Shown here one piece after another: positions 1-64,000 of a stretch of DNA of 64,000 nt. Source of the stretch: Pseudarthrobacter defluvii (GTDB lineage: Bacteria > Actinomycetota > Actinomycetes > Actinomycetales > Micrococcaceae). The translations under genes were made by a program, and so were the position numbers. The number at the start of each line of letters is the position of its first letter. Position 1 is the first letter of the stretch. Location: assembly GCF_030816725.1 (NCBI RefSeq), contig NZ_JAUSYG010000001.1, positions 2,914,001-2,978,000 on the forward strand. The letters are read 5' to 3'. The notes beneath the pieces were generated by a model that worked only from the letters and a program-made list of their open reading frames with translations, did no database searches and was not told the DNA's origin.

Positions 1-1
1 C

Positions 2-331
2 TGGAAGGACGAAATCTTCGGGCCCGTCGCCCCGGTGACCAGCTTCTCGACAGTTGAGGAGGCAGTGGCCCTGGCCAACGACAGCGAATACGGCCTGTCC
101 ATCGGCATCCTGGGCGACGTTGGCCTGGCCATGACCATTGCGGACCAGTTGGACTCCGGCAAGGTCCACATCAACGAACAGACAGTCTCGGACGAGGCCA
201 ACTCACCGTTCGGCGGCATGAAGGATTCGGGCAACGGCTCACGGATCGGCGGCCACCACGCCAACATGGAGTCCTTCACCGAAATCCAGTGGCTCACCAT
301 GCGCCCGGACATTGCACCGTATCCGTTCTAG
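2..331 (+). CDS. Aldehyde dehydrogenase, C-terminal part (5' end outside window)
   Basis: Only the last 109 residues are present; the reading frame is open from base 2. It begins in the conserved IFGPVAP segment and runs through PFGGMKDSGNG, the C-terminal motif of NAD(P)-dependent aldehyde dehydrogenases. The catalytic Cys and Glu lie upstream of the window. The DEANSPFGG-to-end stretch and the MRPDIAPYPF tail resemble benzaldehyde/vanillin-type dehydrogenases as I remember them, so an aromatic aldehyde substrate is a reasonable inference but not shown. Two inverted repeats follow the stop, so it probably ends its operon. Confidence 0.85.
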   Translation, partial: WKDEIFGPVAPVTSFSTVEEAVALANDSEYGLSIGILGDVGLAMTIADQLDSGKVHINEQTVSDEANSPFGGMKDSGNGSRIGGHHANMESFTEIQWLTMRPDIAPYPF

Positions 332-339
332 GAAAACCT

Positions 340-361
340 GCACGTCCCGGCCGGGACGTGC
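340..361. terminator. Palindromic hairpin after aldehyde dehydrogenase
   Basis: GCACGTCCCGG is followed directly by its perfect complement CCGGGACGTGC, 8 bases after the dehydrogenase stop. There is no clear T-run, as is usual in high-GC actinobacteria. Likely an intrinsic terminator. Confidence 0.6.
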
Positions 362-362
362 G

Positions 363-400
363 GAGCTGCCGGCCCTGCCGTAGGCCAGGACCGGCAGCTC
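363..400. terminator. Second hairpin between convergent genes
   Basis: GAGCTGCCGG (363-372) pairs with CCGGCAGCTC (391-400) around an 18-base loop. It sits just before the stop of the minus-strand gene at 405, so it may terminate either strand. Confidence 0.5.
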
Positions 401-404
401 GTGC

Positions 405-653
405 TCAGGCCGTTGCTCCTGAATCCAATTCGCCGGCGGCCACGGCCTCTGCGTACTTGGTGAGGTCCGGGCCAGGCTGGAAGTCCACGAACTGACCTTT
501 CAGCTTCTCAAACAGGAACTCGTACACCTTGTCCTTGCCGGAGCCGGACAGGGATGACGCCGCCTCGAGGACCGCTTCCTGCAGTGCCTTGTCAGCATCC
601 AGCAGGATCTTCTCCCGCGCCTGCTCGTTCCACTTGATGTCCTGCAGTTCCAT
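405..653 (-). CDS. Small conserved hypothetical protein (82 aa)
   Basis: An 82-residue acidic, helix-rich protein beginning MELQDIKWNEQAREKILLD. I do not recognise a named family. It has no signal peptide, membrane segment or cysteine. The ATG has a strong ribosome binding site, AAGGAG, six bases upstream, which supports a real gene. Its codon use matches its neighbours. It lies downstream of the LpdA-like gene on the same strand, but a good hairpin (686-718) separates the two, so it probably has its own promoter. Function unknown. Confidence 0.75.
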   Translation of the reverse strand: MELQDIKWNEQAREKILLDADKALQEAVLEAASSLSGSGKDKVYEFLFEKLKGQFVDFQPGPDLTKYAEAVAAGELDSGATA

Positions 654-685
654 AAGCTTCTCCTTGCGTCGACGCCGGTACAGGA

Positions 686-718
686 ACGGCCGGGAACTTC
701 ATGGAAATTCCCGGCCGT
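686..718 (-). terminator. Terminator of the LpdA-like gene
   Basis: ACGGCCGGGAA (686-696) and TTCCCGGCCGT (708-718) form a perfect 11-bp stem with an 11-base loop, downstream of the minus-strand stop at 781. Confidence 0.7.
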
Positions 719-780
719 GCCTGGTTCGAGTCTAGGCAGGACGCCTCGGCGGGGTCCAGCCTCGCGTGCGGCGGAACGCC

Positions 781-2202
781 TTACATGTGGACATGCAGGC
801 GGCGGGCTGCTTCGGAGATGGATCCGGTCAGCGACGGGTAGACGGTGAAGGTGCTGGCGACGTCGTCCACGTGCAGCTTCTGCTTGACCGCGATGGAGAT
901 GGGGAAAATCAGCTCTGAAGCGTTGGGGCCAACCACCACGCCGCCGATCACGGTACCGGAGCCCTTCCGGGCAAAGATCTTCACGAACCCGTCCTTGGCG
1001 TTGCGCATCTTGGCCCGGGCGTTGCTTTTCAGCGAGAGCTTGATGACGTCGGCCTGGTACTTGCCGGATTCGATCTCCGCTTCGGACACGCCAACGTTCG
1101 CAATTTCGGGCGAGGTGAAGATGTTGGACGCCACCTGGTGGAGTTTGAGCGGGGTGACGCCGTCGCCCATGAAGTGCGCCACCGCGATGCGGCCCTGCAT
1201 CGCGGCCACGGAGGCCAGCGGCAGGACGCCCGTGCAGTCGCCGGCGGCGTAGATGTTGGGGGCGGTGGTGCGGGAGACGCCGTCGACCTTGATGTGGCCG
1301 CTGTCGCTGACCGCCACGCCGGCCTCTTCAAGGCCGATCCCGGCGGTGTTGGGGATGGAGCCCAGGCACAGCAGGCAGTGGCTGCCCGTCACTTTTGACC
1401 CGTCGGCGAGCGTGACCACCACGCCGCCGTCCGTGCGCTCGACGGTCTGGGCGCGGGAGCGGGACAGGACCCGGACACCGCGGCGTTCAAAAACTTCTTC
1501 AAGGACGACGGCGGCGTCAACATCGGAGCCCGGCAGCACGCGGTCGCGGCTGGACACCAGGGTGACCTTGGAGCCCAGGCCGTTGTAGGCGGAGGCGAAC
1601 TCGGCGCCGGTCACGCCGGAACCCACCACGATGAGGTCCTCCGGCAGCTCATCAAGGTTGTAGATCTGTGTCCAGTTCAGGATCCGTTCCCCGTCCGGGC
1701 GGGCCGTGTCCAGCTCACGGGGGTGGGCGCCAACGGCCAGCAGGACGGTGTCGGCTTCGATCGTCTCGGTGCCGTCCACGGTGACAACCTCGATGGTGTG
1801 GCTGTCCAGGAGCCGCCCGGAGCCGGCGATAATGCGGACGCCCTGCTTCTCGAGGCCGTCGCGGATGTCCTGGGACTGGTTGCGGGCCAGGTTGAGGAGC
1901 CGGTCGTTGATGTGTTTGAGGTCGGCGCGCATCACCGGGACGAAGTCGCCGCCGTCGACGTCGAACTTCACGCCCAGCTCGCCGGCCTCGGCGACGCGTG
2001 TCATCAGGTCAGCCGTGGCAATAAGGGTCTTGGACGGAACGACGTCCGTCAGCACGGCGGAGCCGCCCAGCCCCGCCCGCTCGATGATGGTGACCGTCGC
2101 TCCGAGCGAGGCGGCCACCATGGCGGCTTCGTATCCGCCGGGACCACCTCCCAGGATTGCGATCCGGGGGGAACTGAAATCTGGGTGCGTAGTCACAGTC
2201 AT
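781..2202 (-). CDS. lpdA: LpdA-type NAD(P)H quinone dehydrogenase (flavoprotein disulfide reductase family)
   Basis: 473 residues. The protein has the FAD Rossmann motif AILGGGPGGYEAA near residue 13, a second dinucleotide fold (VVGSGVTGAEFAS) and the FAD motif IYAAGDCTG, followed by a dimerisation domain, so it has the fold of dihydrolipoamide dehydrogenase. The usual redox segment GGTCLNVGCIPSK reads GGSAVLTDVVPSK here: both cysteines are gone. It therefore cannot be a lipoamide dehydrogenase and fits the actinobacterial LpdA (Rv3303c-like) branch, which reduces quinones. I chose the ATG at 2202 because the dinucleotide fold starts right after it; the frame stays open further upstream but only as antisense to the next gene. 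It is divergent from the purine nucleoside phosphorylase gene. Confidence 0.85.
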   Translation of the reverse strand: MTVTTHPDFSSPRIAILGGGPGGYEAAMVAASLGATVTIIERAGLGGSAVLTDVVPSKTLIATADLMTRVAEAGELGVKFDVDGGDFVPVMRADLKHINDRLLNLARNQSQDIRDGLEKQGVRIIAGSGRLLDSHTIEVVTVDGTETIEADTVLLAVGAHPRELDTARPDGERILNWTQIYNLDELPEDLIVVGSGVTGAEFASAYNGLGSKVTLVSSRDRVLPGSDVDAAVVLEEVFERRGVRVLSRSRAQTVERTDGGVVVTLADGSKVTGSHCLLCLGSIPNTAGIGLEEAGVAVSDSGHIKVDGVSRTTAPNIYAAGDCTGVLPLASVAAMQGRIAVAHFMGDGVTPLKLHQVASNIFTSPEIANVGVSEAEIESGKYQADVIKLSLKSNARAKMRNAKDGFVKIFARKGSGTVIGGVVVGPNASELIFPISIAVKQKLHVDDVASTFTVYPSLTGSISEAARRLHVHM

Positions 2203-2286
2203 CCATTCTCGCCCATTTACCGTCTGACCACCAAGAAACAGGGCGTCCTGCTGGCCAGCCGTGACAGGGGTAACAAGGCGGCAGGA

Positions 2287-2292
2287 TAACTT
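2287..2292 (+). promoter_or_regulatory. Predicted leaderless -10 box of purine nucleoside phosphorylase gene
   Basis: TAACTT lies exactly 6 bases before the GTG at 2299, so the predicted transcript would begin at the start codon. There is no Shine-Dalgarno sequence. GTGACA at 2261 is a possible -35 box, but the 20-base spacing is long. Confidence 0.45.
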
Positions 2293-2298
2293 GTACTG

Positions 2299-3117
2299 GT
2301 GAGTACTACAGACTTCCTGAACACGGACCCGTTCGCCGCCGCCCGCGCCGCCGCGGACTACATCGCCGAAGAGACAGGCGTGGACCGCCACGATACCGCC
2401 CTGGTCCTCGGCTCCGGGTGGGGCGAGGCCGCCGACCTGATCGGCGAGACCACCGCCACCCTGTCCGCCGAAGAAGTTCCCGGCTTCCACACCCCCGCCG
2501 TCGAGGGCCACGTCGGCACCATCCGCTCCGTACTGACCAAGGGCGGAAAGCGGGCCCTGGTCCTGGGCGCCCGCACCCACTACTACGAGGGCAGGGGCGT
2601 CCGCGCCGTGGTGCACGGGGTCCGGACCGCGGCGGCCGCCGGGTGCAGCACGCTGGTCCTCACCAACGGCTGCGGCGGGCTCAACGAGGCCTGGGCTCCG
2701 GGCACGCCGGTCCTGATCCGCGACCACATCAACCTCACCGCTGCCTCCCCGCTGGAAGGCGCCACCTTCGTGGACCTGACGGACCTGTACTCGCCAAGGA
2801 TCCGCGGACTGGCCCGCGAAGTGGACCCCACCCTGGACGAAGGCGTGTACGCACAGTTCCCCGGCCCGCATTACGAGACGCCGGCGGAGGTGCAGTATGC
2901 CAAGCGGATCGGAGCCGAACTGATCGGCATGTCCACCGCGCTGGAGGCCATCGCGGGTCGGCACGCCGGCATGGAGGTGTTCGGCATTTCGCTGGTCACC
3001 AACCTTGCCGCCGGCATCAGCCCCCAGCCGCTCAGCCACCAGGAAGTCATAGAATCCGGCCAGGCTGCCGGCCCGCGCATCTCCCGCCTGCTGGCTGACA
3101 TCATCGCCCGGCTCTAG
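2299..3117 (+). CDS. punA: Purine-nucleoside phosphorylase
   Basis: 272 residues, the usual length of trimeric class II purine nucleoside phosphorylases, which cleave inosine and guanosine with phosphate to base plus (deoxy)ribose-1-phosphate in the cytosol. Visible motifs are LVLGSGWG at residue 36 (phosphate site), GARTHYYEG, the TNGCGGLN segment, QFPGPHYETPAE and IGMSTALE. The GTG start is supported by conserved sequence beginning shortly after it and by a TANNNT box just upstream. The next gene on the same strand is a phosphopentose/hexose mutase that can act on the sugar phosphate released, a pairing also seen in mycobacteria (deoD-pmmB). Confidence 0.93.
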   Translation: MSTTDFLNTDPFAAARAAADYIAEETGVDRHDTALVLGSGWGEAADLIGETTATLSAEEVPGFHTPAVEGHVGTIRSVLTKGGKRALVLGARTHYYEGRGVRAVVHGVRTAAAAGCSTLVLTNGCGGLNEAWAPGTPVLIRDHINLTAASPLEGATFVDLTDLYSPRIRGLAREVDPTLDEGVYAQFPGPHYETPAEVQYAKRIGAELIGMSTALEAIAGRHAGMEVFGISLVTNLAAGISPQPLSHQEVIESGQAAGPRISRLLADIIARL

Positions 3118-3160
3118 CCGACCACGCGCCCGGGTGCATCGCCGCGGCGTGCAATGACGA

Positions 3161-3166
3161 TAGCGT
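3161..3166 (+). promoter_or_regulatory. Possible -10 box of the phosphosugar mutase gene
   Basis: TAGCGT lies 7 bases before the second in-frame ATG (3174). If used, transcription would start at or next to that codon, making the gene leaderless and the protein two residues shorter than annotated. Confidence 0.35.
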
Positions 3167-3167
3167 T

Positions 3168-4925
3168 ATGCCCATGACCACTGCCGATGCCGAACTCCGC
3201 CTGCTCGCCGAGGCCCGCGACTGGGCCGCCCAGGACCCGGATCCCGCAACCAGGGCCTCCCTCCTTGAGCTTGTCCGCCTTGTCGACAACGGCGATCCAG
3301 CGGCACGGCAGGAACTGGAAGACAGCTTCCGCGGCACCCTGCAGTTTGGCACTGCAGGCCTGCGTGCGGCGTTGGGCCCCGGCCCCAACCGGATGAACCG
3401 GGTGGTGGTGCGCCGCGCCGCCGCCGGACTCGCCGCCTTCCTCGTGGACGCCGTGGCCAAGGCGGCGGCAGGCACCCGGCCCCGCGCCGTCGTCGGCTAT
3501 GACGCCCGGTACAACTCCGACGTCTTCGCGGCCGAAACGGCGGCGATCTTCACCGCTGCCGGCATCGAGACGTTCCTGCTGCCGGCCGCCCTCCCCACTC
3601 CCCTGCTGGCCTACGCTGTCCGCGCCCTGGACTGCGATGGCGGCGTCATGGTCACCGCCAGCCACAATCCGCCGCAGGACAACGGGTACAAGGTGTACCT
3701 GGGCCGGCACGCGGTAACGACAGACGGCGACGGCGCCCAGATCGTGGCTCCCTACGACGCCGAAATCGCCGCGCGCATCAGCGCCGTGGGGCCGCTGGAG
3801 TCGATTCCGCTGGCGGAGGACGGGTGGACCGTCCTGGACGGTTCCATCGCCGCCGGGTACCAGCAGGCGACGGCGGCACTCGCCATGCCGGACCGCTTTC
3901 CGGCCCGGGACCTGAGGATTGTCCTCACCCCGCTCCACGGCGTTGGCGGCGGCACGGCGCTGGACGTCCTGCAGGCGGCAGGTTTCAAAGATGTCACCGT
4001 GGTGGCCGAGCAGGCGGACCCGGACCCCGATTTTCCCACCGTAAGTTTCCCCAACCCGGAGGAACCCGGTGCCTTGGACCTTGCCCTGGAGACGGCTGCC
4101 CGGCTGGACGCAGACCTGGTCATCGCCAACGACCCCGACGCCGACAGGGCCGCGGTGGCTGCGAAGGACCCCGACACCGGTGCGTGGCGGATGCTCCGCG
4201 GCGACGAAGTGGGGTCGCTGCTCGGCGCCCACATGGTGGCCCGGCTCGCGGACGGTGCTGTCCCCGGGGGCGAGGCGGACGCCCAGGGAGTCTTCGCCAA
4301 CTCCATTGTTTCCTCGCGGCTGCTGGCCCGCATCGCCGCCGCTGCCGGTTTCGCCCACCAGGAGACACTCACCGGATTCAAGTGGATTTCCCGTGTTCCC
4401 GGCCTGGTTTACGGTTACGAGGAGGCGCTGGGGTACTGCGTGGCGCCGGACCTGGTGAAGGACAAGGACGGCATCTCCGCCGCAGTCCTGATCGCCGAAC
4501 TCGCCGCCACCGCCAAAGCCGCAGGCAAGACGGTCTTCGACACTCTGGATGAGCTGTACCTCCAGCATGGCCTGCACGCCAGCGACCAGCTCAGCATCAG
4601 GGTTGCGGACCTGGGCCTGCTGGACGCCATGATGAACCGTCTGCGGGTTTCGCCGCCCGAATCGTTCGGGCAGTCAGCGGTGGAGGTCTTCACTGACCTT
4701 GCCGAGGGAAGCGCCCAGCTGCCGCCCACCGAGGGGCTGCTTTACATCACGCGGAACCTGACCCGCGTCATCATCCGGCCCAGCGGCACGGAGCCCAAGC
4801 TCAAGTGCTACCTGGAGGTCATCCACCAGGTGGGCTCCGCCGCGGAGCTGCCGGCGGCACGCCAGGCCGTGCGGGCCTCGCTGGACGAGGTCCTGCACGA
4901 CGTCAGCGAAGCGCTGGGGCTGTAA
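3168..4925 (+). CDS. Phospho-sugar mutase (phosphoglucomutase / phosphomannomutase family)
   Basis: 585 residues, cytosolic, in the alpha-D-phosphohexomutase superfamily. The phosphoserine loop is VTASHNPPQDNGYK near residue 160. The metal-binding loop NDPDADR and the sugar-binding segment GYEEALGY follow, and the C-terminal phosphate-binding loop is IRPSGTEPKLK. The large size matches the PgmB/PmmB-like branch that interconverts sugar 1- and 6-phosphates (or ribose 1- and 5-phosphates); the exact sugar cannot be read from sequence. The neighbour upstream makes ribose-1-phosphate, which favours a pentose salvage role. ATGs at 3168 and 3174 are both possible starts and neither has a Shine-Dalgarno sequence. 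A strong terminator follows. Confidence 0.88.
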   Translation: MPMTTADAELRLLAEARDWAAQDPDPATRASLLELVRLVDNGDPAARQELEDSFRGTLQFGTAGLRAALGPGPNRMNRVVVRRAAAGLAAFLVDAVAKAAAGTRPRAVVGYDARYNSDVFAAETAAIFTAAGIETFLLPAALPTPLLAYAVRALDCDGGVMVTASHNPPQDNGYKVYLGRHAVTTDGDGAQIVAPYDAEIAARISAVGPLESIPLAEDGWTVLDGSIAAGYQQATAALAMPDRFPARDLRIVLTPLHGVGGGTALDVLQAAGFKDVTVVAEQADPDPDFPTVSFPNPEEPGALDLALETAARLDADLVIANDPDADRAAVAAKDPDTGAWRMLRGDEVGSLLGAHMVARLADGAVPGGEADAQGVFANSIVSSRLLARIAAAAGFAHQETLTGFKWISRVPGLVYGYEEALGYCVAPDLVKDKDGISAAVLIAELAATAKAAGKTVFDTLDELYLQHGLHASDQLSIRVADLGLLDAMMNRLRVSPPESFGQSAVEVFTDLAEGSAQLPPTEGLLYITRNLTRVIIRPSGTEPKLKCYLEVIHQVGSAAELPAARQAVRASLDEVLHDVSEALGL

Positions 4926-4944
4926 CCGGTTCTTCTTAAGCACC

Positions 4945-4983
4945 AAAGGGGCGCGGGGCTTTCTGAAAGCCCGGCGCCCCTTT
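4945..4983. terminator. Bidirectional terminator between mutase gene and nirD
   Basis: A 19-bp stem with one mismatch (4945-4963 with 4965-4983, 4-base loop or shorter) starts AAAGGGGCGC and ends GCGCCCCTTTT. The A/T runs on both sides suit both convergent transcripts. Confidence 0.85.
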
Positions 4984-4989
4984 TGTGGG

Positions 4990-5382
4990 TCAGCCCAAGT
5001 ACTGGAGCTGCACCTCGACGAAGCCGTCGCTGACGCGGGTGCTGTACGCTGCCAGCCGCAAGCCGGGGGTGCTGAAGCACTCACCGGTCTCAAGGTCGTA
5101 GACCTCCTTACGCAGCGGCGAGGCGATAGTGGGCCGCGTTCCCTTGGAACCGAGGATGCCGCGGGCCATGACGTGGGCTCCGGTGGCAGGGTCCTCATGG
5201 GCCACCGCAAAGACTTCGCTGGGGCCGGTGCGGAACAGCGCAATCTGGCGGCCTGCCACGAGGGCTGCCTCACCCCAGGCGGGTTCGAGGTCATCCACCA
5301 TGCAGACACGGTGCCAGCCGGTCCCGAACCCGGTGAGGTCTGATTCGGCGGCGAGCGCCCCAAGTTCCAGTGTTGCCGTCAT
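4990..5382 (-). CDS. nirD: Nitrite reductase (NADH) small subunit NirD
   Basis: 130 residues with the Rieske-like beta fold of NirD (WHRVCMVDDL, GRQIALFRT, VFAVAHEDPATGA, SPLRKEVYDLETGEC). It lacks the CxH and CxxH pairs of true Rieske proteins, as NirD does, so it carries no cluster and serves as the structural partner of NirB in reducing nitrite to ammonium. The ATG at 5382 has AAAGGAG six bases upstream; the longer open frame to 5445 has no support. Unlike most bacteria, where nirB and nirD are consecutive, nirD here is divergent from nirB and uses its own promoter in the shared 259-bp region. Confidence 0.9.
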   Translation of the reverse strand: MTATLELGALAAESDLTGFGTGWHRVCMVDDLEPAWGEAALVAGRQIALFRTGPSEVFAVAHEDPATGAHVMARGILGSKGTRPTIASPLRKEVYDLETGECFSTPGLRLAAYSTRVSDGFVEVQLQYLG

Positions 5383-5443
5383 GTCCGGCTCCTTTCCCTG
5401 TGCCTGTTGTCCTTTTCGATGGCTGCTTCTGCGGCCATGTCCC

Positions 5444-5508
5444 ACGCTAGGGTCCAGGTGTTTCAGCGGGGTGCGGCGTATGTGTCCGGCGGGTAAAAGA
5501 GACCTAAC
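5444..5508 (-). promoter_or_regulatory. nirD promoter with phased GlnR-type half-sites
   Basis: On the minus strand, five 5-mers lie exactly 11 bp apart: GTTAG (5508-5504), TTTAC, GACAC, CGCAC and GAAAC (5464-5460). Ten bases later comes the -10 box TAGCGT (5449-5444). The pattern gTnAC-n6-GaAAC is the known actinobacterial GlnR box. The outer half-sites are weak, but the phasing and the spacing to the -10 box repeat those at nirB. Confidence 0.6.
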
Positions 5509-5515
5509 CCGGGCG

Positions 5516-5591
5516 GAAACGCATCCGTGATGCAGAAGTTAAGTTGACGAAACAATTGGGAAACTGAGGCGAAACTGCCCCTTCCTAGGCT
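5516..5591 (+). promoter_or_regulatory. nirB promoter with six phased GlnR-type half-sites
   Basis: Six 5-mers with 6-base spacers run GAAAC (5516), GTGAT (5527), GTTAA (5538), GAAAC (5549), GAAAC (5560), GAAAC (5571). Exactly ten bases after the last comes TAGGCT (5586-5591), a TANNNT -10 box. No good -35 box is seen, which fits activator-dependent transcription. The start would be near 5598, leaving about 44 bases of leader with a Shine-Dalgarno sequence. Confidence 0.7.
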
Positions 5592-5641
5592 GGAGGCACA
5601 AGCTGCAGAGCACCGTCTGCGGCCCATGCGAAAGGCCCACA

Positions 5642-8284
5642 GTGACCGAACAGACCTCAAGCACAGAGACTCCGCGCCGCATCGTCGTCGCCGGCGGCGG
5701 CCCCGCTGCCCACCGTTTTGCGGACGCCATGCATGCCCGCGGCCTCGACGGCTGGCATGTCACGGTCCTTACCGAGGAAGCGCACCTCCCGTACGACCGG
5801 GTGGCGCTCTCCAAAGCTCTCACCGACACCGGCGTGGACCTCACCCTGGGCACCGCCTCCATGTGGGACCACGGCTCGCTGGTCCTGAAGACGGGCGAGC
5901 GCGTGGTAAAAATCAATGCCGCCGCTAAGAAGGTGGAAACCGCCGCCGGGAACGCCTACGCCTACGACGAGCTGGTGGTCGCCACAGGTTCTGATGCTGT
6001 GCGCCTGCCCATCCCCGGTGCTGAGCACGCCCACGTCTACCGCACCCTCGAGGACGTGTGGGCCATCAACAAGGCCATTGCCGGCCTCACCGAAAAGCTC
6101 GGCCGCAAAATTAACGCCGTGACCATCGGCGGCGGGCTCCTCGGCCTCGAATCGGCCGCCGGCACCGAGCAGCTGGGCGCCACCCCCGTGGTCATCAACG
6201 GTGCGCCGTGGCTCATGAACACCCAGCTGGACGAGGGCGCCGGCCAGGCCCTGGGCCGGCTCATCGAAGCCAAGGGCTTCGAAGTCCACGGCGGCGTGTT
6301 CCCCAGCGGGATTTTGGCGGACGACGGCGGCCAGGTCACCGGGGTGCTCATGGCGGACGAGCGCATCATCCCGGCAGACCTGGTCATTGTCGCCGTCGGT
6401 GTCAGGCCCCGCGATGAGCTTTTCCGCGCCGGCGAGGGCGACGAGCAGCTGTTCAGCCTGGGCCAGCGCGGCGGCGTGGTCATCAACGACTACTGCGCCA
6501 CCGAAGTACCAGGGATCTGGGCCATCGGTGAGGTGGCCAACTTCGGCGGCATGTGCCTGGGCCTGGTGGCCCCCGCCAACACCATGGCCGAGATCGTGGC
6601 CGACCGGCTGCACGGCGGCGACGCCACGTTCCCGGGTTTCGACACCGCCACCAAACTGAAACTGTCCGGGGTGGATGTGGCCAGCTTCGGCGATGCCTTC
6701 GCCCGGACCGAACACGCCTTGGAGATCGTCTACGCCGATCCCGCCCGGGGTGTCTACCAGAAGATCGTGACCACCGATGACGCCAAGACCCTGCTGGGCG
6801 GCATCTTCGTAGGCGACGCCTCCCCGTACATGAGCCTGCGCCCGCTCCTGGGCCGCGAACTGCCCGCCGAGCCCGGTGCCTTCCTCAGCGCGGCCGGCGG
6901 CGGTGAAGCCCCCGAAACGGAGCTTCCGGACGACGCCACCCTGTGTTCCTGCAACAACGTCACGGCCGGAACCATCCGCGACGCCGTCAACGGCTGCGGC
7001 GCCTGTGAGGACAACGCACCTGTCCAGGAACTGGGCGAGCTGAAGGGCTGCACCCGGGCCGGCACCCAGTGCGGTTCCTGTGTGCCGATGCTGAAGAAGC
7101 TGCTGGAAACCGAGCTGACCAAGTCCGGCGTCGAGGTTTCCAAGGCCCTGTGCGAGCACATCGAGCTGTCCCGCCAGGAACTGTTCGATGCCATCCGCGT
7201 CCTGGAACTGACCTCCTTCGAGGAGATCATGGCCAAGTACGGCACCGGCGCCGGCTGCGACATCTGCAAGCCCACCATCGCCAACATCCTGGCCAGCCAG
7301 AACAGCGCCTACGTCCTGGACGCCGGCCGCGGAACCCTGCAGGACACCAACGACCGCGCCCTGGCCAACATGCAGAAGGACGGCACCTACTCCGTGGTGC
7401 CGCGCATCGCGGGCGGCGAGATCACCCCGAAGAAACTCGGCGTCATCGCCGCGATCGCGGAAAAATACGGCCTGTACACCAAGATCACCGGCGGCCAGCG
7501 GATCGACATGTTCGGCGCCCGGCTGGAACAGCTGCCGGAGATCTGGAAGGAACTGGTGGATGCCGGCTTCGAGTCCGGACAGGCCTACGGAAAGAGCCTG
7601 CGGACGGTGAAGTCCTGCGTCGGGTCCACCTGGTGCCGGTTCGGCGTCCAGGACTCGGTGGCCATGGCCATCCAGCTGGAGCTGCGCTACCGCGGCCTGC
7701 GGAGCCCGCACAAGCTCAAGATGGGTGTGTCCGGCTGCGCCCGCGAATGCGCCGAGGCCCGCGGCAAGGACGTGGGGGTGATCGCCACCGCCGACGGCTG
7801 GAACCTGTATGTCGGCGGCAACGGCGGTGCCACCCCGGCCCACGCCCAGCTCCTGGCCAAGGACCTGGACGACGAAACGCTGATCAAGTACATCGACCGC
7901 TACTTCATGTACTACATCCGCACCGCGGACCGGCTGCAGCGCACGGCCCGCTGGCAGGAGGAGCTCGACGGCGGCATCAGGCACGTGGAGGACGTGGTGG
8001 TCAAGGACACCCTGGGCATCGCCGCGGACCTCGAGGCCGCCATGGCCAAGCACGTGGACACCTACGTCGACGAGTGGGCCGACACCCTGAAGGACCCCGA
8101 GAGGCTGCGCCGGTTCCGCTCCTTCGTCAACGCGCCGGACCAGAAAGACGACTCCATCACCTTCGTCCCGGACGAACGCGGCCAGATGCGCCCCGCCACC
8201 CAGGAGGAGAAGGGAAAGGTCCTGATCGGCGCCTCAATCCCGGTTCGGACAGCCACAGCGGACACCACCGGAAACGAGGCATAG
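5642..8284 (+). CDS. nirB: Assimilatory nitrite reductase (NADH) large subunit NirB
   Basis: 880 residues, full length. Order of domains: FAD-binding Rossmann fold (VVAGGGPAA at 15), NAD-binding fold (GGGLLG at 163-168), a BFD-like [2Fe-2S] domain with Cys435, Cys437, Cys477 and Cys480, a CDICKP segment, then the ferredoxin-like and siroheme/[4Fe-4S] half with Cys659-x5-Cys665 and Cys699-x3-Cys703. Together with NirD it passes six electrons from NADH to nitrite to give ammonium in the cytosol. The GTG start has GAAAGG six bases upstream. The siroheme-precursor methyltransferase starts three bases after the stop, so the operon supplies its own cofactor. The GlnR-type array upstream suggests nitrogen control. 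Confidence 0.95.
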   Translation: MTEQTSSTETPRRIVVAGGGPAAHRFADAMHARGLDGWHVTVLTEEAHLPYDRVALSKALTDTGVDLTLGTASMWDHGSLVLKTGERVVKINAAAKKVETAAGNAYAYDELVVATGSDAVRLPIPGAEHAHVYRTLEDVWAINKAIAGLTEKLGRKINAVTIGGGLLGLESAAGTEQLGATPVVINGAPWLMNTQLDEGAGQALGRLIEAKGFEVHGGVFPSGILADDGGQVTGVLMADERIIPADLVIVAVGVRPRDELFRAGEGDEQLFSLGQRGGVVINDYCATEVPGIWAIGEVANFGGMCLGLVAPANTMAEIVADRLHGGDATFPGFDTATKLKLSGVDVASFGDAFARTEHALEIVYADPARGVYQKIVTTDDAKTLLGGIFVGDASPYMSLRPLLGRELPAEPGAFLSAAGGGEAPETELPDDATLCSCNNVTAGTIRDAVNGCGACEDNAPVQELGELKGCTRAGTQCGSCVPMLKKLLETELTKSGVEVSKALCEHIELSRQELFDAIRVLELTSFEEIMAKYGTGAGCDICKPTIANILASQNSAYVLDAGRGTLQDTNDRALANMQKDGTYSVVPRIAGGEITPKKLGVIAAIAEKYGLYTKITGGQRIDMFGARLEQLPEIWKELVDAGFESGQAYGKSLRTVKSCVGSTWCRFGVQDSVAMAIQLELRYRGLRSPHKLKMGVSGCARECAEARGKDVGVIATADGWNLYVGGNGGATPAHAQLLAKDLDDETLIKYIDRYFMYYIRTADRLQRTARWQEELDGGIRHVEDVVVKDTLGIAADLEAAMAKHVDTYVDEWADTLKDPERLRRFRSFVNAPDQKDDSITFVPDERGQMRPATQEEKGKVLIGASIPVRTATADTTGNEA

Positions 8285-8287
8285 CTT

Positions 8288-9337
8288 ATGCAGCTCAACA
8301 TCGACCTCACCGGCCGGAACGTCCTGGTGACCGGCACGGACACTTCCGCGCGGCAGGCGGTGCGCCGGTACCAGGCCGCGGGCGCCGTCGTCCACCGCCT
8401 CACCAGCCCGCACGACGCCGGCCCGGACGCGGGCGGCCAGGGCACCTTGTTGCCCGGGCAGCTGTTCCTGGTTGCCGCCGTCGAGGACGGACAGCCGGGC
8501 TGGAGCGCTTTCCTGGGCCGCTGCCGGCAAGCCGGCCTCCCCGTCGCGGCAGAGCCTGCCGCCGGCCCTGCCGGAAACGTCACCCTGGTGGGCGGCGGAC
8601 CCGGCACCGGCGACCTGCTCACCGTGGCCGCCGTCAAGGCGCTGCGGGATGCCGACGTCGTGTTTTACGACCGCCTGGCCCCGTACCAGGAGCTGCCGCT
8701 GCTGACGTCGGCGGAACTCGTCGACGTCGGAAAGAAGCCGGGCCACCACAAGGTCAGCCAGGCGGACATCGAGAAGCTGATGGTGGAAAGCGCCCTGGCC
8801 GGCAACAATGTGGTCCGCCTCAAGGGCGGTGACCCCTATGTCTTTGGCCGCGGCGGCGAGGAAGTGGCCGCCTGCGTGTCCGCGGGGGTGAAGGTGCAGG
8901 TGGTCTCCGGGGTGACCAGCGCCATTTCGGTGCCGGCCGCCGCGGGAATCCCGGTCACCCACCGGGAAGTCAGCCACATGTTCACGGTGGTCTCCGGGCA
9001 CGCCCCGCTGACCGAGCAGGAGCACCACCACCTGGCAGGGTTGGGCGGCACCATTGTGGTGCTCATGGGCATCGGCACCCTCCACCAGCTCGCGGCCGGC
9101 CTGCGCCGGGCCGGGATGCGGCCGGACACGCCCATGGCCGTGGTGGAGCGCGGCTACCGGCCCGGCCAGCGCACCACCATCGCGGACCTTGGGACCATCA
9201 CCTCCGCCGCTGCCGGCTGCAGCAACCCGGCCGTGCTGGTCATCGGCGAGGTGGTGCGGGTGGCTGAAGCGAACCGGAATCACGCCGGGGAGGCCGTGGA
9301 CCTGGACAGGCTGGCGGCGTCGCTGCTGGGATCATGA
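8288..9337 (+). CDS. cobA: Uroporphyrinogen-III C-methyltransferase with degenerate N-terminal domain
   Basis: 349 residues. From about residue 97 this is a complete SUMT: VTLVGGGPGTGDLLT at 98, the RLKGGDPYVFGRGGEE motif near 178, VSGVTSAISVPAAAGIPVTHR and MGIGTLHQL. It makes precorrin-2 from uroporphyrinogen III with two S-adenosylmethionine, the first step to the siroheme of NirB. The first 95 residues (NIDLTGRNVLVTGTDTSA...) look like a shortened remnant of the CysG/Met8-type precorrin-2 dehydrogenase fold but lack a convincing GxGxxA nucleotide loop. Oxidation and iron insertion are therefore probably done by another protein. It sits between nirB (3-base gap) and the NnaR-like gene (overlap or short gap), in one operon. 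Confidence 0.9.
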   Translation: MQLNIDLTGRNVLVTGTDTSARQAVRRYQAAGAVVHRLTSPHDAGPDAGGQGTLLPGQLFLVAAVEDGQPGWSAFLGRCRQAGLPVAAEPAAGPAGNVTLVGGGPGTGDLLTVAAVKALRDADVVFYDRLAPYQELPLLTSAELVDVGKKPGHHKVSQADIEKLMVESALAGNNVVRLKGGDPYVFGRGGEEVAACVSAGVKVQVVSGVTSAISVPAAAGIPVTHREVSHMFTVVSGHAPLTEQEHHHLAGLGGTIVVLMGIGTLHQLAAGLRRAGMRPDTPMAVVERGYRPGQRTTIADLGTITSAAAGCSNPAVLVIGEVVRVAEANRNHAGEAVDLDRLAASLLGS

Positions 9338-9351
9338 AAGGATTGGCCCCC

Positions 9352-10515
9352 ATGACTGCACTTGCACCCGCCGAACAGCTGCGGCCCGAACCACCCCGGG
9401 CCGAGGAAGCCGCGGACATCGCCGAATCGCCGCTGGAGGGCTTCCGCATCGGTGTCACCTCGGACCGTCGCTCGCGCGACCTCATCGAGGCGCTGGAACG
9501 GCGCGGCGCCGAAGTACTGCATGCGCCCGCGCTGAAGATCGCCCCCGTCCAGGAGGACATGCGCCTCATCGAGGACACCAAGGCCATCATTGCGGCCAGG
9601 CCGGACCTCTGCATCGCCACCACAGCGTACGGCATGCGCCGGTGGTGCGAGGCCGCGGATTCCTTTGGCATCGGTGATGAATTGCTGGAAACGCTGGGAA
9701 GCACCCGCATGTTCGTCCGGGGACCCAAAGCCCGCGGTGCCGTGCGCGCGGCCGGCCTTGCCGACGTCGGCATCAGCAGCGACGAGACCACCGCCACCCT
9801 GGTGGACATGCTGCTCGCTGAAGGCGTCCGCGGCAAAACCGTGGCCATGCAGCTGCACGGGTACACCGACGTCCGGCAGATTGAACGGCTGCGGATGTCC
9901 GGCGCAACGTTCCTCACGGTCACGCCCTACCGCTGGGTCAAGCCCGACGGCGAGGACCGGCTTCCCCGGCTGATCGAAGCGGCCTGCAGCGGGAACCTTG
10001 ACGTCCTGACCTTCACCAGCGCCCCCGCGGTGGACGCGATGTGGAGCACGGCCCATGAGATGGGGCTCTACAAGCAGCTGGTGGAGAGCCTGAAGCTCAA
10101 CGTCACCACCGCGGTCGTGGGTCCGGTCACGGCGCAGCCGCTCCTGGACGCCGGGATTACGCCGCTGGTGCCCGAGCGGTTCCGCATGGGCGCCCTCATC
10201 AGGCTGGTCTGCGAGCACCTGGCGCTGAACCATGTCCGGCGGCTCGACACCCGCTCCGGGAACATCGAACTGCGCGGCCGGAGCCTGCGCATCGACGGCA
10301 AGCAGGTGGAACTGGCCCCCGCTCCCCTGCTGCTCCTGCGCGCCCTGCTCGGCGCCGACGGCGCGGTCCTGTCCCGCGAGTCGCTTTCCGACCTGCTGGA
10401 ACTCCGCGGATCCGTGCACGCCCTGGACATGACCGTGAGCCGGCTTCGGTCCTCCCTGCCCGACGGCAAACTGATTGAGACTGTGGTCAAGCGCGGCTAC
10501 CGGATCCGCGTCTGA
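9352..10515 (+). CDS. nnaR: NnaR-like regulator: HemD-type domain fused to OmpR-type winged helix
   Basis: 387 residues from the ATG at 9352, which has GAAAGGA nine bases upstream; an in-frame ATG at 9334 overlapping the preceding stop (ATGA) is the alternative. Residues about 20-270 are a uroporphyrinogen-III synthase fold (IGVTSDRRSRDLIEALERRG, LTFTSAPAVDAMW, TAVVGPVTAQPLLDAGI). Residues about 295-385 are a PhoB/OmpR C-terminal DNA-binding domain ending VVKRGYRIRV. This fusion is the architecture of NnaR, known in Streptomyces and mycobacteria as a regulator of nitrate/nitrite assimilation that works with GlnR. Its place directly behind nirB and the siroheme enzyme supports that. Whether the HemD part still has catalytic activity or only senses a tetrapyrrole cannot be told from sequence. 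Confidence 0.85.
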   Translation: MTALAPAEQLRPEPPRAEEAADIAESPLEGFRIGVTSDRRSRDLIEALERRGAEVLHAPALKIAPVQEDMRLIEDTKAIIAARPDLCIATTAYGMRRWCEAADSFGIGDELLETLGSTRMFVRGPKARGAVRAAGLADVGISSDETTATLVDMLLAEGVRGKTVAMQLHGYTDVRQIERLRMSGATFLTVTPYRWVKPDGEDRLPRLIEAACSGNLDVLTFTSAPAVDAMWSTAHEMGLYKQLVESLKLNVTTAVVGPVTAQPLLDAGITPLVPERFRMGALIRLVCEHLALNHVRRLDTRSGNIELRGRSLRIDGKQVELAPAPLLLLRALLGADGAVLSRESLSDLLELRGSVHALDMTVSRLRSSLPDGKLIETVVKRGYRIRV

Positions 10516-10576
10516 CGTGCTGCAACGCGGTGAATGTGTCCGCCGGCCGCCGGATGAGAGGTGTGTCACGGGTTCT

Positions 10577-10592
10577 GTTACCGGCCGGTAAA
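10577..10592 (+). promoter_or_regulatory. Upstream GlnR-type box before the orphan flavoprotein gene
   Basis: GTTAC (10577-10581), six bases, then GTAAA (10588-10592) matches gTnAC-n6-GaAAC at nine of the ten stated positions allowing n. It lies upstream of, and out of phase with, the array next to the promoter. Confidence 0.4.
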
Positions 10593-10619
10593 TACTGGCG
10601 AACAAGGGCCCGCTAAACA

Positions 10620-10662
10620 GCAACTGCAGGGAAACACGCCGGAAAAGACGCGCACCTACGCT
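10620..10662 (+). promoter_or_regulatory. Promoter and phased half-sites of the orphan flavoprotein gene
   Basis: GCAAC (10620), GAAAC (10631) and GAAAA (10642) are spaced 11 bp apart. Ten bases after the last comes TACGCT (10657-10662). This repeats the half-site phasing and the ten-base distance to the -10 box seen at nirB and nirD. Confidence 0.6.
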
Positions 10663-10716
10663 GGGTTCCATCACGAAGTTCCGGCCGCCTCCGGCCGCCA
10701 GCGAAAGGGCCAGCAC

Positions 10717-11595
10717 ATGTCCGCTCCGGCACCCTCCACGTCCTCCTCCCCCGCAACCCGCATCGTCATCGCCGGTGCCGGCCCCGCTGCCCAGGCCCTG
10801 GTGGCCCAGCTGGACCGCGCCCGGTTCACCGGCACCATCATCGTGCTGAGCAACCGGGATGACACCCCCGGGGAGCTGTTGGAGCTGGCCATGCTGCCCC
10901 AGGTTTCCGTGCGTTTCGGCCAGCCCGCCAGCCACATCGACGCTGTCAACCGCACGGTGGCAACGGCCGACGGCATGGAATTCGCGTACGACCAACTGGT
11001 GATTGCCACGGGTTCGGCCCCCGTAGCCAGCCCTGTGGACGGTGCCGCGCAGTGCCTGAGCTACGCCACCATCGACGACGCACCGCTCGTATCGAGGGGC
11101 GTCCAGAAGGTTGCCCGGGAGCTGGGCCGCCGTCCGGTGGGCATCCTGGTGGGGACCGGCGCTGCGGCCGGCCAGGCCGAGGCGGTCCTGCGGGCCAGGG
11201 GCGTACGGCCCATCCGCACCACCGCCAGGCCATCCGCCGTCGTTCCTGCGGTCGTTTCCGGCAGGTCCGCTTCCCGGCTGGCCGCGTCGTCGGTGGTCTT
11301 CGAGGACGGCAGCAGCATGACCGGCGACTTCGTCGTCCTCGCCGAGGAGCGGGTTCCGCGCGACGGCCTGGCAGCCAGCGGCGGCCTCCAGACGGCGGCG
11401 GCCGGCGGCATCGTGATCACCCGGGACTACCGCACCTCGGTGCCTGGAATCTGGGCGATTGGGGACGCAGCAGCGTTCGACGGCGTGCGGCTGGGCCTGC
11501 TGGTGGCGGCGGCTTCGGCGGCAGGAGCCTGCGCAACGCAGCTGCTGTCTGCCGCTGCCGCTGCCGCCGCGCCCGCCCTGCAGGCGGCTGCCTAA
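10717..11595 (+). CDS. FAD-dependent oxidoreductase-like protein related to the NirB N-terminus
   Basis: 292 residues, from an ATG with GAAAGGG seven bases upstream. It has the first FAD Rossmann motif ([14 protein letters not shown]), the LVIATGSAP motif and the closing [10 protein letters not shown] motif, so FAD binding is likely. The middle NAD-binding segment ([15 protein letters not shown]) is weak and the protein is much shorter than typical NADH-dependent flavoproteins (about 400 residues). Sequence and order are closest to the first third of NirB. It has no Fe-S or siroheme domain. It shares the NirB/NirD operator pattern, which points to a role in nitrite/nitrate assimilation, perhaps electron delivery to an assimilatory nitrate reductase or to NirB. 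That role is inference. The C-terminus is Ala-rich. Confidence 0.7.
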
Positions 11596-11749
11596 GCCGG
11601 TCCCCTGGATTTGGGTGCCCTTCGGCCGCTGCACACGCTTCCGGCATCCGGCCTGCTGCCGCGGCCTGCTTCGGGCGCGGCCCGCTGTGACAAGATGGTT
11701 CCCAAAACCGAGTCAACGCGGGCCCACAAAGCCTTTCGAGAGGACCATC

Positions 11750-12469
11750 ATGAGCAACGAAGCCACTGTCCACGCCGGCACCGCGGGCGCGGCCGGAACC
11801 GCGAACATTGCCTCCTATATCGACCACACCCTGCTCAAGCCCGAGGCCTCCGAGGCAGACGTGCTCAAGGTGTGCACGGAGGCGGCTGAGTACGGGTTCA
11901 AGTCCGTGTGCGTGAACCCCATCTGGGTCAAGACAGTCACCACCGCGCTCAGGGGCTCGGGCGTCCTCACCTGCTCCGTGGTGGGCTTCCCCCTGGGCGC
12001 CACTCCCACCGATGTGAAGTCGTTCGAGGCCCGTGGTGCGGTGCTCGACGGGGCCGACGAGGTGGACATGGTGATCAACATTGCCGCCGCGCGGGCGAAC
12101 GACAAGGGCGCCCTGACGGATGACATCGCCGCCGTAGCAGAGACCGTGCACGCGGGCGGGGCCATCCTGAAAGTCATCATCGAAACTGCCCTCCTGACCG
12201 ATGAGCAGAAGGTGCTGGCATGCCAGGCGGCCGTGGAAGGCGGGGCGGACTTCGTGAAGACCTCCACGGGCTTCAACGGCGGCGGCGCCACCGTTGAAGA
12301 CGTGGCACTGATGCGCAAAACCGTGGGCCCCGACCTGGGGGTCAAGGCCTCCGGCGGCGTACGGTCCCTGGCCGACGCTCAGGCTATGATTGCAGCAGGT
12401 GCAACACGAATTGGTGCCAGCTCCGGGATTGCCATCGTCAAGGGTGAACAGGGTTCAGCAACCTACTGA
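11750..12469 (+). CDS. deoC: Deoxyribose-phosphate aldolase
   Basis: 239 residues, a class I aldolase of TIM-barrel fold that splits 2-deoxyribose-5-phosphate into glyceraldehyde-3-phosphate and acetaldehyde during deoxynucleoside breakdown. The family signature runs from [10 protein letters not shown] through VVGFPLG and DEVDMVINI. The Schiff-base lysine is Lys170 in FVKTSTGF, and the second conserved lysine is in VKASGGVR. The ATG at 11750 has AGAGGA five bases upstream; the open frame before it belongs to no known family. It stands alone in orientation with a small membrane protein 53 bases downstream. Confidence 0.95.
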
Positions 12470-12522
12470 CCGGAACCGGAAGCCCGCCGCAGACCACGCC
12501 CCGCGGGGCCGAGGAGGAACAC

Positions 12523-12786
12523 ATGTCCAGCCAGATCAACGCGTCCAGCCGGGACACGGCGTCCAACCAGGAACACGTCAGGACCCCGCAGAACGAAAAC
12601 AAGCTCGGCGGCAGCATTGTGCTCTTCATCATCTGCTTCGCCCTTTTCCTCGGCGCCATCTACTCGCTGTCCTTCCTGAGCCTGGGCAACCCCTGGCCCA
12701 TGGCCGCCTGCCTGATCCTGTTCGCCCTGGCGTTCTGGCTTCCGCAGACCATCTTTGGCCGCTCCGACTCTGCGGGCGAGCACTAG
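12523..12786 (+). CDS. Small two-helix membrane protein (hypothetical)
   Basis: 87 residues. About 30 polar residues are followed by two hydrophobic segments (roughly 30-52 and 58-76) separated by SLGNPWP, so two membrane spans with a short loop. I do not recognise a named family. The ATG has a strong GAGGAGG site six bases upstream. It is 53 bases downstream of deoC and followed by two strong inverted repeats, so it is either the last gene of the deoC transcript or its own unit. Confidence 0.8.
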   Translation: MSSQINASSRDTASNQEHVRTPQNENKLGGSIVLFIICFALFLGAIYSLSFLSLGNPWPMAACLILFALAFWLPQTIFGRSDSAGEH

Positions 12787-12805
12787 CCCAAGCAGGTGGC
12801 ACTAA

Positions 12806-12833
12806 CTGTCGTTATGCACCCTCATAACGACAG
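12806..12833. repeat. 11-bp inverted repeat, possible dispersed palindrome
   Basis: CTGTCGTTATG (12806-12816) and its exact complement CATAACGACAG (12823-12833) flank the loop CACCCT. Imperfect pairing (two mismatches) extends it to about 17 bp per arm. No T-run follows, and a separate terminator lies 34 bases on, so this may be an operator or a copy of a dispersed palindromic element rather than a terminator. Confidence 0.6.
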
Positions 12834-12866
12834 GTACTGTGACGCAGTTGGGTGAGCAGAATTAAT

Positions 12867-12894
12867 ACGGGCCCCGGATTTGTCCGGGGCCCGT
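12867..12894. terminator. Bidirectional terminator between convergent genes
   Basis: ACGGGCCCCGGA (12867-12878) and TCCGGGGCCCGT (12883-12894) form a perfect 12-bp stem with loop TTTG. On the minus strand it is followed by ATTAATT. Confidence 0.85.
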
Positions 12895-12912
12895 TGCTGT
12901 CTGACGCTGCTG

Positions 12913-13725
12913 CTAGAACCAGAGCCTGATCCAGGCGCCGGCGGCAGCGGCCACGCGGCCCCAGTGATGCTGGGCGATGGCCCAGCCGGCCATGGACATG
13001 CCCACCATGGCGTAGGCGCTCACTGGAATCAGCACCAGCCACTCCCGCTTGGAACCGGCACGGCCCAACAAGGGCAGGGACAGGGCGCCGTTCGCCCGCC
13101 AGACGTTCCGCAGCAGGGGCAGCCGGCGCAGCAGTTTCGGCGGCCGGACCACCAGTGGCCAGAGCAGCGGCACTCCCCCGGTGGTGATGAGGTCGCCCAC
13201 GATGTGCACCACCACCCCGATGAGCATCGATGCGGGCAGCCAGGTCCACTGCTCCGGAGCGTAGACGGTGACCAGTCCCGCCATCACCAGCGCGAAAATC
13301 CAGTTGGAGATGAAGCCGGATTTGGGGAAGAGCTTCAGCGCCTTCGCTGCGATGTTGATCAGGAACATGCACAACAGCCCGGCGCCAACGGACAGGCGGC
13401 CCCATGCGGTGTCCATGTGGACCTGGGATGCCAGGCCGGCCAGGAACACGAACACTGCCGCGCCAAGGATGGAGTGCGTGCCCTGCCGGTGGCCGCCGCT
13501 GGCGTTTTCGATGCCGCGCGCGATCGCGTTGGACAGCGGCGGCAGTGCATGGGCCACGGTGCTTGAGCGGTGGTCCCAGTCGCAGACCAGCGCGGTGCCG
13601 GCCGTGGCCATGCCGCCGATGAGGATGCCCGTGGGATCCAGCGGGTACCAGCCGAGCGTGTACGGGCCGGTGGACGCAACAGCTACCCACGCCGCGGCTC
13701 CCGACGCGGCGTGGTGTCCTCCCAT
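12913..13725 (-). CDS. DUF457 / YdjM-type membrane-bound metal-dependent hydrolase
   Basis: 270 residues with about six hydrophobic segments. Conserved His/Asp motifs of the family are visible: GGHHAASGAA at the N-terminus, DWDHRSSTVAH, GGHRQGTHS and HIVGDLITTGGV. Members are thought to be inner-membrane metal-dependent hydrolases; no substrate is known. The ATG at 13725 lies six bases after the mfd stop, with AGGA near the stop codon, so it is translated from the mfd transcript. A TTG one codon earlier is the alternative. It is convergent with the small membrane protein across the terminator at 12867. Confidence 0.8.
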   Translation of the reverse strand: MGGHHAASGAAAWVAVASTGPYTLGWYPLDPTGILIGGMATAGTALVCDWDHRSSTVAHALPPLSNAIARGIENASGGHRQGTHSILGAAVFVFLAGLASQVHMDTAWGRLSVGAGLLCMFLINIAAKALKLFPKSGFISNWIFALVMAGLVTVYAPEQWTWLPASMLIGVVVHIVGDLITTGGVPLLWPLVVRPPKLLRRLPLLRNVWRANGALSLPLLGRAGSKREWLVLIPVSAYAMVGMSMAGWAIAQHHWGRVAAAAGAWIRLWF

Positions 13726-13731
13726 CAAGTC

Positions 13732-16700
13732 CTAACCGCTGACTGCCGGAGCGGCGAGAGGGGCGTCGGAGAAGATGTTCCGGATGACGCCGTTGGCCCA
13801 TTCCAGGATCTCTGCGTCCTGGAGGTCCCGGCCCCCGATCCGGGCCGTCTTGGGCTTGGGAATCAGGACCGCGTCCAGCGCAGGCTTGGTCTGGGACCCC
13901 GGATACATCCGGTTCAGGCGCATGGTCTTGGACTCCGGCAGGGTGGCCGGGGAGAACTTGATGAAGTTGCCCTGCAGGGCCACGTCGGACAGCCCGGCTT
14001 CGCGGGCGGCGACCCGGAACCGGGCTACGGCCACCAGGTTCTGCGCGGGCAGCGGAAGTTCGCCGTACCGGTCCACGAGTTCTGCCTGGACCTCATCGAT
14101 GGCCTCGTCGGTGAGGGCCGCTGCCAGCTTGCGGTACGCCTCCAGCCGCAGCCGTTCGCCGGGAACGTAGTCGTGCGGCAGGTGCGCGTTGACGGGCAGT
14201 TCGATCTTCATCTCCGCGGCCTTCTCTTCGGCCTCGCCGCGGAAGTCGGCCACGGCCTCGCCCACCAGGCGGATGTACAGGTCGAAGCCCACCCCCTGGA
14301 TGTGGCCGGACTGTTCCCCGCCCAGCAGGTTTCCGGCGCCGCGGATTTCCAGGTCCTTCATGGCCAGCTGCATGCCGGCGCCCAGCTCGTTGTGGGCCGC
14401 AACGGCCTTGAGCCGCTCCAGTGCCACCTCGCCCAGGGGTTTCTCGGAGGGGTACAGGAAGTACGCGTAGGCACGTTCCCGGCCACGGCCCACCCGGCCG
14501 CGGAGCTGGTGCAGCTGGGACAGGCCGTACTTGTCCGCCCCGTCCACGATCAGGGTGTTGGCGTTGGAGATGTCCAGCCCCGTTTCGATAATGGTGGTGC
14601 ACACCAGGACGTCGAACCGCCGTTCCCAGAAGTCCACGATGATCTGCTCCAGGCGGCTTTCGGACATCTTGCCGTGTGCCACCTCGACGCGCGCCTCGGG
14701 CACCAGTTCGCGGATCTTGGCGGCCGTCCGCTCAATGGTGGACACCCGGTTGTGGACCAGGAACACCTGGCCTTCACGCATCAGCTCGCGGCGGATTGCG
14801 GCCGAGGTCTGTTTGTCCGTGTACGGGCCAACGTAGGTCAGCACAGGGTGCCGTTCCTCCGGCGGGGTGGCCAGCGTTGATGTTTCGCGGATCCCGGTGA
14901 GGGACATCTCCAGGGTCCGGGGAATCGGGGTGGCGCTCATGGCCAGGACGTCCACGTTGGTGCGCATCTTCTTTAGCGCTTCCTTGTGCTCCACGCCGAA
15001 CCGCTGTTCCTCGTCAACGATCACCAGGCCAAGATCCTTGAACTCGAAGTCCTTGGACAAAAGCCGGTGCGTGCCGATCACCACGTCCACCGCCCCGCTC
15101 TTGACGCCCTCGGCGGTTTCCTTGGACTCCTTGGCGGACTGGAACCGGGACAGCGGCTTGACCCTCAAAGGGAAGCCGGAGAACCGTTCGGTGAAGGTTT
15201 CGTAGTGCTGCTGGGCCAGCAATGTGGTGGGTACCAGGACGGCCACCTGCTTGCCGTCCTGCACGGCCTTGAACGCAGCGCGGACCGCGATCTCGGTCTT
15301 GCCGTAGCCAACGTCGCCGGACACCAGGCGGTCCATGGGGATTTCGCGCTCCATGTCGGCCTTGACCTCATTAATGGTGGTCAGCTGGTCCGGGGTCTCC
15401 ACATACGGGAAGGCTTCCTCAAGCTCCCGCTGCCAGGGGGTATCGGGGCCGAAGGCGTGCCCGCGGGAGGCCATCCGGGCCGAGTACAGCCGGATGAGTT
15501 CGCCGGCGATTTCCTTAACAGCCTTGCGGGCCTTGGATTTGGTGCTGGCCCAGTCGGCGCCGCCCATCTTGCTCAGCACCGGGGTGTCGCCGCCAACGTA
15601 GCGGGTGACCTGGTCCAGCTGGTCAGTGGGGACGAACAACCGGTCCCCCGGGGCGCCGCGCTTTGACGGCGCATATTCCAGGACCAGGTATTCCCGGACG
15701 CCGTCGCCGCCGCCGGCCACCTTGCGCTGGATCAGCTCCACGAACCGGCCGATGCCGTGCTGTTCGTGGACCACATGGTCCCCCGCCACCAACTGCAGGG
15801 GGTCCACGGCGTTGCGCCGCTTGGACGGCATCTTCCGCATGTCCTTGGTGGACCCGGCGGAGGTGCGCCCCAGCAGGTCGGCCTCGGTGAGCAGGCCCAG
15901 TTTGAGCGCGTCCAGGACAAAACCGCGGCCGACGGCGGCAGTGGTCACCTCGATGATGCCCGGCTGGGGCTCGTGGTCCAGGCTGTCCACCCGCGCGCAC
16001 GGGATGTCATTTTCGTGGAACAGCTCGGCGAGGCGCTGCGCCGGCCCGGGGCCTTCGGTGGCCACCACGATCCGCCATTGGTCGCGCACGTGGGATCCGA
16101 TGAAGTCCATCATCTCCGCGACATCGCCCTGGTAGCCGCGGGGCTCCCGCGCGTGCAGGTTCAGCACATCGATCTCGGGCAGCAGCTCGGCGTCCTGCGC
16201 CAGGGATGTTATGGACCACCAGGACACGCCATGGCCCAGCGCGGAGCCGCGGGTTTCGGCCAATGAGCGGAAGCTCGCCGAATGCAGCGCCGCGCTGGCC
16301 TGGGAGCTGAGATCCAAAGGTGCGGCCCCGCCGTCGGACGCGGTGGACCAGGCCGCCTCGAGGAACTCCTCGTTGGTGGCAGCGAGGTCGTGGGCGCGGG
16401 TACGCACCTTCTCCGGTTCGATCACCACGGCGATGGAATCTGCCGGCAGCTGGTCCACGAACGGCACCATTGCATCCACCAGCACCGGGGCCAGGGATTC
16501 CATGCCCTCCACGGCAATGCCGCCGGCGATCTTTTCGAGCATATCCGCCGCGGCCGGAAGCTGGGCCTTAAGGGTGGCGGCGCGGGACATGACGGAAGGA
16601 GTGATGAGGATTTCGCGGCAGGGCGGGGCGTGCAGCTCCGTAGGGTGATGGATCCCCGGCGCGGACAGCGAGCGCTGGTCGGCGACGGCGAACCAGCGCA

Positions 16701-17424
16701 TCTGGTCCACCTCGTCCCCGAAAAATTCCACGCGGATGGGGTGGTCCTCCGTGGGCGGGAAGACGTCGATGATGCCGCCGCGGACAGCGAACTCGCCGCG
16801 GTGGGTCACCATGTCCACCCGCGCATAGGCGGCGTCCGCGAGGCTCTTCACGACGCTGGTGAAGGGGACGTCCTGGCCCACTCCCAGCGTGACGGGCACC
16901 AGGTCACCCAGCCCTGCCACCACCGGCTGGACCACGGCGCGGACGGGCGCGACGACGACGCGCAGCCGGCCCGCCGTCGAACTTTCCGGATGTGCCAGCC
17001 GGCGCAGCACGGACAGCCTGCGGCCCACCGTGTCCGAGCGCGGCGAAAGCCGCTCATGCGGGAGGGTCTCCCAGCTGGGGAACTCAGCCACCGAATCCGC
17101 CGGCAGGTAGGCCCGCAGGGCTGCGGACAGGTCTTCGGCCTCGCGGCCGGTGGCCGTCACAGCCAGCACCACGCCCGGCTCGGCGCCATCGGAGGCAGCC
17201 GCAAGCCCGTCCGCCATCTCCGCCAGCAGGACCGCGCGAAGGCCTGCGGGGGCGCTGATCTGGTAATCCTGCCCACGGACGGCAAACCCACGGGCGGCCT
17301 CGGCACGGACGCGGGCGAACGTCGTCTCCGGTTCAAGGGCGCGGCGGAGTCCGTCCAGCGTCGGAAGCGCGGCGGACTTGCCGGTGCTGGATGTGCCGGC
17401 GGCGGACTGGCCGGGAAGACTCAT
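13732..17424 (-). CDS. mfd: Transcription-repair coupling factor
   Basis: 1230 residues, full length. It displaces RNA polymerase stalled at DNA lesions and recruits UvrA. The N-terminal UvrB-like part covers about residues 1-480. The CarD-like RNA polymerase interaction domain begins near 545 (HVVHEQHGIGRFVEL). The RecG-like translocase follows, with Walker A GDVGYGKTEIA (Lys709), Walker B DEEQRFGV near 804 and the RGRVGR motif, then the C-terminal TRCF domain. I chose the ATG at 17424 because CAGGAG lies eight bases upstream; the ATG at 17448 has no ribosome binding site. A DUF457 gene follows six bases after the stop. Confidence 0.96.
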   Translation of the reverse strand: MSLPGQSAAGTSSTGKSAALPTLDGLRRALEPETTFARVRAEAARGFAVRGQDYQISAPAGLRAVLLAEMADGLAAASDGAEPGVVLAVTATGREAEDLSAALRAYLPADSVAEFPSWETLPHERLSPRSDTVGRRLSVLRRLAHPESSTAGRLRVVVAPVRAVVQPVVAGLGDLVPVTLGVGQDVPFTSVVKSLADAAYARVDMVTHRGEFAVRGGIIDVFPPTEDHPIRVEFFGDEVDQMRWFAVADQRSLSAPGIHHPTELHAPPCREILITPSVMSRAATLKAQLPAAADMLEKIAGGIAVEGMESLAPVLVDAMVPFVDQLPADSIAVVIEPEKVRTRAHDLAATNEEFLEAAWSTASDGGAAPLDLSSQASAALHSASFRSLAETRGSALGHGVSWWSITSLAQDAELLPEIDVLNLHAREPRGYQGDVAEMMDFIGSHVRDQWRIVVATEGPGPAQRLAELFHENDIPCARVDSLDHEPQPGIIEVTTAAVGRGFVLDALKLGLLTEADLLGRTSAGSTKDMRKMPSKRRNAVDPLQLVAGDHVVHEQHGIGRFVELIQRKVAGGGDGVREYLVLEYAPSKRGAPGDRLFVPTDQLDQVTRYVGGDTPVLSKMGGADWASTKSKARKAVKEIAGELIRLYSARMASRGHAFGPDTPWQRELEEAFPYVETPDQLTTINEVKADMEREIPMDRLVSGDVGYGKTEIAVRAAFKAVQDGKQVAVLVPTTLLAQQHYETFTERFSGFPLRVKPLSRFQSAKESKETAEGVKSGAVDVVIGTHRLLSKDFEFKDLGLVIVDEEQRFGVEHKEALKKMRTNVDVLAMSATPIPRTLEMSLTGIRETSTLATPPEERHPVLTYVGPYTDKQTSAAIRRELMREGQVFLVHNRVSTIERTAAKIRELVPEARVEVAHGKMSESRLEQIIVDFWERRFDVLVCTTIIETGLDISNANTLIVDGADKYGLSQLHQLRGRVGRGRERAYAYFLYPSEKPLGEVALERLKAVAAHNELGAGMQLAMKDLEIRGAGNLLGGEQSGHIQGVGFDLYIRLVGEAVADFRGEAEEKAAEMKIELPVNAHLPHDYVPGERLRLEAYRKLAAALTDEAIDEVQAELVDRYGELPLPAQNLVAVARFRVAAREAGLSDVALQGNFIKFSPATLPESKTMRLNRMYPGSQTKPALDAVLIPKPKTARIGGRDLQDAEILEWANGVIRNIFSDAPLAAPAVSG

Positions 17425-17629
17425 GGCGGAAGCTCCTGTGGTGTTCATGAAGACAAGCAGGCAACGCGAAAACCCGAAATTCGCTGCGAATCCCGGGTAC
17501 TCCCAGCCTACCGCGCAGGAATGACATGCCCGCGCGGCACCATCTGCGTGGGAATACCTCTAGGCTGGCAGGGCTGAGCCATTCCCGCGGCCTTCCTCGC
17601 CGCAGCGGCCGTCCGGAGGGGCCGCCGCT

Positions 17630-17699
17630 TCGAACCACCGGAGACGAACAGGGCAGTACGAAGACGCCGGTACGAACACGGCAGGACGAACAGGAGCCA
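17630..17699 (+). repeat. Five 14-bp direct repeats before the DUF2867 gene
   Basis: Units begin at 17630, 17644, 17658, 17672 and 17686, each starting (A/T)CGAA: TCGAACCACCGGAG, ACGAACAGGGCAGT, ACGAAGACGCCGGT, ACGAACACGGCAGG, ACGAACAGGAGCCA. The last unit contains the Shine-Dalgarno sequence of the gene at 17702. A 14-base period is not a multiple of three, so it is not protein repeat sequence. Confidence 0.75.
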
Positions 17700-17701
17700 G
17701 T

Positions 17702-19207
17702 ATGACCGACATGAGTTCCCAGCCATCGCCGAAGACCGTGCTTGTCACCGGCGCCACCGGCTACATCGGCGGGCGGCTGGTGCCGAGGCTGCTGGAGGCG
17801 GGCCACAAGGTAAAGGTGCTGGTCCGCTCCCCTGACAAGATCGCCGGGGTGCCATGGCGGGACAAAGTGGACGTGGTGGAAAGCAGCCTCGACGACGGCG
17901 GGGCCCTCCGCGAAGCCCTGGCCGGCGTCGACGTCTTCTACTACCTGGTGCACTCCATGGCCGCGGGGGCGGGATTCGAGGCGAAGGAAAAGGCAATGGC
18001 TGCCACGGCCGCGGACGCCGCAGCCGCAGCGGGCGTCGACCGTATCGTCTATCTGGGCGGACTGCACCCCCGGGGTGTGGAGCTTTCCACGCATATGCGG
18101 TCGCGCGAAGCGGTGGGCAAGGTCTTCCTCGACAGCCCGGTGGACTCCGTCGTGTTCCAGGCCGGCGTGGTGATCGGGTCCGGCTCGGCATCGTTCGAGA
18201 TGATCCGCCACCTCTCCGAAACACTGCCGCTGATGCCGGCGCCCAGCTGGGTGCGCAACCGGATTGAGGCGATCGCGGTCCGGGATGTCCTGTACTACCT
18301 GGTGTCCGCCGCGTCGCTGGAGGGCGGAATCAACCGCACCTTCGACATCGGTTGCCGGCAGGTGCTGACGTACGCGGGCATGATGCAGGAGTACGCCGCG
18401 GAAGCGGGCCTGCCGTACCGGGTGGTGCTGGCGCTGCCGGTCCCGGCACCCAAGCTCGCAGGCATGTGGGTGGCCCTGACCACGCCGATCCCCCTCTCCA
18501 TGGCCGTGCCCCTGGTGCAGTCGCTGCAGCATGACGCGGTGTCCAACGAGCACGATATCGACCGGTACATTCCGCAGCCCGACGGCGGCCTGACCCCCTA
18601 CCGGACAGCGGTGGCCCTGGCGCTCGGCAAGGAACGGGACGGCCAGGTGGAGACTACGTGGGCCAGCGCCGGCGCGGACTCCGATCCCCTTCCCAGCGAC
18701 CCCGAGTGGGCGGGGCACAAGGTGTACATCGACGAACGGACGTTCCACGGCGACGTGGATCCCGCCCATGTCTGGACCATCATCGAAGGCATCGGCGGGC
18801 GCAACGGCTGGTATTCCCTGCCCCTGGCCTGGCAGGTCCGGGGCTGGCTGGACAAGCTCACCGGCGGCGCAGGCCTGCTCCGCGGCCGCCGGCACCCGCA
18901 CACACTGGTGGCGGGGGAAGTAGTGGACTGGTGGCGGGTGGAGAAGATCGAACACGGCAGCCTGCTGCGGCTCCGGGCGGAGATGCGCGCGCCGGGACGG
19001 GCCTGGCTGGAACTGTCCGTGGAGCCCGACGGCGGGGGCAGCCGCTACCGGCAGCGCGCCATCTTCTTCCCCAAGGGCCTGAGCGGACGGCTTTACTGGC
19101 TCGCCGTGCTTCCCTTCCACAGCCTGATCTTCCCGGCCATGGCGCGCAACATCACCACGGCCGCGCAGAAACTTGCCGATGCGGACCGGGCCGAGCTGAC
19201 CCCGTAG
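17702..19207 (+). CDS. NAD(P)-dependent epimerase-like protein with DUF2867 domain
   Basis: 501 residues. Residues about 10-300 are an extended/atypical SDR fold with the nucleotide loop VTGATGYIGG at 15-24, YYLVHSM and VYLGGLHP. Residues about 335-495 are a DUF2867 (SRPBCC-like) domain ending FPKGLSGRLYWLAVLPFH, probably a ligand-binding cavity. This two-domain protein is common in actinobacteria, often near photolyase or carotenoid genes, but its substrate is not established. The ATG has AGGAG five bases upstream. The start region carries the 14-bp repeats. Divergent from mfd. Confidence 0.82.
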   Translation: MTDMSSQPSPKTVLVTGATGYIGGRLVPRLLEAGHKVKVLVRSPDKIAGVPWRDKVDVVESSLDDGGALREALAGVDVFYYLVHSMAAGAGFEAKEKAMAATAADAAAAAGVDRIVYLGGLHPRGVELSTHMRSREAVGKVFLDSPVDSVVFQAGVVIGSGSASFEMIRHLSETLPLMPAPSWVRNRIEAIAVRDVLYYLVSAASLEGGINRTFDIGCRQVLTYAGMMQEYAAEAGLPYRVVLALPVPAPKLAGMWVALTTPIPLSMAVPLVQSLQHDAVSNEHDIDRYIPQPDGGLTPYRTAVALALGKERDGQVETTWASAGADSDPLPSDPEWAGHKVYIDERTFHGDVDPAHVWTIIEGIGGRNGWYSLPLAWQVRGWLDKLTGGAGLLRGRRHPHTLVAGEVVDWWRVEKIEHGSLLRLRAEMRAPGRAWLELSVEPDGGGSRYRQRAIFFPKGLSGRLYWLAVLPFHSLIFPAMARNITTAAQKLADADRAELTP

Positions 19208-19250
19208 GATGTTGGAGGCTTAATTCATCTCCCACGTCCCAGGAGGACCC

Positions 19251-19748
19251 ATGGCGCTGAGCGCAACCACCACCCTTCCGCATCCCGTTGACAGTGTTGC
19301 CGCTGTGCTGGTGAACGAGGACTTCCAGCGCCACGTCAGCCAGCTGGTGGGCGGCAGCCTGGAGTCCTTCACCCTTGACGGCGACATCGCAGGGGCGTTC
19401 AACACCACCTCGGTGCGCACCCTTCCCACCACCCGGCTGCCCGAATTCGCGCGGAAATTCGTGGGCGAGCACCTCAAGGTGACCCAGGTGGAGAGCTGGG
19501 AAGCCCCCGGCGCGGACGGCTCACGCCAGAGCAACATCTCGCTGAAGATCGCCGGTGCCCCCGTGGATGTCACCGCCGTCCAGCGGCTCGTGGCCGACGC
19601 CGGCGGAACCCGCGTGGAGCTTGAAGGCGCAGTCAAGTCCTCCGTACCGTTCCTGGGCGGCAAGATCGCCGATGCTGCCGAACCCATGGTGGCCAAGGCA
19701 CTGAACCTGCAGGCCGCGCAGGCCCAGGCCTGGCTGGAAAGCCACTAG
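19251..19748 (+). CDS. DUF2505 family protein
   Basis: 165 residues of the actinobacterial DUF2505 family, related to START/SRPBCC lipid-binding folds. The N-terminal TTLPHPVDSVAAVLVNEDFQRH and the C-terminal SSVPFLGGKIADAAEPMV are family hallmarks as I recall them. There is no signal or membrane segment. CAGGAGGA lies about four bases before the ATG. No biochemical function is known. It follows the DUF2867 gene by 43 bases, and a small membrane protein starts three bases after its stop. Confidence 0.82.
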   Translation: MALSATTTLPHPVDSVAAVLVNEDFQRHVSQLVGGSLESFTLDGDIAGAFNTTSVRTLPTTRLPEFARKFVGEHLKVTQVESWEAPGADGSRQSNISLKIAGAPVDVTAVQRLVADAGGTRVELEGAVKSSVPFLGGKIADAAEPMVAKALNLQAAQAQAWLESH

Positions 19749-19751
19749 CCC

Positions 19752-19973
19752 ATGCAGCTTCCCGTCTTCGCCGCACTGGTCCTCGTCGTTGCCGGCATCT
19801 GGTCGCTGGTGGTCTGGCCGCAGTTCCTGCGCCGGGTCATGAAGGATCCGCGCGCACGCGACGCCGCCGGCAAGGCAACGAAGTTCCTGACCGTCCATGT
19901 GGTGCTGGTGAGCATCTCCATGGTGCTGGGGCTCGCCACCGCAGTGATCGGCGTCCTCGGCCTGCTGGGCTGA
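19752..19973 (+). CDS. SCO4848-family small membrane protein
   Basis: 73 residues with two hydrophobic segments (about 4-22 and 46-72) separated by a basic loop containing WPQFLRRVMKDPRARD. This is the pattern of the actinobacterial SCO4848 family of unknown function. It begins three bases after the DUF2505 stop without its own ribosome binding site, so translation is probably coupled. A strong terminator follows. Confidence 0.75.
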   Translation: MQLPVFAALVLVVAGIWSLVVWPQFLRRVMKDPRARDAAGKATKFLTVHVVLVSISMVLGLATAVIGVLGLLG

Positions 19974-20006
19974 CCTGCCCCGCCAAGCTGGGCGTTTCCG
20001 CACGAA

Positions 20007-20052
20007 AAGAAGCCCGTGTCTTCCTCCTGCTGGAGGAAGACCCGGGCTTCTT
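20007..20052. terminator. Long bidirectional terminator
   Basis: A roughly 20-bp stem with one mismatch (20007-20027 with 20032-20052, short loop) starts AAGAAGCCCG and ends CGGGCTTCTT, between the SCO4848-family gene and the stop of sufU. Confidence 0.85.
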
Positions 20053-20062
20053 GCTGTCTGTG

Positions 20063-20512
20063 TCAGGCCGCCTGGTTGAGGGCGTCCTCGGCGGCGACCC
20101 AGGAGATCATGGCGCACTTGACCCTGGCGGCGTAGCGGGCCACTCCCTCGAACGCCGCCGCGTCGCCCAGCAGTTCGGGGTCGGCGTGGACCTTGCCCCG
20201 GGAGCGCAGTACCTCCCGGAAGCTGTCGATGACCTCGTGCAGTTCGGCCACTGTCATGCCCTCGGCGAGGTCGGTGAGGACCGACGCGGAGGCCATGGAG
20301 ATGGAGCAGCCCGCCCCGTCCCAGGCAACCTGCGCCACCTTGCCGTCCTGCACCGCAAGGCGGAGGGTCACCTCGTCGCCGCACACCGGGTTGAGCTGGT
20401 GTGACTGACCGGTGGAGCTGCCGTGGGGCGCGTCGACGGCGGCGAGCCCGCTGCCGTGCCGGGCTTTGGAATGGTCCAGGATGATCTGCTGGTACAGCTG
20501 GTCAAGACTCAT
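20063..20512 (-). CDS. sufU: Fe-S cluster assembly protein SufU
   Basis: 149 residues, IscU-like fold. It receives sulfur from SufS (a zinc-dependent sulfurtransferase role in Gram-positives). The three conserved cysteines are Cys44 (NPVCGDEV), Cys69 (GAGCSISMAS) and Cys133 (VKCAMISW), with Asp46 as the zinc ligand. The 18-20 residue insertion typical of SufU versus IscU is present between the second and third cysteine. It lies 22 bases downstream of sufS in the same operon. The rest of the suf genes are not in this window. Confidence 0.93.
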   Translation of the reverse strand: MSLDQLYQQIILDHSKARHGSGLAAVDAPHGSSTGQSHQLNPVCGDEVTLRLAVQDGKVAQVAWDGAGCSISMASASVLTDLAEGMTVAELHEVIDSFREVLRSRGKVHADPELLGDAAAFEGVARYAARVKCAMISWVAAEDALNQAA

Positions 20513-20534
20513 GGTGTCAACTTTCGTGTTCGCG

Positions 20535-21860
20535 CTAGGCGCGGAAGTAGGCCCGGACGCCGGCCACGGCCTCGAGGAAGCGGTCCACGTCGTCGGTGGT
20601 GTTGTAGAGGTAGGCGCTGGCCCGGGTAGTGGCGGTCAGCCCAAGCCGGCGGTGCAGGGGCTGGGCGCAGTGGTGTCCCACGCGGACGGCAATCCCCCGG
20701 GAGTCCAGGAACTGCCCCACGTCATGGGCGTGGACACCCTCGACGTCGAACGCGGCAAGGCCGATCCGTTCCTTCCCGGCCGCCGGTCCCAGGACCCTGA
20801 TGCCAGGAATGCTCTCCAGCCCCGCCACCATGCGCTGGCCCAGTTCGGCCTCCCACCGGTGGATGCGGTCGAGGCCGGTTTCGGTGAGGTAGTTCGCGGC
20901 TGCAGCCATGGCAACTGCCTGGGAGATGCGCTGGGTGCCGGCTTCGAACCGCTGGGGCGCCGGAAGGTACTCGGCCCGATCCATGGTGACGGTGGTGATC
21001 ATCGATCCACCGGTCAGGAACGGCGGCAGGATGTCCAGCAGCTCCTGCCGGCCGTAGAGCACCCCGATGCCGGTGGGGGCCAGCATCTTGTGGCCCGAAA
21101 AGACCGCGAAGTCAACGCCGAGATCCTTGACGTCCAACGGGAGGTGCGGAGCGGACTGGCAGGCGTCCAGCACCACCAGGGCGCCTGCGGCACGGCCGAG
21201 GGCTGTCAGGTCCTTCACCGGATTGATGACCCCCAGGACGTTGGAGGCGTGGGTGAAGGCCAGGACCTTGGTGCGCGGGCCGATGACAGCCGCGGCCTGG
21301 TCCATGCGGAGGCTGCCCTCATCGTCGATGGGGATGTAGCGGAGCGTGGCCCCGGTACGGAACGCCAGTTCCTGCCAGGGAATGAGGTTGGCGTGGTGCT
21401 CCATTTCGGTCACCACAATCTCGTCGCCCGGGTTCAGGGCCAGGTCCTTGAGCCGCTGGTCACCACGCCCCTGGGCGGCCCACAAGCCGGCGTTGGACAG
21501 TGAATAGGAAAGGAGGTTCAGTCCTTCGGTGGCGTTGGATGTCCAAATGGTTTCCGCGTAGTCGGCGCCGATGAAGTCGGCAATGGTTTGCCTGGCGTCT
21601 TCGAAGACCTCCGTGGCCTCCACTGCAAGATGGTGGGCCCCACGGTGAACAGCGGCGTTGCGCTGCTCGTAGAATTCCTGCTCGGCTTCGATGACGCTCA
21701 CGGGGTTTTGGGATGTGGCGCCGGAATCGAGGTAGACCAGCGGTTGTCCGTTGACCAGTTGGTTAAGGACCGGGAAGTCATTGCGGATGCGCAGCACCTC
21801 GGCGTTGTCCATGACAGGTACGGCACGTTCCAGTGTGGCTGGCGTTGATACTACGGCCAA
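20535..21860 (-). CDS. sufS: Cysteine desulfurase SufS
   Basis: 441 residues from a TTG start at 21860, chosen because AAGGAG lies six bases upstream; an ATG at 21812 has no ribosome binding site. The frame stays open upstream to 22361, but that stretch is intergenic. PLP-dependent fold type I: PLP lysine Lys258 in FSGHKMLAPTG, catalytic Cys398 in RVGHHCAQPLHRR, and DSGATSQNP at the N-terminus. It removes sulfur from cysteine as persulfide and hands it to SufU, encoded next in the operon. Its promoter should lie in the structured 470-bp region upstream. Confidence 0.93.
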   Translation of the reverse strand: MAVVSTPATLERAVPVMDNAEVLRIRNDFPVLNQLVNGQPLVYLDSGATSQNPVSVIEAEQEFYEQRNAAVHRGAHHLAVEATEVFEDARQTIADFIGADYAETIWTSNATEGLNLLSYSLSNAGLWAAQGRGDQRLKDLALNPGDEIVVTEMEHHANLIPWQELAFRTGATLRYIPIDDEGSLRMDQAAAVIGPRTKVLAFTHASNVLGVINPVKDLTALGRAAGALVVLDACQSAPHLPLDVKDLGVDFAVFSGHKMLAPTGIGVLYGRQELLDILPPFLTGGSMITTVTMDRAEYLPAPQRFEAGTQRISQAVAMAAAANYLTETGLDRIHRWEAELGQRMVAGLESIPGIRVLGPAAGKERIGLAAFDVEGVHAHDVGQFLDSRGIAVRVGHHCAQPLHRRLGLTATTRASAYLYNTTDDVDRFLEAVAGVRAYFRA

Positions 21861-22332
21861 AACAAACTCCTTGGGCTGCCAATGTCTGACACCCAATTGT
21901 CCCACACACGGCTGTGGCGGCCGCCCGGAAGGGGCAGCCGCCACCGCTGCCCCGGGCTTCAGCCGAGGGAGCAGAGGGCCGGCGACGGCTGGGGGGAGAG
22001 TCTCGGTCTCAGAAAGACTCTGACGTCGCCGGCCCCGTCTATGCCCGGTCCATGGGACCGGAAATTGAAAGGGCCTCAATGTCCTGTTCGGCTGCTCCGC
22101 GGCTTCCAGCCTGCCGCTTTGCTTTGCCTCCTTAAGTAAAGCCCGTGGTGTCGCCGCGTACACGAGTAGGGTGTACTCGAATCCCGGCGGCGGCACTACC
22201 GGGCCGCGCTGAAGCGCCACCTGCGGGAAGCGGATGAGGCCGGCAGGGGTACCCGCTGCCACGACGGCAGCGGGGTTCGGCAGCAGGCAGGACCTCCGGG
22301 CAAGAGCGCCGGGGGTTGCTTGGACGCCGGGC
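21861..22332 (-). other. 470-bp non-coding region with several hairpins upstream of sufS
   Basis: No convincing gene in either strand. It holds a 12-bp stem (21976-21987 with 22024-22035) enclosing a second 7-bp stem (AGAGTCT 21997-22003 with AGACTCT 22015-22021). Two smaller hairpins also occur: CCGGTCC-ATG-GGACCGG (22045-22061) and CGAGTA-GGGTG-TACTCG (22163-22179). The large one may end the upstream regulator transcript or act in the sufS leader. Confidence 0.55.
21976..22035. terminator. Nested hairpin, possible terminator or leader structure
   Basis: GGGCCGGCGACG (21976-21987) pairs perfectly with CGTCGCCGGCCC (22024-22035); the 36-base interior forms a second 7-bp stem. It lies 116 bases before the sufS start on the minus strand. 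The branched form is unlike the simple terminators elsewhere in the window. Confidence 0.5.
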
Positions 22333-24921
22333 CTACTTTGGCAGTGCCGACTCCAGCTCATCGCGGCTGCGGACCCCGAGCTTGACGTAGGTTCGGTACA
22401 GGTGGCCTTCCACGGTCCGGACCGAAACCATCAGCCGCTGCGCAATCTCCCGGTCGGTGAGGCCCTGCACCGCCAGTTCGACGATGTCCTGCTCCCGCCG
22501 GGTGAGGCGGACGGTGGGTGCTGCTGCGATGAACCGGCCTTCCCGGAACCGCTCCCCCAGTTCGTGGTCGCACTTCTCGCGCTGCGCAACGGCCTGGCGG
22601 GACCGGCGGCGTTCCCCGGCCTGCTCAAGTACGGTGCTGGCACGGGCATAGGCTTCCCGGGCGAGATTGACGAAGCCTGCCTCCTCCAGCGAGACAGCCG
22701 TCGTCATGAGGGTGTCGCCATCGGCGTTTTCCCATGCGGTGGCCAGGGTCAGCAGCGCTTCCGCCCAGCGGCCTTCCACGCCCGTGGCCGTTGCCTGGAC
22801 CATGGGAACCACTGAGGGGTCCCCCAGATCCCAGCACATGGCCAGGACTTCAAGAAGGTTTCCGGTCCGCGCGGAGGCATCCGTGGTGGTCATCAATGTC
22901 TGCAGGGCAGCCAGGCCTTTGCCGTCGCGGGCCAGGTATTCAGCGGCCGCTGCCCCGTAGGCCTGGGCCAGGAGATCGTGCGGGGGCCAGCCGGCGTCGG
23001 CGTCTTTGTGGTCCTGTTCCAGGCGTTTGGCCTGCTCTGCATCACCAAGCCGGGCAGCTGCATAAAACCCAAGGGCAGTGCTAAAGCGGTACAACTGCAG
23101 GGGGTCGTTAAGCCTCAGCGCTTCCACTGCCGGCAGCAGGACCTGGTAGGCGCGTTCCATCCTTCCCTGCCGCAGCAGCGAGTAGCCCTGAAGCAGCTGC
23201 AGGCTGCCGTTGAAGGTGGCCGCGCCGGGGGCATGCCCGGCGGCGTAGTGGTTGATTTCCCGTTCTGCCGACTCCCATTCGCCCATGGCCAGGTAATCGG
23301 TAACGAGCCTTCCCAGCACGAACTCGGGAAAGAAAAAAAGGCTGCCTTCCAGCGGTGGAAGCTCCGAGGCTGCGAACAGGGCGGCCTCCAGCCCCTGGAC
23401 AGGCCGCCCCGCTGAAGCAAGGGCATGGGCCAGGAGGCCCTCAGCCAACGCACGCAGCGGTTCTCCCCCGACGTCAGCGGGAGGCCCCTTACGGATCCTC
23501 TCCAGTGCGTCGTTCAGCGCCTGGACGCTCACCTCCGCTCCCAGCTGGAGGAGGTGCAGGAGTTCGGCCTGCCAGCTCTTCCCGCTGCCATCGGCTACGT
23601 GCTTTTCAATGTCCTCGGCCACCACAGCCAGCGGGTGGCCAATGGCCTGATGCGCCGAGACCCTGAGCAGCAGCACGGCGGGGCCCTGGGCGTCGTCGGC
23701 AAGCGGGAGCCAGCATTCATCAAGGAGGGAAGCGGCCTCCGCATAAGCGCCGTCGTTGTACAGCGCACGCGCCTGGATCGCCTGGGCCAGGGGAACCAGC
23801 GCGGGTTGGCGGATCCGTGCTGCGATGGTGCGTGCACTGTGGTTGTGGAACCGAAGCAGGGCCTCCCTGGCCGCCGCAAGCATCTCGTCATCGCTGACCC
23901 TGACCCCACATTCAAGGGCCCACTCCACGGACCGCAGCCTGCCCTCTCCCTGCAGCAGGGTGGGCTCCTGGTGCGCCTTGACCTTCTCGAGCAGCTGCAG
24001 GCTGCGGGAGACCGAAACCGTGTTCCTGATGGCCCCGGCGAAGAGCCCGTTCCACAGGGAAAGCTCGGCCGGGATGCCAGGTGCTTCGACGATCATCTGC
24101 TGGTCCAGCAGTGACCGGACCACTGCTGCGCCGCTGATGTCTTCGATGACTTTCCTGCCTACCGGGCCGGCCAGGGCAATGAGCTTCAGGGCTTCCTGCT
24201 CCTCAGGCCCCCGCCGCAGGTGGTCTTTGGCAACCACAGATGCGAGCCGTACCCCGTCACTGGGCAGGGAGCCGAGGAGCATCCAGATTCCGTTGCGCTT
24301 GACCAGGACGCCCGCTTCTGCGGAGTCATGGAGCACGGCATCAAGGATCCGGGGATTCCCGCCGGTCGCATTCCAGATGGCATCCACTGTGGCACCGGGG
24401 ACGGTCCCGTCAAGGGCGTGCGCCAGGACCTCTTCGATTTGGTCACGGTTGAGGGGGCGCAGGTCTACACGTTCGGCAAGGCCGTCGTACCAGAGCTGGT
24501 CGAGCGGCTGCGGCAGGCCCGGGCGGGGCCGGGCCGCCGCAACCACTGTGGCCCATCCGGCCGAGATCACGTCAGCCAGCACGCCGGCGGAAGCGTCATC
24601 CAGATGATGGGCATCGTCAACTGTGAGCAGGACGGATCCGCTCTTGCCGGCCTTCAATTTTTCAAAGTATGACCACATGGACCGGAGCACCGCCACGGGC
24701 GACACGGACTCCTCAGCGGTGAGCTCGCCCGTATAGGGCGTCAGGACCCCGAACGGAACGCCTGCCAAGGCGGAGCTGGCGTGGATCCGCATAATGTTCA
24801 TGCTGCCGGCAAGGCGCTCTGTCACGGCGTCGGTCACGGCAGATTTGCCGATGCCCGCGCCCGCCATAATGAAGACGGCCCGGTGGTTTCCGTTGTGGAG
24901 AATAGCGCAGATGCGCTCCAC
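22333..24921 (-). CDS. Large LuxR-type ATPase regulator (LAL family), downstream copy
   Basis: 862 residues from the GTG at 24921. AAA/STAND-type N-terminal ATPase with Walker A AGAGIGKS at residues 20-27 and Walker B LLTVDDAHHLDD, a long TPR-like helical middle, and a C-terminal LuxR helix-turn-helix (LTRREQDIVELAVQGLTD, ending RSRDELESALPK). Such proteins are ATP- and ligand-gated transcription activators. The start is uncertain. Family-like sequence (HRLLTGRREPVERICAIL) continues in frame upstream of 24921 to a stop at 24988-24990, with no ATG, GTG or TTG. A CTG at 24987 has AAGGGG eight bases before it. It is a tandem paralogue of the next gene and lies directly downstream of it. Confidence 0.85.
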   Translation of the reverse strand: MERICAILHNGNHRAVFIMAGAGIGKSAVTDAVTERLAGSMNIMRIHASSALAGVPFGVLTPYTGELTAEESVSPVAVLRSMWSYFEKLKAGKSGSVLLTVDDAHHLDDASAGVLADVISAGWATVVAAARPRPGLPQPLDQLWYDGLAERVDLRPLNRDQIEEVLAHALDGTVPGATVDAIWNATGGNPRILDAVLHDSAEAGVLVKRNGIWMLLGSLPSDGVRLASVVAKDHLRRGPEEQEALKLIALAGPVGRKVIEDISGAAVVRSLLDQQMIVEAPGIPAELSLWNGLFAGAIRNTVSVSRSLQLLEKVKAHQEPTLLQGEGRLRSVEWALECGVRVSDDEMLAAAREALLRFHNHSARTIAARIRQPALVPLAQAIQARALYNDGAYAEAASLLDECWLPLADDAQGPAVLLLRVSAHQAIGHPLAVVAEDIEKHVADGSGKSWQAELLHLLQLGAEVSVQALNDALERIRKGPPADVGGEPLRALAEGLLAHALASAGRPVQGLEAALFAASELPPLEGSLFFFPEFVLGRLVTDYLAMGEWESAEREINHYAAGHAPGAATFNGSLQLLQGYSLLRQGRMERAYQVLLPAVEALRLNDPLQLYRFSTALGFYAAARLGDAEQAKRLEQDHKDADAGWPPHDLLAQAYGAAAAEYLARDGKGLAALQTLMTTTDASARTGNLLEVLAMCWDLGDPSVVPMVQATATGVEGRWAEALLTLATAWENADGDTLMTTAVSLEEAGFVNLAREAYARASTVLEQAGERRRSRQAVAQREKCDHELGERFREGRFIAAAPTVRLTRREQDIVELAVQGLTDREIAQRLMVSVRTVEGHLYRTYVKLGVRSRDELESALPK

Positions 24922-24973
24922 CGGCTCCCGGCGGCCGGTCAGGAGCCGGTGCGCCGCCGCCTGCTTGTGGCCA

Positions 24974-27709
24974 TTAGACGAGTCCAGTCAGATCACCCCT
25001 TGAAGTCACGCCCAGCTTGGTGAAGACCTGGTACAGGTGGCCTTCCACGGTGCGGACCGACACACCCATTTCCATGGCGATGTCGCGGTTGGAAGCGCCG
25101 CGGCCGGCCATCCTGGCAATTTGCCGTTCCCTGCTTGTCAACAGCGGGCTGCCGCTGCTTGGCACGATGGGAAGGTTGGCCACTGTGGCGGCCAGGATGT
25201 CGAGGCGTGCCTGCGCCGTCCGTGCCGAAAGGGCGTCCCCGTCCTGGCGGGCGAAATCCACTGCCAGTGCCATGCACCGGGCCTCGACGGCATCCAGCTC
25301 CAGCGTGGCAGCGAGTTCGCCGCCCGCGAGGAGTGCCTTGGCATCCTTCGTCCTGCTTCCTACGGCGATTAGCCGTGAGACTTCGGCCAGCGGGCCCTGC
25401 CGGTCGCCGGCGATCTCCTCCAGGTGCCGGAAGTCCGCGTCGCTGCCATTAACGGTTGCCGCCAGCAGGTAGATGCCGGCAACCGTGTGCCGGCCCGCCT
25501 CCCGGTTCCGGCGGGCTCCTTGCTTCAGGCCTGTCGCCGCTTCCGCGTCGCCGAGCCAGCGTCCCGCGACGAGTGTGCAGAAATCGATGATGCTTTCCGT
25601 GGCGAACCCTGCCTGGCCTGATGTCCGCTGGAGTTTGGTGAGGTGCTTACGGGCAAACCCTGCGTTGCCGGTCTGGGCATAGGCCAAGGCCGTCGCCGCG
25701 TAGGCCGTGCGCAACGCAGCCTGGACCGGCTGCAACTCCAGCTGCGCGGTGGCGGAAATCAACGGTTCCAGGGCGGCCTCGCCGCGCCCGGAGAAAGCAA
25801 AGGCCACGCCGGCCGCGAGCTCGGTGGCGGCGCTGCGGTACGGAAGCCGGTGGGGCTGCCCCGCGCCGTAAGGGCTGAGGAGGTCGATGCAGCGGCGCCA
25901 CTGGCCCGCCATGAGCAGGACGAGGTAGGCCTCCCTGGTATAGCGCTCCCGGAGACCCACGATGTGGGAGGCGTCGGTAAGTTGGCCGCCGAGCTGGCGC
26001 ATGAGGCCCAGGGCGTCCATCTCGCGACCGGTGAACGCGAGGGCGCTCATCAGGATGACGGCGGACTGAAGCCGGAACGCCGTATCCGGGTTCACGGCAG
26101 GATCGGCCGCCCGCTCCAGCGCAGGGATCATGGCTGCAAAATCACCGGCGTGGGCCAGATGTTCGAATTCACTCAGCGATATACGGTTGGCTGCCACCAC
26201 GGCGGGTGCAGGCCAGGAAGAATGCTGGGCTTCCACGTCCAGGCGTTTGCGGGCGGAGGTGAGGAGTTCCGAAACTTTACCCGCCTGTTCCGGGATAGCG
26301 AGCATGACCCGCACTTTGGCGGCGATCACCTGGGCGTAGTCCTCGGGGGCGAGGGCATCGAGTTCGGGCTGGGAGATGTCGTCCAGGGCCGAAAGGGCCT
26401 GGGCGGGCATGTCCAGCTGGAGGTACGCCGCTGCCTTTTGGCGCTGCGCCGATGCCCACTCGGCGTCCGTCCTCCGCAGCATCTCCGCGTAGGTCAGGGC
26501 AAAGCGGGGGTCGAAGAGCTGAACTGCGGCCTGGGCGGCTGCAAGTGCCAGCGCCGGGCTGAGCTCGGCCTCGCATTCGTGGGTCCAGGCGGCGAAGGAC
26601 ATTAGTTCCTCCACCGTCATGGACGCCGGGTCCGGCTCCTGGCCGCCCAGAAGTACACTGCGAAGTTCCCGACGCCGGGAGATGCTCAGCCAGGTCCTGA
26701 CCACGTCCCCGATGTATTTTTCGCGCAGTGACACCCAGCGGTACTCGGAGTCGTCGATCTCCAGCAGCCCTCCGTCCTCCATGTCCGCGATGACGTCTGC
26801 ACCGTAAATCGCGGTGAGGCTGGAGAGCTCCACCCTGCGGGCACAGGAAAGCATCTCTATGACCTCCCGGGTTTGGGAGGTTTCCCGTGACCAGCGTGAG
26901 CGGACGATGTCATCGAGGCTGGCGGCGCCGTCGAGCACGACTTTGTCCCTGAGGGTCCAGACGGAGTCCGACAGGACCAGGTTTCCCGAGAGCTGCTGTT
27001 CGGTGACCAGGGCCTTGAGCAGCAACGGGTTTCCGCCCACCATCTGGTGGTAGGTGCTGACCAGGGAGGAGGCGACGCGGTGGCCCAGGAGTGACAGCAG
27101 GACCTGCCGGGTCTGGAGTTCGTTGAGGTTGCTGAGCCGTACCTCGGTCAGCTTCCGGTCCGTCAGCAGCCAATGGAAGTCCGCGGGCAAGTCGCTGGAG
27201 TTGGGGGCGACTGCAACGATTTTTGCCGTGCCCGTCAGCAGGACGTTCAACAGCACCCCGGCACTCATGTCGTCGATGCTGGCGGAGGTGTCCAGGGTAA
27301 TAATGCATGGCCTGCCGGCAGCGTCGCTGCGGATCAGGGATGTGATGCCCCGCAGGATGGCTGTGGGTGAACCCATGTAGGCCTGGGGCAGGCGGGCCAA
27401 GAGGAAGGAGAGGCAACCGTAGGGGGTAGTGGAGCCGGAAGGGCCGTTCCGCAACTGCAGCGACCAGATATCGGGGCCCAGATCTGCCACCGCCGCGCGC
27501 GCCAGTGAGGATTTCCCCACACCCCTGGGTCCGGTGATGACAACGCCCAGGGAGTTTTCGCTGGTCAACGCGGTGCGGACGGCGTCCAGGTTGGCGCTGC
27601 GTGCGGGCACGGACCATTGCTGGCTCTCCGTCCCGGCGGAGGGTGGCGTGGGCAGCCTGTCACCTTGAGGTGTTGACCCACGTCCCCAGCTGAGTGGCTC
27701 GATTGACAT
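24974..27709 (-). CDS. Large LuxR-type ATPase regulator (LAL family), upstream copy
   Basis: 911 residues from the ATG at 27709. Walker A TGPRGVGKSS at 59-68, a Walker-B-like IITLDTSASID, a long helical repeat region, and a LuxR helix-turn-helix at the end (LTSRERQIARMAGRGASN then SVRTVEGHLYQVFTKLGV). It shares its layout with the gene downstream but is divergent in the middle region, so a duplication that is not recent. The effector and targets are unknown; no metabolic operon lies next to it. GGGGA lies about nine bases before the ATG and an 11-bp palindrome abuts it. The frame is open upstream to 27925, but that part overlaps pth and has no family similarity. Confidence 0.85.
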   Translation of the reverse strand: MSIEPLSWGRGSTPQGDRLPTPPSAGTESQQWSVPARSANLDAVRTALTSENSLGVVITGPRGVGKSSLARAAVADLGPDIWSLQLRNGPSGSTTPYGCLSFLLARLPQAYMGSPTAILRGITSLIRSDAAGRPCIITLDTSASIDDMSAGVLLNVLLTGTAKIVAVAPNSSDLPADFHWLLTDRKLTEVRLSNLNELQTRQVLLSLLGHRVASSLVSTYHQMVGGNPLLLKALVTEQQLSGNLVLSDSVWTLRDKVVLDGAASLDDIVRSRWSRETSQTREVIEMLSCARRVELSSLTAIYGADVIADMEDGGLLEIDDSEYRWVSLREKYIGDVVRTWLSISRRRELRSVLLGGQEPDPASMTVEELMSFAAWTHECEAELSPALALAAAQAAVQLFDPRFALTYAEMLRRTDAEWASAQRQKAAAYLQLDMPAQALSALDDISQPELDALAPEDYAQVIAAKVRVMLAIPEQAGKVSELLTSARKRLDVEAQHSSWPAPAVVAANRISLSEFEHLAHAGDFAAMIPALERAADPAVNPDTAFRLQSAVILMSALAFTGREMDALGLMRQLGGQLTDASHIVGLRERYTREAYLVLLMAGQWRRCIDLLSPYGAGQPHRLPYRSAATELAAGVAFAFSGRGEAALEPLISATAQLELQPVQAALRTAYAATALAYAQTGNAGFARKHLTKLQRTSGQAGFATESIIDFCTLVAGRWLGDAEAATGLKQGARRNREAGRHTVAGIYLLAATVNGSDADFRHLEEIAGDRQGPLAEVSRLIAVGSRTKDAKALLAGGELAATLELDAVEARCMALAVDFARQDGDALSARTAQARLDILAATVANLPIVPSSGSPLLTSRERQIARMAGRGASNRDIAMEMGVSVRTVEGHLYQVFTKLGVTSRGDLTGLV

Positions 27710-27720
27710 GAACTTATCCC

Positions 27721-27746
27721 CTACATCCTGCAATAGCGGGATGTAG
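27721..27746. promoter_or_regulatory. Palindrome next to the start of the upstream LAL gene
   Basis: CTACATCCTGC (27721-27731) and GCGGGATGTAG (27736-27746) are complementary at 10 of 11 positions around AATA. It ends 11 bases before the ATG at 27709 and abuts the Shine-Dalgarno sequence. It could be an operator for autoregulation or an mRNA hairpin. Confidence 0.55.
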
Positions 27747-27818
27747 CCCCTTTGCTCCCCCGCATAGGAAGAAGAGTACCCTGTGCCACAGACAAGGAAA
27801 TAGGGCCGAAGGGAACTT

Positions 27819-28424
27819 TTACGATTCCGGCTGGCCTGACGCGGACTTGGCCGGGTGGAACCTTTGCTGCGCCGCAGTGAGCCCGTCACGGAGCAGGCAC
27901 TCAACGGCGTCAGCGGAATCGTCAAGCAGGAAGGGCAATTCCTTCTGTTCCGTCGTGCCGAAATCCCGCAGGACGTAGTCGGCGGTGTCCATCCGGCCCG
28001 GCGGCCTTCCTACCCCTACGCGGACCCTCAGGTAGTCCTTGGTGTTGAGCGCCTTCGAGATGTCCCGCAGCCCGTTGTGGCCTCCCTCCCCGCCGCCGAG
28101 CTTGAGTTTGACGGTGTTGAAGGGGATGTCGATCTCGTCATGGACGGCCACAACATGGTCTGCAGGAATGTTGTAAAAGTTGGCCAGGGCGGAGACGGGG
28201 CCTCCGGAAACGTTCATGTAGCTCATCGGCTTCGCCAGGACGACACGCGGACCGCCGATGCCCAGCCGGCCTTCAAGGACCTGGGCGCGGGCCTTGTGTG
28301 TCTTGAAACCGGCGCCGATGCGGCCGGCAAGTTCATCGAGCACCATCTGGCCCACGTTGTGCCTGTTGCCTTGGTATTGCGCCCCGGGGTTGCCGAGGCC
28401 AACGATCAGCCAGGTATCTGTCAT
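27819..28424 (-). CDS. pth: Peptidyl-tRNA hydrolase
   Basis: 201 residues, the usual length. It releases tRNA from prematurely dropped peptidyl-tRNA. Motifs: VGLGNPGAQYQGNRHNVG with catalytic His22, KPMSYMNVSGG, HDEIDIPFNTVKLK with the conserved Asp, and GGGEGGHNGLRDI. The ATG at 28424 has no Shine-Dalgarno sequence but a TAGGAT box seven bases upstream. It follows rplY on the same strand across a terminator, the common actinobacterial order rplY-pth. Confidence 0.95.
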   Translation of the reverse strand: MTDTWLIVGLGNPGAQYQGNRHNVGQMVLDELAGRIGAGFKTHKARAQVLEGRLGIGGPRVVLAKPMSYMNVSGGPVSALANFYNIPADHVVAVHDEIDIPFNTVKLKLGGGEGGHNGLRDISKALNTKDYLRVRVGVGRPPGRMDTADYVLRDFGTTEQKELPFLLDDSADAVECLLRDGLTAAQQRFHPAKSASGQPES

Positions 28425-28431
28425 GGAATCA

Positions 28432-28437
28432 ATCCTA
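28432..28437 (-). promoter_or_regulatory. Predicted leaderless -10 box of pth
   Basis: TAGGAT on the minus strand, seven bases before the ATG at 28424, with no ribosome binding site. Confidence 0.45.
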
Positions 28438-28471
28438 AAGTGGGCGTCTTAAAGTGTCGGGGCTCAGGCAT

Positions 28472-28508
28472 GCCAATGGCCGGACCCCTCCGGGATCCGG
28501 CCATTGGC
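28472..28508 (-). terminator. Terminator of rplY
   Basis: GCCAATGGCCGGA (28472-28484) and TCCGGCCATTGGC (28496-28508) form a perfect 13-bp stem just after the rplY stop. Confidence 0.85.
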
Positions 28509-28522
28509 AAAGGAATACCGAA

Positions 28523-29143
28523 TTACTCGGCTGCGGCTTCCTCGGCAGCTTCGGAAGCTTCGCCGGAAACAGCCTCGCCGCCTTCGGTGGCGCCCTCTTC
28601 CTCGGTAGCCACAGCTTCGGAAATGTTGACCACGAGTGCTTCGGCGTCAGTCAGGAGAGTGGTGCCCTTGGGCAGGACCAGGTCGGAGGCGTGGATGTGC
28701 TCGCCGGCGGCGCGGCCTTCGATGTTGACCTGGACGGCGGTGGGCAGGTGGGTTGCCTCGGCCTCGAGGGACACGACGGTCAGTTCCAGGTTGTGGACGG
28801 TGCCGGGGGCGGTTTCGCCTTCAACGTGGACCGGAACGTCAACCGTGACCTTCTCGCCCTGTCGGACGGTCAGGAGGTCGATGTGCTCGATGATCTGCTT
28901 TACCGGATCGCGCTGAACGTCCTTGACCAGGGCCAGGTGGCCTTCGCCGTTGATGTCCAGGGACAGCAGGGCGTTGGGCGTCCGGACGGCCAGGGTGGTG
29001 GCCTTTGCCGGCAGGGTGACGTGGATGGGCTCGGCGCCGTGGCCGTAGATCACCGCAGGGATCTGGTTGTTCATACGGGCGCGGCGGGCGTAGCCCTTGC
29101 CGAATTCGGTGCGCAGTTCTGCTGCGAGCTTCTGCTCAGACAT
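28523..29143 (-). CDS. rplY: 50S ribosomal protein L25/general stress protein Ctc
   Basis: 206 residues, the long TL5/CTC form. An N-terminal 5S rRNA-binding L25 domain (MSEQKLAAELRTEFGKGYARR, NQIPAVIYGHG) is followed by a C-terminal beta domain from about residue 100, and an acidic Ala/Glu tail ending EAAEEAAAE. It binds 5S rRNA in the large ribosomal subunit. AAGGAG lies eight bases before the ATG. The minus-strand leader back to the prs terminator is long (about 180 bases) and contains short hairpins but nothing I can name. Confidence 0.95.
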   Translation of the reverse strand: MSEQKLAAELRTEFGKGYARRARMNNQIPAVIYGHGAEPIHVTLPAKATTLAVRTPNALLSLDINGEGHLALVKDVQRDPVKQIIEHIDLLTVRQGEKVTVDVPVHVEGETAPGTVHNLELTVVSLEAEATHLPTAVQVNIEGRAAGEHIHASDLVLPKGTTLLTDAEALVVNISEAVATEEEGATEGGEAVSGEASEAAEEAAAE

Positions 29144-29326
29144 GGATATCTCCTTGAAAACTAAACGGTGTTCAGCAAGGGCGGAGGTCTGGTGTGACCT
29201 TCAACGCCGGGCGGCCGGAAAGGCGGCCCTTCAAGAAGGCAGTCCCTGTAAGGGGACCAGCAGACCCAGTCGATAACGGAGGCTATGCCCTCCCTCGCCA
29301 AGGTATCGCCTAAAAGCCTACCAGTG

Positions 29327-29360
29327 CCGGGCCTGTTTGCTTAAATCCCAACAGGCCCGG
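29327..29360 (-). terminator. Terminator of the glmU-prs operon
   Basis: CCGGGCCTGTT (29327-29337) pairs perfectly with AACAGGCCCGG (29350-29360), 17 bases after the prs stop. Confidence 0.8.
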
Positions 29361-29377
29361 GACTGGTGGCGGTCCGG

Positions 29378-30358
29378 CTACGCCTTGCCGTCGAACAGGC
29401 TGGTGACCGAGCCGTCGTCGAACACTTCACGGATGGCCCTGGCAATCAGCGGTGCGATGGAGAGCACCGTCAGCTGCGGGAAGCGCTGGGACGAGTTCAG
29501 CGGGAGGGTGTTGGTGACCACCACTTCGCGTGCGCCGGACTCGGAGAGACGGCGGGCCGCGGGATCCGAGAAGACAGCGTGGGTGGCTGCGATGATGACA
29601 TCCTTGGCGCCGGCGTTCTTCAGTACCGTAACGGCACCGGAAATGGTTCCGCCGGTGTCGATCATGTCGTCGATCAGGACACAGGTGCGGCCCTCGATCT
29701 GGCCCACCACGGTCTTGGAGACCGCCTGGTTGGGCACCGTGAGGTCGCGGCTCTTGTGGACGAAGGCCAGCGGCGCGCCGCCGAGGCGTTCGGCCCACTG
29801 CTCGGCGACGCGGACGCGGCCGGTGTCCGGGGACACAACGGTGATGTTCTCGGCGTCCACCCGGGTGCGGATGTAGTCGGCGAGCAGCGGGATGGCCATC
29901 AGGTGGTCCACCGGGCCGTCGAAGAAGCCCTGGATCTGCGAGGTGTGCAGGTCCACGCTCATGATGCGGTCGGCGCCGGCAGTCTTGTAGAGGTCTGCCA
30001 CCAGGCGGGCGGAGATGGGCTCACGGCCGCGGCCCTTCTTGTCCTGCCGGGCGTAGGGGTAGAACGGCGAGACGACGGTGATGCGCTTGGCGGAGGCCCG
30101 CTTCAGCGAATCAATCATGATCAGCTGTTCCATGAGGTGGTTGTTCAGCGGTGCGGGGTGCGCCTGGATCACGAAGGCGTCGGTTCCGCGCACGCTCTCG
30201 CCGGCCCGGACGTAGATCTCGCCGTTGGCGAAGTCGTAGGCGTCGACGGGAAGGAGGTCAGTGCCCAGTTCCTTTGCGATTTCCCGGGCCAGCTCCGGAT
30301 GGGCCCGCCCGGTGGCGAGCACCAGCTTCTTTTCGCCGTGCGCCGTAATTTCGCTCAT
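29378..30358 (-). CDS. prs: Ribose-phosphate pyrophosphokinase
   Basis: 326 residues. It makes PRPP from ribose-5-phosphate and ATP for nucleotide, His and Trp synthesis. Motifs: TGRAHPELAREIAKELG, the flexible SPFYPYARQDKKGRGREPISARLVAD region (catalytic loop), DLHTSQIQGFFDGPVDHL (metal/PRPP loop) and VLIDDMIDTGGTISG (ribose-5-phosphate loop). Its ATG is three bases after the glmU stop, with GAGGG inside the end of glmU as ribosome binding site, so the two genes are one transcript, a widely conserved pair. Confidence 0.96.
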   Translation of the reverse strand: MSEITAHGEKKLVLATGRAHPELAREIAKELGTDLLPVDAYDFANGEIYVRAGESVRGTDAFVIQAHPAPLNNHLMEQLIMIDSLKRASAKRITVVSPFYPYARQDKKGRGREPISARLVADLYKTAGADRIMSVDLHTSQIQGFFDGPVDHLMAIPLLADYIRTRVDAENITVVSPDTGRVRVAEQWAERLGGAPLAFVHKSRDLTVPNQAVSKTVVGQIEGRTCVLIDDMIDTGGTISGAVTVLKNAGAKDVIIAATHAVFSDPAARRLSESGAREVVVTNTLPLNSSQRFPQLTVLSIAPLIARAIREVFDDGSVTSLFDGKA

Positions 30359-30360
30359 TG

Positions 30361-31839
30361 TTACTTGCCCTCTTCTGTAGATGCCGGGGTACTTGAGGAG
30401 TTCTTGGTGGCCGCCTCGGCCAGTTCGGCGGAGCGGGTTCCCGGACGGTGCGCGGGAACCCAGCCTTCGGCGTTGCGCTGGGCAGCGACGCTCAGCGCAA
30501 GCGCTCCGGCAGGTACGTCCTTGCGGATCACCGCGCCGGCGCCGCTGTAGGCGCCGTCCCCCACGGTGACCGGGGCAACAAAGACGGTGTTGGAGCCTGT
30601 TCGGACGCCCGAGCCGATCACCGTGCGGTGCTTCTTCTCGCCGTCGTAATTGGCCGTGATGTTGCCGCAGCCGATGTTGGTGTCTTCGCCGATTTCAGCG
30701 TCACCCGCGTACCCCAGGTGGGACAGCTTGGAGCCGCGGCCGATGGTGACGTTCTTGGTTTCGTAGAAGGCGCCGATCTTGCCCTTTTCACCCAGTACGG
30801 TGCCCGGGCGAAGGTACGTGAAGGGGCCGACGGCGGCGCGCGGGCCAATGACGGAACCGGAGCCGTGTGTGCGGATTACCGTGGCGCCCTCGCCTACTTC
30901 AACGTCGGTGAGGGTGGTGTCGGGGCCAACGACGGCGTCCCTCGCCACGGTGGTGGCGCCGTGCAGTTGGGTGTTGGGCAGCAGCCGGACGTCCTCGTCG
31001 AGGGTGACGGTGGAATCGATCCAGGTGGTGGAGGGATCCACAACGGTCACGCCGGCGCGCATCCAGGCTTCCACGGTGCGCCGGTTCAGCTCGGCGCCGA
31101 GGGCGGCCAGCTGGACACGGTCGTTGGCGCCTTCCACCTGCCAGCGGTCCGCGGTGACGACGGCGGCCACCCGGCCGCCTGCCTCCCGCGCCAGACCCAG
31201 CACGTCAGTGAGGTATTTTTCACCCTGGGCATTGTCGTTGGTGACCTTGGCCAGGGCATCGCGGAGCACTGAGGCGTCGAAGGCGTAGATGCCGGAATTG
31301 ACTTCGCGGATCAGCCGTTCGGCTTCCGAAGCGTCCTTGTGTTCGCGGATGCCGGTGACGGAGCCGTCCTCGCCCCGGAGGATGCGGCCGTAGCCGGTGG
31401 CATCGTCAAGGACTGCTGTGAGGACCGTGACGGCGTTGCCTTCGCGCTCGTGGGTTGCGACCAGTTCGGTCAGCAGCCCGCCGGACAGCAGCGGCACGTC
31501 ACCGTAGGTGACCACCACGGTTCCAGCCAGGTCCTGGTCAGCGTGCAGCGCCTCAAGCGCAGCTTCAACAGCGCGGCCGGTGCCGGGGATGTCGTCCTGG
31601 TCCACGATGACAGCCTGCGGGTCGAGGGCAGCCACATGGCTCTCCACCAGGTCGCGCTCGTGGCGCACCACAATGGCAAGCCGCTGCGGATTGATGCTGC
31701 GGGCCGCGCGGAGGGCGTGCCCCACCATGGACAGGCCGCCGATTTCGTGCAGGATCTTGGGGGTACGCGATTTCATCCGGGTACCGGCGCCTGCCGCCAG
31801 AACGATTACAGCGGCCGGACCGGCATTCTCGGGGATCAC
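30361..31839 (-). CDS. glmU: Bifunctional GlmU: GlcNAc-1-P uridyltransferase / GlcN-1-P acetyltransferase
   Basis: 492 residues. It makes UDP-N-acetylglucosamine for peptidoglycan. The N-terminal pyrophosphorylase domain has IVLAAGAGTRMKSRTPKILHEIGG at the start and YGDVPLLSGG. From about residue 260 a left-handed beta helix (hexapeptide repeats) forms the acetyltransferase, with YLRPGTVLGEKGKIG, NVTIGRGSKLSHLGYAGDAEIG and NIGCGNITANYDG. The GTG at 31839 has AGGAG nine bases upstream, and the nucleotidyltransferase fold starts at residue 7. The frame is open further upstream only through the tRNA gene. Confidence 0.95.
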   Translation of the reverse strand: MIPENAGPAAVIVLAAGAGTRMKSRTPKILHEIGGLSMVGHALRAARSINPQRLAIVVRHERDLVESHVAALDPQAVIVDQDDIPGTGRAVEAALEALHADQDLAGTVVVTYGDVPLLSGGLLTELVATHEREGNAVTVLTAVLDDATGYGRILRGEDGSVTGIREHKDASEAERLIREVNSGIYAFDASVLRDALAKVTNDNAQGEKYLTDVLGLAREAGGRVAAVVTADRWQVEGANDRVQLAALGAELNRRTVEAWMRAGVTVVDPSTTWIDSTVTLDEDVRLLPNTQLHGATTVARDAVVGPDTTLTDVEVGEGATVIRTHGSGSVIGPRAAVGPFTYLRPGTVLGEKGKIGAFYETKNVTIGRGSKLSHLGYAGDAEIGEDTNIGCGNITANYDGEKKHRTVIGSGVRTGSNTVFVAPVTVGDGAYSGAGAVIRKDVPAGALALSVAAQRNAEGWVPAHRPGTRSAELAEAATKNSSSTPASTEEGK

Positions 31840-31942
31840 GTACGGGCTCTCCTTGCTTGGTTGTGCTGGCGCTTTACGGTGCCCCGCGGCCCAGGCCGCC
31901 GGACACCCGGTGCCATCCTCATGATCGCTCCCTGCGCAGCAG

Positions 31943-32014
31943 TTCCGCCCATAGGATTCGAACCTATACTCCACGGCTCCAAAGGCCGGGGTGCTGCCAT
32001 TACACCAGAGCGGA
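31943..32014 (-). tRNA. tRNA-Gln (anticodon TTG)
   Basis: On the minus strand the sequence folds as a cloverleaf: acceptor TCCGCTC with GGGCGGA, D arm with GGTGTAATGGCAGCA, anticodon arm GGCCT-TTGGAGCC with TTG, T loop GGTTCGAATCC and discriminator A. TTG reads CAA (and CAG by wobble) as glutamine. CCA is not encoded. It lies about 100 bases upstream of glmU on the same strand. Confidence 0.95.
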
Positions 32015-32156
32015 CCGTGCCGAAAGACTCAAGGCCCGGGCACAAGTCCCTATTTTGCCACGGGTTCAGGGCGCCGCGCGACACGGCCCTTCCCGCCGAC
32101 CTCCCGGCCATGCCGGTAGCGGAATCCGGCCGCCGGCGGTGAGGCATGATGGGAAG

Positions 32157-32783
32157 GTGAGCAACAACCTTCCGCGGATGCGGATGACGGGCCGGCAGCG
32201 CCGAAGCCAGCTGATCGACGTCGGCCGCGGCCTTTTCGCCGTCCGCGGCCTGGACGGGACCACCATCGAGGAAATCGCCGCCTGCGCAGGCGTGTCCAAG
32301 CCGGTCATCTACGAACACTTCGGCTCCAAGGAGGGCCTCTACACAGAAGTGGTTGACTGTGAGTTCCATATCCTCCTGGACTCGATCAACACAGCCCTCA
32401 CCGAGGAAGCCAAGCCCCGCGTCCTCGTTGAACGCGCCGCACTGGCCCTGCTCACCTACATCGAGGAACGCACCGAAGGCTTCCGCATCCTGATGCGCGA
32501 CGCTCCCCCGTCCCAGCCGGAAGGCGCCTTCTCCACCCTGCTGTCCCACGTCACCGCACGCGTGGAACACATCCTCTCCGACGAATTCTCCCGCCGCGGC
32601 TTCAGCGGCGAGGACGGCGCCATGTACGCCCAAATGCTCGTCGGCATGGTGGCCATGACCGGCCAATGGTGGCAGGACAGCCGCCAGCCCGACAAGCACA
32701 CCGTCGCCGCGCACCTGGTCAACCTCGCCTGGAACGGCCTGACCGGCCTGCAGAAAGAACCTGAGCTGCAGTCTGAGCCTTAG
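32157..32783 (+). CDS. TetR-family transcriptional regulator
   Basis: 208 residues from the GTG at 32157. N-terminal helix-turn-helix: RSQLIDVGRGLFAVRGLDGT, then TTIEEIAACAGVSKPVIYEHF, the strongest part of the family profile. The C-terminal ligand domain has no recognisable effector. There is no Shine-Dalgarno sequence; a poor -10-like CATGAT lies six bases before the GTG, so leaderless translation is possible. It is divergent from the tRNA-Gln-glmU-prs run and not close to an obvious target gene, so its regulon is unknown. It resembles actinobacterial regulators often annotated as fatty-acid or stress related, but that is not shown here. Confidence 0.88.
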   Translation: MSNNLPRMRMTGRQRRSQLIDVGRGLFAVRGLDGTTIEEIAACAGVSKPVIYEHFGSKEGLYTEVVDCEFHILLDSINTALTEEAKPRVLVERAALALLTYIEERTEGFRILMRDAPPSQPEGAFSTLLSHVTARVEHILSDEFSRRGFSGEDGAMYAQMLVGMVAMTGQWWQDSRQPDKHTVAAHLVNLAWNGLTGLQKEPELQSEP

Positions 32784-33148
32784 CCTCCAACTCACCTTCG
32801 CCAGCTTCCCGGTTCGCCTTCGCGGCACAGGAGCCCTTCACCGTGGTTCCCTCCGCGGCGCACGTCGCCTTGGCGGCGTAAGAACAGAAGGATCCACGCG
32901 CCCAGGCGCCAATGCCAGCCCCGCACCTGCCCCTACCCCACCACCTCAGCCAACCCCTCATCGTTGCTGAACTGAGCCGCTGGAAGCTGCCGGTACATTC
33001 CAGGACGGCGGTCCTTCCGAAAGGAGCGCATCGCGGGGCATCAGAGCGTGGAGGTCGCTCAGCGACCGCAGCGTTCCCTTTGCCCCGTGTCTAAGCGACG
33101 CGGAAGGGCCGCCGTCCGGCGCCAAGCCGGCATCGGAGGGGGACAGGC
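32784..33148. other. 365-bp region without a convincing gene
   Basis: Between the TetR stop and the abcF stop (convergent). One small hairpin (GGTCGC-TCA-GCGACC, 33053-33067) and a GC-rich imperfect inverted repeat near 33105-33130 are present, which may end abcF transcription. An 80-codon minus-strand frame (32719-32961) has no ribosome binding site and odd composition. I see nothing else. Confidence 0.4.
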
Positions 33149-34978
33149 TCAGTCGCCGAGGAGTTCTGAGGCTTCCAGCCATTCGAGTTCGAGGGTGTCC
33201 TTTTCCTCGGCCAGTTCCTTGAGTTGGCTGTTCTGTTGGGCGAGGGCGTCGAAATCGGACTTCTCTGTGCTCTTGACCATGTCGTCGTGGAGTTTCTTCT
33301 CCTGCTGGTCAAGCTTCTTGATCTGCCGCTCGATCCTGTTAAGGGCTTTGCGGGCCTCGCGCTTTTCGGCCTCGGAGGGGCCGGTCCCCGCACCGGCGGC
33401 CTGTGCCTGGCCGGCGCTGGTCACGGGGTTGCCACCGCCCGTGACCGTGGATCCGGCCAGGGCAGCTTCGCGCAGTTCAAGGTACTGGTCCACGCCGCCG
33501 GGGAGGCCGCGGAGTTTGCCGTCGCCGAGCAGGGCCATCTGGTGGTCGGTGACGCGTTCCAGCAGGTACCGGTCGTGGCTGACCACCACGAGGGTTCCGG
33601 GCCAGCCGTCCAGGACGTCTTCGACGGCGGCGAGGGTGTCGGTGTCGAGGTCGTTGGTGGGCTCGTCAAGCATCAGCACGTTGGGTTCACCCACCAGCAG
33701 CCGCAGCAGCTGCAGGCGGCGCCGCTCACCGCCGGACAGGTCCTTCACCGGTGTCCACTGCTTTTGGTTGGTGAACCCGAGCTGCTCCACCAGCTGGCCG
33801 GCCGTGAATTCCTTGCCGCCCACGTTGAAGGAACGCTTTTCACGCTCGATGACCTCGATGACGCGCAGGTCCGCGACGTCGTCGAGCTCCTTGACTTCCT
33901 GGGTGAGGACCGCGGTGACCACGGTCTTTCCCCGCTTCAGCTTTCCGGCGTCAGGGTTGATTTCGCCGTTGAGGAGCTTCAGGAGGGTGGTCTTTCCGGC
34001 GCCGTTGACGCCCACCAGGCCCAGCCGCTCCCCCGGCGCCAGACGGAGGGTGATGTTGTCGAACAGCTTCCGGCCGTCGTCGCTGCCCTGGAAGTTCAGC
34101 GAGACGTTCTCAAGGTCCAGGACATCCTTGCCCTGGCGGGCGGTGGCCATCTTGCTCAGTGCCATGGAGTCGCGCGGGGCGGGCACGTCAGCGATCAGTG
34201 CGTTGGCTGCCTCGATCCGGAACTTCGGCTTGGCGGTCCGGGCCGGGGCACCGCGGCGCAGCCACGCCAGCTCCTTCTTGACCAGCTGCTGGCGCTTGCC
34301 TTCCACCACCGACGCCGTCCGGTCCCGCTCAGCGCGGGCCAGCACGTAGGCGGCGTAACCGCCCTCAAAGGGGTCCACGATCCCGTCGTGCACTTCCCAG
34401 GTCTTGTTGCAAACCTCATCGAGGAACCAGCGGTCGTGGGTAACCACCAGGAAGGCGCCCTGGTTGGCCCGCCAGCGGGTCTTCAGGTGCCGGGATAGCC
34501 ACGCCACCCCTTCTACGTCGAGGTGGTTGGTGGGCTCATCGAGCATGATGACGTCGTGGTCTTCGATGAGCAGTTTGGCGAGGGCCACCCGCCGCTTCTG
34601 GCCGCCGGAGAGGGCGTGCACGTTGGCATGCCAGTCGACGTCGGACACCAGTCCACCCATGATCTCGCGGATCTGTGGGTTCCTCGCCCATTCGTAGTCC
34701 GCCTGGTCCCCGACGATTGCCGCCCCAACGGTCAGGTCGCCGTCGAGCACGTCGCTCTGGTCCAGGTAGCCCACGTTGACGTCGCCGCGTTTGGTGACGC
34801 GGCCGGAGTCCGGGGTGGACCGCAGGGCCAGGAGCCGCATCAGCGTGGACTTGCCGTCGCCGTTGCGGCCCACCATGCCGATCCGGTCACCTTCCTCCAG
34901 TCCCAGGGTGATGCCGTCCAGGACGGTGCGGGTTGCGTAGGAAACCGTGAGGTTCTCGCCGCCAAGAAGGTGTGCCAA
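33149..34978 (-). CDS. ABC-F family ATPase (Uup-like)
   Basis: 609 residues with two ABC ATPase domains and no membrane segment, so an ABC-F translation factor or resistance-type protein acting on the ribosome, not a transporter. First domain: Walker A GRNGDGKST at 37-45, signature LSGGQKRR, Walker B IMLDEPTNHLD. Second: GVNGAGKTT, LSGGERRR, LMLDEPTNDLD. The C-terminal 75 residues form a charged coiled coil (EAEKREARKALNRIERQIKK), typical of Uup. The TTG start at 34978 is the only start that keeps the conserved MAHLLGGENL; no Shine-Dalgarno sequence is seen, and it follows ispE by 33 bases. Confidence 0.9.
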   Translation of the reverse strand: MAHLLGGENLTVSYATRTVLDGITLGLEEGDRIGMVGRNGDGKSTLMRLLALRSTPDSGRVTKRGDVNVGYLDQSDVLDGDLTVGAAIVGDQADYEWARNPQIREIMGGLVSDVDWHANVHALSGGQKRRVALAKLLIEDHDVIMLDEPTNHLDVEGVAWLSRHLKTRWRANQGAFLVVTHDRWFLDEVCNKTWEVHDGIVDPFEGGYAAYVLARAERDRTASVVEGKRQQLVKKELAWLRRGAPARTAKPKFRIEAANALIADVPAPRDSMALSKMATARQGKDVLDLENVSLNFQGSDDGRKLFDNITLRLAPGERLGLVGVNGAGKTTLLKLLNGEINPDAGKLKRGKTVVTAVLTQEVKELDDVADLRVIEVIEREKRSFNVGGKEFTAGQLVEQLGFTNQKQWTPVKDLSGGERRRLQLLRLLVGEPNVLMLDEPTNDLDTDTLAAVEDVLDGWPGTLVVVSHDRYLLERVTDHQMALLGDGKLRGLPGGVDQYLELREAALAGSTVTGGGNPVTSAGQAQAAGAGTGPSEAEKREARKALNRIERQIKKLDQQEKKLHDDMVKSTEKSDFDALAQQNSQLKELAEEKDTLELEWLEASELLGD

Positions 34979-35011
34979 AGGGAACTGCTTTCTGCTGCCG
35001 GATTGGAAGTC

Positions 35012-35989
35012 TTAAAGGAGGGTGTCGGAGATGATGCGCGCGCCCGGGACCGGGCCGTGGACGGGAAGGGCTGCCAGGCCGTAGTGCCGCAGGTCCTCCG
35101 CCAGTGCCTCGGCAGCGACGGAGTCCTCTGCGAGGAGCGCCACGGTGGGGCCGGACCCGGAGACCATGCCCGCGATAGCGCCGTGGGACTCGCCGATTCC
35201 CAGCGTATCGCGCAGCGCGGGCGACAGTTCAATGGACGCCCTTTGCAGGTCGTTGACCAGCACCCGGCTCAGGGATTCGGCGTCGCCGCCCCGAAGCGCG
35301 GCCAGGATCTGCGGATCCACCCCGGTGGGCTCACCGGCTTCGATCCCCTCGGCCTCGCGCAACCGGTCCAGGGTCCGGTACACCTCCGGGGTGGACAGGC
35401 CGTAGTCGGCCACCACCAGCACCCAGTGGGTTTGCGCCTTGGCAAGGGCCGGGGACAGTTCGTCGCCCAGGCCAAGGCCGACGGCGGTTCCGCCCAGGAG
35501 CGAGAAGGGGACGTCGGCCCCGAGTTCGGCTGCAAGGTGGGCAAGTTCCTCGCGGGACAACCCGCTGTTCCAGAGCGCGTCGCAGGCCAGGAGCGTAGCG
35601 GCGGCGTCGGCTGATCCGCCGCCCATCCCACCGGCCACGGGCACCCGTTTGGTGATTTCCAGGTGCACGCCGGTGGCGTGTTCGGAGACGTCGGCCATGA
35701 TGGCGGCCGCCTTGTAGGCCAGGTTACGGCTGTCCAGGGGGATGTCGACGGCGTCGAGGTCCAGGGTGCTTTCGGGGCTGAGGCTGATGGTGATCCCGGG
35801 GGCGGCGGTGCTGGTGGCCGCCACTTCCTCGTAGAGGGACACGGCAAGGTAGACGCTGGCCACGGAGTGGTAGCCGTCCGGCCGGAGCGGACCCACCGCC
35901 AGGGATACGTTGACCTTGCCCGGTGCCTTCACCCGGACGGTCCTGGCGGCCAACCGCCTTCTGCCTGCCTTCTCGAGTCCCGCACTCAC
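35012..35989 (-). CDS. ispE: 4-diphosphocytidyl-2-C-methyl-D-erythritol kinase
   Basis: 325 residues, GHMP kinase fold. It phosphorylates CDP-ME in the MEP isoprenoid pathway. Motifs: [24 protein letters not shown] near residue 18, the ATP loop [18 protein letters not shown] and the C-terminal [12 protein letters not shown]. The GTG start overlaps the rsmA stop (GTGA), so translation is coupled. The order rsmA-ispE-abcF is common in actinobacteria. Confidence 0.93.
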
Positions 35990-36858
35990 GGGCGGTTTTC
36001 CCTGGCTTCGGCAATCCTGGCGAACGCCGCGATGTCGATGACCTCGCCGCGTGCAGTCGGGTCCACGCCGGCGGCGAGCAGGCAGCGCTCGGCTTCCGGC
36101 GCTCCCCCCGCCCACCCGGCGAGGGCAGCCCGGAGGGTCTTGCGGCGCTGCGCGAACGCGGCGTCCACCACGGCGAACACCTGTTCACGCGTGGCAGTGG
36201 TGGCCGGGGGTTCGCGGCGGGTGAAGGCCACCAACCCGGAATGGATTTTCGGCGCCGGCCAGAAAACGTTCATGCCGATCACGCCGGCTTTGCGCATCTG
36301 GCTGTACCAGGCGGCTTTGACGGAGGGTACCCCGTAGGTCTTGGAGCCTGGGCCGGCTGCCAGGCGGTCGGCCACCTCATCCTGCACCATCACCAGGCCA
36401 TGCCGCAGGCTGGGGAAGTGCTGCAGGAGGTGCAGCACCACGGGAACCGCCACGTTGTAGGGCAGATTGGCTACGAGCGCGGTGGGTTCCGCCGGAAGTT
36501 CGGTGACCTTCATGGCATCGGCGCGCACCAGGTGGAAAGCATTGGCGGCGGCCGGCCGCCATTCCTTCACGGTTTCCGGAAGCTTGGCGGCAAGCACGGG
36601 ATCGATTTCGACGGCGACAACGGCTGCTGCCGCGTCCAGCAGTCCCAGCGTGAGGGATCCCAGCCCCGGACCCACCTCGAGTACGGTTTCATCCGGCCCC
36701 ACGCCCGCTGCGGCTACGATCCGGCGGATGGTGTTGCCGTCAATCACAAAGTTCTGGCCCAGCGTCTTGGTGGGCCTGACCCCGATTTCCTCTGCCATCC
36801 GGCGTATGTCGGAAGCGCCGAACAATGGTGCGGGCACGGCGGGAATCGGTTCAGTCAC
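35986..36858 (-). CDS. rsmA: 16S rRNA dimethyladenosine transferase (RsmA/KsgA)
   Basis: 290 residues. It dimethylates A1518 and A1519 of 16S rRNA using S-adenosylmethionine. Motifs: [12 protein letters not shown], the methyltransferase loop [21 protein letters not shown], the catalytic NLPYN and [12 protein letters not shown]. The start is a GTG at 36858 with TAGGAT six bases upstream and no Shine-Dalgarno sequence, so the gene probably has its own leaderless promoter inside the tatD-rpfB-rsmA-ispE cluster. Confidence 0.95.
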
Positions 36859-36864
36859 CTAGGT

Positions 36865-36870
36865 ATCCTA
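36865..36870 (-). promoter_or_regulatory. Predicted leaderless -10 box of rsmA
   Basis: TAGGAT on the minus strand exactly six bases before the GTG at 36858. Confidence 0.5.
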
Positions 36871-36967
36871 TCCCGCGCCGCCCTTGGGCTTTGCCTGGTT
36901 AACGGCAGTGGCCGGGCCCGGTGTACCCGGGCCCGGCCAGACTTTGCATGGCCTGTTGATCAGGCGA

Positions 36968-38149
36968 TCAGCGGCTGGCCGCCCAGCCGCAGCCCCACGG
37001 CGACAGTCCGCGCTGCGCGTAGACGCGGTTGGCAATGTCGATCTGCTGCGCTTTGGTGGCGAGGCTGGCGTTCGGCGCGTAGGCGCCGCCGCCGGCGCCG
37101 ATCCAGGTCTGGATATCGAACTGCAGGCCGCCGTAGTAGCCGTTGCCGCTGTTGATGCTCCAGTTTCCGGTGGACTCGCACTGGGCAATCTTGTCCCACA
37201 TGGCTTCATTCATCATGGCCGGTGCTGCCGCGCCGCTATTGGCGCCTGCAGCGGCAGGAGCGGCAGGAGCCGGGGCGGCCTGCGGTGCAGGCTTGGCCTT
37301 GGTGCCAACGGTGATCTTCTCGGTAACCGGCTGGACAGCCACGTTCTCGGACACGAGTGTGCGGGAGGCTTCCCGTCCGTCCACCAGCACCAGCTTGAAG
37401 GTGCGCTCAAGCTTTCCGGCCGCGCCTGCCTGCGTGACTTCCTTCTCGCCCTTGAGCATGTCGGCGCTTTCTGCCGTCACCGTCTCGAAGGGCACCTCTT
37501 CGCTGGTAACCGTGGTCTGGCTGGTGTCCACCCGGGAGACCTTGATGACCATGTTGTTCACCACGTTGGCGTTGGCCGGCTGGGAGGTACGGTCATTGGC
37601 TCCCAGGGTCACCCCGGACTCGTCCAGGACCTTGCCGACGGTGGTCGCCGTAGTGGTGGCGGTGTCCACCTTGCCGTCGGCAACTATGCTGACGGTCTTG
37701 GGGGTGGAGATGGAGACAAAGGACCCAGCCAGCGAGAGGGTGGCATCCTTGGGCGCCGAGACGGACGAGGCACTGGCCACGCCAAGCTCAGTCACCAGGT
37801 CTTCAACATCCTGCGCGGTGGTGTTCACGGTCTTCTCGGCACCGTCCAGGCTAACCTTGACCTCTTTGGCCTGGTTGATGTTGATGACGGTGCCGTTCTG
37901 CACCGTTGCATCGAGTGAAGGTGACACGCGGTCACCGGGCTTCAGGTCCAGGTTGGCGCTCTTGACCACCTGCGCCACTGTTCCGCCAAAGGACTGCACG
38001 GACGACGCATTGCCGTCCACGTTGAGCGTGATTGTTTTGTTATTGCCCACGAAGGCTACGAGGCCTGCGACCAGGCCGCAGAGCACCAACAGTTGGGCGC
38101 CAACCTTGATAAAGCTGAACTTGCCGTCCGATGTGAAGAACTTGATCAC
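36968..38149 (-). CDS. rpfB: RpfB-type resuscitation-promoting factor
   Basis: 393 residues from the GTG at 38149. A membrane anchor/signal (about residues 12-32, VGAQLLVLCGLVAGLVAFVG) is followed by three DUF348 ubiquitin-like repeats, a G5 domain (about 215-290, EEVPFETVTAESADMLKG), an Ala/Pro linker and a C-terminal transglycosylase-like Rpf domain (WDKIAQCESTGNWSINSGNG, catalytic Glu325). It acts on peptidoglycan outside the cell to promote growth resumption. The frame is open upstream to an ATG at 38284; I consider that part leader because it breaks the anchor-first layout, but no Shine-Dalgarno sequence marks any start. It sits between tatD and rsmA, as in many actinobacteria. Confidence 0.92.
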   Translation of the reverse strand: MIKFFTSDGKFSFIKVGAQLLVLCGLVAGLVAFVGNNKTITLNVDGNASSVQSFGGTVAQVVKSANLDLKPGDRVSPSLDATVQNGTVININQAKEVKVSLDGAEKTVNTTAQDVEDLVTELGVASASSVSAPKDATLSLAGSFVSISTPKTVSIVADGKVDTATTTATTVGKVLDESGVTLGANDRTSQPANANVVNNMVIKVSRVDTSQTTVTSEEVPFETVTAESADMLKGEKEVTQAGAAGKLERTFKLVLVDGREASRTLVSENVAVQPVTEKITVGTKAKPAPQAAPAPAAPAAAGANSGAAAPAMMNEAMWDKIAQCESTGNWSINSGNGYYGGLQFDIQTWIGAGGGAYAPNASLATKAQQIDIANRVYAQRGLSPWGCGWAASR

Positions 38150-38430
38150 GATTGCCCGTAACTCTAGGTCCATCCGGGCACGGGGAAACGCGCAGAAAAA
38201 TGCCCGGAACAAGCCTGCAAAGGACAGTCCGGGCACCGGTGCGCCGCCACACTCCGGGCAGCGGCATGGCTGGCTTTTGGACATACCCGTCCGGCTGCGA
38301 AAGGAGTGAAATTACCCGCTGGCCTTCCCCGACCCCGGCTAATAGTTTCTTACTGTAACCGGAGCGTTATAAACGGGCCAACATTTTTACATACCAGGTA
38401 TTCATGAAGCGGGTACCACTGCGAGGGATG
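38150..38430 (-). other. Long leader region of rpfB
   Basis: 281 bases between the tatD stop and the rpfB start, rich in short GC stems on the minus strand, with an A/T-rich segment around 38341-38400 that could hold the promoter. rpf genes in some actinobacteria are controlled by a cyclic-di-AMP (ydaO) riboswitch. I cannot fold a match to it by eye. Confidence 0.3.
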
Positions 38431-39336
38431 TCACGCCCAGGATCCGTATGCCCGCAGGGTATTTTCGCTGATTGCGGTGCAGAGTCCGGCAAGATCGGAG
38501 CCTGTCAATTCTGCCATGGCGCGCACCGTGTAGGGGACCATGTAGCTGGCGTTCGGACGCCCCCGGTGCGGGTGCGGGGTCAGGAACGGGGCATCCGTTT
38601 CCACCATGATGAGCTGCCGGTCGGCCACGGCGAGCGCAGCCCGGAGATTGGCTGCATTCTTGAACGTCAGCGTGCCCGCAAAAGACATCCACCAGCCCTG
38701 GTTGTTACAGGTCCTGGCCAGCTCCTCATCACCTGAAAAGCAATGGAACACCACCCGTTCCGGCGCTCCCTCCTCCTGCAGCACCCGCACCACGTCACTG
38801 TGCGCGTCACGGTCGTGGATCTGGAGGGTGAGGCCCAAGCGCTTGGCGATGTCGATGTGCCGGCGGAACGAGTATTCCTGGTCCCGAAGTCCTTCCCCTT
38901 CCGTGCGGTAGAAGTCCAGGCCGGTTTCTCCGATGGCACGGATCCGGGGATGCGCAGCCAGGCGCTCGATCTCGGCCAAGGCGTCCTCAAGCCCCCCGTC
39001 GGCGGCATACCGCGGAGCATCGTTAGGGTGCAGTGCCACAGCTCCAAGGAGCCGTTGGTCCTGTTCCACCGCCTCCACCGTGAACCGTGAGGACTCCAGG
39101 TCGCAGCCCACCTGCACCGCCCCCTGCACGCCCACTGCCGCAGCCGCATCCAGTGCAGCCTTGATTCCCACGGGACTGTTTCCTTCCGGGAAGTCCAGGT
39201 GGGTGTGGTTGTCCATGACCGGCACGGGCAGGGGCTCCGGCGCCGGCGGGAAATCCCTGCGGCGCCCGGCATCAGGGTCCAGGGTTTGGTCCGCGGCCGG
39301 CAGCCGGTAAGCGGCGGGAATCGACGAAGTGCACAT
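38431..39336 (-). CDS. tatD: TatD-family metal-dependent hydrolase
   Basis: 301 residues, TIM-barrel DNase family. Metal ligands are visible in order: DNHTHLDFP (His-x-His), the Glu of GETGLDFYR, His in QIHDRDAH, His in VFHCFSG and Asp in VETDAPFLTP. The first 40 residues (PAADQTLDPDAG...) are an extra Pro-rich leader compared with the E. coli enzyme. The ATG at 39336 has TAGGCT six bases upstream and no Shine-Dalgarno sequence. First gene of the minus-strand run that leads to abcF. Confidence 0.92.
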   Translation of the reverse strand: MCTSSIPAAYRLPAADQTLDPDAGRRRDFPPAPEPLPVPVMDNHTHLDFPEGNSPVGIKAALDAAAAVGVQGAVQVGCDLESSRFTVEAVEQDQRLLGAVALHPNDAPRYAADGGLEDALAEIERLAAHPRIRAIGETGLDFYRTEGEGLRDQEYSFRRHIDIAKRLGLTLQIHDRDAHSDVVRVLQEEGAPERVVFHCFSGDEELARTCNNQGWWMSFAGTLTFKNAANLRAALAVADRQLIMVETDAPFLTPHPHRGRPNASYMVPYTVRAMAELTGSDLAGLCTAISENTLRAYGSWA

Positions 39337-39342
39337 CCAATC

Positions 39343-39348
39343 AGCCTA
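39343..39348 (-). promoter_or_regulatory. Predicted leaderless -10 box of tatD
   Basis: TAGGCT on the minus strand exactly six bases before the ATG at 39336. The TAG is in frame with the ATG, so the protein cannot extend upstream. Confidence 0.5.
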
Positions 39349-39498
39349 GTGGCCGCGGGTACCCCCATATTTGCCGGAACTCTCTGTCAGCCACGGCAGT
39401 TGTGTTAGTAGTCTGGAACGAACACACGCGCACGCCCACCGAGGGGCGAAGGCAGGCTTGCTGTCCCGTCCAGGTGAACCCGGGCTGAAAGGTTGCCG

Positions 39499-40602
39499 AT
39501 GGAACCCCTCCGACGCACTGCCAACAATGGAAGCGCACCGAACCTGAACCTTGCCGGCGTCGCCGATTCCGTCAGCCACCTTAACGGGCACCGGCCGGCA
39601 GCCATGGACCCGGCCTCCTTCCATGCCGCGGCCCAACGTATCCTCAGCACCGTCAACACGGTCATCGACGGCAAGTCCGATGCCGCCAAGCTGGCGCTCA
39701 CCGTCCTCCTTGCCCAGGGCCACCTGCTGGTGGAGGACGTGCCCGGCGTCGGGAAAACGCTGCTGGCAAAAACCCTTGCCCGGTCCATCGACTGCACCGT
39801 CAACCGGATCCAGTTCACGCCCGACCTGCTGCCCTCCGACGTCACCGGGGTGTCCATCTACAACCAAGCCTCGAGGCTCTTTGAATTCCGGCCCGGCGCG
39901 GTGTTCGCAAACATCGTCATCGGTGATGAAATCAACCGGGCCTCCGCCAAGACACAGTCCGCCCTCCTGGAATGCATGGAAGAGCACCAGGTTACGGTTG
40001 ACGGCAACACTTACAAGCTCGACGAGCCGTTCATGGTGGTCGCAACCCAGAACCCTATCGAGATGGAGGGGACGTACCCCCTGCCGGAAGCCCAGCGCGA
40101 CCGGTTCATGGCCCGGATTTCGATGGGCTACCCGGACAGGGAGGCGGAGATCGAGATGCTTGAAACCCATCAGGCGGTCTCACCCCTGGCCAGCGTCTCC
40201 CCCGTGGTCACCGCCGCGGACGTGGCAGCCATGACAGCCACCGTCCAGCAGGTCTATGTGTCCGAATCCGTGAAGGAATACACGGTGTCCCTGGGCCGGG
40301 CAACCCGGGAAAGCCCGCTGTTGCGGCTCGGCGCCAGTCCCCGTTCGCTGCTGCAGCTGCTGCGCGCCGCGAAGGCCACCGCTGCCCTGGACGGACGCGA
40401 CTTCGTGCTGCCGGACGATGTGCGGGATGTGGCCGAAGCGGTCCTGGCACACCGCATCATCCTGGACCGGAAAGCCGCCGGGGCGGGCGAGACGCCGCAC
40501 AGTGTCCTGCGTGGCCTCCTGTCCCGGCTGCCCGTGCCGCAGGCCCAGCCGGGACAACCGGGCCGTGCGGCCGCTGCCGCCGGCAGCAGCAGGAACCGCT
40601 AG
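39499..40602 (+). CDS. MoxR-type AAA+ ATPase
   Basis: 367 residues. Walker A DVPGVGKTLLAKTLA near residue 82, Walker B IVIGDEINRASAKTQ, sensor segment VVATQNPIEMEGTYPLPEAQ and the C-terminal lid domain to about 345. MoxR ATPases act as chaperones for von Willebrand A or DUF58 partners, and the DUF58 gene follows ten bases later. The ATG at 39499 has GAAAGG six bases upstream; the TTG two codons earlier is less likely. First gene of a three-gene operon with DUF58 and transglutaminase-like proteins. Confidence 0.92.
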   Translation: MEPLRRTANNGSAPNLNLAGVADSVSHLNGHRPAAMDPASFHAAAQRILSTVNTVIDGKSDAAKLALTVLLAQGHLLVEDVPGVGKTLLAKTLARSIDCTVNRIQFTPDLLPSDVTGVSIYNQASRLFEFRPGAVFANIVIGDEINRASAKTQSALLECMEEHQVTVDGNTYKLDEPFMVVATQNPIEMEGTYPLPEAQRDRFMARISMGYPDREAEIEMLETHQAVSPLASVSPVVTAADVAAMTATVQQVYVSESVKEYTVSLGRATRESPLLRLGASPRSLLQLLRAAKATAALDGRDFVLPDDVRDVAEAVLAHRIILDRKAAGAGETPHSVLRGLLSRLPVPQAQPGQPGRAAAAAGSSRNR

Positions 40603-40611
40603 GCGGGCATC

Positions 40612-42078
40612 ATGGCCCTGCTGGACAAGCTTCCGCGGCACCTGTTCACCAGGCGCGGCTGGGGCATGCTCGCCGCCGGGGCCTTCACGTTGGCCGCGGC
40701 GCAGGTCATGGGGCGCCGGGACCTTCTGACGCTGGCCCTGCTCCTGCTCGTGCTCCCGCTCGCGAGCCTTGCGGGCGTCCGGCTGGTCAAACCCCGGTTC
40801 CAGGTCTACCGCGAATTCAACCCGTCCCCGGTGGAGACCTCCGCGCCGGCCGGCGTCCACCTTGCTGTGGCCCGGACCGGCCCCGGCACCGGGCGGGTGG
40901 CCATGGAGGAGCGGCTGCCGGCGCAGTTCGGCCAGGCACCGGCCTTTCGGTTCCCCTCCCGTTTTGCCACCGGCGGCACAAGCCGTTACGAATACCACCT
41001 CACTTCAAGGCACCGCGGCCAGTACAGGATCGGTCCGGTCACCGCTGAGTTCACCGACCCCTTCGGGCTCGCACTGCACCGCCAGGCCATTGACGACGGC
41101 GACGTCCTCACCGTGACGCCTGCCGCCGTCGTCCTTCCCGCCACCCGGCTCGCTGGAGCACGCGGTAACGACGGCGTCACCGCCACCCGCGTCAGGGCAA
41201 ACCCCAGCGACGACGACGTCATGACCCGCGAGTACCGCCACGGCGACCCGATGCGGAGGGTCCACTGGGCAGCCACCGCCAGGCACGGCGAGCTGATGGT
41301 CCGGCAGGAGGAATCCGTCACCACTCCGGAGGCCACCCTCATCCTTGACCACCGCTCCACCGCCTTCGCCGGAGGGCCCGGAACGGCAATGCCTGGCCTC
41401 CCCGGCCAGGACGGACACCCCCTGGCCACCAGCGCAGCCTTCGAATGGTCCGTCGTTGCCGCCATGTCCATCGGTGCCCACCTTGCCGAGCGGAACTACA
41501 GCCTGCGGGCGCTGGACGCCGGCGGCGCTCCCGCGTTCCTCCACTCGCCGTCCTCACCCGAACCGGCAGTGGAAGAATTCAGCGGGACCTCCGGGCTGCA
41601 ATCCATCGCCGAAAGCCTGGCTGCAATCCATCTGTCCGGCACCGTCCACCCCCGGCGGGACGGCAACCTCCGGGACATCGCGGGCAGGAACGTCGGCACC
41701 GGGGTTGAACCGGTCACCCGGGCTACGGCAGGCAACGACCAGGAGCCGCAGGCTTTTGATGACCACCTGATGGACAAGCTCTCCGCCCACCGGATGCGGG
41801 GGCCGCTGATCGCACTGCTGGGACGCATTACCGTCCAGGAGGCCACCGCACTGGCGCCTGCTGCCGCATACGCCACGAATGCGGTCGCCCTGGTGGCGGT
41901 GGAACGGCCGTCGGAGTTCCAGGATGTCCTCGAAGTGCTGCGGCAGGGTGGCTGGCGGGCGGTGGCCGTGGCACCAAAGGCCCAACTCGCTGCCGTATGG
42001 GGCCAGTTCGACCAGGATCCCGGCCTGCCGGAGTCTCCGGCATCAGAGGTACGGCGCGGAGCGGGGGTGGCCACGTGA
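40612..42078 (+). CDS. DUF58 domain protein
   Basis: 488 residues. Two hydrophobic segments near the N-terminus (about 20-60) anchor it, followed by the DUF58 hallmark REYRHGDPMRRVHWAATARH near residue 205 with the conserved R-x-Y-x2-G-D and WxxxA. DUF58 proteins pair with MoxR ATPases and transglutaminase-like membrane proteins; the joint function is not settled, with cell-envelope assembly suggested. Overlaps the next gene by four bases (GTGA). Confidence 0.88.
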   Translation: MALLDKLPRHLFTRRGWGMLAAGAFTLAAAQVMGRRDLLTLALLLLVLPLASLAGVRLVKPRFQVYREFNPSPVETSAPAGVHLAVARTGPGTGRVAMEERLPAQFGQAPAFRFPSRFATGGTSRYEYHLTSRHRGQYRIGPVTAEFTDPFGLALHRQAIDDGDVLTVTPAAVVLPATRLAGARGNDGVTATRVRANPSDDDVMTREYRHGDPMRRVHWAATARHGELMVRQEESVTTPEATLILDHRSTAFAGGPGTAMPGLPGQDGHPLATSAAFEWSVVAAMSIGAHLAERNYSLRALDAGGAPAFLHSPSSPEPAVEEFSGTSGLQSIAESLAAIHLSGTVHPRRDGNLRDIAGRNVGTGVEPVTRATAGNDQEPQAFDDHLMDKLSAHRMRGPLIALLGRITVQEATALAPAAAYATNAVALVAVERPSEFQDVLEVLRQGGWRAVAVAPKAQLAAVWGQFDQDPGLPESPASEVRRGAGVAT

Positions 42079-44654
42079 CGATGGCACCGGCACGGCCAAC
42101 CGGCGCGGCGCATCAGGCACAGCCCCAGCCGGAACTGTCTCCTGGCCGCACACGCTTGGGCGCCTATCCCTGGGCCATGGCAGCAGCCATCACCGTGGCG
42201 GTCTGCGGCGCGGCCCTGTCCCTGAACGGGGTGCTCCGCGGCTGGAACTGGTTCTGGCCGGCAATGACCACGGTGCTGGCGGTGGGTTTCACCCTCGCCG
42301 CGCTGCGTTCCCTCCGCGCCCAACCCCTTCTGGTCACCGCGGGCGGGTTCCTGGCTCTCGGCGCCGTCCTGACCCTGACGTTCTTCCGCAGCTCCAGTCT
42401 GCTCTGGGTGGTCCCCACCGGCGCCACCCTCCCCGAGTTGGACCGGCTGGTGCGGCGGGCCAGCGAGACGGTGTTGTCGGAGACAGCGCCCGTGGCGCCC
42501 AACGCCGGGATCGTCCTGGTGGTCTGCGCCGTGCTCGGCCTGGCAGTCATCCTGGTCGATGCACTCGCAGTTCCCCTGGCCATGCCGGCCGCCTCCGGCA
42601 CCGGCCTGCTGGCCCTGCTGGTGGTGCCGGCCATGATCAAGCCCCAAAGCGTGGGGGTATGGAGTTTCGTGGCGACGGCAGCGGGATACCTGCTAATCCT
42701 CGGCTGCAGCCAGTGGTTTGCTCCGGACGGCAGGTTGCAGGGCGGTTCCGCGCGCAGTCCGGGTCTGGTGCGGCGGGCCGCGCTGACGGGCGCCGTGGCC
42801 CTGGCGTCCGCACTGGTGCTGCCCCTGGCAATTCCCGGGTTCGACCGCGGGAGTTTCCCCCAAGGCTCGCGGCTCAACCCATGGGGTGCCGCCACCGGCC
42901 TCAATCCGATGATCACGCTGGGCAACAGCCTGCGCGCCCCGGATGGGAGCGGCAGGATCACCTATGCCACGACTTCCCCCACCCCCCTTTACCTGAGATC
43001 CGTCACAGTGGACAATTTCGACGGCGATTCCTGGGGCCCTGACGACCGCAACGCATCCCGGGTTCCCCTTGACGGCCGGATCGACCCCGGCTACGCGGTC
43101 CTGGCCGACGAGCAGGTGCGCCTTGTCACCGCCATCGACGCCGGCTCGTTCACCAGCCCTTACCTGCCGGTCCCCTACGCGCCAGAAGCGGTCCGCGGCC
43201 TGGGCGGCCAGTGGACCTGGGATCCCGCCACGCTAAGCATCAAAGGCACTGATACCAGCACCCGGCGGCAGGAATACCTGGTGACCTCGGCAGTGCCCAA
43301 GCTTTCGTCGGCGCTCCTTGCCCAGTCAACAGGACAGGCACGGGGCATCCCGGACGTGTTCACCCGGATACCGGGCAACGTCCCGGACATCGTCAAAACC
43401 ACTGCCCAAACCGTGGCGGGGGCAGCGGCCACGCCGTTCCAAAAAGCCATGGCCATGCAGAGGTACCTCCGCTCGTCCGAGTTCACCTACTCCCTGCAGT
43501 CCCCCGTGCAGGGAGGGTACGACGGCAACGGGCTCTCCGTTCTGGCAGACTTCCTGCAGCAGAAGAGCGGCTACTGCATCCACTACGCCTCGGCGATGGC
43601 GGTCATGGCCAGGCTGGAAGGAATTCCCAGCAGGATCGCGGTGGGATATGCCCCCGGACGGCTGACCGGAGCCACGGTAACGGTCGCGGGCCAAGGCCCC
43701 CTTCCGGAGTACGAGGCGGACGCCCGCGATGCCCACGCCTGGCCGGAACTCTACTTCCAGGGCTTGGGATGGGTGCCATTTGAACCGACGCCGTCCCGGG
43801 GTGTGGTCCCGGATTACGCCACCGAGGCATCAGTGCAATCGGTCCCGGATGCACTGGGCAACAACGACGGGCTTATCCCCGACACCGCCCCGGTACCCAC
43901 CCCGACGCCCAGCACCACCGCCCAGGCCGTGCCCGGCGCAGGCAGTAGCAGCACGGGCAGCGGTACCGAGTTGATGCCGTGGCTCCTTGGCGCGGCCGCA
44001 GTGGCCGGCCTCGCGCTCCTGGCGGCCACCCCGCACCTGGTCCGCGCCGGTACCAGGTCGCGCAGGCTGCGGCCAAAGCGACCGGAGCAGGCAGTCCCGC
44101 TGGCCTGGAGCGAGATCAGGGACCTGGGCACCGATTACGGGCTGGCTCCGGCGGACAGCGAAACGCCGCGGGCTTATTCGTCCCGGTTCCGTGGGGCGCT
44201 GCTGGGCGGGCAGGATGGCATGGACCGGGACGCGCACCAAGCGGTTGCATCGCTGACCGCGGCGTTTGAACACTACCGGTACGGCCGCCCCAGCGGTGGT
44301 ATCAGCGAGAGCGCCGGCAGTTCACTCAGCGCCGGCACTTCCCGGGGTACCGGCGTTCGCGTTGACACTGCCGTTGCGGACATTTCCGCCGGGGTTGCCG
44401 CCGTGGAAGCAGCCCTGCGTGCCAACGCCACCCTGCCCCGGCGCCTGGCCGCGGCGTGGCTTCCCCCGTCCGTCACGCGGCGGCTGGGCCTGCTCTTCAG
44501 GCTGCCGTTCCGCGCCGCCGCCAGGGCCATCCGGGCTGCGGCGCATCCGCTTACCCTGCATTCAAGGCGGGAAACTACAGGAGGGCCCGCCACCACAGGA
44601 TGGCCCGGCAAACGGCATGCGGACGACGGCGGACGCAGGGTGGGCAGACGCTGA
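42075..44654 (+). CDS. TgpA-like membrane transglutaminase (DUF3488 / transglutaminase core / DUF4129)
   Basis: 859 residues. The N-terminal third has about six to seven membrane spans (DUF3488 type). An extracellular region follows, with the transglutaminase core holding Cys501 (KSGYCIHYASAMAVMARL) and His554 (DAHAWPELYF). The usual third residue, an Asp in the W-P-x-D-P-T motif, is Glu here (WVPFEPTP). A further membrane span near 635-660 precedes a cytosolic DUF4129-like tail. The GTG at 42075 overlaps the DUF58 stop; an ATG two codons later is the alternative. Likely crosslinks or cleaves envelope proteins, by analogy to family members; no substrate is known. Confidence 0.88.
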   Translation: MTMAPARPTGAAHQAQPQPELSPGRTRLGAYPWAMAAAITVAVCGAALSLNGVLRGWNWFWPAMTTVLAVGFTLAALRSLRAQPLLVTAGGFLALGAVLTLTFFRSSSLLWVVPTGATLPELDRLVRRASETVLSETAPVAPNAGIVLVVCAVLGLAVILVDALAVPLAMPAASGTGLLALLVVPAMIKPQSVGVWSFVATAAGYLLILGCSQWFAPDGRLQGGSARSPGLVRRAALTGAVALASALVLPLAIPGFDRGSFPQGSRLNPWGAATGLNPMITLGNSLRAPDGSGRITYATTSPTPLYLRSVTVDNFDGDSWGPDDRNASRVPLDGRIDPGYAVLADEQVRLVTAIDAGSFTSPYLPVPYAPEAVRGLGGQWTWDPATLSIKGTDTSTRRQEYLVTSAVPKLSSALLAQSTGQARGIPDVFTRIPGNVPDIVKTTAQTVAGAAATPFQKAMAMQRYLRSSEFTYSLQSPVQGGYDGNGLSVLADFLQQKSGYCIHYASAMAVMARLEGIPSRIAVGYAPGRLTGATVTVAGQGPLPEYEADARDAHAWPELYFQGLGWVPFEPTPSRGVVPDYATEASVQSVPDALGNNDGLIPDTAPVPTPTPSTTAQAVPGAGSSSTGSGTELMPWLLGAAAVAGLALLAATPHLVRAGTRSRRLRPKRPEQAVPLAWSEIRDLGTDYGLAPADSETPRAYSSRFRGALLGGQDGMDRDAHQAVASLTAAFEHYRYGRPSGGISESAGSSLSAGTSRGTGVRVDTAVADISAGVAAVEAALRANATLPRRLAAAWLPPSVTRRLGLLFRLPFRAAARAIRAAAHPLTLHSRRETTGGPATTGWPGKRHADDGGRRVGRR

Positions 44655-44656
44655 AA

Positions 44657-44697
44657 CCACAAGTGCCGCCCGGGAAACTCCCGGGCGGCACTTGTGG
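44657..44697. terminator. Strong bidirectional terminator
   Basis: A perfect 19-bp stem (44657-44675 with 44679-44697, loop AAC) starts CCACAAGTGCCG, flanked by AAA and TTT. It serves the convergent transglutaminase and dehydrogenase genes. Confidence 0.92.
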
Positions 44698-44726
44698 GTT
44701 TGCTTGCGGTTGCGGACCGCGGGCTG

Positions 44727-46226
44727 CTAGCAGGCGTAGGGGTCGGCGATGCCGATGTACTGGGTGTAGAGGTATTCCTCGATGCCTTCCAGGCCGCCTT
44801 CGCGTCCCAGGCCGGACTGCTTGACGCCGCCGAAGGGTGCGGCAGCGTTGGAGATGACGCCGGCGTTCAGGCCGAGCATGCCGGTTTCGAGGCGTTCACC
44901 CATCCGGATGCCGCGGTTGATGTCCTTGGTGAACACGTAGGCCACCAGCCCGTATTCAGTGTTGTTGGCCAGCCGAACGGCCTCGTCCTCGCTGCTGAAG
45001 GTGATGATCGGGGCAACGGGGCCGAAGATTTCCTCGGACAGGATCCGCGACCCCTCGGCCACACCGGACAGGATGGTGGGCTGGTAGAAGTACCCCGGGC
45101 CCTCCACGGGAGCGCCGCCCAGGACCGCCTTGGCGCCGGAGGCCACGGCGTCGGACACCAGTTCGTGGACCTTGTCGCGGCTCTTGCCATCGATCAGCGG
45201 GCCCACCTTGGACTCGGGCTCGGTCCCGCGGGCGGTGGTCATTTCCTTCATCTTTGCGGCGAACTTCTCCGCGAATTCGCCGGCCACCGACTCGTGGACG
45301 ATGAAGCGGTTGGCCGCGGTGCAGGCCTCGCCCATGTTGCGCAGCTTGGCTGCCATGGCACCGGTGACTGCGGCGTCCAGGTCCGCATCCTCGAATACCA
45401 GGAACGGGGCGTTGCCGCCCAGCTCCATGGAGGTCCGCAGCACGTTTTCCGACGCATCGGCCAGCAGGCGGCGTCCCACTTCGGTGGAGCCGGTGAAGGA
45501 CAGCTTCCGCAGGCGTGAGTCCTTGATCAGGGGGCCGGTGGTGGCTCCCGCCGTGGACGTCGGGATCACGTTGAGGACACCGGCAGGCAGTCCGGCTTCC
45601 TGCATGACGGCAGCGAACAGCTGGGACGTCAGGGGCGTCAGGTTCGCGGACTTGAGGACCATGGTGCAGCCGGCGGCGACGGCCGGGGCGATCTTGCGGG
45701 TGGCCATGGCCAGCGGGAAGTTCCACGGCGTGATGAGCAGGCAGGGACCCACCGGCTTCTTGGTCACCAGCAGGCGGGACTTGCCGTCCGGCGAGACGGA
45801 GTAGCGGCCAAAGGCCCGGACTGCTTCCTCGGAGAACCAGCGCAGGAATTCGGCGCCGTAGGTCACTTCACCGCGGGCTTCGGCCAGCGGCTTGCCCATT
45901 TCGAGGGTCATCAGGAGGGCAAAGTCCTCTGCCCGTTCGGTCACCAGGTCGAAGGCGCGGCGGAGGATCTCCCCGCGTTCCCGGGGCGGCACCTTCGCCC
46001 AGGATTCCTGGGCAGCGGCGGCAGCATCCAGGGCGGCGGCGCCGTCCTCGGGGCCGGCGTCGGCAATGCTCAGCAGTACCTTCCCGGTGGCGGGATCCTC
46101 GACGTCGAACGTCTTGCCTGAGGCGGCGTCGCGCCATTCACCGTTGATGAGCAGCCCGGTGGGGACAGAGGCCAAAAGCCGGGTTTCGCGCTCGGCGGTA
46201 ACGGCCGGCTGTGCAGTGACAGTCAC
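44727..46226 (-). CDS. gabD: Succinate-semialdehyde dehydrogenase-type aldehyde dehydrogenase
   Basis: 499 residues, complete aldehyde dehydrogenase. Motifs: ITPWNFPLAMATRKIAPAVAAG, FTGSTEVGRRL, the Glu in MELGGNAPFLVF and the catalytic Cys in MGEACTAANRF, and EEIFGPVAPI. Overall sequence matches the NADP-type succinate-semialdehyde dehydrogenase group (GABA breakdown), but glutarate- or other semialdehydes cannot be excluded. The GTG at 46226 has GAGGGAG five bases upstream. Two related palindromes lie 115-155 bases before the start. There is no GABA transaminase in the window. Confidence 0.88.
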   Translation of the reverse strand: MTVTAQPAVTAERETRLLASVPTGLLINGEWRDAASGKTFDVEDPATGKVLLSIADAGPEDGAAALDAAAAAQESWAKVPPRERGEILRRAFDLVTERAEDFALLMTLEMGKPLAEARGEVTYGAEFLRWFSEEAVRAFGRYSVSPDGKSRLLVTKKPVGPCLLITPWNFPLAMATRKIAPAVAAGCTMVLKSANLTPLTSQLFAAVMQEAGLPAGVLNVIPTSTAGATTGPLIKDSRLRKLSFTGSTEVGRRLLADASENVLRTSMELGGNAPFLVFEDADLDAAVTGAMAAKLRNMGEACTAANRFIVHESVAGEFAEKFAAKMKEMTTARGTEPESKVGPLIDGKSRDKVHELVSDAVASGAKAVLGGAPVEGPGYFYQPTILSGVAEGSRILSEEIFGPVAPIITFSSEDEAVRLANNTEYGLVAYVFTKDINRGIRMGERLETGMLGLNAGVISNAAAPFGGVKQSGLGREGGLEGIEEYLYTQYIGIADPYAC

Positions 46227-46340
46227 GATGACTCCCTCGTCAGTAGGGTTGTGGCAGCCCGCCGCCGCGGCCGGAGTGACCGGGATCATGGGGCTGATTA
46301 ACTGCCAGACTACTGCCGGGCAACCCCACGGTCTACGCCG

Positions 46341-46355
46341 TTGCGCACTGCACAA
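46341..46355. promoter_or_regulatory. Palindromic site 1 upstream of gabD-like gene
   Basis: TTGCGCACTGCACAA reads as an inverted repeat around its centre with two mismatched pairs. It shares the TGyGCA/TGCrCA half-site with site 2. Confidence 0.4.
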
Positions 46356-46366
46356 TCGCGGCCTTG

Positions 46367-46382
46367 CTGTGCAGCTGCACAG
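46367..46382. promoter_or_regulatory. Palindromic site 2 upstream of gabD-like gene
   Basis: CTGTGCAGCTGCACAG is a perfect 16-bp palindrome in the 181-bp gap between the rsmI stop and the dehydrogenase start. Together with site 1, 26 bp away centre to centre, it looks like a pair of operator sites. Confidence 0.5.
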
Positions 46383-46407
46383 GAACCGGACGCGGCTCTA
46401 CGGGCCT

Positions 46408-47283
46408 CTACCGGGCCGCGAGCACAGCTGAATAGAGCTCGCGTTTGCTGACGCGCACGTCCTCGGCGACGGCGGCCACAGCCTCCTTCAGCCGGATACC
46501 CTGGGCCACCAGTTCGTTGACTGCAGCTACGTGGTCCTCCGGGGTGCCGGCTGCCTGCTCGGGGGCGCCGCCAAGGACCACGGCGATCTCGCCGCGGACC
46601 TCGTTGTCCTCAGCCCACTGGAGGAGTTCGCCCACGGTGCCGCGGATGACTTCCTCGTACGTCTTGGTCAGTTCCCGGCACACAGCGATGGGACGGTCCG
46701 GGCCGAACCTCTCCTGCAGGGCGCGCAGCATGGCTTCAAGCCGGTGCGGTGCCTCGAAGAACACCATGGTGCGCCGCTCCCCCGCAAGGTCCGCGAGGCG
46801 GGAGGCCCGCTCTCCGGCCTTACGGGGCAGGAAACCTTCAAAGCAGAACCGGTCCGTCGGCAGGCCGGACAGCGCCAGTGCCGTAAGCACCGCTGACGGA
46901 CCGGGAACCGCGGTGACGGGCAGGCCCGCCGCGATGGCACCTTCCACCAGACGGAAACCGGGGTCGGATACGGCAGGCATGCCGGCGTCGGTCACCATGA
47001 GCAGCGTGCTGCCCGCACGCACCTGGTCGAGGAGCTCCGCCGTCCGTGTGGCCTCGTTGTGTTCGTGGTAGCTGATGACGCGGCCTGCCACGGCAACGCC
47101 CAGGCTCTGAACCAGGCGGTGCAGCCGGCGGGTGTCCTCGGCGGCGACGATGTCGGCCGTGCCCAGCAGTTCCACGAGCCGGGCTGAGGCATCGCCGGTA
47201 TTCCCGATCGGCGTGGCGGCAAGGACGATCCGTCCCGCCGTCGAAGGGGCGGGCTCGGGAAGGGTGCTGGGGTTCGGGTCCAC
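46408..47283 (-). CDS. rsmI: 16S rRNA (cytidine-1402-2'-O)-methyltransferase RsmI
   Basis: 291 residues, tetrapyrrole-methylase fold like SUMT. It methylates the 2'-O of C1402 in the ribosomal decoding site. Motifs: LAATPIGNTGDASARLVELL, AEDTRRLHRLV, VTDAGMPAVSDPGFRLV, VPGPSAVLTALALSGLPTDRF and the GFLPRKAGER segment. The GTG start at 47283 has TAGGCT six bases upstream and no Shine-Dalgarno sequence, so probably leaderless. Divergent from the mannosyltransferase gene with only 45-54 bases between the starts. Confidence 0.95.
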   Translation of the reverse strand: MDPNPSTLPEPAPSTAGRIVLAATPIGNTGDASARLVELLGTADIVAAEDTRRLHRLVQSLGVAVAGRVISYHEHNEATRTAELLDQVRAGSTLLMVTDAGMPAVSDPGFRLVEGAIAAGLPVTAVPGPSAVLTALALSGLPTDRFCFEGFLPRKAGERASRLADLAGERRTMVFFEAPHRLEAMLRALQERFGPDRPIAVCRELTKTYEEVIRGTVGELLQWAEDNEVRGEIAVVLGGAPEQAAGTPEDHVAAVNELVAQGIRLKEAVAAVAEDVRVSKRELYSAVLAAR

Positions 47284-47289
47284 CCACCA

Positions 47290-47295
47290 AGCCTA
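47290..47295 (-). promoter_or_regulatory. Predicted leaderless -10 box of rsmI
   Basis: TAGGCT on the minus strand exactly six bases before the GTG at 47283. It is back to back with the -10 box of the divergent gene, 29 bases apart. Confidence 0.5.
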
Positions 47296-47324
47296 CTGCT
47301 GCGGGGTCTTCCAGCCGCAAAAGG

Positions 47325-47330
47325 TAGCAT
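47325..47330 (+). promoter_or_regulatory. Predicted -10 box of the mannosyltransferase gene
   Basis: TAGCAT lies seven bases before the in-frame GTG at 47338. It overlaps the ATG at 47329, which argues that the GTG is the true start. Confidence 0.4.
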
Positions 47331-49071
47331 GGGGCTCGTGACGCAGACCTCGACGCGGCCCGCCGGTGCCGGGAAACCCAGCCCGGCGGCATCCCCCTCG
47401 GCAGCCGGGGCAACCGGGGCCACCGCGGTCGCGGTGGAGGCTGGCAGGAAAGCCGCCCGGCCCTGGATCAGCAGGCCAGATGAAGCGTTCACCGTTGAGG
47501 CACTGCGGGCCAGGCTGATCGGCACCGGCACGTCGTGGCGCGAGTACCCTCCGTCGCTGCGGCTCTGGTTCGTCCTGGTCCCGGTCCTGACGGCAGTCAT
47601 CGGCGGCCTCCTCCGGTTCATCCACCTTGAGGTGCCGCACAAGCTGGTGTTCGACGAGACGTATTACGTCAAGGACGCCTACTCCTACCTCATCAGCGGC
47701 TACGAGCGCAGCTGGCCGGACAAAGCGAACGATTCCTTCAATGGCGGCAATCCGGACCTCCTGCTGAACACCCCCGAATATGTAGTCCACCCGCCGGTGG
47801 GCAAATGGATGATTGCGGCCGGCATGTGGCTGTTCGGGCCGGAGAACCCCTTCGGCTGGCGCTTCGCGGCGGCCCTCACCGGCACCCTCACGGTGCTGCT
47901 GGTCTCCCTGATCGCCCTGAAACTGTTCCGCTCGCTTCCGCTGGCCGGCGCCGCCGGGCTGCTCCTCGCCGTCGACGGCCACCACCTGGTGATGTCCAGG
48001 ACCTCGCTGCTGGACATCTTCCTCACCTTCTGGATCCTTGCCGCCTTCGGCGCCCTCCTGATGGACCGCGACGACGGCCGCCGCCGCCTGGCTGCACGGC
48101 TGGCCCGTGCCGCTGCCGGATACGGCGGGCAGCCGCCGGCTTCGGCGCTGCTGGCGGGGCCATGGCTGGGTGTGCGCTGGTGGCGGGTTGCCGCAGGCGT
48201 CTGCATGGGCCTGGCGGTGGGAACCAAGTGGTCCGGACTGTTCTTCCTCGCCGGATTCGGCCTCCTCACCGTGCTGTGGGACCTCAACGCACGGCGGGTG
48301 GCGGGCATCCGCGGCTGGATCAGCGGCGGCGTGATCCGGGACGGGATTCCTGCGTTCCTCAGCATGGTCCCGGTGGCAGGAATCATCTACGCCGCCACCT
48401 GGACGGGCTGGTTCCTGTCGGACAACGCCTACTTCCGCCATTGGGCCGAAAGCAACCCGTCAGCAGAATGGGGTTGGCTGCCCGACCCGGTCCGGTCCCT
48501 TGTCCATTACCACCTGGAAGCGTACAAGTTCCACCAGGGGCTCAGCTCCGAGCACCCATACCAGGCGAGCGCCTGGAGCTGGCTGGTGATGGGACGGCCC
48601 ACCTCGTTCTTCTATGAATCCCCGCCCCAGGGCACGCCCGGCTGCGACGTGGAGAAGTGCACGTCCGCCATCCTGTCCGTCGGAAACCCGCTGATCTGGT
48701 GGACGGCGGCCATCGCGCTGGTGGTCCTGCTGTTCTGGTGGGCGGGACGCCGGGACTGGCGGGCCGGTGCCGTGCTGGCGGGTGTCGCGGCGGGCTACCT
48801 GCCGTGGTTCATGTACCCGGAGCGGACCATGTTCTACTTCTACGCGGTGTCCTTCGAGCCGTTCCTGGTCCTGGCACTGGTGTATTGCCTTGGCCTGGTC
48901 TTGGGCAGGGCCTCGGATCCGCCCTGGCGCCGCCGCTCCGGGCTGTACCTGGTGGTCCTGTTCCTTGTGGCGGCAGTCCTGCTGTCCGCATTTTTCTACC
49001 CCATCTGGACAGCCGAAGTGATCCCCTACGTCGACTGGAAGGTCCGGATGTGGATGCCGTCCTGGATCTAG
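47329..49071 (+). CDS. pmt: Polyprenol-phosphate-mannose protein mannosyltransferase (GT39)
   Basis: 580 residues with about eleven membrane spans. The first extracytoplasmic loop has the GT39 catalytic Asp-Glu in VFDETYYVKDAYSYL near residue 110, followed by HPPVGKWMIAAG and VDGHHLVMSRTSLLDI. It O-mannosylates secreted proteins at Ser/Thr using lipid-linked mannose, as Rv1002c does. Two starts are possible: ATG 47329 and GTG 47338; the promoter position favours the second. rsmI-pmt divergence is conserved in mycobacteria and relatives. The acyl-CoA ligase gene follows 68 bases downstream. Confidence 0.93.
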   Translation: MGLVTQTSTRPAGAGKPSPAASPSAAGATGATAVAVEAGRKAARPWISRPDEAFTVEALRARLIGTGTSWREYPPSLRLWFVLVPVLTAVIGGLLRFIHLEVPHKLVFDETYYVKDAYSYLISGYERSWPDKANDSFNGGNPDLLLNTPEYVVHPPVGKWMIAAGMWLFGPENPFGWRFAAALTGTLTVLLVSLIALKLFRSLPLAGAAGLLLAVDGHHLVMSRTSLLDIFLTFWILAAFGALLMDRDDGRRRLAARLARAAAGYGGQPPASALLAGPWLGVRWWRVAAGVCMGLAVGTKWSGLFFLAGFGLLTVLWDLNARRVAGIRGWISGGVIRDGIPAFLSMVPVAGIIYAATWTGWFLSDNAYFRHWAESNPSAEWGWLPDPVRSLVHYHLEAYKFHQGLSSEHPYQASAWSWLVMGRPTSFFYESPPQGTPGCDVEKCTSAILSVGNPLIWWTAAIALVVLLFWWAGRRDWRAGAVLAGVAAGYLPWFMYPERTMFYFYAVSFEPFLVLALVYCLGLVLGRASDPPWRRRSGLYLVVLFLVAAVLLSAFFYPIWTAEVIPYVDWKVRMWMPSWI

Positions 49072-49138
49072 GGCAGGATGTCAACAGAACCCTGGAGGAG
49101 CCGCTGCCGCGGCGTGGCAGCGGAAACGGAGACCGGCT

Positions 49139-50968
49139 GTGAGAGAAGCAAGCACGGAACTGCTGGTTGAGCTGGACGCCAACAGCAACGTGACCGACCT
49201 GCTGCTGGAACAGCACGCCGCCAACCCGGCCCGCGCCCTGTACCGGCGGAAGGGCCCCAACGGCTGGGTGGACGTTCCCGTGCAGAAATTCCTCCGGGAC
49301 GTCAGCGCCCTGGCCAAGGGACTCATCGCCGGCGGCCTGGAACCCGGCGACACCGTGGCCGTGATGTCCCGCACCTCCTATGAGTGGACACTGGTGGACT
49401 TTGCCATTTGGTTCGCCGGCGGTGTTACGGTGCCGATCTACGAAACGTCCTCAGCGAGCCAGGTTGAGTGGATTATCCGGGACGCCGGAGTCCGGCGCGT
49501 CTTCGCAGGCGAACGGGCCATGGTGCAGCTGGTCACCGGCGTGGTGGCGGGCTCCGCCGAGCTCAGCGACCGCCTGGTCAACGTGGTGCGGATGGATTAC
49601 GACGGCGAGGCTCCGGACCTTGCCAGCCTCGCCGCTGCAGGGACCGGAGTCAGTGACGCTGAACTGGAGCGGCAGCGCAGCCGTGCGGGGCTGGCCGACC
49701 TCGCCTCCCTGGTGTACACGTCCGGCACCACGGGAAGGCCTAAAGGGTGCGAGATCACGCACGGAAACTTCGCCCTGGTGGCCAAGAACATCGTTGCGTT
49801 CCTGCCGGAGATCCTGCAGAGGGACCTGGCCCGCACGTTGATGTTCCTGCCGCTGGCCCACGTCCTGGCCCGGGCCGTCCAGGTGGTCTGCGTTACCGCC
49901 GGCGCAACCCTGGGTCATAGCCCAGGTGCGGCACAGCTCCTCGAAGATCTTGGCACGTTCCGACCAACTTTCCTGCTGGTGGTGCCGCGCATTTTCGAAA
50001 AGGTCCGGGCTACGGCAGCACACAAGGCTGCAGTGGCAGGCAAAGGCAGGCTTTTCGCTGCGGCATCAGCCGCCGCCATCACGTACTCGCGCGAGCAGGA
50101 CCGGCAAAACCGCGGGGAGGGCCCCGGCCCGGGACTGCTGAACCGGGCGCGCCATGCAGTATATGACCGGCTGGTCTACCCCAGGCTGCGCCAGGCATTC
50201 GGCGGCGAGGTGGGCTACACCGTCTCCGGTGCCAGCCACCTTGCTTCCGAGGACGCGCACTTCTTCCGGGGCGTGGGGATTCCCGTCCTCGAAGGGTATG
50301 GGCTGACCGAGACCACGGCACCGTGCACCGTCAACACACCGTCCCGCACCAGGGTGGGAACGGTTGGCATCCCCATCCCCGGAACCACCATCCGCGTGGC
50401 CGGGGACGGCGAGATCCTGGTCAAGGGAATAGGTGTCTTCAGGGGATATCACGGCAACCCGGCGGCGGACGCCGAGGCGTTCGTGGACGGTTTCTTCCGC
50501 ACCGGCGACCTTGGCGAGCTGGACAAGGACGGCTTCCTCAGCGTGACGGGCCGGAAAAAGGACCTCCTGGTCACGGCCGGCGGCAAGAACGTGGCGCCCG
50601 GGCCGCTGGAAGAGCTGATCCGGACCCACCAGCTGGTGGCCCACGCCGTGGTGGTGGGCGACGGCAAGCCCTTCGTATCAGCCCTCCTGACCCTCGACCC
50701 GGAAGGCGTTGCGGACTGGCGTGCTGAACGGAACCTGCCCCCTCTCCCCCTCAGCGAAGCCGCCAACGACCCCCAGGTACTGGCCGCCCTCCAGGAAGCG
50801 GTGGATGGGGCTAACCGGACCGTTTCGAAGGCGGAGTCGGTGCGCACGTTCAGGCTGCTGGACGCGGACTTCAGCGTGGAGTCAGGGCACCTCACGCCGT
50901 CATTGAAGCTGAAGCGGTCCGCGGTCGTCATGGAGTTCCACGCGGAGATCGCCAAAATCTACGGCTGA
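49139..50968 (+). CDS. fadD: Long-chain fatty-acid-CoA ligase (AMP-dependent synthetase)
   Basis: 609 residues, ANL superfamily. It activates fatty acids to acyl-AMP and then acyl-CoA. The P-loop is LVYTSGTTGRPKGCEITHGN near residue 193; also EGYGLTETTAP, FFRTGDLGELDKDGFLSVTGRKKDLLVTAGGKNVAPGPLE and a C-terminal lid. The long-chain type is typical of FadD15-like actinobacterial enzymes. The GTG start has CGGAGA six bases upstream. Its last ten bases overlap the end of the convergent DUF1461 gene. Confidence 0.92.
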   Translation: MREASTELLVELDANSNVTDLLLEQHAANPARALYRRKGPNGWVDVPVQKFLRDVSALAKGLIAGGLEPGDTVAVMSRTSYEWTLVDFAIWFAGGVTVPIYETSSASQVEWIIRDAGVRRVFAGERAMVQLVTGVVAGSAELSDRLVNVVRMDYDGEAPDLASLAAAGTGVSDAELERQRSRAGLADLASLVYTSGTTGRPKGCEITHGNFALVAKNIVAFLPEILQRDLARTLMFLPLAHVLARAVQVVCVTAGATLGHSPGAAQLLEDLGTFRPTFLLVVPRIFEKVRATAAHKAAVAGKGRLFAAASAAAITYSREQDRQNRGEGPGPGLLNRARHAVYDRLVYPRLRQAFGGEVGYTVSGASHLASEDAHFFRGVGIPVLEGYGLTETTAPCTVNTPSRTRVGTVGIPIPGTTIRVAGDGEILVKGIGVFRGYHGNPAADAEAFVDGFFRTGDLGELDKDGFLSVTGRKKDLLVTAGGKNVAPGPLEELIRTHQLVAHAVVVGDGKPFVSALLTLDPEGVADWRAERNLPPLPLSEAANDPQVLAALQEAVDGANRTVSKAESVRTFRLLDADFSVESGHLTPSLKLKRSAVVMEFHAEIAKIYG

Positions 50969-52233
50969 GCAGCCTTTTCCTGCTCCGCTTCCACAGGCTC
51001 TTCCCGGCGCACCACACCACGGCGGCGGCGGGTGGGCCAGGTGAGGACCAGCGTCACGATGGATGCCAGGAGCACCATGGCCGCGATGGCGATGCCGGCG
51101 TCCATCCAGAACTGGCTGGGGAACAGCCGGATCAAGGTGTCGTCCAGGCTGAAGGTCCAGGACCCGTCGGCGAAGAAGATCCGGTGGAACTCAGTGAAGA
51201 ACTGCTGCCAGCCCAGGGCCGCCAGCGTGCCAAGGCCAAGGATCAGGACCAGCGTGATGACGGAGCCGGCGAAGAGACCGCGCCGGATCCCGCCGGTGCT
51301 GCGCTTGCGCAGGTACAGGATGGCGATCAGGGCAAGGAGGAGCAGCAGCGCGCCGGCACCGAAAGTGGACAGGATGACCACCTTGACGTCCGCCATGTGG
51401 CTGACTTCGCCGTCTTTGAAAAGCTTCTCGCCGCCGCGGTGCACCAGGTCGCCCAGGTACCGCGGGCCCGCCCAGTTGCTGAGGTAGTCCACCGCGTAGG
51501 AACCGTAGGTCATTCGGTCATCAGTGCTGAAGCCGTACCCATCGCCGGGAAAGCCGGGCCGGTTGTATTCCACCCAGAGGAAGAGCGGGCTTGTCACGGC
51601 CCGGACGGCCAGGATCAGCAGGATGAACGGATAGATGACGGCGAGCAGGACCTGCATGACGCGCGGCGCCACTGGCTTGGCATTCGCAGCGCTTTCACGC
51701 TGGGCGTTGCGACGCTCCACTTCCTCCTCGGGCGGACGGACGTGCAGCGCCGACGTGGGAAGGGGTTCCTTGAAGACAGGAGAATCGTCGCTGCTGCCAG
51801 GCCCCGTAGCCGAAGATCCCGCACTTGAGGAACCGGCTGCCGACGATCCTGCCGGAGCATGTCCAGCGGTTGATGATCCGGCGGCGGCTTCCGCAGCCTT
51901 GCGGTCAGCCCGGCTTTCAGGCTGTGCCGCGTTGGCCTTGTTCCGGGGCGTCTTGGGGCCGGCTTCGTCGCCCGGCACTCCCGTACCTGGCCCCTCCGCG
52001 CCGGGCTGGGCCTGTCCGGACGTGTCGCCGGCGGGCTTGTCCCCGTCCGTTGTTTCACCGGTGGGCTTATCCCCCTCTGGGGTGTCTCCGTGAGATGTGT
52101 GTCCGCGAGATGTGCCTCCGCCAGCGGGCGTCAGCCAGGAGAACGCGGGCTCGTCGGAGTCCCCGGACGTGTCCAGGAAAGGTTCCGGCTGCGGCGCAGC
52201 GCTTTTGGCGCGGGCCGGTGTTTCGTCATTCAC
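50959..52233 (-). CDS. DUF1461 / TIGR01906 membrane protein with long low-complexity N-terminus
   Basis: 424 residues. The first about 190 are disordered and acidic, with repeated GDTPEGDKPTGETT-like and AGSSAAGSS-like runs. The family part follows, with four predicted membrane spans (about 200-225, 290-315, 325-345, 385-405) and the conserved loop DYLSNWAGPRYLGDLVHRGG and LFKDGEVSHMADVK. Function unknown; membership of the TIGR01906 family is by recall. The GTG start at 52233 has GGAAG 11 bases upstream. Convergent with, and overlapping, fadD by ten bases. Confidence 0.8.
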   Translation of the reverse strand: MNDETPARAKSAAPQPEPFLDTSGDSDEPAFSWLTPAGGGTSRGHTSHGDTPEGDKPTGETTDGDKPAGDTSGQAQPGAEGPGTGVPGDEAGPKTPRNKANAAQPESRADRKAAEAAAGSSTAGHAPAGSSAAGSSSAGSSATGPGSSDDSPVFKEPLPTSALHVRPPEEEVERRNAQRESAANAKPVAPRVMQVLLAVIYPFILLILAVRAVTSPLFLWVEYNRPGFPGDGYGFSTDDRMTYGSYAVDYLSNWAGPRYLGDLVHRGGEKLFKDGEVSHMADVKVVILSTFGAGALLLLLALIAILYLRKRSTGGIRRGLFAGSVITLVLILGLGTLAALGWQQFFTEFHRIFFADGSWTFSLDDTLIRLFPSQFWMDAGIAIAAMVLLASIVTLVLTWPTRRRRGVVRREEPVEAEQEKAAQP

Positions 52234-52357
52234 AGCAGCGTCACTTCCGTTGGGTTCCGCGCCGGTCCCAGTCCGCCGGCGCGATTCATTCTGCTGACGA
52301 GCCTACCGTCCGGGACTTCCGCTGGGCGAAGAACCACCCCGGCAGGATTACAACGAT

Positions 52358-53350
52358 TCAGGCAGCGATTTCCGTGTAGCCGGCGTCTTCCCGGCGGATG
52401 TCCCCGCGTTCCCCGGCCAGGAACGCCCGCCTGCCCCACAGCAGGACATAGACCCAGTACGCGGCGAGAACTGCGGCGCCGATGCCGATCCTGGCCCACG
52501 TGGGCAGCGGACTCGGGGTGACGAACCCTTCCACCAGCCCCGAGACGAACAGTACGAGGACCAGCCCCAGGGCCACCGTGATCAGTGACCGGCCTTCCTC
52601 CGCTACCGCGCGGCCTCGGGTGCGCGGCCCGGGCGAGACCATAGCCCAAAAGATCCGCAGGCCTGCCGCGGAGGCAACAAAGACGGCGGTGAGCTCCATC
52701 AGCCCGTGCGGCAGGATGTAGCTGTAAAACACGTCGGATTTACCGGCTGAGGCAAAGATGCCGGCAGCGATGCCCACCCCCTGGGCGTTACTGAACAGGA
52801 TCATCGGTACCCACACTCCGGTGATGCCCAGTGCCACGGCCTGCGCACTGATCCATGCGTTGTTTGTCCACACGGCCCCGGCAAAGGACGCTGCAGGATT
52901 CTCCGAGTAGTAATTGATGAAGTCCTCGTTCACGTACTGGGCTGCCGCGGTCTCCGAGGCCACCGCCCTGAGTGCTTCAGGGGACGTGCCGATCCACGCG
53001 GCGTAGCTGGCCGCGACGAGGACGAATGCTGCTCCGCAGGCGACGGTAAGCCAGGTCAGCCGGTACAGCGCCGCCGGCAGGGCCACCACGAAGAACCGGG
53101 CCAGGTCGGCCATTGCGTTGGACCGTGCACCGGTGAAGCGCGTCCTGGCCAGCGCCAGCGTGGCGGAGAGGGACGCGGAGAGCCCGCTTTCGGGGGCCAG
53201 CGAGCGGACCAGCGAGAGGTGCCCGGACGTGGACTGGTACAGCGTCAGCAATTCGTCGGCCTCGGCACCGGTCAGCCTGCCCTTTCCGGCAAGTGCCTGC
53301 AGCCGTGCCCATTTGTCCGCGTTGACGGCGGCGAAGGCATCCATGTCCAC
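52358..53350 (-). CDS. Stage II sporulation protein M-like membrane protein (DUF95)
   Basis: 330 residues. A cytosolic helical N-terminus (about 1-95) is followed by roughly five or six membrane spans. The SpoIIM/DUF95 hallmark FSNAQGVGIAAGIFASAG and ILPHGLMELTAVFVASAAGL are clear. Although named for sporulation, family members are widespread in non-sporulating actinobacteria and are thought to form envelope-remodelling complexes or channels. The GTG start at 53350 has TAGGCT six bases upstream and no Shine-Dalgarno sequence; an ATG two codons on is possible. Divergent from the RDD gene, a pair found together in many actinobacteria, often near moxR-DUF58 clusters. Confidence 0.9.
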   Translation of the reverse strand: MDMDAFAAVNADKWARLQALAGKGRLTGAEADELLTLYQSTSGHLSLVRSLAPESGLSASLSATLALARTRFTGARSNAMADLARFFVVALPAALYRLTWLTVACGAAFVLVAASYAAWIGTSPEALRAVASETAAAQYVNEDFINYYSENPAASFAGAVWTNNAWISAQAVALGITGVWVPMILFSNAQGVGIAAGIFASAGKSDVFYSYILPHGLMELTAVFVASAAGLRIFWAMVSPGPRTRGRAVAEEGRSLITVALGLVLVLFVSGLVEGFVTPSPLPTWARIGIGAAVLAAYWVYVLLWGRRAFLAGERGDIRREDAGYTEIAA

Positions 53351-53356
53351 GGCTAC

Positions 53357-53362
53357 AGCCTA
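53357..53362 (-). promoter_or_regulatory. Predicted leaderless -10 box of the spoIIM-like gene
   Basis: TAGGCT on the minus strand exactly six bases before the GTG at 53350. Confidence 0.5.
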
Positions 53363-53372
53363 GCGCCCGGCA

Positions 53373-53378
53373 TAGACT
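53373..53378 (+). promoter_or_regulatory. Possible -10 box of the RDD gene
   Basis: TAGACT, placing transcription start near 53385, 44 bases before the GTG at 53429. Confidence 0.35.
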
Positions 53379-53428
53379 TTGAGCGTCCGCACCGTCCGAT
53401 CATCAACTGCGAAGGGCTGGTCCGCAGA

Positions 53429-54229
53429 GTGAGCCCAATCATCACCGGCGAGGCCGTAGTACTGGAACTGCGGCCCGCGACTTTCGCCGCGCGCGCCCTG
53501 GGCCTGGCCATCGACGTCGTGGTCCACGTGGTCCTGCTCGTGCTGATCATGATCGGCTTGTCGGCCGCCGGCGCCGACCTGGATGAGGCGGCCGCACGCG
53601 CCCTTGGCCTTGCCGCGGTCGTGTTCTGCCTGGTGGTGGTGCCGGTGGCAGTGGAGACGCTGAGCCGGGGGCGGTCGCTCGGCAAACTGGCCACGGGCCT
53701 GCGCGTGGTCCGTGAGGACGGCGGCGCCACCCGGTTCCGGCACGCCGTGATCCGCGGACTGACCGGATTCCTGGAGATCTACCTGACGTTCGGCGGCCTT
53801 GCCCTTGCCGTGGCGCTCTTCAACGAAAAGTCCCGGCGGCTGGGCGACCTGCTGGCCGGAACCTACGCCGTGCGAAGCCGGGTTCCGGCGGAGCAGGCCA
53901 TCCAGGTTTACGTACCACCGCACCTGCAGTCCTGGGCCGCCGCCGCGGACATTGGGCGCATCCCCGACGCCACCGCGCGCAGGGCCGCTCAATTCATCCG
54001 TCAGGCGGGCCGCATGGCGCCGCTGTCGAGGGCCGGGATGGCTGCAGCGATCGCCGCCGAACTTTCCGCCCATGTAGCCCCGGCGCCGCCGCCTGGAACC
54101 GGCCCCGATGACTACCTGGCCGCCGTCGTAGCTGAACGGCGGAACAGGGAGTTCACCAGGTTGTCGCAGTCACGCCGCCGGTACACCGAAACCGGGCAGC
54201 GGCTGCAGCGGCTGCCGTTCGGCAACTGA
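53429..54229 (+). CDS. RDD-family membrane protein
   Basis: 266 residues. The RDD domain spans about residues 12-160: FAARALGLAIDVVVHVVL (first span with conserved Arg-Asp), a second span, RGRSLGKLATGLRVV and RRLGDLLAGTYAVR. The C-terminal 100 residues are cytosolic and charged. Function is not known for this family; RDD proteins are sometimes paired with SpoIIM-like proteins, as here. The GTG start lacks a clear ribosome binding site (GAAGGG 12 bases upstream). Its stop is one base from the stop of the convergent L,D-transpeptidase gene, with no terminator. Confidence 0.85.
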   Translation: MSPIITGEAVVLELRPATFAARALGLAIDVVVHVVLLVLIMIGLSAAGADLDEAAARALGLAAVVFCLVVVPVAVETLSRGRSLGKLATGLRVVREDGGATRFRHAVIRGLTGFLEIYLTFGGLALAVALFNEKSRRLGDLLAGTYAVRSRVPAEQAIQVYVPPHLQSWAAAADIGRIPDATARRAAQFIRQAGRMAPLSRAGMAAAIAAELSAHVAPAPPPGTGPDDYLAAVVAERRNREFTRLSQSRRRYTETGQRLQRLPFGN

Positions 54230-54230
54230 C

Positions 54231-55469
54231 CTAATTGTCGTACTCAGCCCACGGGATGTTCCAGTCGCCGAACCCGTCAGTGTTCGCCGCGTAGTCCCCT
54301 TCGGTGTTGATGATCTGGACCACGTCACCGGTGCCCATGTTGTCGAACACCCAGGCCGCCCCGTCAGGCAGGAAACCGATGCAGCCGTGGGACACGTTGG
54401 CGTTCCCGATGTACGGGTAAGCGGACTCGAGTGCCTGGTGGATGTAGGCGCCGCTCAGGGTAAGGCGGATGGTGTATTCGACGTCGACCTCACCATAATA
54501 GGCGGGGTCGTCCGGCTTCAGGCCGATACTCGCCGCCCGGAAATGGTCGTAGCGGTTCTTCTCCATCAGCACCCCGAATCCCTTGGCCGAGGGGAATCGC
54601 TTGTCCCCCATGCTGACCGGCAGGGTCTTAACCGGCTGGTCATTGACGCTCAGCGTGAACGTGTGCGCCGTGGCATCGGCCACGGCCACCTTCTTGTCCC
54701 CGATGGCGACGTTCACCTTCTTGTTGAAGTTGGCAATCTGCCCGTTTCCGAGGTCAACGCCGAAGAGCTGCATGTCCATGGTGACGGTGGAGTTGGCAGC
54801 CCAGAAGTTCTCCGGGCGGTACCGGACCATGGTGTCGCTGTACCAGTGGAATGCCCCGGTCTGCCCTGCCGTGGTGGTGATTTTTATGGCTTTTTCCACC
54901 GCAGCACGGTTGGTCACAGGCTCGCTGAAGATGACCTGCAGGGGCTGGCCTACACCCACCTTCATCCCGTTGAGGGGGTAGATGGCGGCGTCTGCCTCGT
55001 GGGAGCTGGAGACGGTGTTGAAGGACTGGGTGGTGCTTGTTTCGCGCCCCGCAGAGTCCTTGACCACGTAGGTGTAGCTGTACTCGGTGTTGAACTCCAA
55101 AGGCGCGGTGGCCGACCACGACGTCCCGCCGTCGTCGATGCTGCCGTCTATGGTCTTTCCGGCAGTGCTGGCGAGGGTGACGCGCTGGATGATCCCGTTG
55201 CCCACCTTCAGGGAAACAGGCGCGGCGGGATTGACCTGCTTGGCGCCGTCGGCAGGTGCGGCGTCGACCTTGACCGGCGGGACAACGGGCGATGCGATGC
55301 CCGGCGATGTGCGCAGCGCGGAACCTGCTTCCGATTCCAGGGGTCCGCCGGCAAGGCCCGGAGCGACGGCGGCGAAAACCCCGCCCAGGGCAGCCAGGAC
55401 ACAGACGGCAACCACCGCAAGTATTTTCTTGGCTTTCCCCCGGCTGCGGGGCTTTACATCAGGCTCCAT
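54231..55469 (-). CDS. L,D-transpeptidase with Ig-like domains
   Basis: 412 residues. An N-terminal membrane anchor or signal (about residues 15-38) is followed by a linker, two Ig-like domains (about 70-275) and a YkuD catalytic domain (about 278-405). Catalytic Cys363 sits in VSHGCIGF with the upstream His in SGAYIHQA. This is the layout of LdtMt2-like enzymes, which form 3-3 crosslinks in peptidoglycan. The motif residue after SHGCI is Gly rather than the usual Arg. The ATG has TAGGAT seven bases upstream and no Shine-Dalgarno sequence. Next to ahcY across a strong terminator. Confidence 0.93.
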   Translation of the reverse strand: MEPDVKPRSRGKAKKILAVVAVCVLAALGGVFAAVAPGLAGGPLESEAGSALRTSPGIASPVVPPVKVDAAPADGAKQVNPAAPVSLKVGNGIIQRVTLASTAGKTIDGSIDDGGTSWSATAPLEFNTEYSYTYVVKDSAGRETSTTQSFNTVSSSHEADAAIYPLNGMKVGVGQPLQVIFSEPVTNRAAVEKAIKITTTAGQTGAFHWYSDTMVRYRPENFWAANSTVTMDMQLFGVDLGNGQIANFNKKVNVAIGDKKVAVADATAHTFTLSVNDQPVKTLPVSMGDKRFPSAKGFGVLMEKNRYDHFRAASIGLKPDDPAYYGEVDVEYTIRLTLSGAYIHQALESAYPYIGNANVSHGCIGFLPDGAAWVFDNMGTGDVVQIINTEGDYAANTDGFGDWNIPWAEYDN

Positions 55470-55476
55470 GTTTTTG

Positions 55477-55482
55477 ATCCTA
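55477..55482 (-). promoter_or_regulatory. Predicted leaderless -10 box of the L,D-transpeptidase gene
   Basis: TAGGAT on the minus strand seven bases before the ATG at 55469. Confidence 0.45.
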
Positions 55483-55497
55483 CGTGCAGCGGATAAC

Positions 55498-55525
55498 GGC
55501 CCGGGCGCTTGGCAGCGCCCGGGCC
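55498..55525 (-). terminator. Terminator of ahcY
   Basis: GGCCCGGGCGCT (55498-55509) and AGCGCCCGGGCC (55514-55525) form a perfect 12-bp stem with loop TGGC, just after the ahcY stop. Confidence 0.85.
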
Positions 55526-55533
55526 CTTACATC

Positions 55534-57000
55534 TCAGTAACGATAGTGCTCGGGCTTGTACGGTCCTGCGGCGTCGATGTCCAGGTATTCCGCCTGCTCC
55601 TTGGTCAGCTCGGTGAGCTCAACACCCAGGGCGTCCAGGTGCAACCGGGCCACCTTCTCATCCAGAACCTTCGGCAGGACATAGACCTGGTTCCCGTACT
55701 CGTGCTGGTCCCGCTTGGTCCACAGTTCGATCTGCGCAATGGTCTGGTTGGCGAACGAGTTGCTCATGACAAAGGACGGGTGGCCGGTGGCGTTGCCCAG
55801 GTTGAGCAGCCGGCCCTCGGACAGGACGATGATCGAGCGCTCGGTACCCGTGCCTTCGTCGAAGACCCACTCGTGGACCTGCGGCTTGATTTCGACTTTC
55901 TTCACGCCGGGAATCCGGGCCAGGCCTGCGATGTCGATTTCATTGTCGAAATGGCCGATGTTGCCCACGATGGCCTTGTTCTTCATGCATGCCATGTGTT
56001 CGGCAAGGATGACGTCCTTGTTGCCGGTGGTGGTGATGAAGATGTCGCCCTGGGCCAGGACCGATTCCAGCTTGGCCACCTGGTAGCCGTCCATGGCCGC
56101 CTGAAGCGCACAGATGGGATCGATTTCGGTGACAATGACGCGTGAGCCCTGGCCGCGGAGTGCTTCCGCCGCGCCCTTGCCAACGTCGCCGTAGCCGCAG
56201 ACGACTGCCACCTTGCCGCCCATGAGCACATCGGTGGCACGGTTGATGCCGTCCGGCAGGGAGTGGCGGATGCCGTACTTGTTGTCGAACTTGCTCTTGG
56301 TCACGGAGTCGTTGACGTTGATGGCGGGGAACAGCAGCCTGCCCTGGTCGGCCAGCTGGTAGAGGCGGTGGACGCCGGTGGTGGTTTCCTCGCTGACGCC
56401 CCTGATCGTCGCTGCCGTCCGGGTCCACTTCTTCGCATCAGCGGCAAGGGACCGGCGGAGGACGTCAAGGAAGATGCCGTACTCTTCGGAATCCTCGGGG
56501 CCAGCGGAGGGAACGTTGCCCACTGCCTCGAACTCCACACCCTTGTGAACCAGCATGGTGGCGTCGCCGCCGTCGTCAAGAATCATGTTGGGGCCCAGTT
56601 CCGGGTTGGACTCGGCGCCGGGCCAGGTGAGGATCTGCTCGGCCGTCCACCAGTATTCCTCGAGGGTCTCGCCCTTCCAGGCGAACACGGGCACGCCCTG
56701 CGGGTCTTCGACGGTGCCCTTGCCCACCACCACGGCCGCCGCGGCCTCGTCCTGGGTGGAGAAGATGTTGCAGGAAGCCCAGCGGACCTCGGCACCCAGC
56801 GCTGTGAGGGTCTCGATCAGCACCGCTGTCTGGACGGTCATGTGCAGGGAACCGGCGATCCGGGCACCCTTAAGCGGCTGGGAGGGACCGAATTCCTCGC
56901 GGAGGGACATCAGGCCGGGCATTTCGTGCTCCGCAAGGCGGATCTGGTGGCGGCCGGCTTCCGCCAGGGAGATGTCGGCAACCTTGTACTCAAAAGTCAT
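55534..57000 (-). CDS. ahcY: Adenosylhomocysteinase
   Basis: 488 residues, the long form with the actinobacterial insertion near residues 150-190. It hydrolyses S-adenosylhomocysteine to adenosine and homocysteine, clearing the product of methyltransferases. Motifs: [15 protein letters not shown], the NAD loop [33 protein letters not shown], and the C-terminal KPEHYRY with the cofactor lysine and tyrosine. The ATG at 57000 has AAGGA six bases upstream. It lies 75 bases downstream of the Trm112-like gene on the same strand. I see no SAH riboswitch in that gap. Confidence 0.96.
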
Positions 57001-57075
57001 GGGTGGTCCTTTGCTTGGTCCGGGTCCTGGTCCAGTCCCCGTTCTGCTGTTTCCGTGCGGGCGAATGCAGGTAGA

Positions 57076-57303
57076 TTATTGCCCTGCTGCAGCGGGATCG
57101 TGCTGGTCAGAACCTGCGGAGGCTGCTGCGGCCAGCAGTTCCGGAGGCAGCAGCAGAGGGATCCCGTCCTCGATGGCGTACCGGTTCCTGGCGCCCGTCT
57201 CCCCGGCGGCGGTGGCCACCAGCTCTTCCCCCTCCTGGACCAGGGGCGACCCGGTCACGGGGCAACGCAGGACGGACAACAGCTCGGGGCTGATCTTTGG
57301 CAT
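57076..57303 (-). CDS. Trm112-family small protein
   Basis: 75 residues from the ATG at 57303 (GGGAG ten bases upstream); an ATG three codons earlier at 57312 has its ribosome site too close. The Trm112/UPF0434 core is ISPELLSVLRCPVTGSPL then RNRYAIEDGIPLLLPPE, with only the first cysteine of the zinc site seen. Family members activate methyltransferases. The run DUF3499-Trm112-ahcY on one strand is conserved in actinobacteria as I recall it. Confidence 0.8.
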   Translation of the reverse strand: MPKISPELLSVLRCPVTGSPLVQEGEELVATAAGETGARNRYAIEDGIPLLLPPELLAAAASAGSDQHDPAAAGQ

Positions 57304-57381
57304 TTGGTTCATGCTCCCTGGCGGGCGCGCTCGCGCCGGTAGCGGAAAAGATGTGCAGCCTCCAGCGTACCGCCAGATGGG

Positions 57382-57768
57382 TCAGGAAGGTTCCCGGAGG
57401 ACCCGCAGGTGGCCGCGGCGTGCCCCTTCAGCGCCGGCCGGAGCTTCCAGGGCGGAATGGTGGCCCCGCTGGGCGGGCGCTTGCTCTTCCGGAGGGAGCG
57501 CCGCGGCGTCACGCACGGCATTTGCGAGGGCCAGCAGGTCATCGGGGCCGGGCTGCTGCGGACTGGACGGCATTGCCAGGCGCAGCACTTCCCAACCGCG
57601 GGGAACTGTCAACGAATCAGCGTGCTGCTCGCAGAGGTCGTAGCAGTGCGGCTCCGCGTACGTGGCCAACGGCCCCAGGACAGCGGTGGAGTCTGCATAT
57701 ACGTACGTCAGGGTGGCTACCGCCGACTGGCGGCAGGCAGACCTTGAACACTGACGGATAGCTCCCAC
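57382..57768 (-). CDS. DUF3499 family protein
   Basis: 128 residues from the GTG at 57768 (VGAIRQCSRSAC), where the family usually begins. An upstream open frame to 57954 would overlap the divergent gene. The family core is CSRSACRQSAVATLTYVYADSTAVLGPLA then EPHCYDLCEQHADSLTVPRGWEVLRL, with four or five cysteines and two histidines that look like a zinc site. Function unknown. The gene is next to the zincin-like gene in many actinobacteria (Rv3258c/Rv3259 in M. tuberculosis, from memory). TAGTCT lies eight bases before the GTG. Confidence 0.82.
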   Translation of the reverse strand: MGAIRQCSRSACRQSAVATLTYVYADSTAVLGPLATYAEPHCYDLCEQHADSLTVPRGWEVLRLAMPSSPQQPGPDDLLALANAVRDAAALPPEEQAPAQRGHHSALEAPAGAEGARRGHLRVLREPS

Positions 57769-57776
57769 GACATCAC

Positions 57777-57782
57777 AGACTA
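57777..57782 (-). promoter_or_regulatory. Possible -10 box of the DUF3499 gene
   Basis: TAGTCT on the minus strand, eight bases before the GTG at 57768. Confidence 0.35.
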
Positions 57783-57875
57783 CCCCTTCCCCGCCCGGAT
57801 CCCGCGCATTGTCCGTCCGAGGAGACGCGTCCGGTGCAGCCGGGAGGATGTATCGCGTAAATCCTCCCCCGGGTT

Positions 57876-57881
57876 TACAGT
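57876..57881 (+). promoter_or_regulatory. Predicted leaderless -10 box of the zincin-like gene
   Basis: TACAGT exactly six bases before the ATG at 57888. Confidence 0.45.
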
Positions 57882-57887
57882 CGATGT

Positions 57888-58400
57888 ATGCAGTCATCGA
57901 ACCATGAATCAGGTTTTTCGGTCCGGTTGGCTGACCCGGATGCCCCAGCGGCAACGGGCATGGAGACCGCCGGCAGGAGCTTTTTCAGGCGGCGCCGGAA
58001 CCGCCACGGGCGCGGCCTTCGCGGCGAGGTGATGTTGCCCGCGCACCCGGGCTACCGGACCCGCGGCGACCGTTTCGACGACATGGTGCTGGATTCCGCG
58101 CAGCGGCTGCACGACATCTGGGGCAAAACGCTCGACGGCGTCAGGTTCGGCGTGGACGAGATCCCGCCGGACCTTGAGCAACTGGCTGCCAACGCGGCCC
58201 CCGCACCGATGGGCGCCTACAACCCCGCCGCGGGCGATGACGGGCCCACCATCACCGTGTACCGGCGGGTGGTGGAACAGGCATGCTCCAGCGTGGAAGA
58301 GCTTCAGGACCTGGTCCATGACGTGGTGGTTGAGCACACGGCGGAAATGCTGGGCGTTGCGCCGGAGACGCTGGACCCCGTGTACCGCCGCCGCTACTGA
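57888..58400 (+). CDS. Zincin-like metallopeptidase family protein (DUF1025), degenerate active site
   Basis: 170 residues. The family body RGEVMLPAHPGYRTRGDRFDDMV, VRFGVDEIPPD and TITVYRRVVEQAC match the actinobacterial PF06262-type proteins. The HExxH zinc motif is not intact: the segment reads LVHDVVVEHTAEMLGV. From memory this variant is common to the actinobacterial branch, so these proteins may not be proteases. The ATG at 57888 has TACAGT six bases upstream and no Shine-Dalgarno sequence. Divergent from DUF3499; convergent with DUF5719. Confidence 0.82.
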   Translation: MQSSNHESGFSVRLADPDAPAATGMETAGRSFFRRRRNRHGRGLRGEVMLPAHPGYRTRGDRFDDMVLDSAQRLHDIWGKTLDGVRFGVDEIPPDLEQLAANAAPAPMGAYNPAAGDDGPTITVYRRVVEQACSSVEELQDLVHDVVVEHTAEMLGVAPETLDPVYRRRY

Positions 58401-58409
58401 AAGCGGGAC

Positions 58410-60116
58410 CTAGTAGCCCAGCGTGACGGGCACCGTTTCCTGGCCGGCAGCGGCAGCAAGGAACGCCAGGGTTGAGATGTCGTTGCGCCCGTCCTGCCCC
58501 ACCAGTACCGCGCCATAGGCGGCGTCACCGGACGCGGAGACCACATAGCCCACAACGTCGGCACCATCGGCCTGCTCAGGAATGGTGATGGACGCGGTTG
58601 TTCCGCCCGCGATGTCGGCGGTGGCGCCTGCCCGCACCTTTCCATCAGCCGTGATGGGCGCGTACGTGATGGTGGCCCGGGCGTCCAGGGCCCCAAACAC
58701 CAACTGGCGAAGGCCGCCCTTCGGGACGGGAACCACGTGCTGGCTCCCAAGCCGCACGGCCGACGGTGCCCAGGCAACGTCCAAGGGCTGCCCCGGCTGC
58801 AGCCCGCGGCCCATGCGCGCTGCGGCGACAAAGGAGACATCGGACGAGGCCGCCACGGTGTACTGCCCGGCGGGCACACCGGCCAGGGACACCTCAGTGG
58901 TGGACCCGGCCTTCGCGGTGATGACGCCGCCGGAGGGAAGCGCGTGCTGGCCATCCCGCCCATACAGCTTGATCTCCACCACTGCATCTGACGCGCCGGG
59001 AACGGTGAGCTCGAGGGCGGGCCCGGCATCCTTATAGCCGGGCTGTGCTGTCAGGGCAGCGGTCCCCGCGGGGTCCTGGATGTCCACGCCCGTCATCACC
59101 TGGCGGACGGACGGAGCAGTGCCCGGGGTGATGAAGTCCACACCGCCCGGAGTGAGGCCGCGCAGGACGCTCTGCTGGATGGAGGCGGCAACCGGACCGC
59201 CGGCGCTGCGGACGTGCACCGTGAGGCTGGCCTCGTTGGGTGCCAGGCCGGCGAGGACCACGCTGCGGGTGGTGCCGGGGGCAACCAGCAGGCCGCGGCT
59301 GCCCGGCGCCTGGACCTGCCCGCCGGCACCAAACAATTCCAGGCTCACCGTGGCCGGGGTGCTGGAGGCATTGGTCAGGGCGAGCACGGAAGTGCGTCCA
59401 ACCGTGGTGCCGGCACCGGCCAGCCATTGGTCGTTCGAAGGTTGACCGCAGGTGGCAGCGGCGCTTCCCTGCAGGTCGCCGTCCCTGGCGGTGTACTTCA
59501 TGGCGCCTGCGGCGGATGCATTCTGGTTTGCCACGGCGTTGGCGGTCAGCACGCTTACCTGGTCCACCGCCCGATCCGCGGCTACTCCGGCAAGAAGCTC
59601 CTGGGGCGCTGCGGCCGTGGGGGCCGGACCAGGGTCCTTGGAGATGTCGACGCCGGCCGTTCCGTCCAGTCGCGCGAGCCGGCTCCCCGGGAGCACGCCT
59701 CCGGCGCTGAGAACGGCGGCACTGACCCTGGTTGCCGCGGTGGCGGACTCGGGCCGGAACTGCGCGTCGGTACCGGCGTCGGTGCCCTCCAGCAGCCGCG
59801 CAGGGCCGGGGCAGACGCCAAGGCTGGCTCCTGCCGGGACGGCGGCTTCCGCCGCCGGCACTGTCCGGCTGGATTCCGGCGCCGCCATCAGCGACCCTCC
59901 AGCCACCAGCGCTCCGCCGCCGGCAAGGATGAGGACGCCTGCCGCAACTCCGGCCACGGATGCTGCCCGCACCTTTCCGACCGGCACCCGGGTGGCACCA
60001 CGGCCCGACTTTTCCCTGCCTTCGCCGGCTCCCGTTCCGGCCGCCTTTCCCGCCTGCGGCAGCTTCCCTCCCTTTGTCGGAGCCTCGTCGGCAGCCGGTG
60101 GGGTGTGCTCATGCAT
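58410..60116 (-). CDS. DUF5719 family secreted/anchored protein
   Basis: 568 residues from the ATG at 60116, which has AAGGA eight bases upstream and overlaps the glycosyltransferase stop by eight bases. A charged cytosolic N-terminus of about 55 residues is followed by a membrane anchor (VAGVAAGVLILAGGGALVAG) and a large Ala/Gly-rich extracytoplasmic beta region, matching DUF5719. Two cysteines (in LGVCPGPARLLE and ATCGQPSND) may form a disulfide. Its constant position next to the giant glycosyltransferase suggests it helps that enzyme at the cell surface. Function unknown. Confidence 0.85.
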   Translation of the reverse strand: MHEHTPPAADEAPTKGGKLPQAGKAAGTGAGEGREKSGRGATRVPVGKVRAASVAGVAAGVLILAGGGALVAGGSLMAAPESSRTVPAAEAAVPAGASLGVCPGPARLLEGTDAGTDAQFRPESATAATRVSAAVLSAGGVLPGSRLARLDGTAGVDISKDPGPAPTAAAPQELLAGVAADRAVDQVSVLTANAVANQNASAAGAMKYTARDGDLQGSAAATCGQPSNDQWLAGAGTTVGRTSVLALTNASSTPATVSLELFGAGGQVQAPGSRGLLVAPGTTRSVVLAGLAPNEASLTVHVRSAGGPVAASIQQSVLRGLTPGGVDFITPGTAPSVRQVMTGVDIQDPAGTAALTAQPGYKDAGPALELTVPGASDAVVEIKLYGRDGQHALPSGGVITAKAGSTTEVSLAGVPAGQYTVAASSDVSFVAAARMGRGLQPGQPLDVAWAPSAVRLGSQHVVPVPKGGLRQLVFGALDARATITYAPITADGKVRAGATADIAGGTTASITIPEQADGADVVGYVVSASGDAAYGAVLVGQDGRNDISTLAFLAAAAGQETVPVTLGY

Positions 60117-63100
60117 GTTGGTGTTCCTTACGCAGGGAGCCCTCGTCACGCGAGAGACCGGTCCGCGGACGTCGGGCCGGCATGGGAATTGCCAGGATGG
60201 CAGTCAGCCCTATCACGGTGATTTGGGCGGCTGCTGCCCAGAACGACCACGGGCTTTCGTAGCGGACCGTCAGCTGGCCGGGCGACGCCGGAAGGGTGAA
60301 GGCCTGGGACCACCCGGCGGCGGTGGAGGTCAGCTTCCGGCCATCGAGCCAGGCGCTCCAGCCGGGATCAGCCCGCTCGGCAAGTACCACCAGGCGGCCT
60401 TCCGGCCCCGCCGGAACGGCGGCGTCAACCCCATCCGTCCCGGAGGCGACCAAAGCCGTGGCCGCGCCGCGGGAATCCACAATCCGGACGCGGTGGGCCA
60501 CGTCGGCAGCCTGGAGAGCTGGCTGGTTCAGCGGACTGATGCGCCACAGCCAGCCAACGTCGGTCTGCCCGACGGCCACCAGGCCGGGGACTGCATCCAT
60601 CCGGCTGGCGGTGAGCTGGGCTGCGGTGTCCGCGGCGCGCAGCACGACGAATCCAACGCCGAGCTGTTCCAGGTCGCCGCGGGGATCCACGCCCTGCCCC
60701 GCCACCAGGGTGGCCACCACGCGGCGGAGAGCTGCGGTGACGTCGTCGTCGCCGCGCACCTCCTCCGCACCGGGCGGGCCGATGATGCTGCGTGCTGAAG
60801 CGATGGCCGAGAGGCTGTCCAGCGTGGTGCCGGACCCGCGCATCAATGACGCGCTGAAGGTGCCGCCTTCTCCCGTACTGAGCAGTAGTGTCCGTGTCTG
60901 TTCCGGCCCGGTCCCCCGATCCACGGCGGTGGCAGGAAGGGACCGGCCGGTGGAGGCCTCCACCAGCCGCGGGGTGCCCAGCGCACCTTCATTCCCCGCA
61001 GTTTCTGGTGCTGAGACGGGGTTGGCCCCCTGGGGTGAAGAAGGCTGGATGGCGGCGCTTCCGGCGGGTCGCAGCAGGTTCTGCGCGGACCAGGCAGCCA
61101 TCCCGGCCAGGGGTCCTGCCAGCAACACCACCAGGCCCAGCGCCAGTCCGGCACGCCTTGCCCTTCCGGTCTTCGCCGCAGTGCCGGATAGCCGGTCGGT
61201 CGTGGACAGGAGTTGTTCGGATCCGAGGAGTGCAGCAGCCAGCAGGGCAAAGGACACGGCGGACACTGCCGGTCCGGTGAAAGGCGTCACCAGGACGCCT
61301 GTGTTGAACCCGGTGGCGACATGGCTGGTGACCCATCCGCTGGCCAGCGCGATGACCGCCGCAATCCAGAAGCACCTGGCGGTCCGCGCCCGGCGCCCCG
61401 CGCTGAAGAGTCCCACCATCGCAAGGAGCAGCACCGGCCCGGCGATGAGCAGCGCGAGCAGCAGGGCCCACGGCACGGTGCCTCCGGTGAAAGCTGCCAG
61501 TCCTTGCAGGCCGGCGGCAGGATCGAAGGATAGGGGCTGGCCCAGGATCTGCTGCCACAGCGGGGCAGCGTCGAACCCCAGCGGCAGCCCTGGGTCTGCC
61601 AGGATGGCGCGCGGCCGGTCGAGCGTAGACAGCGCAAACGGGATAAACAGGGCCGCGGGGGGCAACAGCGCCCACCACACGGTCCGCCCGCGCCGCCCCA
61701 GCAGCAGTCCGGCGAGCACGACGACCACGGTGGCCGGGACCAGCAGGGAGGGGGCAGCAGCAGTAGTGACGGCCAGCGCAAGGCCCGCAGCCGCAGCTGC
61801 GGTCCACGACGGCATGCCATTGATCCCCGGCTTGGCCGGCGGCTGGTCGGTGGAGCTGTCGGCAGATGAAGCAGCGGCGTCATAGGGGCCGTGGCCCACC
61901 GCGGATCCCGTGGCCCGAAGCAGGCCCAGGACCACCAGCGGCAGCATGATGTGCGCAAAGAGTGCCCCTGCCCGCCCCTGGTTAAGTGCGGCCTGGAGTG
62001 CCGGGGCCGCTGCCCAGAAGAGCGCCGCCACCAGGCGCAGCCGGCGGCGTACAGTCACCCCGCCGGCCGCGAACCATGCGGTGAGGCCGGACAGCGGGGC
62101 GCCCAGCAGGAGCAGCCAGGCCATCGCCGGGTTGGCGTCGCCTCCGCCCAGGACTCCGATGATCCACAGGACGTAGTCAAAGGGGTCCCCGTGGCCGGGA
62201 ACGCCCGCTCCGAGGCTGATCCACCACGTGGAGGCGTTGTGCCAGATGTCGCCCAGGCGGGCGGAGACAGGAATCAGGGCGCCGCCGGTTACGGCGCCGG
62301 CGCGGAACAGTCCCGCGAGTGCCAGGAGCGAGGCCACGGAGGCAATGATGACGGCGGCCAGCGCACCGTTGCCCACCCATCCGCGTTTGCTGGTGGCCAG
62401 GGCGGCGAAATCATCTGCGGCGTCCCCGGTGGGCTGGTGCGCGAGGGGGTCCTGCACAAGGTGGTCGGCGCCGGACCCGTCGGATCCCAGCGCCTCCATC
62501 AGTGACCGGCGGTGGCTCCACACCTCCCGGCGGGGGGTCTGGAGCTTGCGGATGACGGACCGGCGGATTCGCCGCGTCCGTTTGGCTGCCCGGCGCGCCT
62601 TTGCCACGGCGCCTGGCCTGCCCAGCGCAGCGCAGGTGGCAAGAAGCTGGGAAATTCCGTGGCCCGGGTCCTTCACCACGATGCTCAGGACCAACTTGAA
62701 GAGGCTGCCCAGCAGGGCGCCGATGCCATGGACAGGCACCATCCACAGGGGGCTGTGCTTCAGCCGCAGATGGACCTGCGCCTTACGTGCCGCCGATGGG
62801 TTTCCAAGCGCATGCGGCCGGTGCGCCACATGGAACATCCGTGCTGCGGGAACCACCACCACGCGGTGGCCTGCCAGACGGTTCCGCCAGCAGAAGTCGA
62901 CGTCGTCGCCGCTGCCCGGCAGGGCGGGGTCGAAACCGCCGAGTTGCTCCCAGACGTCACGGCGCACCAGCATGCCGGCGGAGTTGACGGCAAAGGTATC
63001 GGTGCGGCCGTCGTACTGGCCCTGGTCCATTTCATCGGCATCGATCAGGGTAAGACGCTCGGCCCACCGGCTCGTGGAAAGCCCTACGTCGATGAGCCGC

Positions 63101-63483
63101 CGCGGCGAATGCCAGTCCAGTTGCTTGCAGCCGGCAACGGTTACCGACGGTGCGCGCTCCACGGCGCCCAAAAGTTCGGCAAGGGCCTCCGGCGCCGGCG
63201 CTGCGTCGTCGTGCAGCAGCCAGATCCACTCCGTCCTTCCACCGCCGCCGTCACCGCGGACGGGCACCAGTTCGGCGAGTGCCGCGGAGACTGCGGCGCC
63301 CATGCCGCCCTTGTTCCGGGTGTGGCTGAGAACGCGGGCGTCACCCAGGGCCTCCCGGAGGAGGCGGCCGGAGTCGTCGCTGGAACCGGCGTCCATACCC
63401 ACGGCCTGGTCAACGGGCCGGGTTTGGGACGCCAGGGCTGAAAGGGTTCTGTGCAGATAAGCACTGCCGTTGTGGGCAACCAC
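60109..63483 (-). CDS. Giant membrane glycosyltransferase (GT2 domain plus many membrane spans)
   Basis: 1124 residues from the GTG at 63483. Residues about 1-270 are a GT2 domain: MDAGSSDDSGRLLREALG, a DDAAPAPEALAEL metal-binding stretch and the acceptor-site PGSGDDVDFCWRNRLAGH. After an Arg-rich cytosolic linker (about 270-385) come about 12-14 membrane spans and a C-terminal extracytoplasmic beta domain. This is a family of actinobacterial envelope glycosyltransferases that stands beside whiB and DUF5719. The start is doubtful: the first beta strand (VHVTAVVVAHNG) lies partly upstream of the GTG, and in-frame sequence continues to an ATT at 63513 overlapping the whiB stop. Confidence 0.87.
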   Translation of the reverse strand: MVAHNGSAYLHRTLSALASQTRPVDQAVGMDAGSSDDSGRLLREALGDARVLSHTRNKGGMGAAVSAALAELVPVRGDGGGGRTEWIWLLHDDAAPAPEALAELLGAVERAPSVTVAGCKQLDWHSPRRLIDVGLSTSRWAERLTLIDADEMDQGQYDGRTDTFAVNSAGMLVRRDVWEQLGGFDPALPGSGDDVDFCWRNRLAGHRVVVVPAARMFHVAHRPHALGNPSAARKAQVHLRLKHSPLWMVPVHGIGALLGSLFKLVLSIVVKDPGHGISQLLATCAALGRPGAVAKARRAAKRTRRIRRSVIRKLQTPRREVWSHRRSLMEALGSDGSGADHLVQDPLAHQPTGDAADDFAALATSKRGWVGNGALAAVIIASVASLLALAGLFRAGAVTGGALIPVSARLGDIWHNASTWWISLGAGVPGHGDPFDYVLWIIGVLGGGDANPAMAWLLLLGAPLSGLTAWFAAGGVTVRRRLRLVAALFWAAAPALQAALNQGRAGALFAHIMLPLVVLGLLRATGSAVGHGPYDAAASSADSSTDQPPAKPGINGMPSWTAAAAAGLALAVTTAAAPSLLVPATVVVVLAGLLLGRRGRTVWWALLPPAALFIPFALSTLDRPRAILADPGLPLGFDAAPLWQQILGQPLSFDPAAGLQGLAAFTGGTVPWALLLALLIAGPVLLLAMVGLFSAGRRARTARCFWIAAVIALASGWVTSHVATGFNTGVLVTPFTGPAVSAVSFALLAAALLGSEQLLSTTDRLSGTAAKTGRARRAGLALGLVVLLAGPLAGMAAWSAQNLLRPAGSAAIQPSSPQGANPVSAPETAGNEGALGTPRLVEASTGRSLPATAVDRGTGPEQTRTLLLSTGEGGTFSASLMRGSGTTLDSLSAIASARSIIGPPGAEEVRGDDDVTAALRRVVATLVAGQGVDPRGDLEQLGVGFVVLRAADTAAQLTASRMDAVPGLVAVGQTDVGWLWRISPLNQPALQAADVAHRVRIVDSRGAATALVASGTDGVDAAVPAGPEGRLVVLAERADPGWSAWLDGRKLTSTAAGWSQAFTLPASPGQLTVRYESPWSFWAAAAQITVIGLTAILAIPMPARRPRTGLSRDEGSLRKEHQHA

Positions 63484-63512
63484 AACGGCAGTGACATGGA
63501 CATCCTGAAGAA

Positions 63513-63968
63513 TTAGATTGCTCGCTTCCTTAGCCGCCGGCGCTCACGCTCGGAAAGGCCTCCCCAGATGCCGAACCGTTCGTCATTGGCCAGCGCGTAC
63601 TCCAGGCACTGCGACCGGACATTGCAGGCCCCACAGACCTTCTTGGCATCGCGGGTGGAGCCGCCCTTTTCGGGGAAGAAGGCTTCCGGATCTGTCTGGG
63701 CGCACAAAGCGTCAGTCTGCCAGCCCAGCTCGCCTTCGTCGTCGAAATCCTGTTGCAGCGGCAGTCCGATCCACACCGGCTGGGTGGTGCCGGCGGCCAG
63801 TTCCATGGGCGGATCCAGCTCGTCCTCCGGCTCGGCGCCGCCGTCGAGGAAGGCCTCGTGGGCCGCGAGGAACGCGGTGGCCTGGTCCTCGAGGATGCTG
63901 GTGGAATTCCTGTTGTACCGCTCCGCAGCATCAGGATCAGCGGGATCCACGTACCAATCGCTCGGCAC
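63513..63968 (-). CDS. whiB2: WhiB-family iron-sulfur regulator (WhiB2-like)
   Basis: The C-terminal 63 residues are a complete WhiB domain: Cys89, Cys112, Cys115 and Cys121 (C-x22-C-x2-C-x5-C) bind a [4Fe-4S] cluster, followed by the FGIWGGLSERERRRLRK turn and basic tail. Position beside the giant glycosyltransferase and DUF5719 matches WhiB2/WhmD, a regulator of cell division. I give 151 residues from the GTG at 63968. The true start is open: the frame continues past the window edge, and an ATG at 63806 would give a 97-residue protein of more usual WhiB length. Confidence 0.88.
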   Translation of the reverse strand: MPSDWYVDPADPDAAERYNRNSTSILEDQATAFLAAHEAFLDGGAEPEDELDPPMELAAGTTQPVWIGLPLQQDFDDEGELGWQTDALCAQTDPEAFFPEKGGSTRDAKKVCGACNVRSQCLEYALANDERFGIWGGLSERERRRLRKRAI

Positions 63969-64000
63969 CCCCCGCGCACGGTAACGTGCCGTTGCCTGGC

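What the first reader, a model, noticed from the sequence alone, without database searches (positions are those of the whole stretch)
5444..10662. Three promoters with identical phased operator layout in the nitrite locus
nirD, nirB and the orphan flavoprotein gene each have GAAAC-type 5-mers repeated every 11 bp (6-base spacers). In all three the last 5-mer ends exactly ten bases before a TANNNT -10 box (TAGCGT, TAGGCT, TACGCT). nirB has six units from 5516 to 5575. Such arrays match the GlnR box gTnAC-n6-GaAAC, but the fixed ten-base distance and the long single-direction GAAAC runs suggest a defined activator geometry, possibly shared by GlnR and the NnaR-like protein encoded in the operon.
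Basis: partly seen in the sequence, partly recalled or inferred. Interest (0 to 1): 0.75.

Follow-up and report, generated by a model that had tools for sequence, protein, structure and literature searches.

The report
Mirror-image switch for nitrite reductase genes
In a soil actinobacterium the two nitrite reductase genes are driven in opposite directions from one mirror-symmetric control region, which looks like a single central binding site for one nitrogen regulator (NnaR) flanked on both sides by four evenly spaced sites for another (GlnR), each at a fixed distance from the start signal; both regulators are known partners, and the symmetric layout is the new part.

Summary
nirB, nirD and the flavoprotein gene have 11-bp-phased GNAAC-like 5-mers ending exactly 10 bp before TANNNT. 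The unit count and the reading need correction. In nirB only the last four units (5538-5575) form a GlnR array. The "unit" at 5527 (GTGAT) is the right half of a TNAC-N18-GTGA palindrome, matching the published mycobacterial NnaR motif, and the 5516 GAAAC lies inside it. The left half of the same palindrome (5505-5508) heads a second four-unit array running to the nirD -10. The region is therefore two-fold symmetric about 5517.5: four GlnR half-sites, NnaR palindrome, four GlnR half-sites, with 59 bp from NnaR half-site to -10 both ways. This holds in 62 of 62 (nirD) and 61 of 62 (nirB) genus loci; other genera keep it more loosely. A related composite precedes narK-nas (28 of 29 genus loci). 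Mycobacterial nirB promoters carry the palindrome 11 bp before their GlnR units (79 of 80). glnA has the four GlnR units and n10 without NnaR. So NnaR and GlnR do not share one array; they have adjacent, phase-locked sites. Known parts, new symmetric arrangement. No binding or transcription start was measured here.

The parts
5505..5530 (.). central NnaR-type palindrome, TAAC-N18-GTGA here (TCAC-N18-GTGA in 43 of 62 genus loci); dyad at 5517.5, exactly midway between the two -10 boxes
   Evidence: motif published for M. smegmatis NnaR (PMC6277429, passage seen)
5538..5575 (+). four 11-bp-phased GlnR half-sites of nirB: GTTAA, GAAAC, GAAAC, GAAAC
5586..5591 (+). nirB -10 box TAGGCT, ten bases after the last half-site
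   Evidence: 61 of 62 genus loci at 59 bp from GTGA, one at 60
5460..5497 (-). four 11-bp-phased GlnR half-sites of nirD: TTTAC, GACAC, CGCAC, GAAAC
5444..5449 (-). nirD -10 box TAGCGT, ten bases after the last half-site
   Evidence: 62 of 62 genus loci at 59 bp
5516..5520 (+).
4990..5382 (-). nirD, nitrite reductase small subunit
   Evidence: TIGR02378 over its cut-off, Rieske_2
5642..8284 (+). nirB, nitrite reductase large subunit
   Evidence: TIGR02374 904 bits, cut-off 578
8288..9337 (+). uroporphyrinogen-III C-methyltransferase (siroheme synthesis)
   Evidence: NF004790, TIGR01469 over cut-off
9334..10515 (+). NnaR-like regulator, HemD domain fused to an OmpR-type DNA-binding domain
   Evidence: NF005568 498 bits, HEM4 and Trans_reg_C
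10566..10591 (+). NnaR-like palindrome TCAC-N18-GTAA of the flavoprotein promoter; 69 bp to the -10, i.e. 10 bp further than in nirB/nirD
10620..10646 (+). three phased GlnR half-sites of the flavoprotein promoter: GCAAC, GAAAC, GAAAA
10657..10662 (+). flavoprotein -10 box TACGCT
10717..11595 (+). orphan flavoprotein (Pyr_redox_2), related to the NirB N-terminal part; beside nnaR in 23 of 31 genus loci

Best explanation
The nirD-nirB intergenic region is a two-fold symmetric bidirectional promoter. One NnaR dimer binds the central palindrome. On each side four GlnR subunits line the DNA head to tail on 11-bp-phased half-sites, the last one ending 10 bp before the -10 box, where the array takes the place of a -35 element and presents GlnR to RNA polymerase. 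Each NnaR half-site lies one helical turn from the first GlnR unit, so NnaR can stabilise GlnR on either side, and both halves of the nitrite reductase rise together when nitrogen is scarce (GlnR) and nitrate or nitrite is the source (NnaR). narK-nas uses a similar composite one way; the flavoprotein gene uses a three-unit variant; glnA uses the GlnR part alone. Shown here: the sequence layout, its conservation and exact spacing, presence of both regulator genes. Taken from the literature: GlnR and NnaR binding and co-activation in other actinobacteria. Inferred: occupancy, cooperativity and signal response in this organism.
For: Dyad of the palindrome and midpoint of the two -10 boxes coincide at 5517.5. 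Genus: nirD spacing 59 bp in 62 of 62 loci, nirB 61 of 62 (one at 60), one shared dyad in 61 of 62. Other genera: palindrome match of at least 6/8 on both sides in 20 of 26 and a shared dyad in 7 of 26, with spacing allowed to vary; composite of at least 16/24 in 24 of 26 (nirB) and 16 of 26 (nirD), 0.0000 of 5400 shuffles each. Unit columns are more conserved than n6 spacers in the genus: 1.96 v 1.46 bits (nirB), 1.73 v 0.97 (nirD). Own-genome composite scan: nirD and nirB at 1 mismatch, narK at 2, then four hits at 3 mismatches; the control gave four hits. narK: phased units, n10 and 59 bp in 28 of 29 genus loci. Mycobacteria: a pattern with GlnR units, n10 and -10 but without the palindrome found 85 stretches; of the 80 listed, 74 have nirB within 400 bp (the other six have too little sequence) and 79 have a perfect 8/8 TCAC..GTGA 11 bp upstream. 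In 79 of those 80 the first ATG/GTG starts 6-7 nt after the -10, as for a leaderless transcript, which supports the -10. GlnR is encoded: L005, 257 bits to PDB 8hih. NnaR is encoded downstream of nirB.
Against: No binding, expression or start-site data for this organism. The own left half-site is TAAC, not TCAC, and the palindrome alone is weak (9/12 of the published motif; 46 of about 64,000 window positions score at least 9). Outside the genus GTGA stands exactly in register in 8 and TCAC in 3 of 26 nirB promoters; with spacing 21-23 and distance 56-63 left free, perfect 8/8 palindromes occur in 7 of 26 (nirB) and 13 of 26 (nirD) (read), and a match of 6/8 under that freedom is expected by chance in roughly one promoter in ten (my estimate). 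nirD units are poor (11/16 in the own genome). The right half-site of narK is GATA, so its palindrome is 6/8 (5/8 in two loci). n10 fails in one amt gene (n9) and, by my reading, in nirD of L106, L107 and L109 (n11). At class level 15 of 68 nirB upstream regions score 18 or more of 29 on a fixed 59-bp template, none of 10 in the family with Streptomyces-sized genomes (no null was run). The mycobacterial pattern was built from promoters that already showed the palindrome, and its hits are close relatives of one another. TANNNT was required when arrays were picked. In M. smegmatis NnaR did not bind msmeg_5360, which carries the motif.
Confidence: 0.78

Rival explanations
1. GlnR alone occupies all phased 5-mers (six at nirB), and NnaR acts elsewhere or indirectly.
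For: GTGAT and GAAAC lie in register with the GlnR units; GAAAC/T at 5516 is kept in 52 of 62 genus loci.
Against: Outside the genus the 5516 unit is GAAAC in 3 of 26 loci, while perfect TCAC..GTGA palindromes occur in 7 (nirB) and 13 (nirD) of 26 (read); TCAC..GTGA is the published NnaR palindrome with the published spacing; the glnA promoter has at best 5 of 8; 79 of 80 mycobacterial nirB promoters have 8 of 8.
Confidence: 0.1
2. MtrA, not GlnR, is the main reader of the arrays, since the MtrA and GlnR DNA-binding domains recognise nearly the same repeats and MtrA binds nirB in mycobacteria.
For: An MtrA-like regulator is encoded (L009, named from recall of MtrA); GTAAC-n6-GTAAC-n10-TANNNT occurs elsewhere in the genome; PMC6277429 passage on MtrA and GlnR motifs.
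Against: The nirB array is GAAAC-rich, as part of the glnA array is; nirB activation depends on GlnR in M. tuberculosis (PMC4950008 passages). MtrA may still compete or repress.
Confidence: 0.07
3. The two promoters work independently and share the palindrome only because the intergenic space is short.
For: In several other genera the two sides seem to have separate elements (L110, L111, L113: best-scoring sites 111-123 bp apart, some of them weak matches); L092 of the genus has them 17 bp apart.
Against: In the genus one dyad is kept in 61 of 62 loci although the intergenic length varies from 245 to 371 bp.
Confidence: 0.25

Closest known systems
GlnR box (gTnAc-n6-GaAAc, a-b-a-b) and the GlnR transcription activation complex, PDB 8hih
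   Same: four head-to-tail 11-bp-phased half-sites before the -10; the encoded GlnR matches the 8hih chain over most of its length; review PMC10704036, passages
   Different: three of four nirB units are b-type GAAAC; a second, mirror array shares the upstream co-activator site
NnaR regulon of Streptomyces and mycobacteria (narK, nirB, nasA)
   Same: same palindrome ctCAC(a/c)-N16-(t/g)GTGag near a GlnR box with similar spacing in most transcripts (PMC6277429, passages); overlapping target genes
   Different: here the palindrome is the pivot of two divergent promoters; I write out the register (NnaR half-site, 11 bp, four units, n10, -10), but the paper's supplementary figure with its spacings was not seen
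SARP promoters (AfsR and others)
   Same: 11-bp direct repeats read by OmpR-type domains at a fixed distance (8 bp from the 3' repeat) to the -10 (PMC10936776, passage)
   Different: the AfsR box has two repeats and other sequences; no second regulator with a shared dyad was described in the passages seen
PhoB class pho-box promoters
   Same: repeats replacing the -35 element about ten bases before the -10 (recalled, not from a call)
   Different: TGTCA repeats, proteobacterial, no NnaR (recalled)

Membership tests
GlnR-activated promoter | gTnAc-n6-GaAAc repeated with 11-bp phase | tested here: met
GlnR-activated promoter | GlnR encoded in the genome | tested here: met
   L005 ORF, 257 bits to 8hih; also GlnR entry 4o1h and 4o1i
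GlnR-activated promoter | same geometry at core nitrogen genes of the same genome | tested here: inconclusive
   glnA met exactly; one amt gene n9; two amt genes and a second glnA-like gene no clear array
GlnR-activated promoter | GlnR binds and activates | not testable with these tools
   needs footprints and a glnR deletion
NnaR target | palindrome ctCAC(a/c)-N16-(t/g)GTGag next to the GlnR box | tested here: met
   own site 9/12 of the motif, weak on its own; 61 of 62 genus loci at least 7/8 of the TCAC..GTGA core
NnaR target | HemD-DNA-binding-domain NnaR encoded | tested here: met
   window 9334-10515; DNA-binding domain 43-46% identical to mycobacterial NnaR in the six loci printed of 31
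NnaR target | NnaR binds | not testable with these tools
   needs EMSA or footprint
SARP-type promoter | 3' repeat 8 bp from the -10 | tested here: not met
   10 bp from the last 5-mer, four repeats; repeat boundaries may be drawn differently in the two families

The most novel reading that the evidence does not exclude
One NnaR dimer at a palindromic pivot nucleates two outward-facing GlnR tetramers at once, giving a single ten-subunit, two-fold symmetric activation complex that couples nirB and nirD output; the HemD-derived domain of NnaR, encoded beside the siroheme methyltransferase downstream of nirB, would add a tetrapyrrole signal to the nitrogen signal. The arrangement would have arisen when nirD was split off and inverted around an already symmetric NnaR site (nirD is divergent in all 88 family loci examined, and in L197 and L198, but co-directional in the other 26 of the 28 loci L197-L224).
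Probability: 0.3. Interest if true: 0.7.

Novelty: new variant of a known kind. Interest (0 to 1): 0.5.

Why it matters
How NnaR helps GlnR is, as far as I could find, open. The exact register conserved in the genus (NnaR half-site, 11 bp, four GlnR units, 10 bp, -10) says which faces of the two proteins could meet and makes cooperativity testable by inserting 5 or 11 bp. The mirror-symmetric nirD-nirB region offers a natural bidirectional promoter in which one co-activator site would serve two promoters of equal geometry, and a simple sequence rule for finding NnaR-GlnR targets in actinobacteria.

Tried and rejected
Six GlnR units at nirB: rejected. A single array shared by GlnR and NnaR: rejected in favour of adjacent sites. 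Short pattern as a genome-wide predictor: too unspecific (27 hits, 17 in the control); many hits lie in long open frames. Class-level template scan with a fixed 59 bp: weak, partly because the mycobacterial form has 58 bp with one base fewer between units 3 and 2; followed by the mycobacterial pattern, which was drawn from those promoters. The left-half count looked at the wrong offset (the pattern's GTGA is the first GlnR unit, not the NnaR half); it was redone and only that is used. A literature source for the PhoB ten-base rule was sought and not found, so it stays recalled. Papers: PMC6277429, PMC10704036, PMC3662644, PMC11162112, PMC10936776, PMC4971064, PMC12830290: passages only; PMC4950008: passages and section 12; Shi 2023 (PMC10235972) and Wang 2013 (PMC3676069) not held, known only through the review; supplementary files not available. 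In the listings and the passages opened I saw no description of a shared, symmetric NnaR site between nirD and nirB; that covers only this library.
Full report
Setting. The window is part of a complete 4.58-Mb genome, G000:C1:2914001-2978000. It carries nirD (minus strand, 5382-4990), nirB (5642-8284), a uroporphyrinogen-III C-methyltransferase gene (8288-9337), an NnaR-like gene (9334-10515, HemD domain plus OmpR-type DNA-binding domain) and a small flavoprotein gene (10717-11595). The genus is unnamed in the tools; from the gene content I take it to be an Arthrobacter-like soil actinobacterium (inference, not tested). A gene group of narK, a nasC-like nitrate reductase gene and a NirB-N-terminal-like reductase gene begins about 8 kb upstream of the window start.

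Observation. All coordinates hold. The arrays are phased at 11 bp and end ten bases before TANNNT in the three promoters. The hexamer 17 bp before the nirB -10 (5563-5568) reads actgag, unlike a -35 element, as expected for an activator-dependent promoter.

What it is. Upstream regions of 62 nirB loci of the genus (own included) and 26 of other genera of the family were compared. The set came from 61 genus and 80 family genomes. Left out were genus genomes without a full-length nirB (G018, G024, G031), genomes with nirB in broken frames (G030, G053), one fragment in G054, fragments in G088, and 6 of 32 full-length or nearly full-length hits outside the genus for which no locus was fetched. Four genus genomes contribute two nirB copies each (G022, G043, G045, G051). 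On the nirB side of the genus: TCAC or TAAC in register in 60 of 62, GTGA in 61, GTTAA in 61, three GAAAC in 58 (the last is GAAAT in four), then n10 and TAGTCT (35), TAGGCT (24), TACGCT (2) or TAGCCT (1). The nirD side, on the other strand, starts from the other half of the same palindrome and reads GTGAG or GTTAG, TTTAC, GACAC, a variable unit, mostly GAAAC, n10, TANNNT. The distance from GTGA to the -10 is 59 bp: nirD 62 of 62, nirB 61 of 62, one dyad for both in 61 of 62. In the window the dyad and the midpoint of the -10 starts coincide at 5517.5. In other genera the layout is looser: the palindrome reaches 6/8 on both sides in 20 of 26 and shares one dyad in 7 of 26 when spacing is left free; GTGA stands in exact register in 8 and TCAC in 3 of 26 nirB promoters.

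Is the palindrome an NnaR site? TCAC-N18-GTGA is the core of ctCAC(a/c)-N16-(t/g)GTGag, found by MEME in M. smegmatis promoters that lose expression without NnaR; [quoted passage not shown] A further check: a DNA pattern with mycobacterial GlnR units, n10 and TANNNT, without the palindrome, was run over the species genomes. It was drawn from promoters that already showed the palindrome, so it tests generality within that group rather than being blind. It found 85 stretches; of the 80 listed, 76 carry Mycobacterium or Mycolicibacterium names and four are metagenome bins named Actinomycetes or Actinomycetota; 74 of 80 have nirB within 400 bp and the other six have too little sequence; 79 of 80 have a perfect TCAC..GTGA and one has 7/8, with GTGA 11 bp upstream of the first unit and half-site spacing 22 (69) or 21 (11). 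M. smegmatis itself is not among the 80 listed. The first start codon follows the -10 by 6-7 nt in 79 of 80, fitting the leaderless transcripts noted in PMC6277429. In M. tuberculosis the nirB GlnR peak (302811-302851) ends just before the mapped start at 302853 (Table 2 of PMC4950008, passage).

Specificity in the own genome. The composite TCAC-N18-GTGA-N40-GAAAC-N10-TANNNT with up to three mismatches gives nirD (1), nirB (1), narK (2), then four hits at 3 mismatches; the control gave four hits. narK shows CTCAC or CTAAC, then GATAG, GTCAC, TTAAC or similar, a CGNCN-like unit, GAAAC or GAAAT, n10, TANNNT with 59 bp in 28 of 29 genus loci; its palindrome is only 6/8 (5/8 in L280 and L286), and the 29th locus (L292) gave no promoter match. 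The flavoprotein gene lies beside nnaR in 23 of 31 genus nnaR loci (one of the eight without it, L179, is at a contig end) and, within 1.5-kb flanks, in the same direction in none of 26 loci of other genera. All 23 have GNAAY-n6-GNAAC-n6-GNAAA-n10-TANNNT, and 21 of 23 have T(C/G)AC-N18-GT(A/G)A (where L188 and L189 are one locus); in the own promoter that palindrome lies 69 bp from the -10, ten more than in nirB. glnA has the four GlnR units and n10 without a palindrome; one amt gene has n9, two amt genes and a second glnA-like gene have no clear array.

Chance. Dinucleotide shuffles of the intergenic DNA of own plus 26 other-genus loci (200 each, 5400 per side): GlnR score of at least 10/16 in 0.11%, observed 25 of 26 (nirB) and 15 of 26 (nirD); composite of at least 16/24 in 0.0000, observed 24 of 26 and 16 of 26. 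In the genus unit columns hold 1.96 bits against 1.46 in the n6 spacers (nirB) and 1.73 against 0.97 (nirD). The same contrast in other genera (1.26 v 0.58 and 1.04 v 0.48) is inflated, since arrays were chosen by their score.

Depth. At class level 68 of about one hundred nirB upstream regions listed were read (28 loci, 40 fetched stretches, one of them only 180 bp long). Fifteen of 68 reach 18 or more of 29 on a fixed 59-bp template; none of ten in the family with 6-10-Mb genomes does. No null was computed for that score, and the template misses the 58-bp mycobacterial form. nirD is divergent in all 88 family loci examined and in L197 and L198, co-directional in the other 26 of the 28 loci L197-L224.

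Mechanism. If transcription starts about seven bases after the -10 box, the GlnR units lie near -25, -36, -47 and -58 and the NnaR half-sites near -70 and -92. Four head-to-tail GlnR units fit the GlnR activation complex as described in the review PMC10704036 (passage); the encoded GlnR matches the 8hih chain. NnaR, one turn upstream, is a plausible co-activator, as reported for the Streptomyces nirB promoter (same review). The mirror layout would let one NnaR dimer serve both genes. Occupancy and cooperativity are inferred.

Novelty. GlnR boxes, NnaR sites, their similar spacing and fixed-distance 11-bp repeats are known. I did not see the shared symmetric arrangement in the listings or in the passages opened; supplementary figures, where spacing may be shown, were not available. 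I file it as a new variant of a known kind.

Noticed in passing
10578-10591: Perfect inverted repeat TTACCGGCCGGTAA inside the NnaR-like palindrome of the flavoprotein promoter, exact in 15 of 23 genus promoters (L188 and L189 counted once).
   Followed up: partly
L019 and L020 (G000:C1:35071 and 746827): GTAAC-n6-GTAAC-n10-TAG(T/C)CT hits; the gene after L020 looks like an FHA-domain protein by eye. Possibly MtrA sites with the same ten-base rule.
   Followed up: no
L043 (G000:C1:4463850, minus strand): CTAAC-GAAAC-GTAAC-n10-TAGCCT before a gene that by eye looks like a GNAT acetyltransferase; candidate GlnR or MtrA target.
   Followed up: no
L021 and L040 (G000:C1:1248106 and 3931065): Two identical array-like hits, suggesting a repeated element.
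   Followed up: no
G022, G043, G045, G051 (L092-L095, L097-L100): Two nirB copies per genome, each with its own divergent nirD and composite promoter.
   Followed up: partly
G030 and G053: nirB in several broken frames in these two genus genomes; decay or sequencing error.
   Followed up: no
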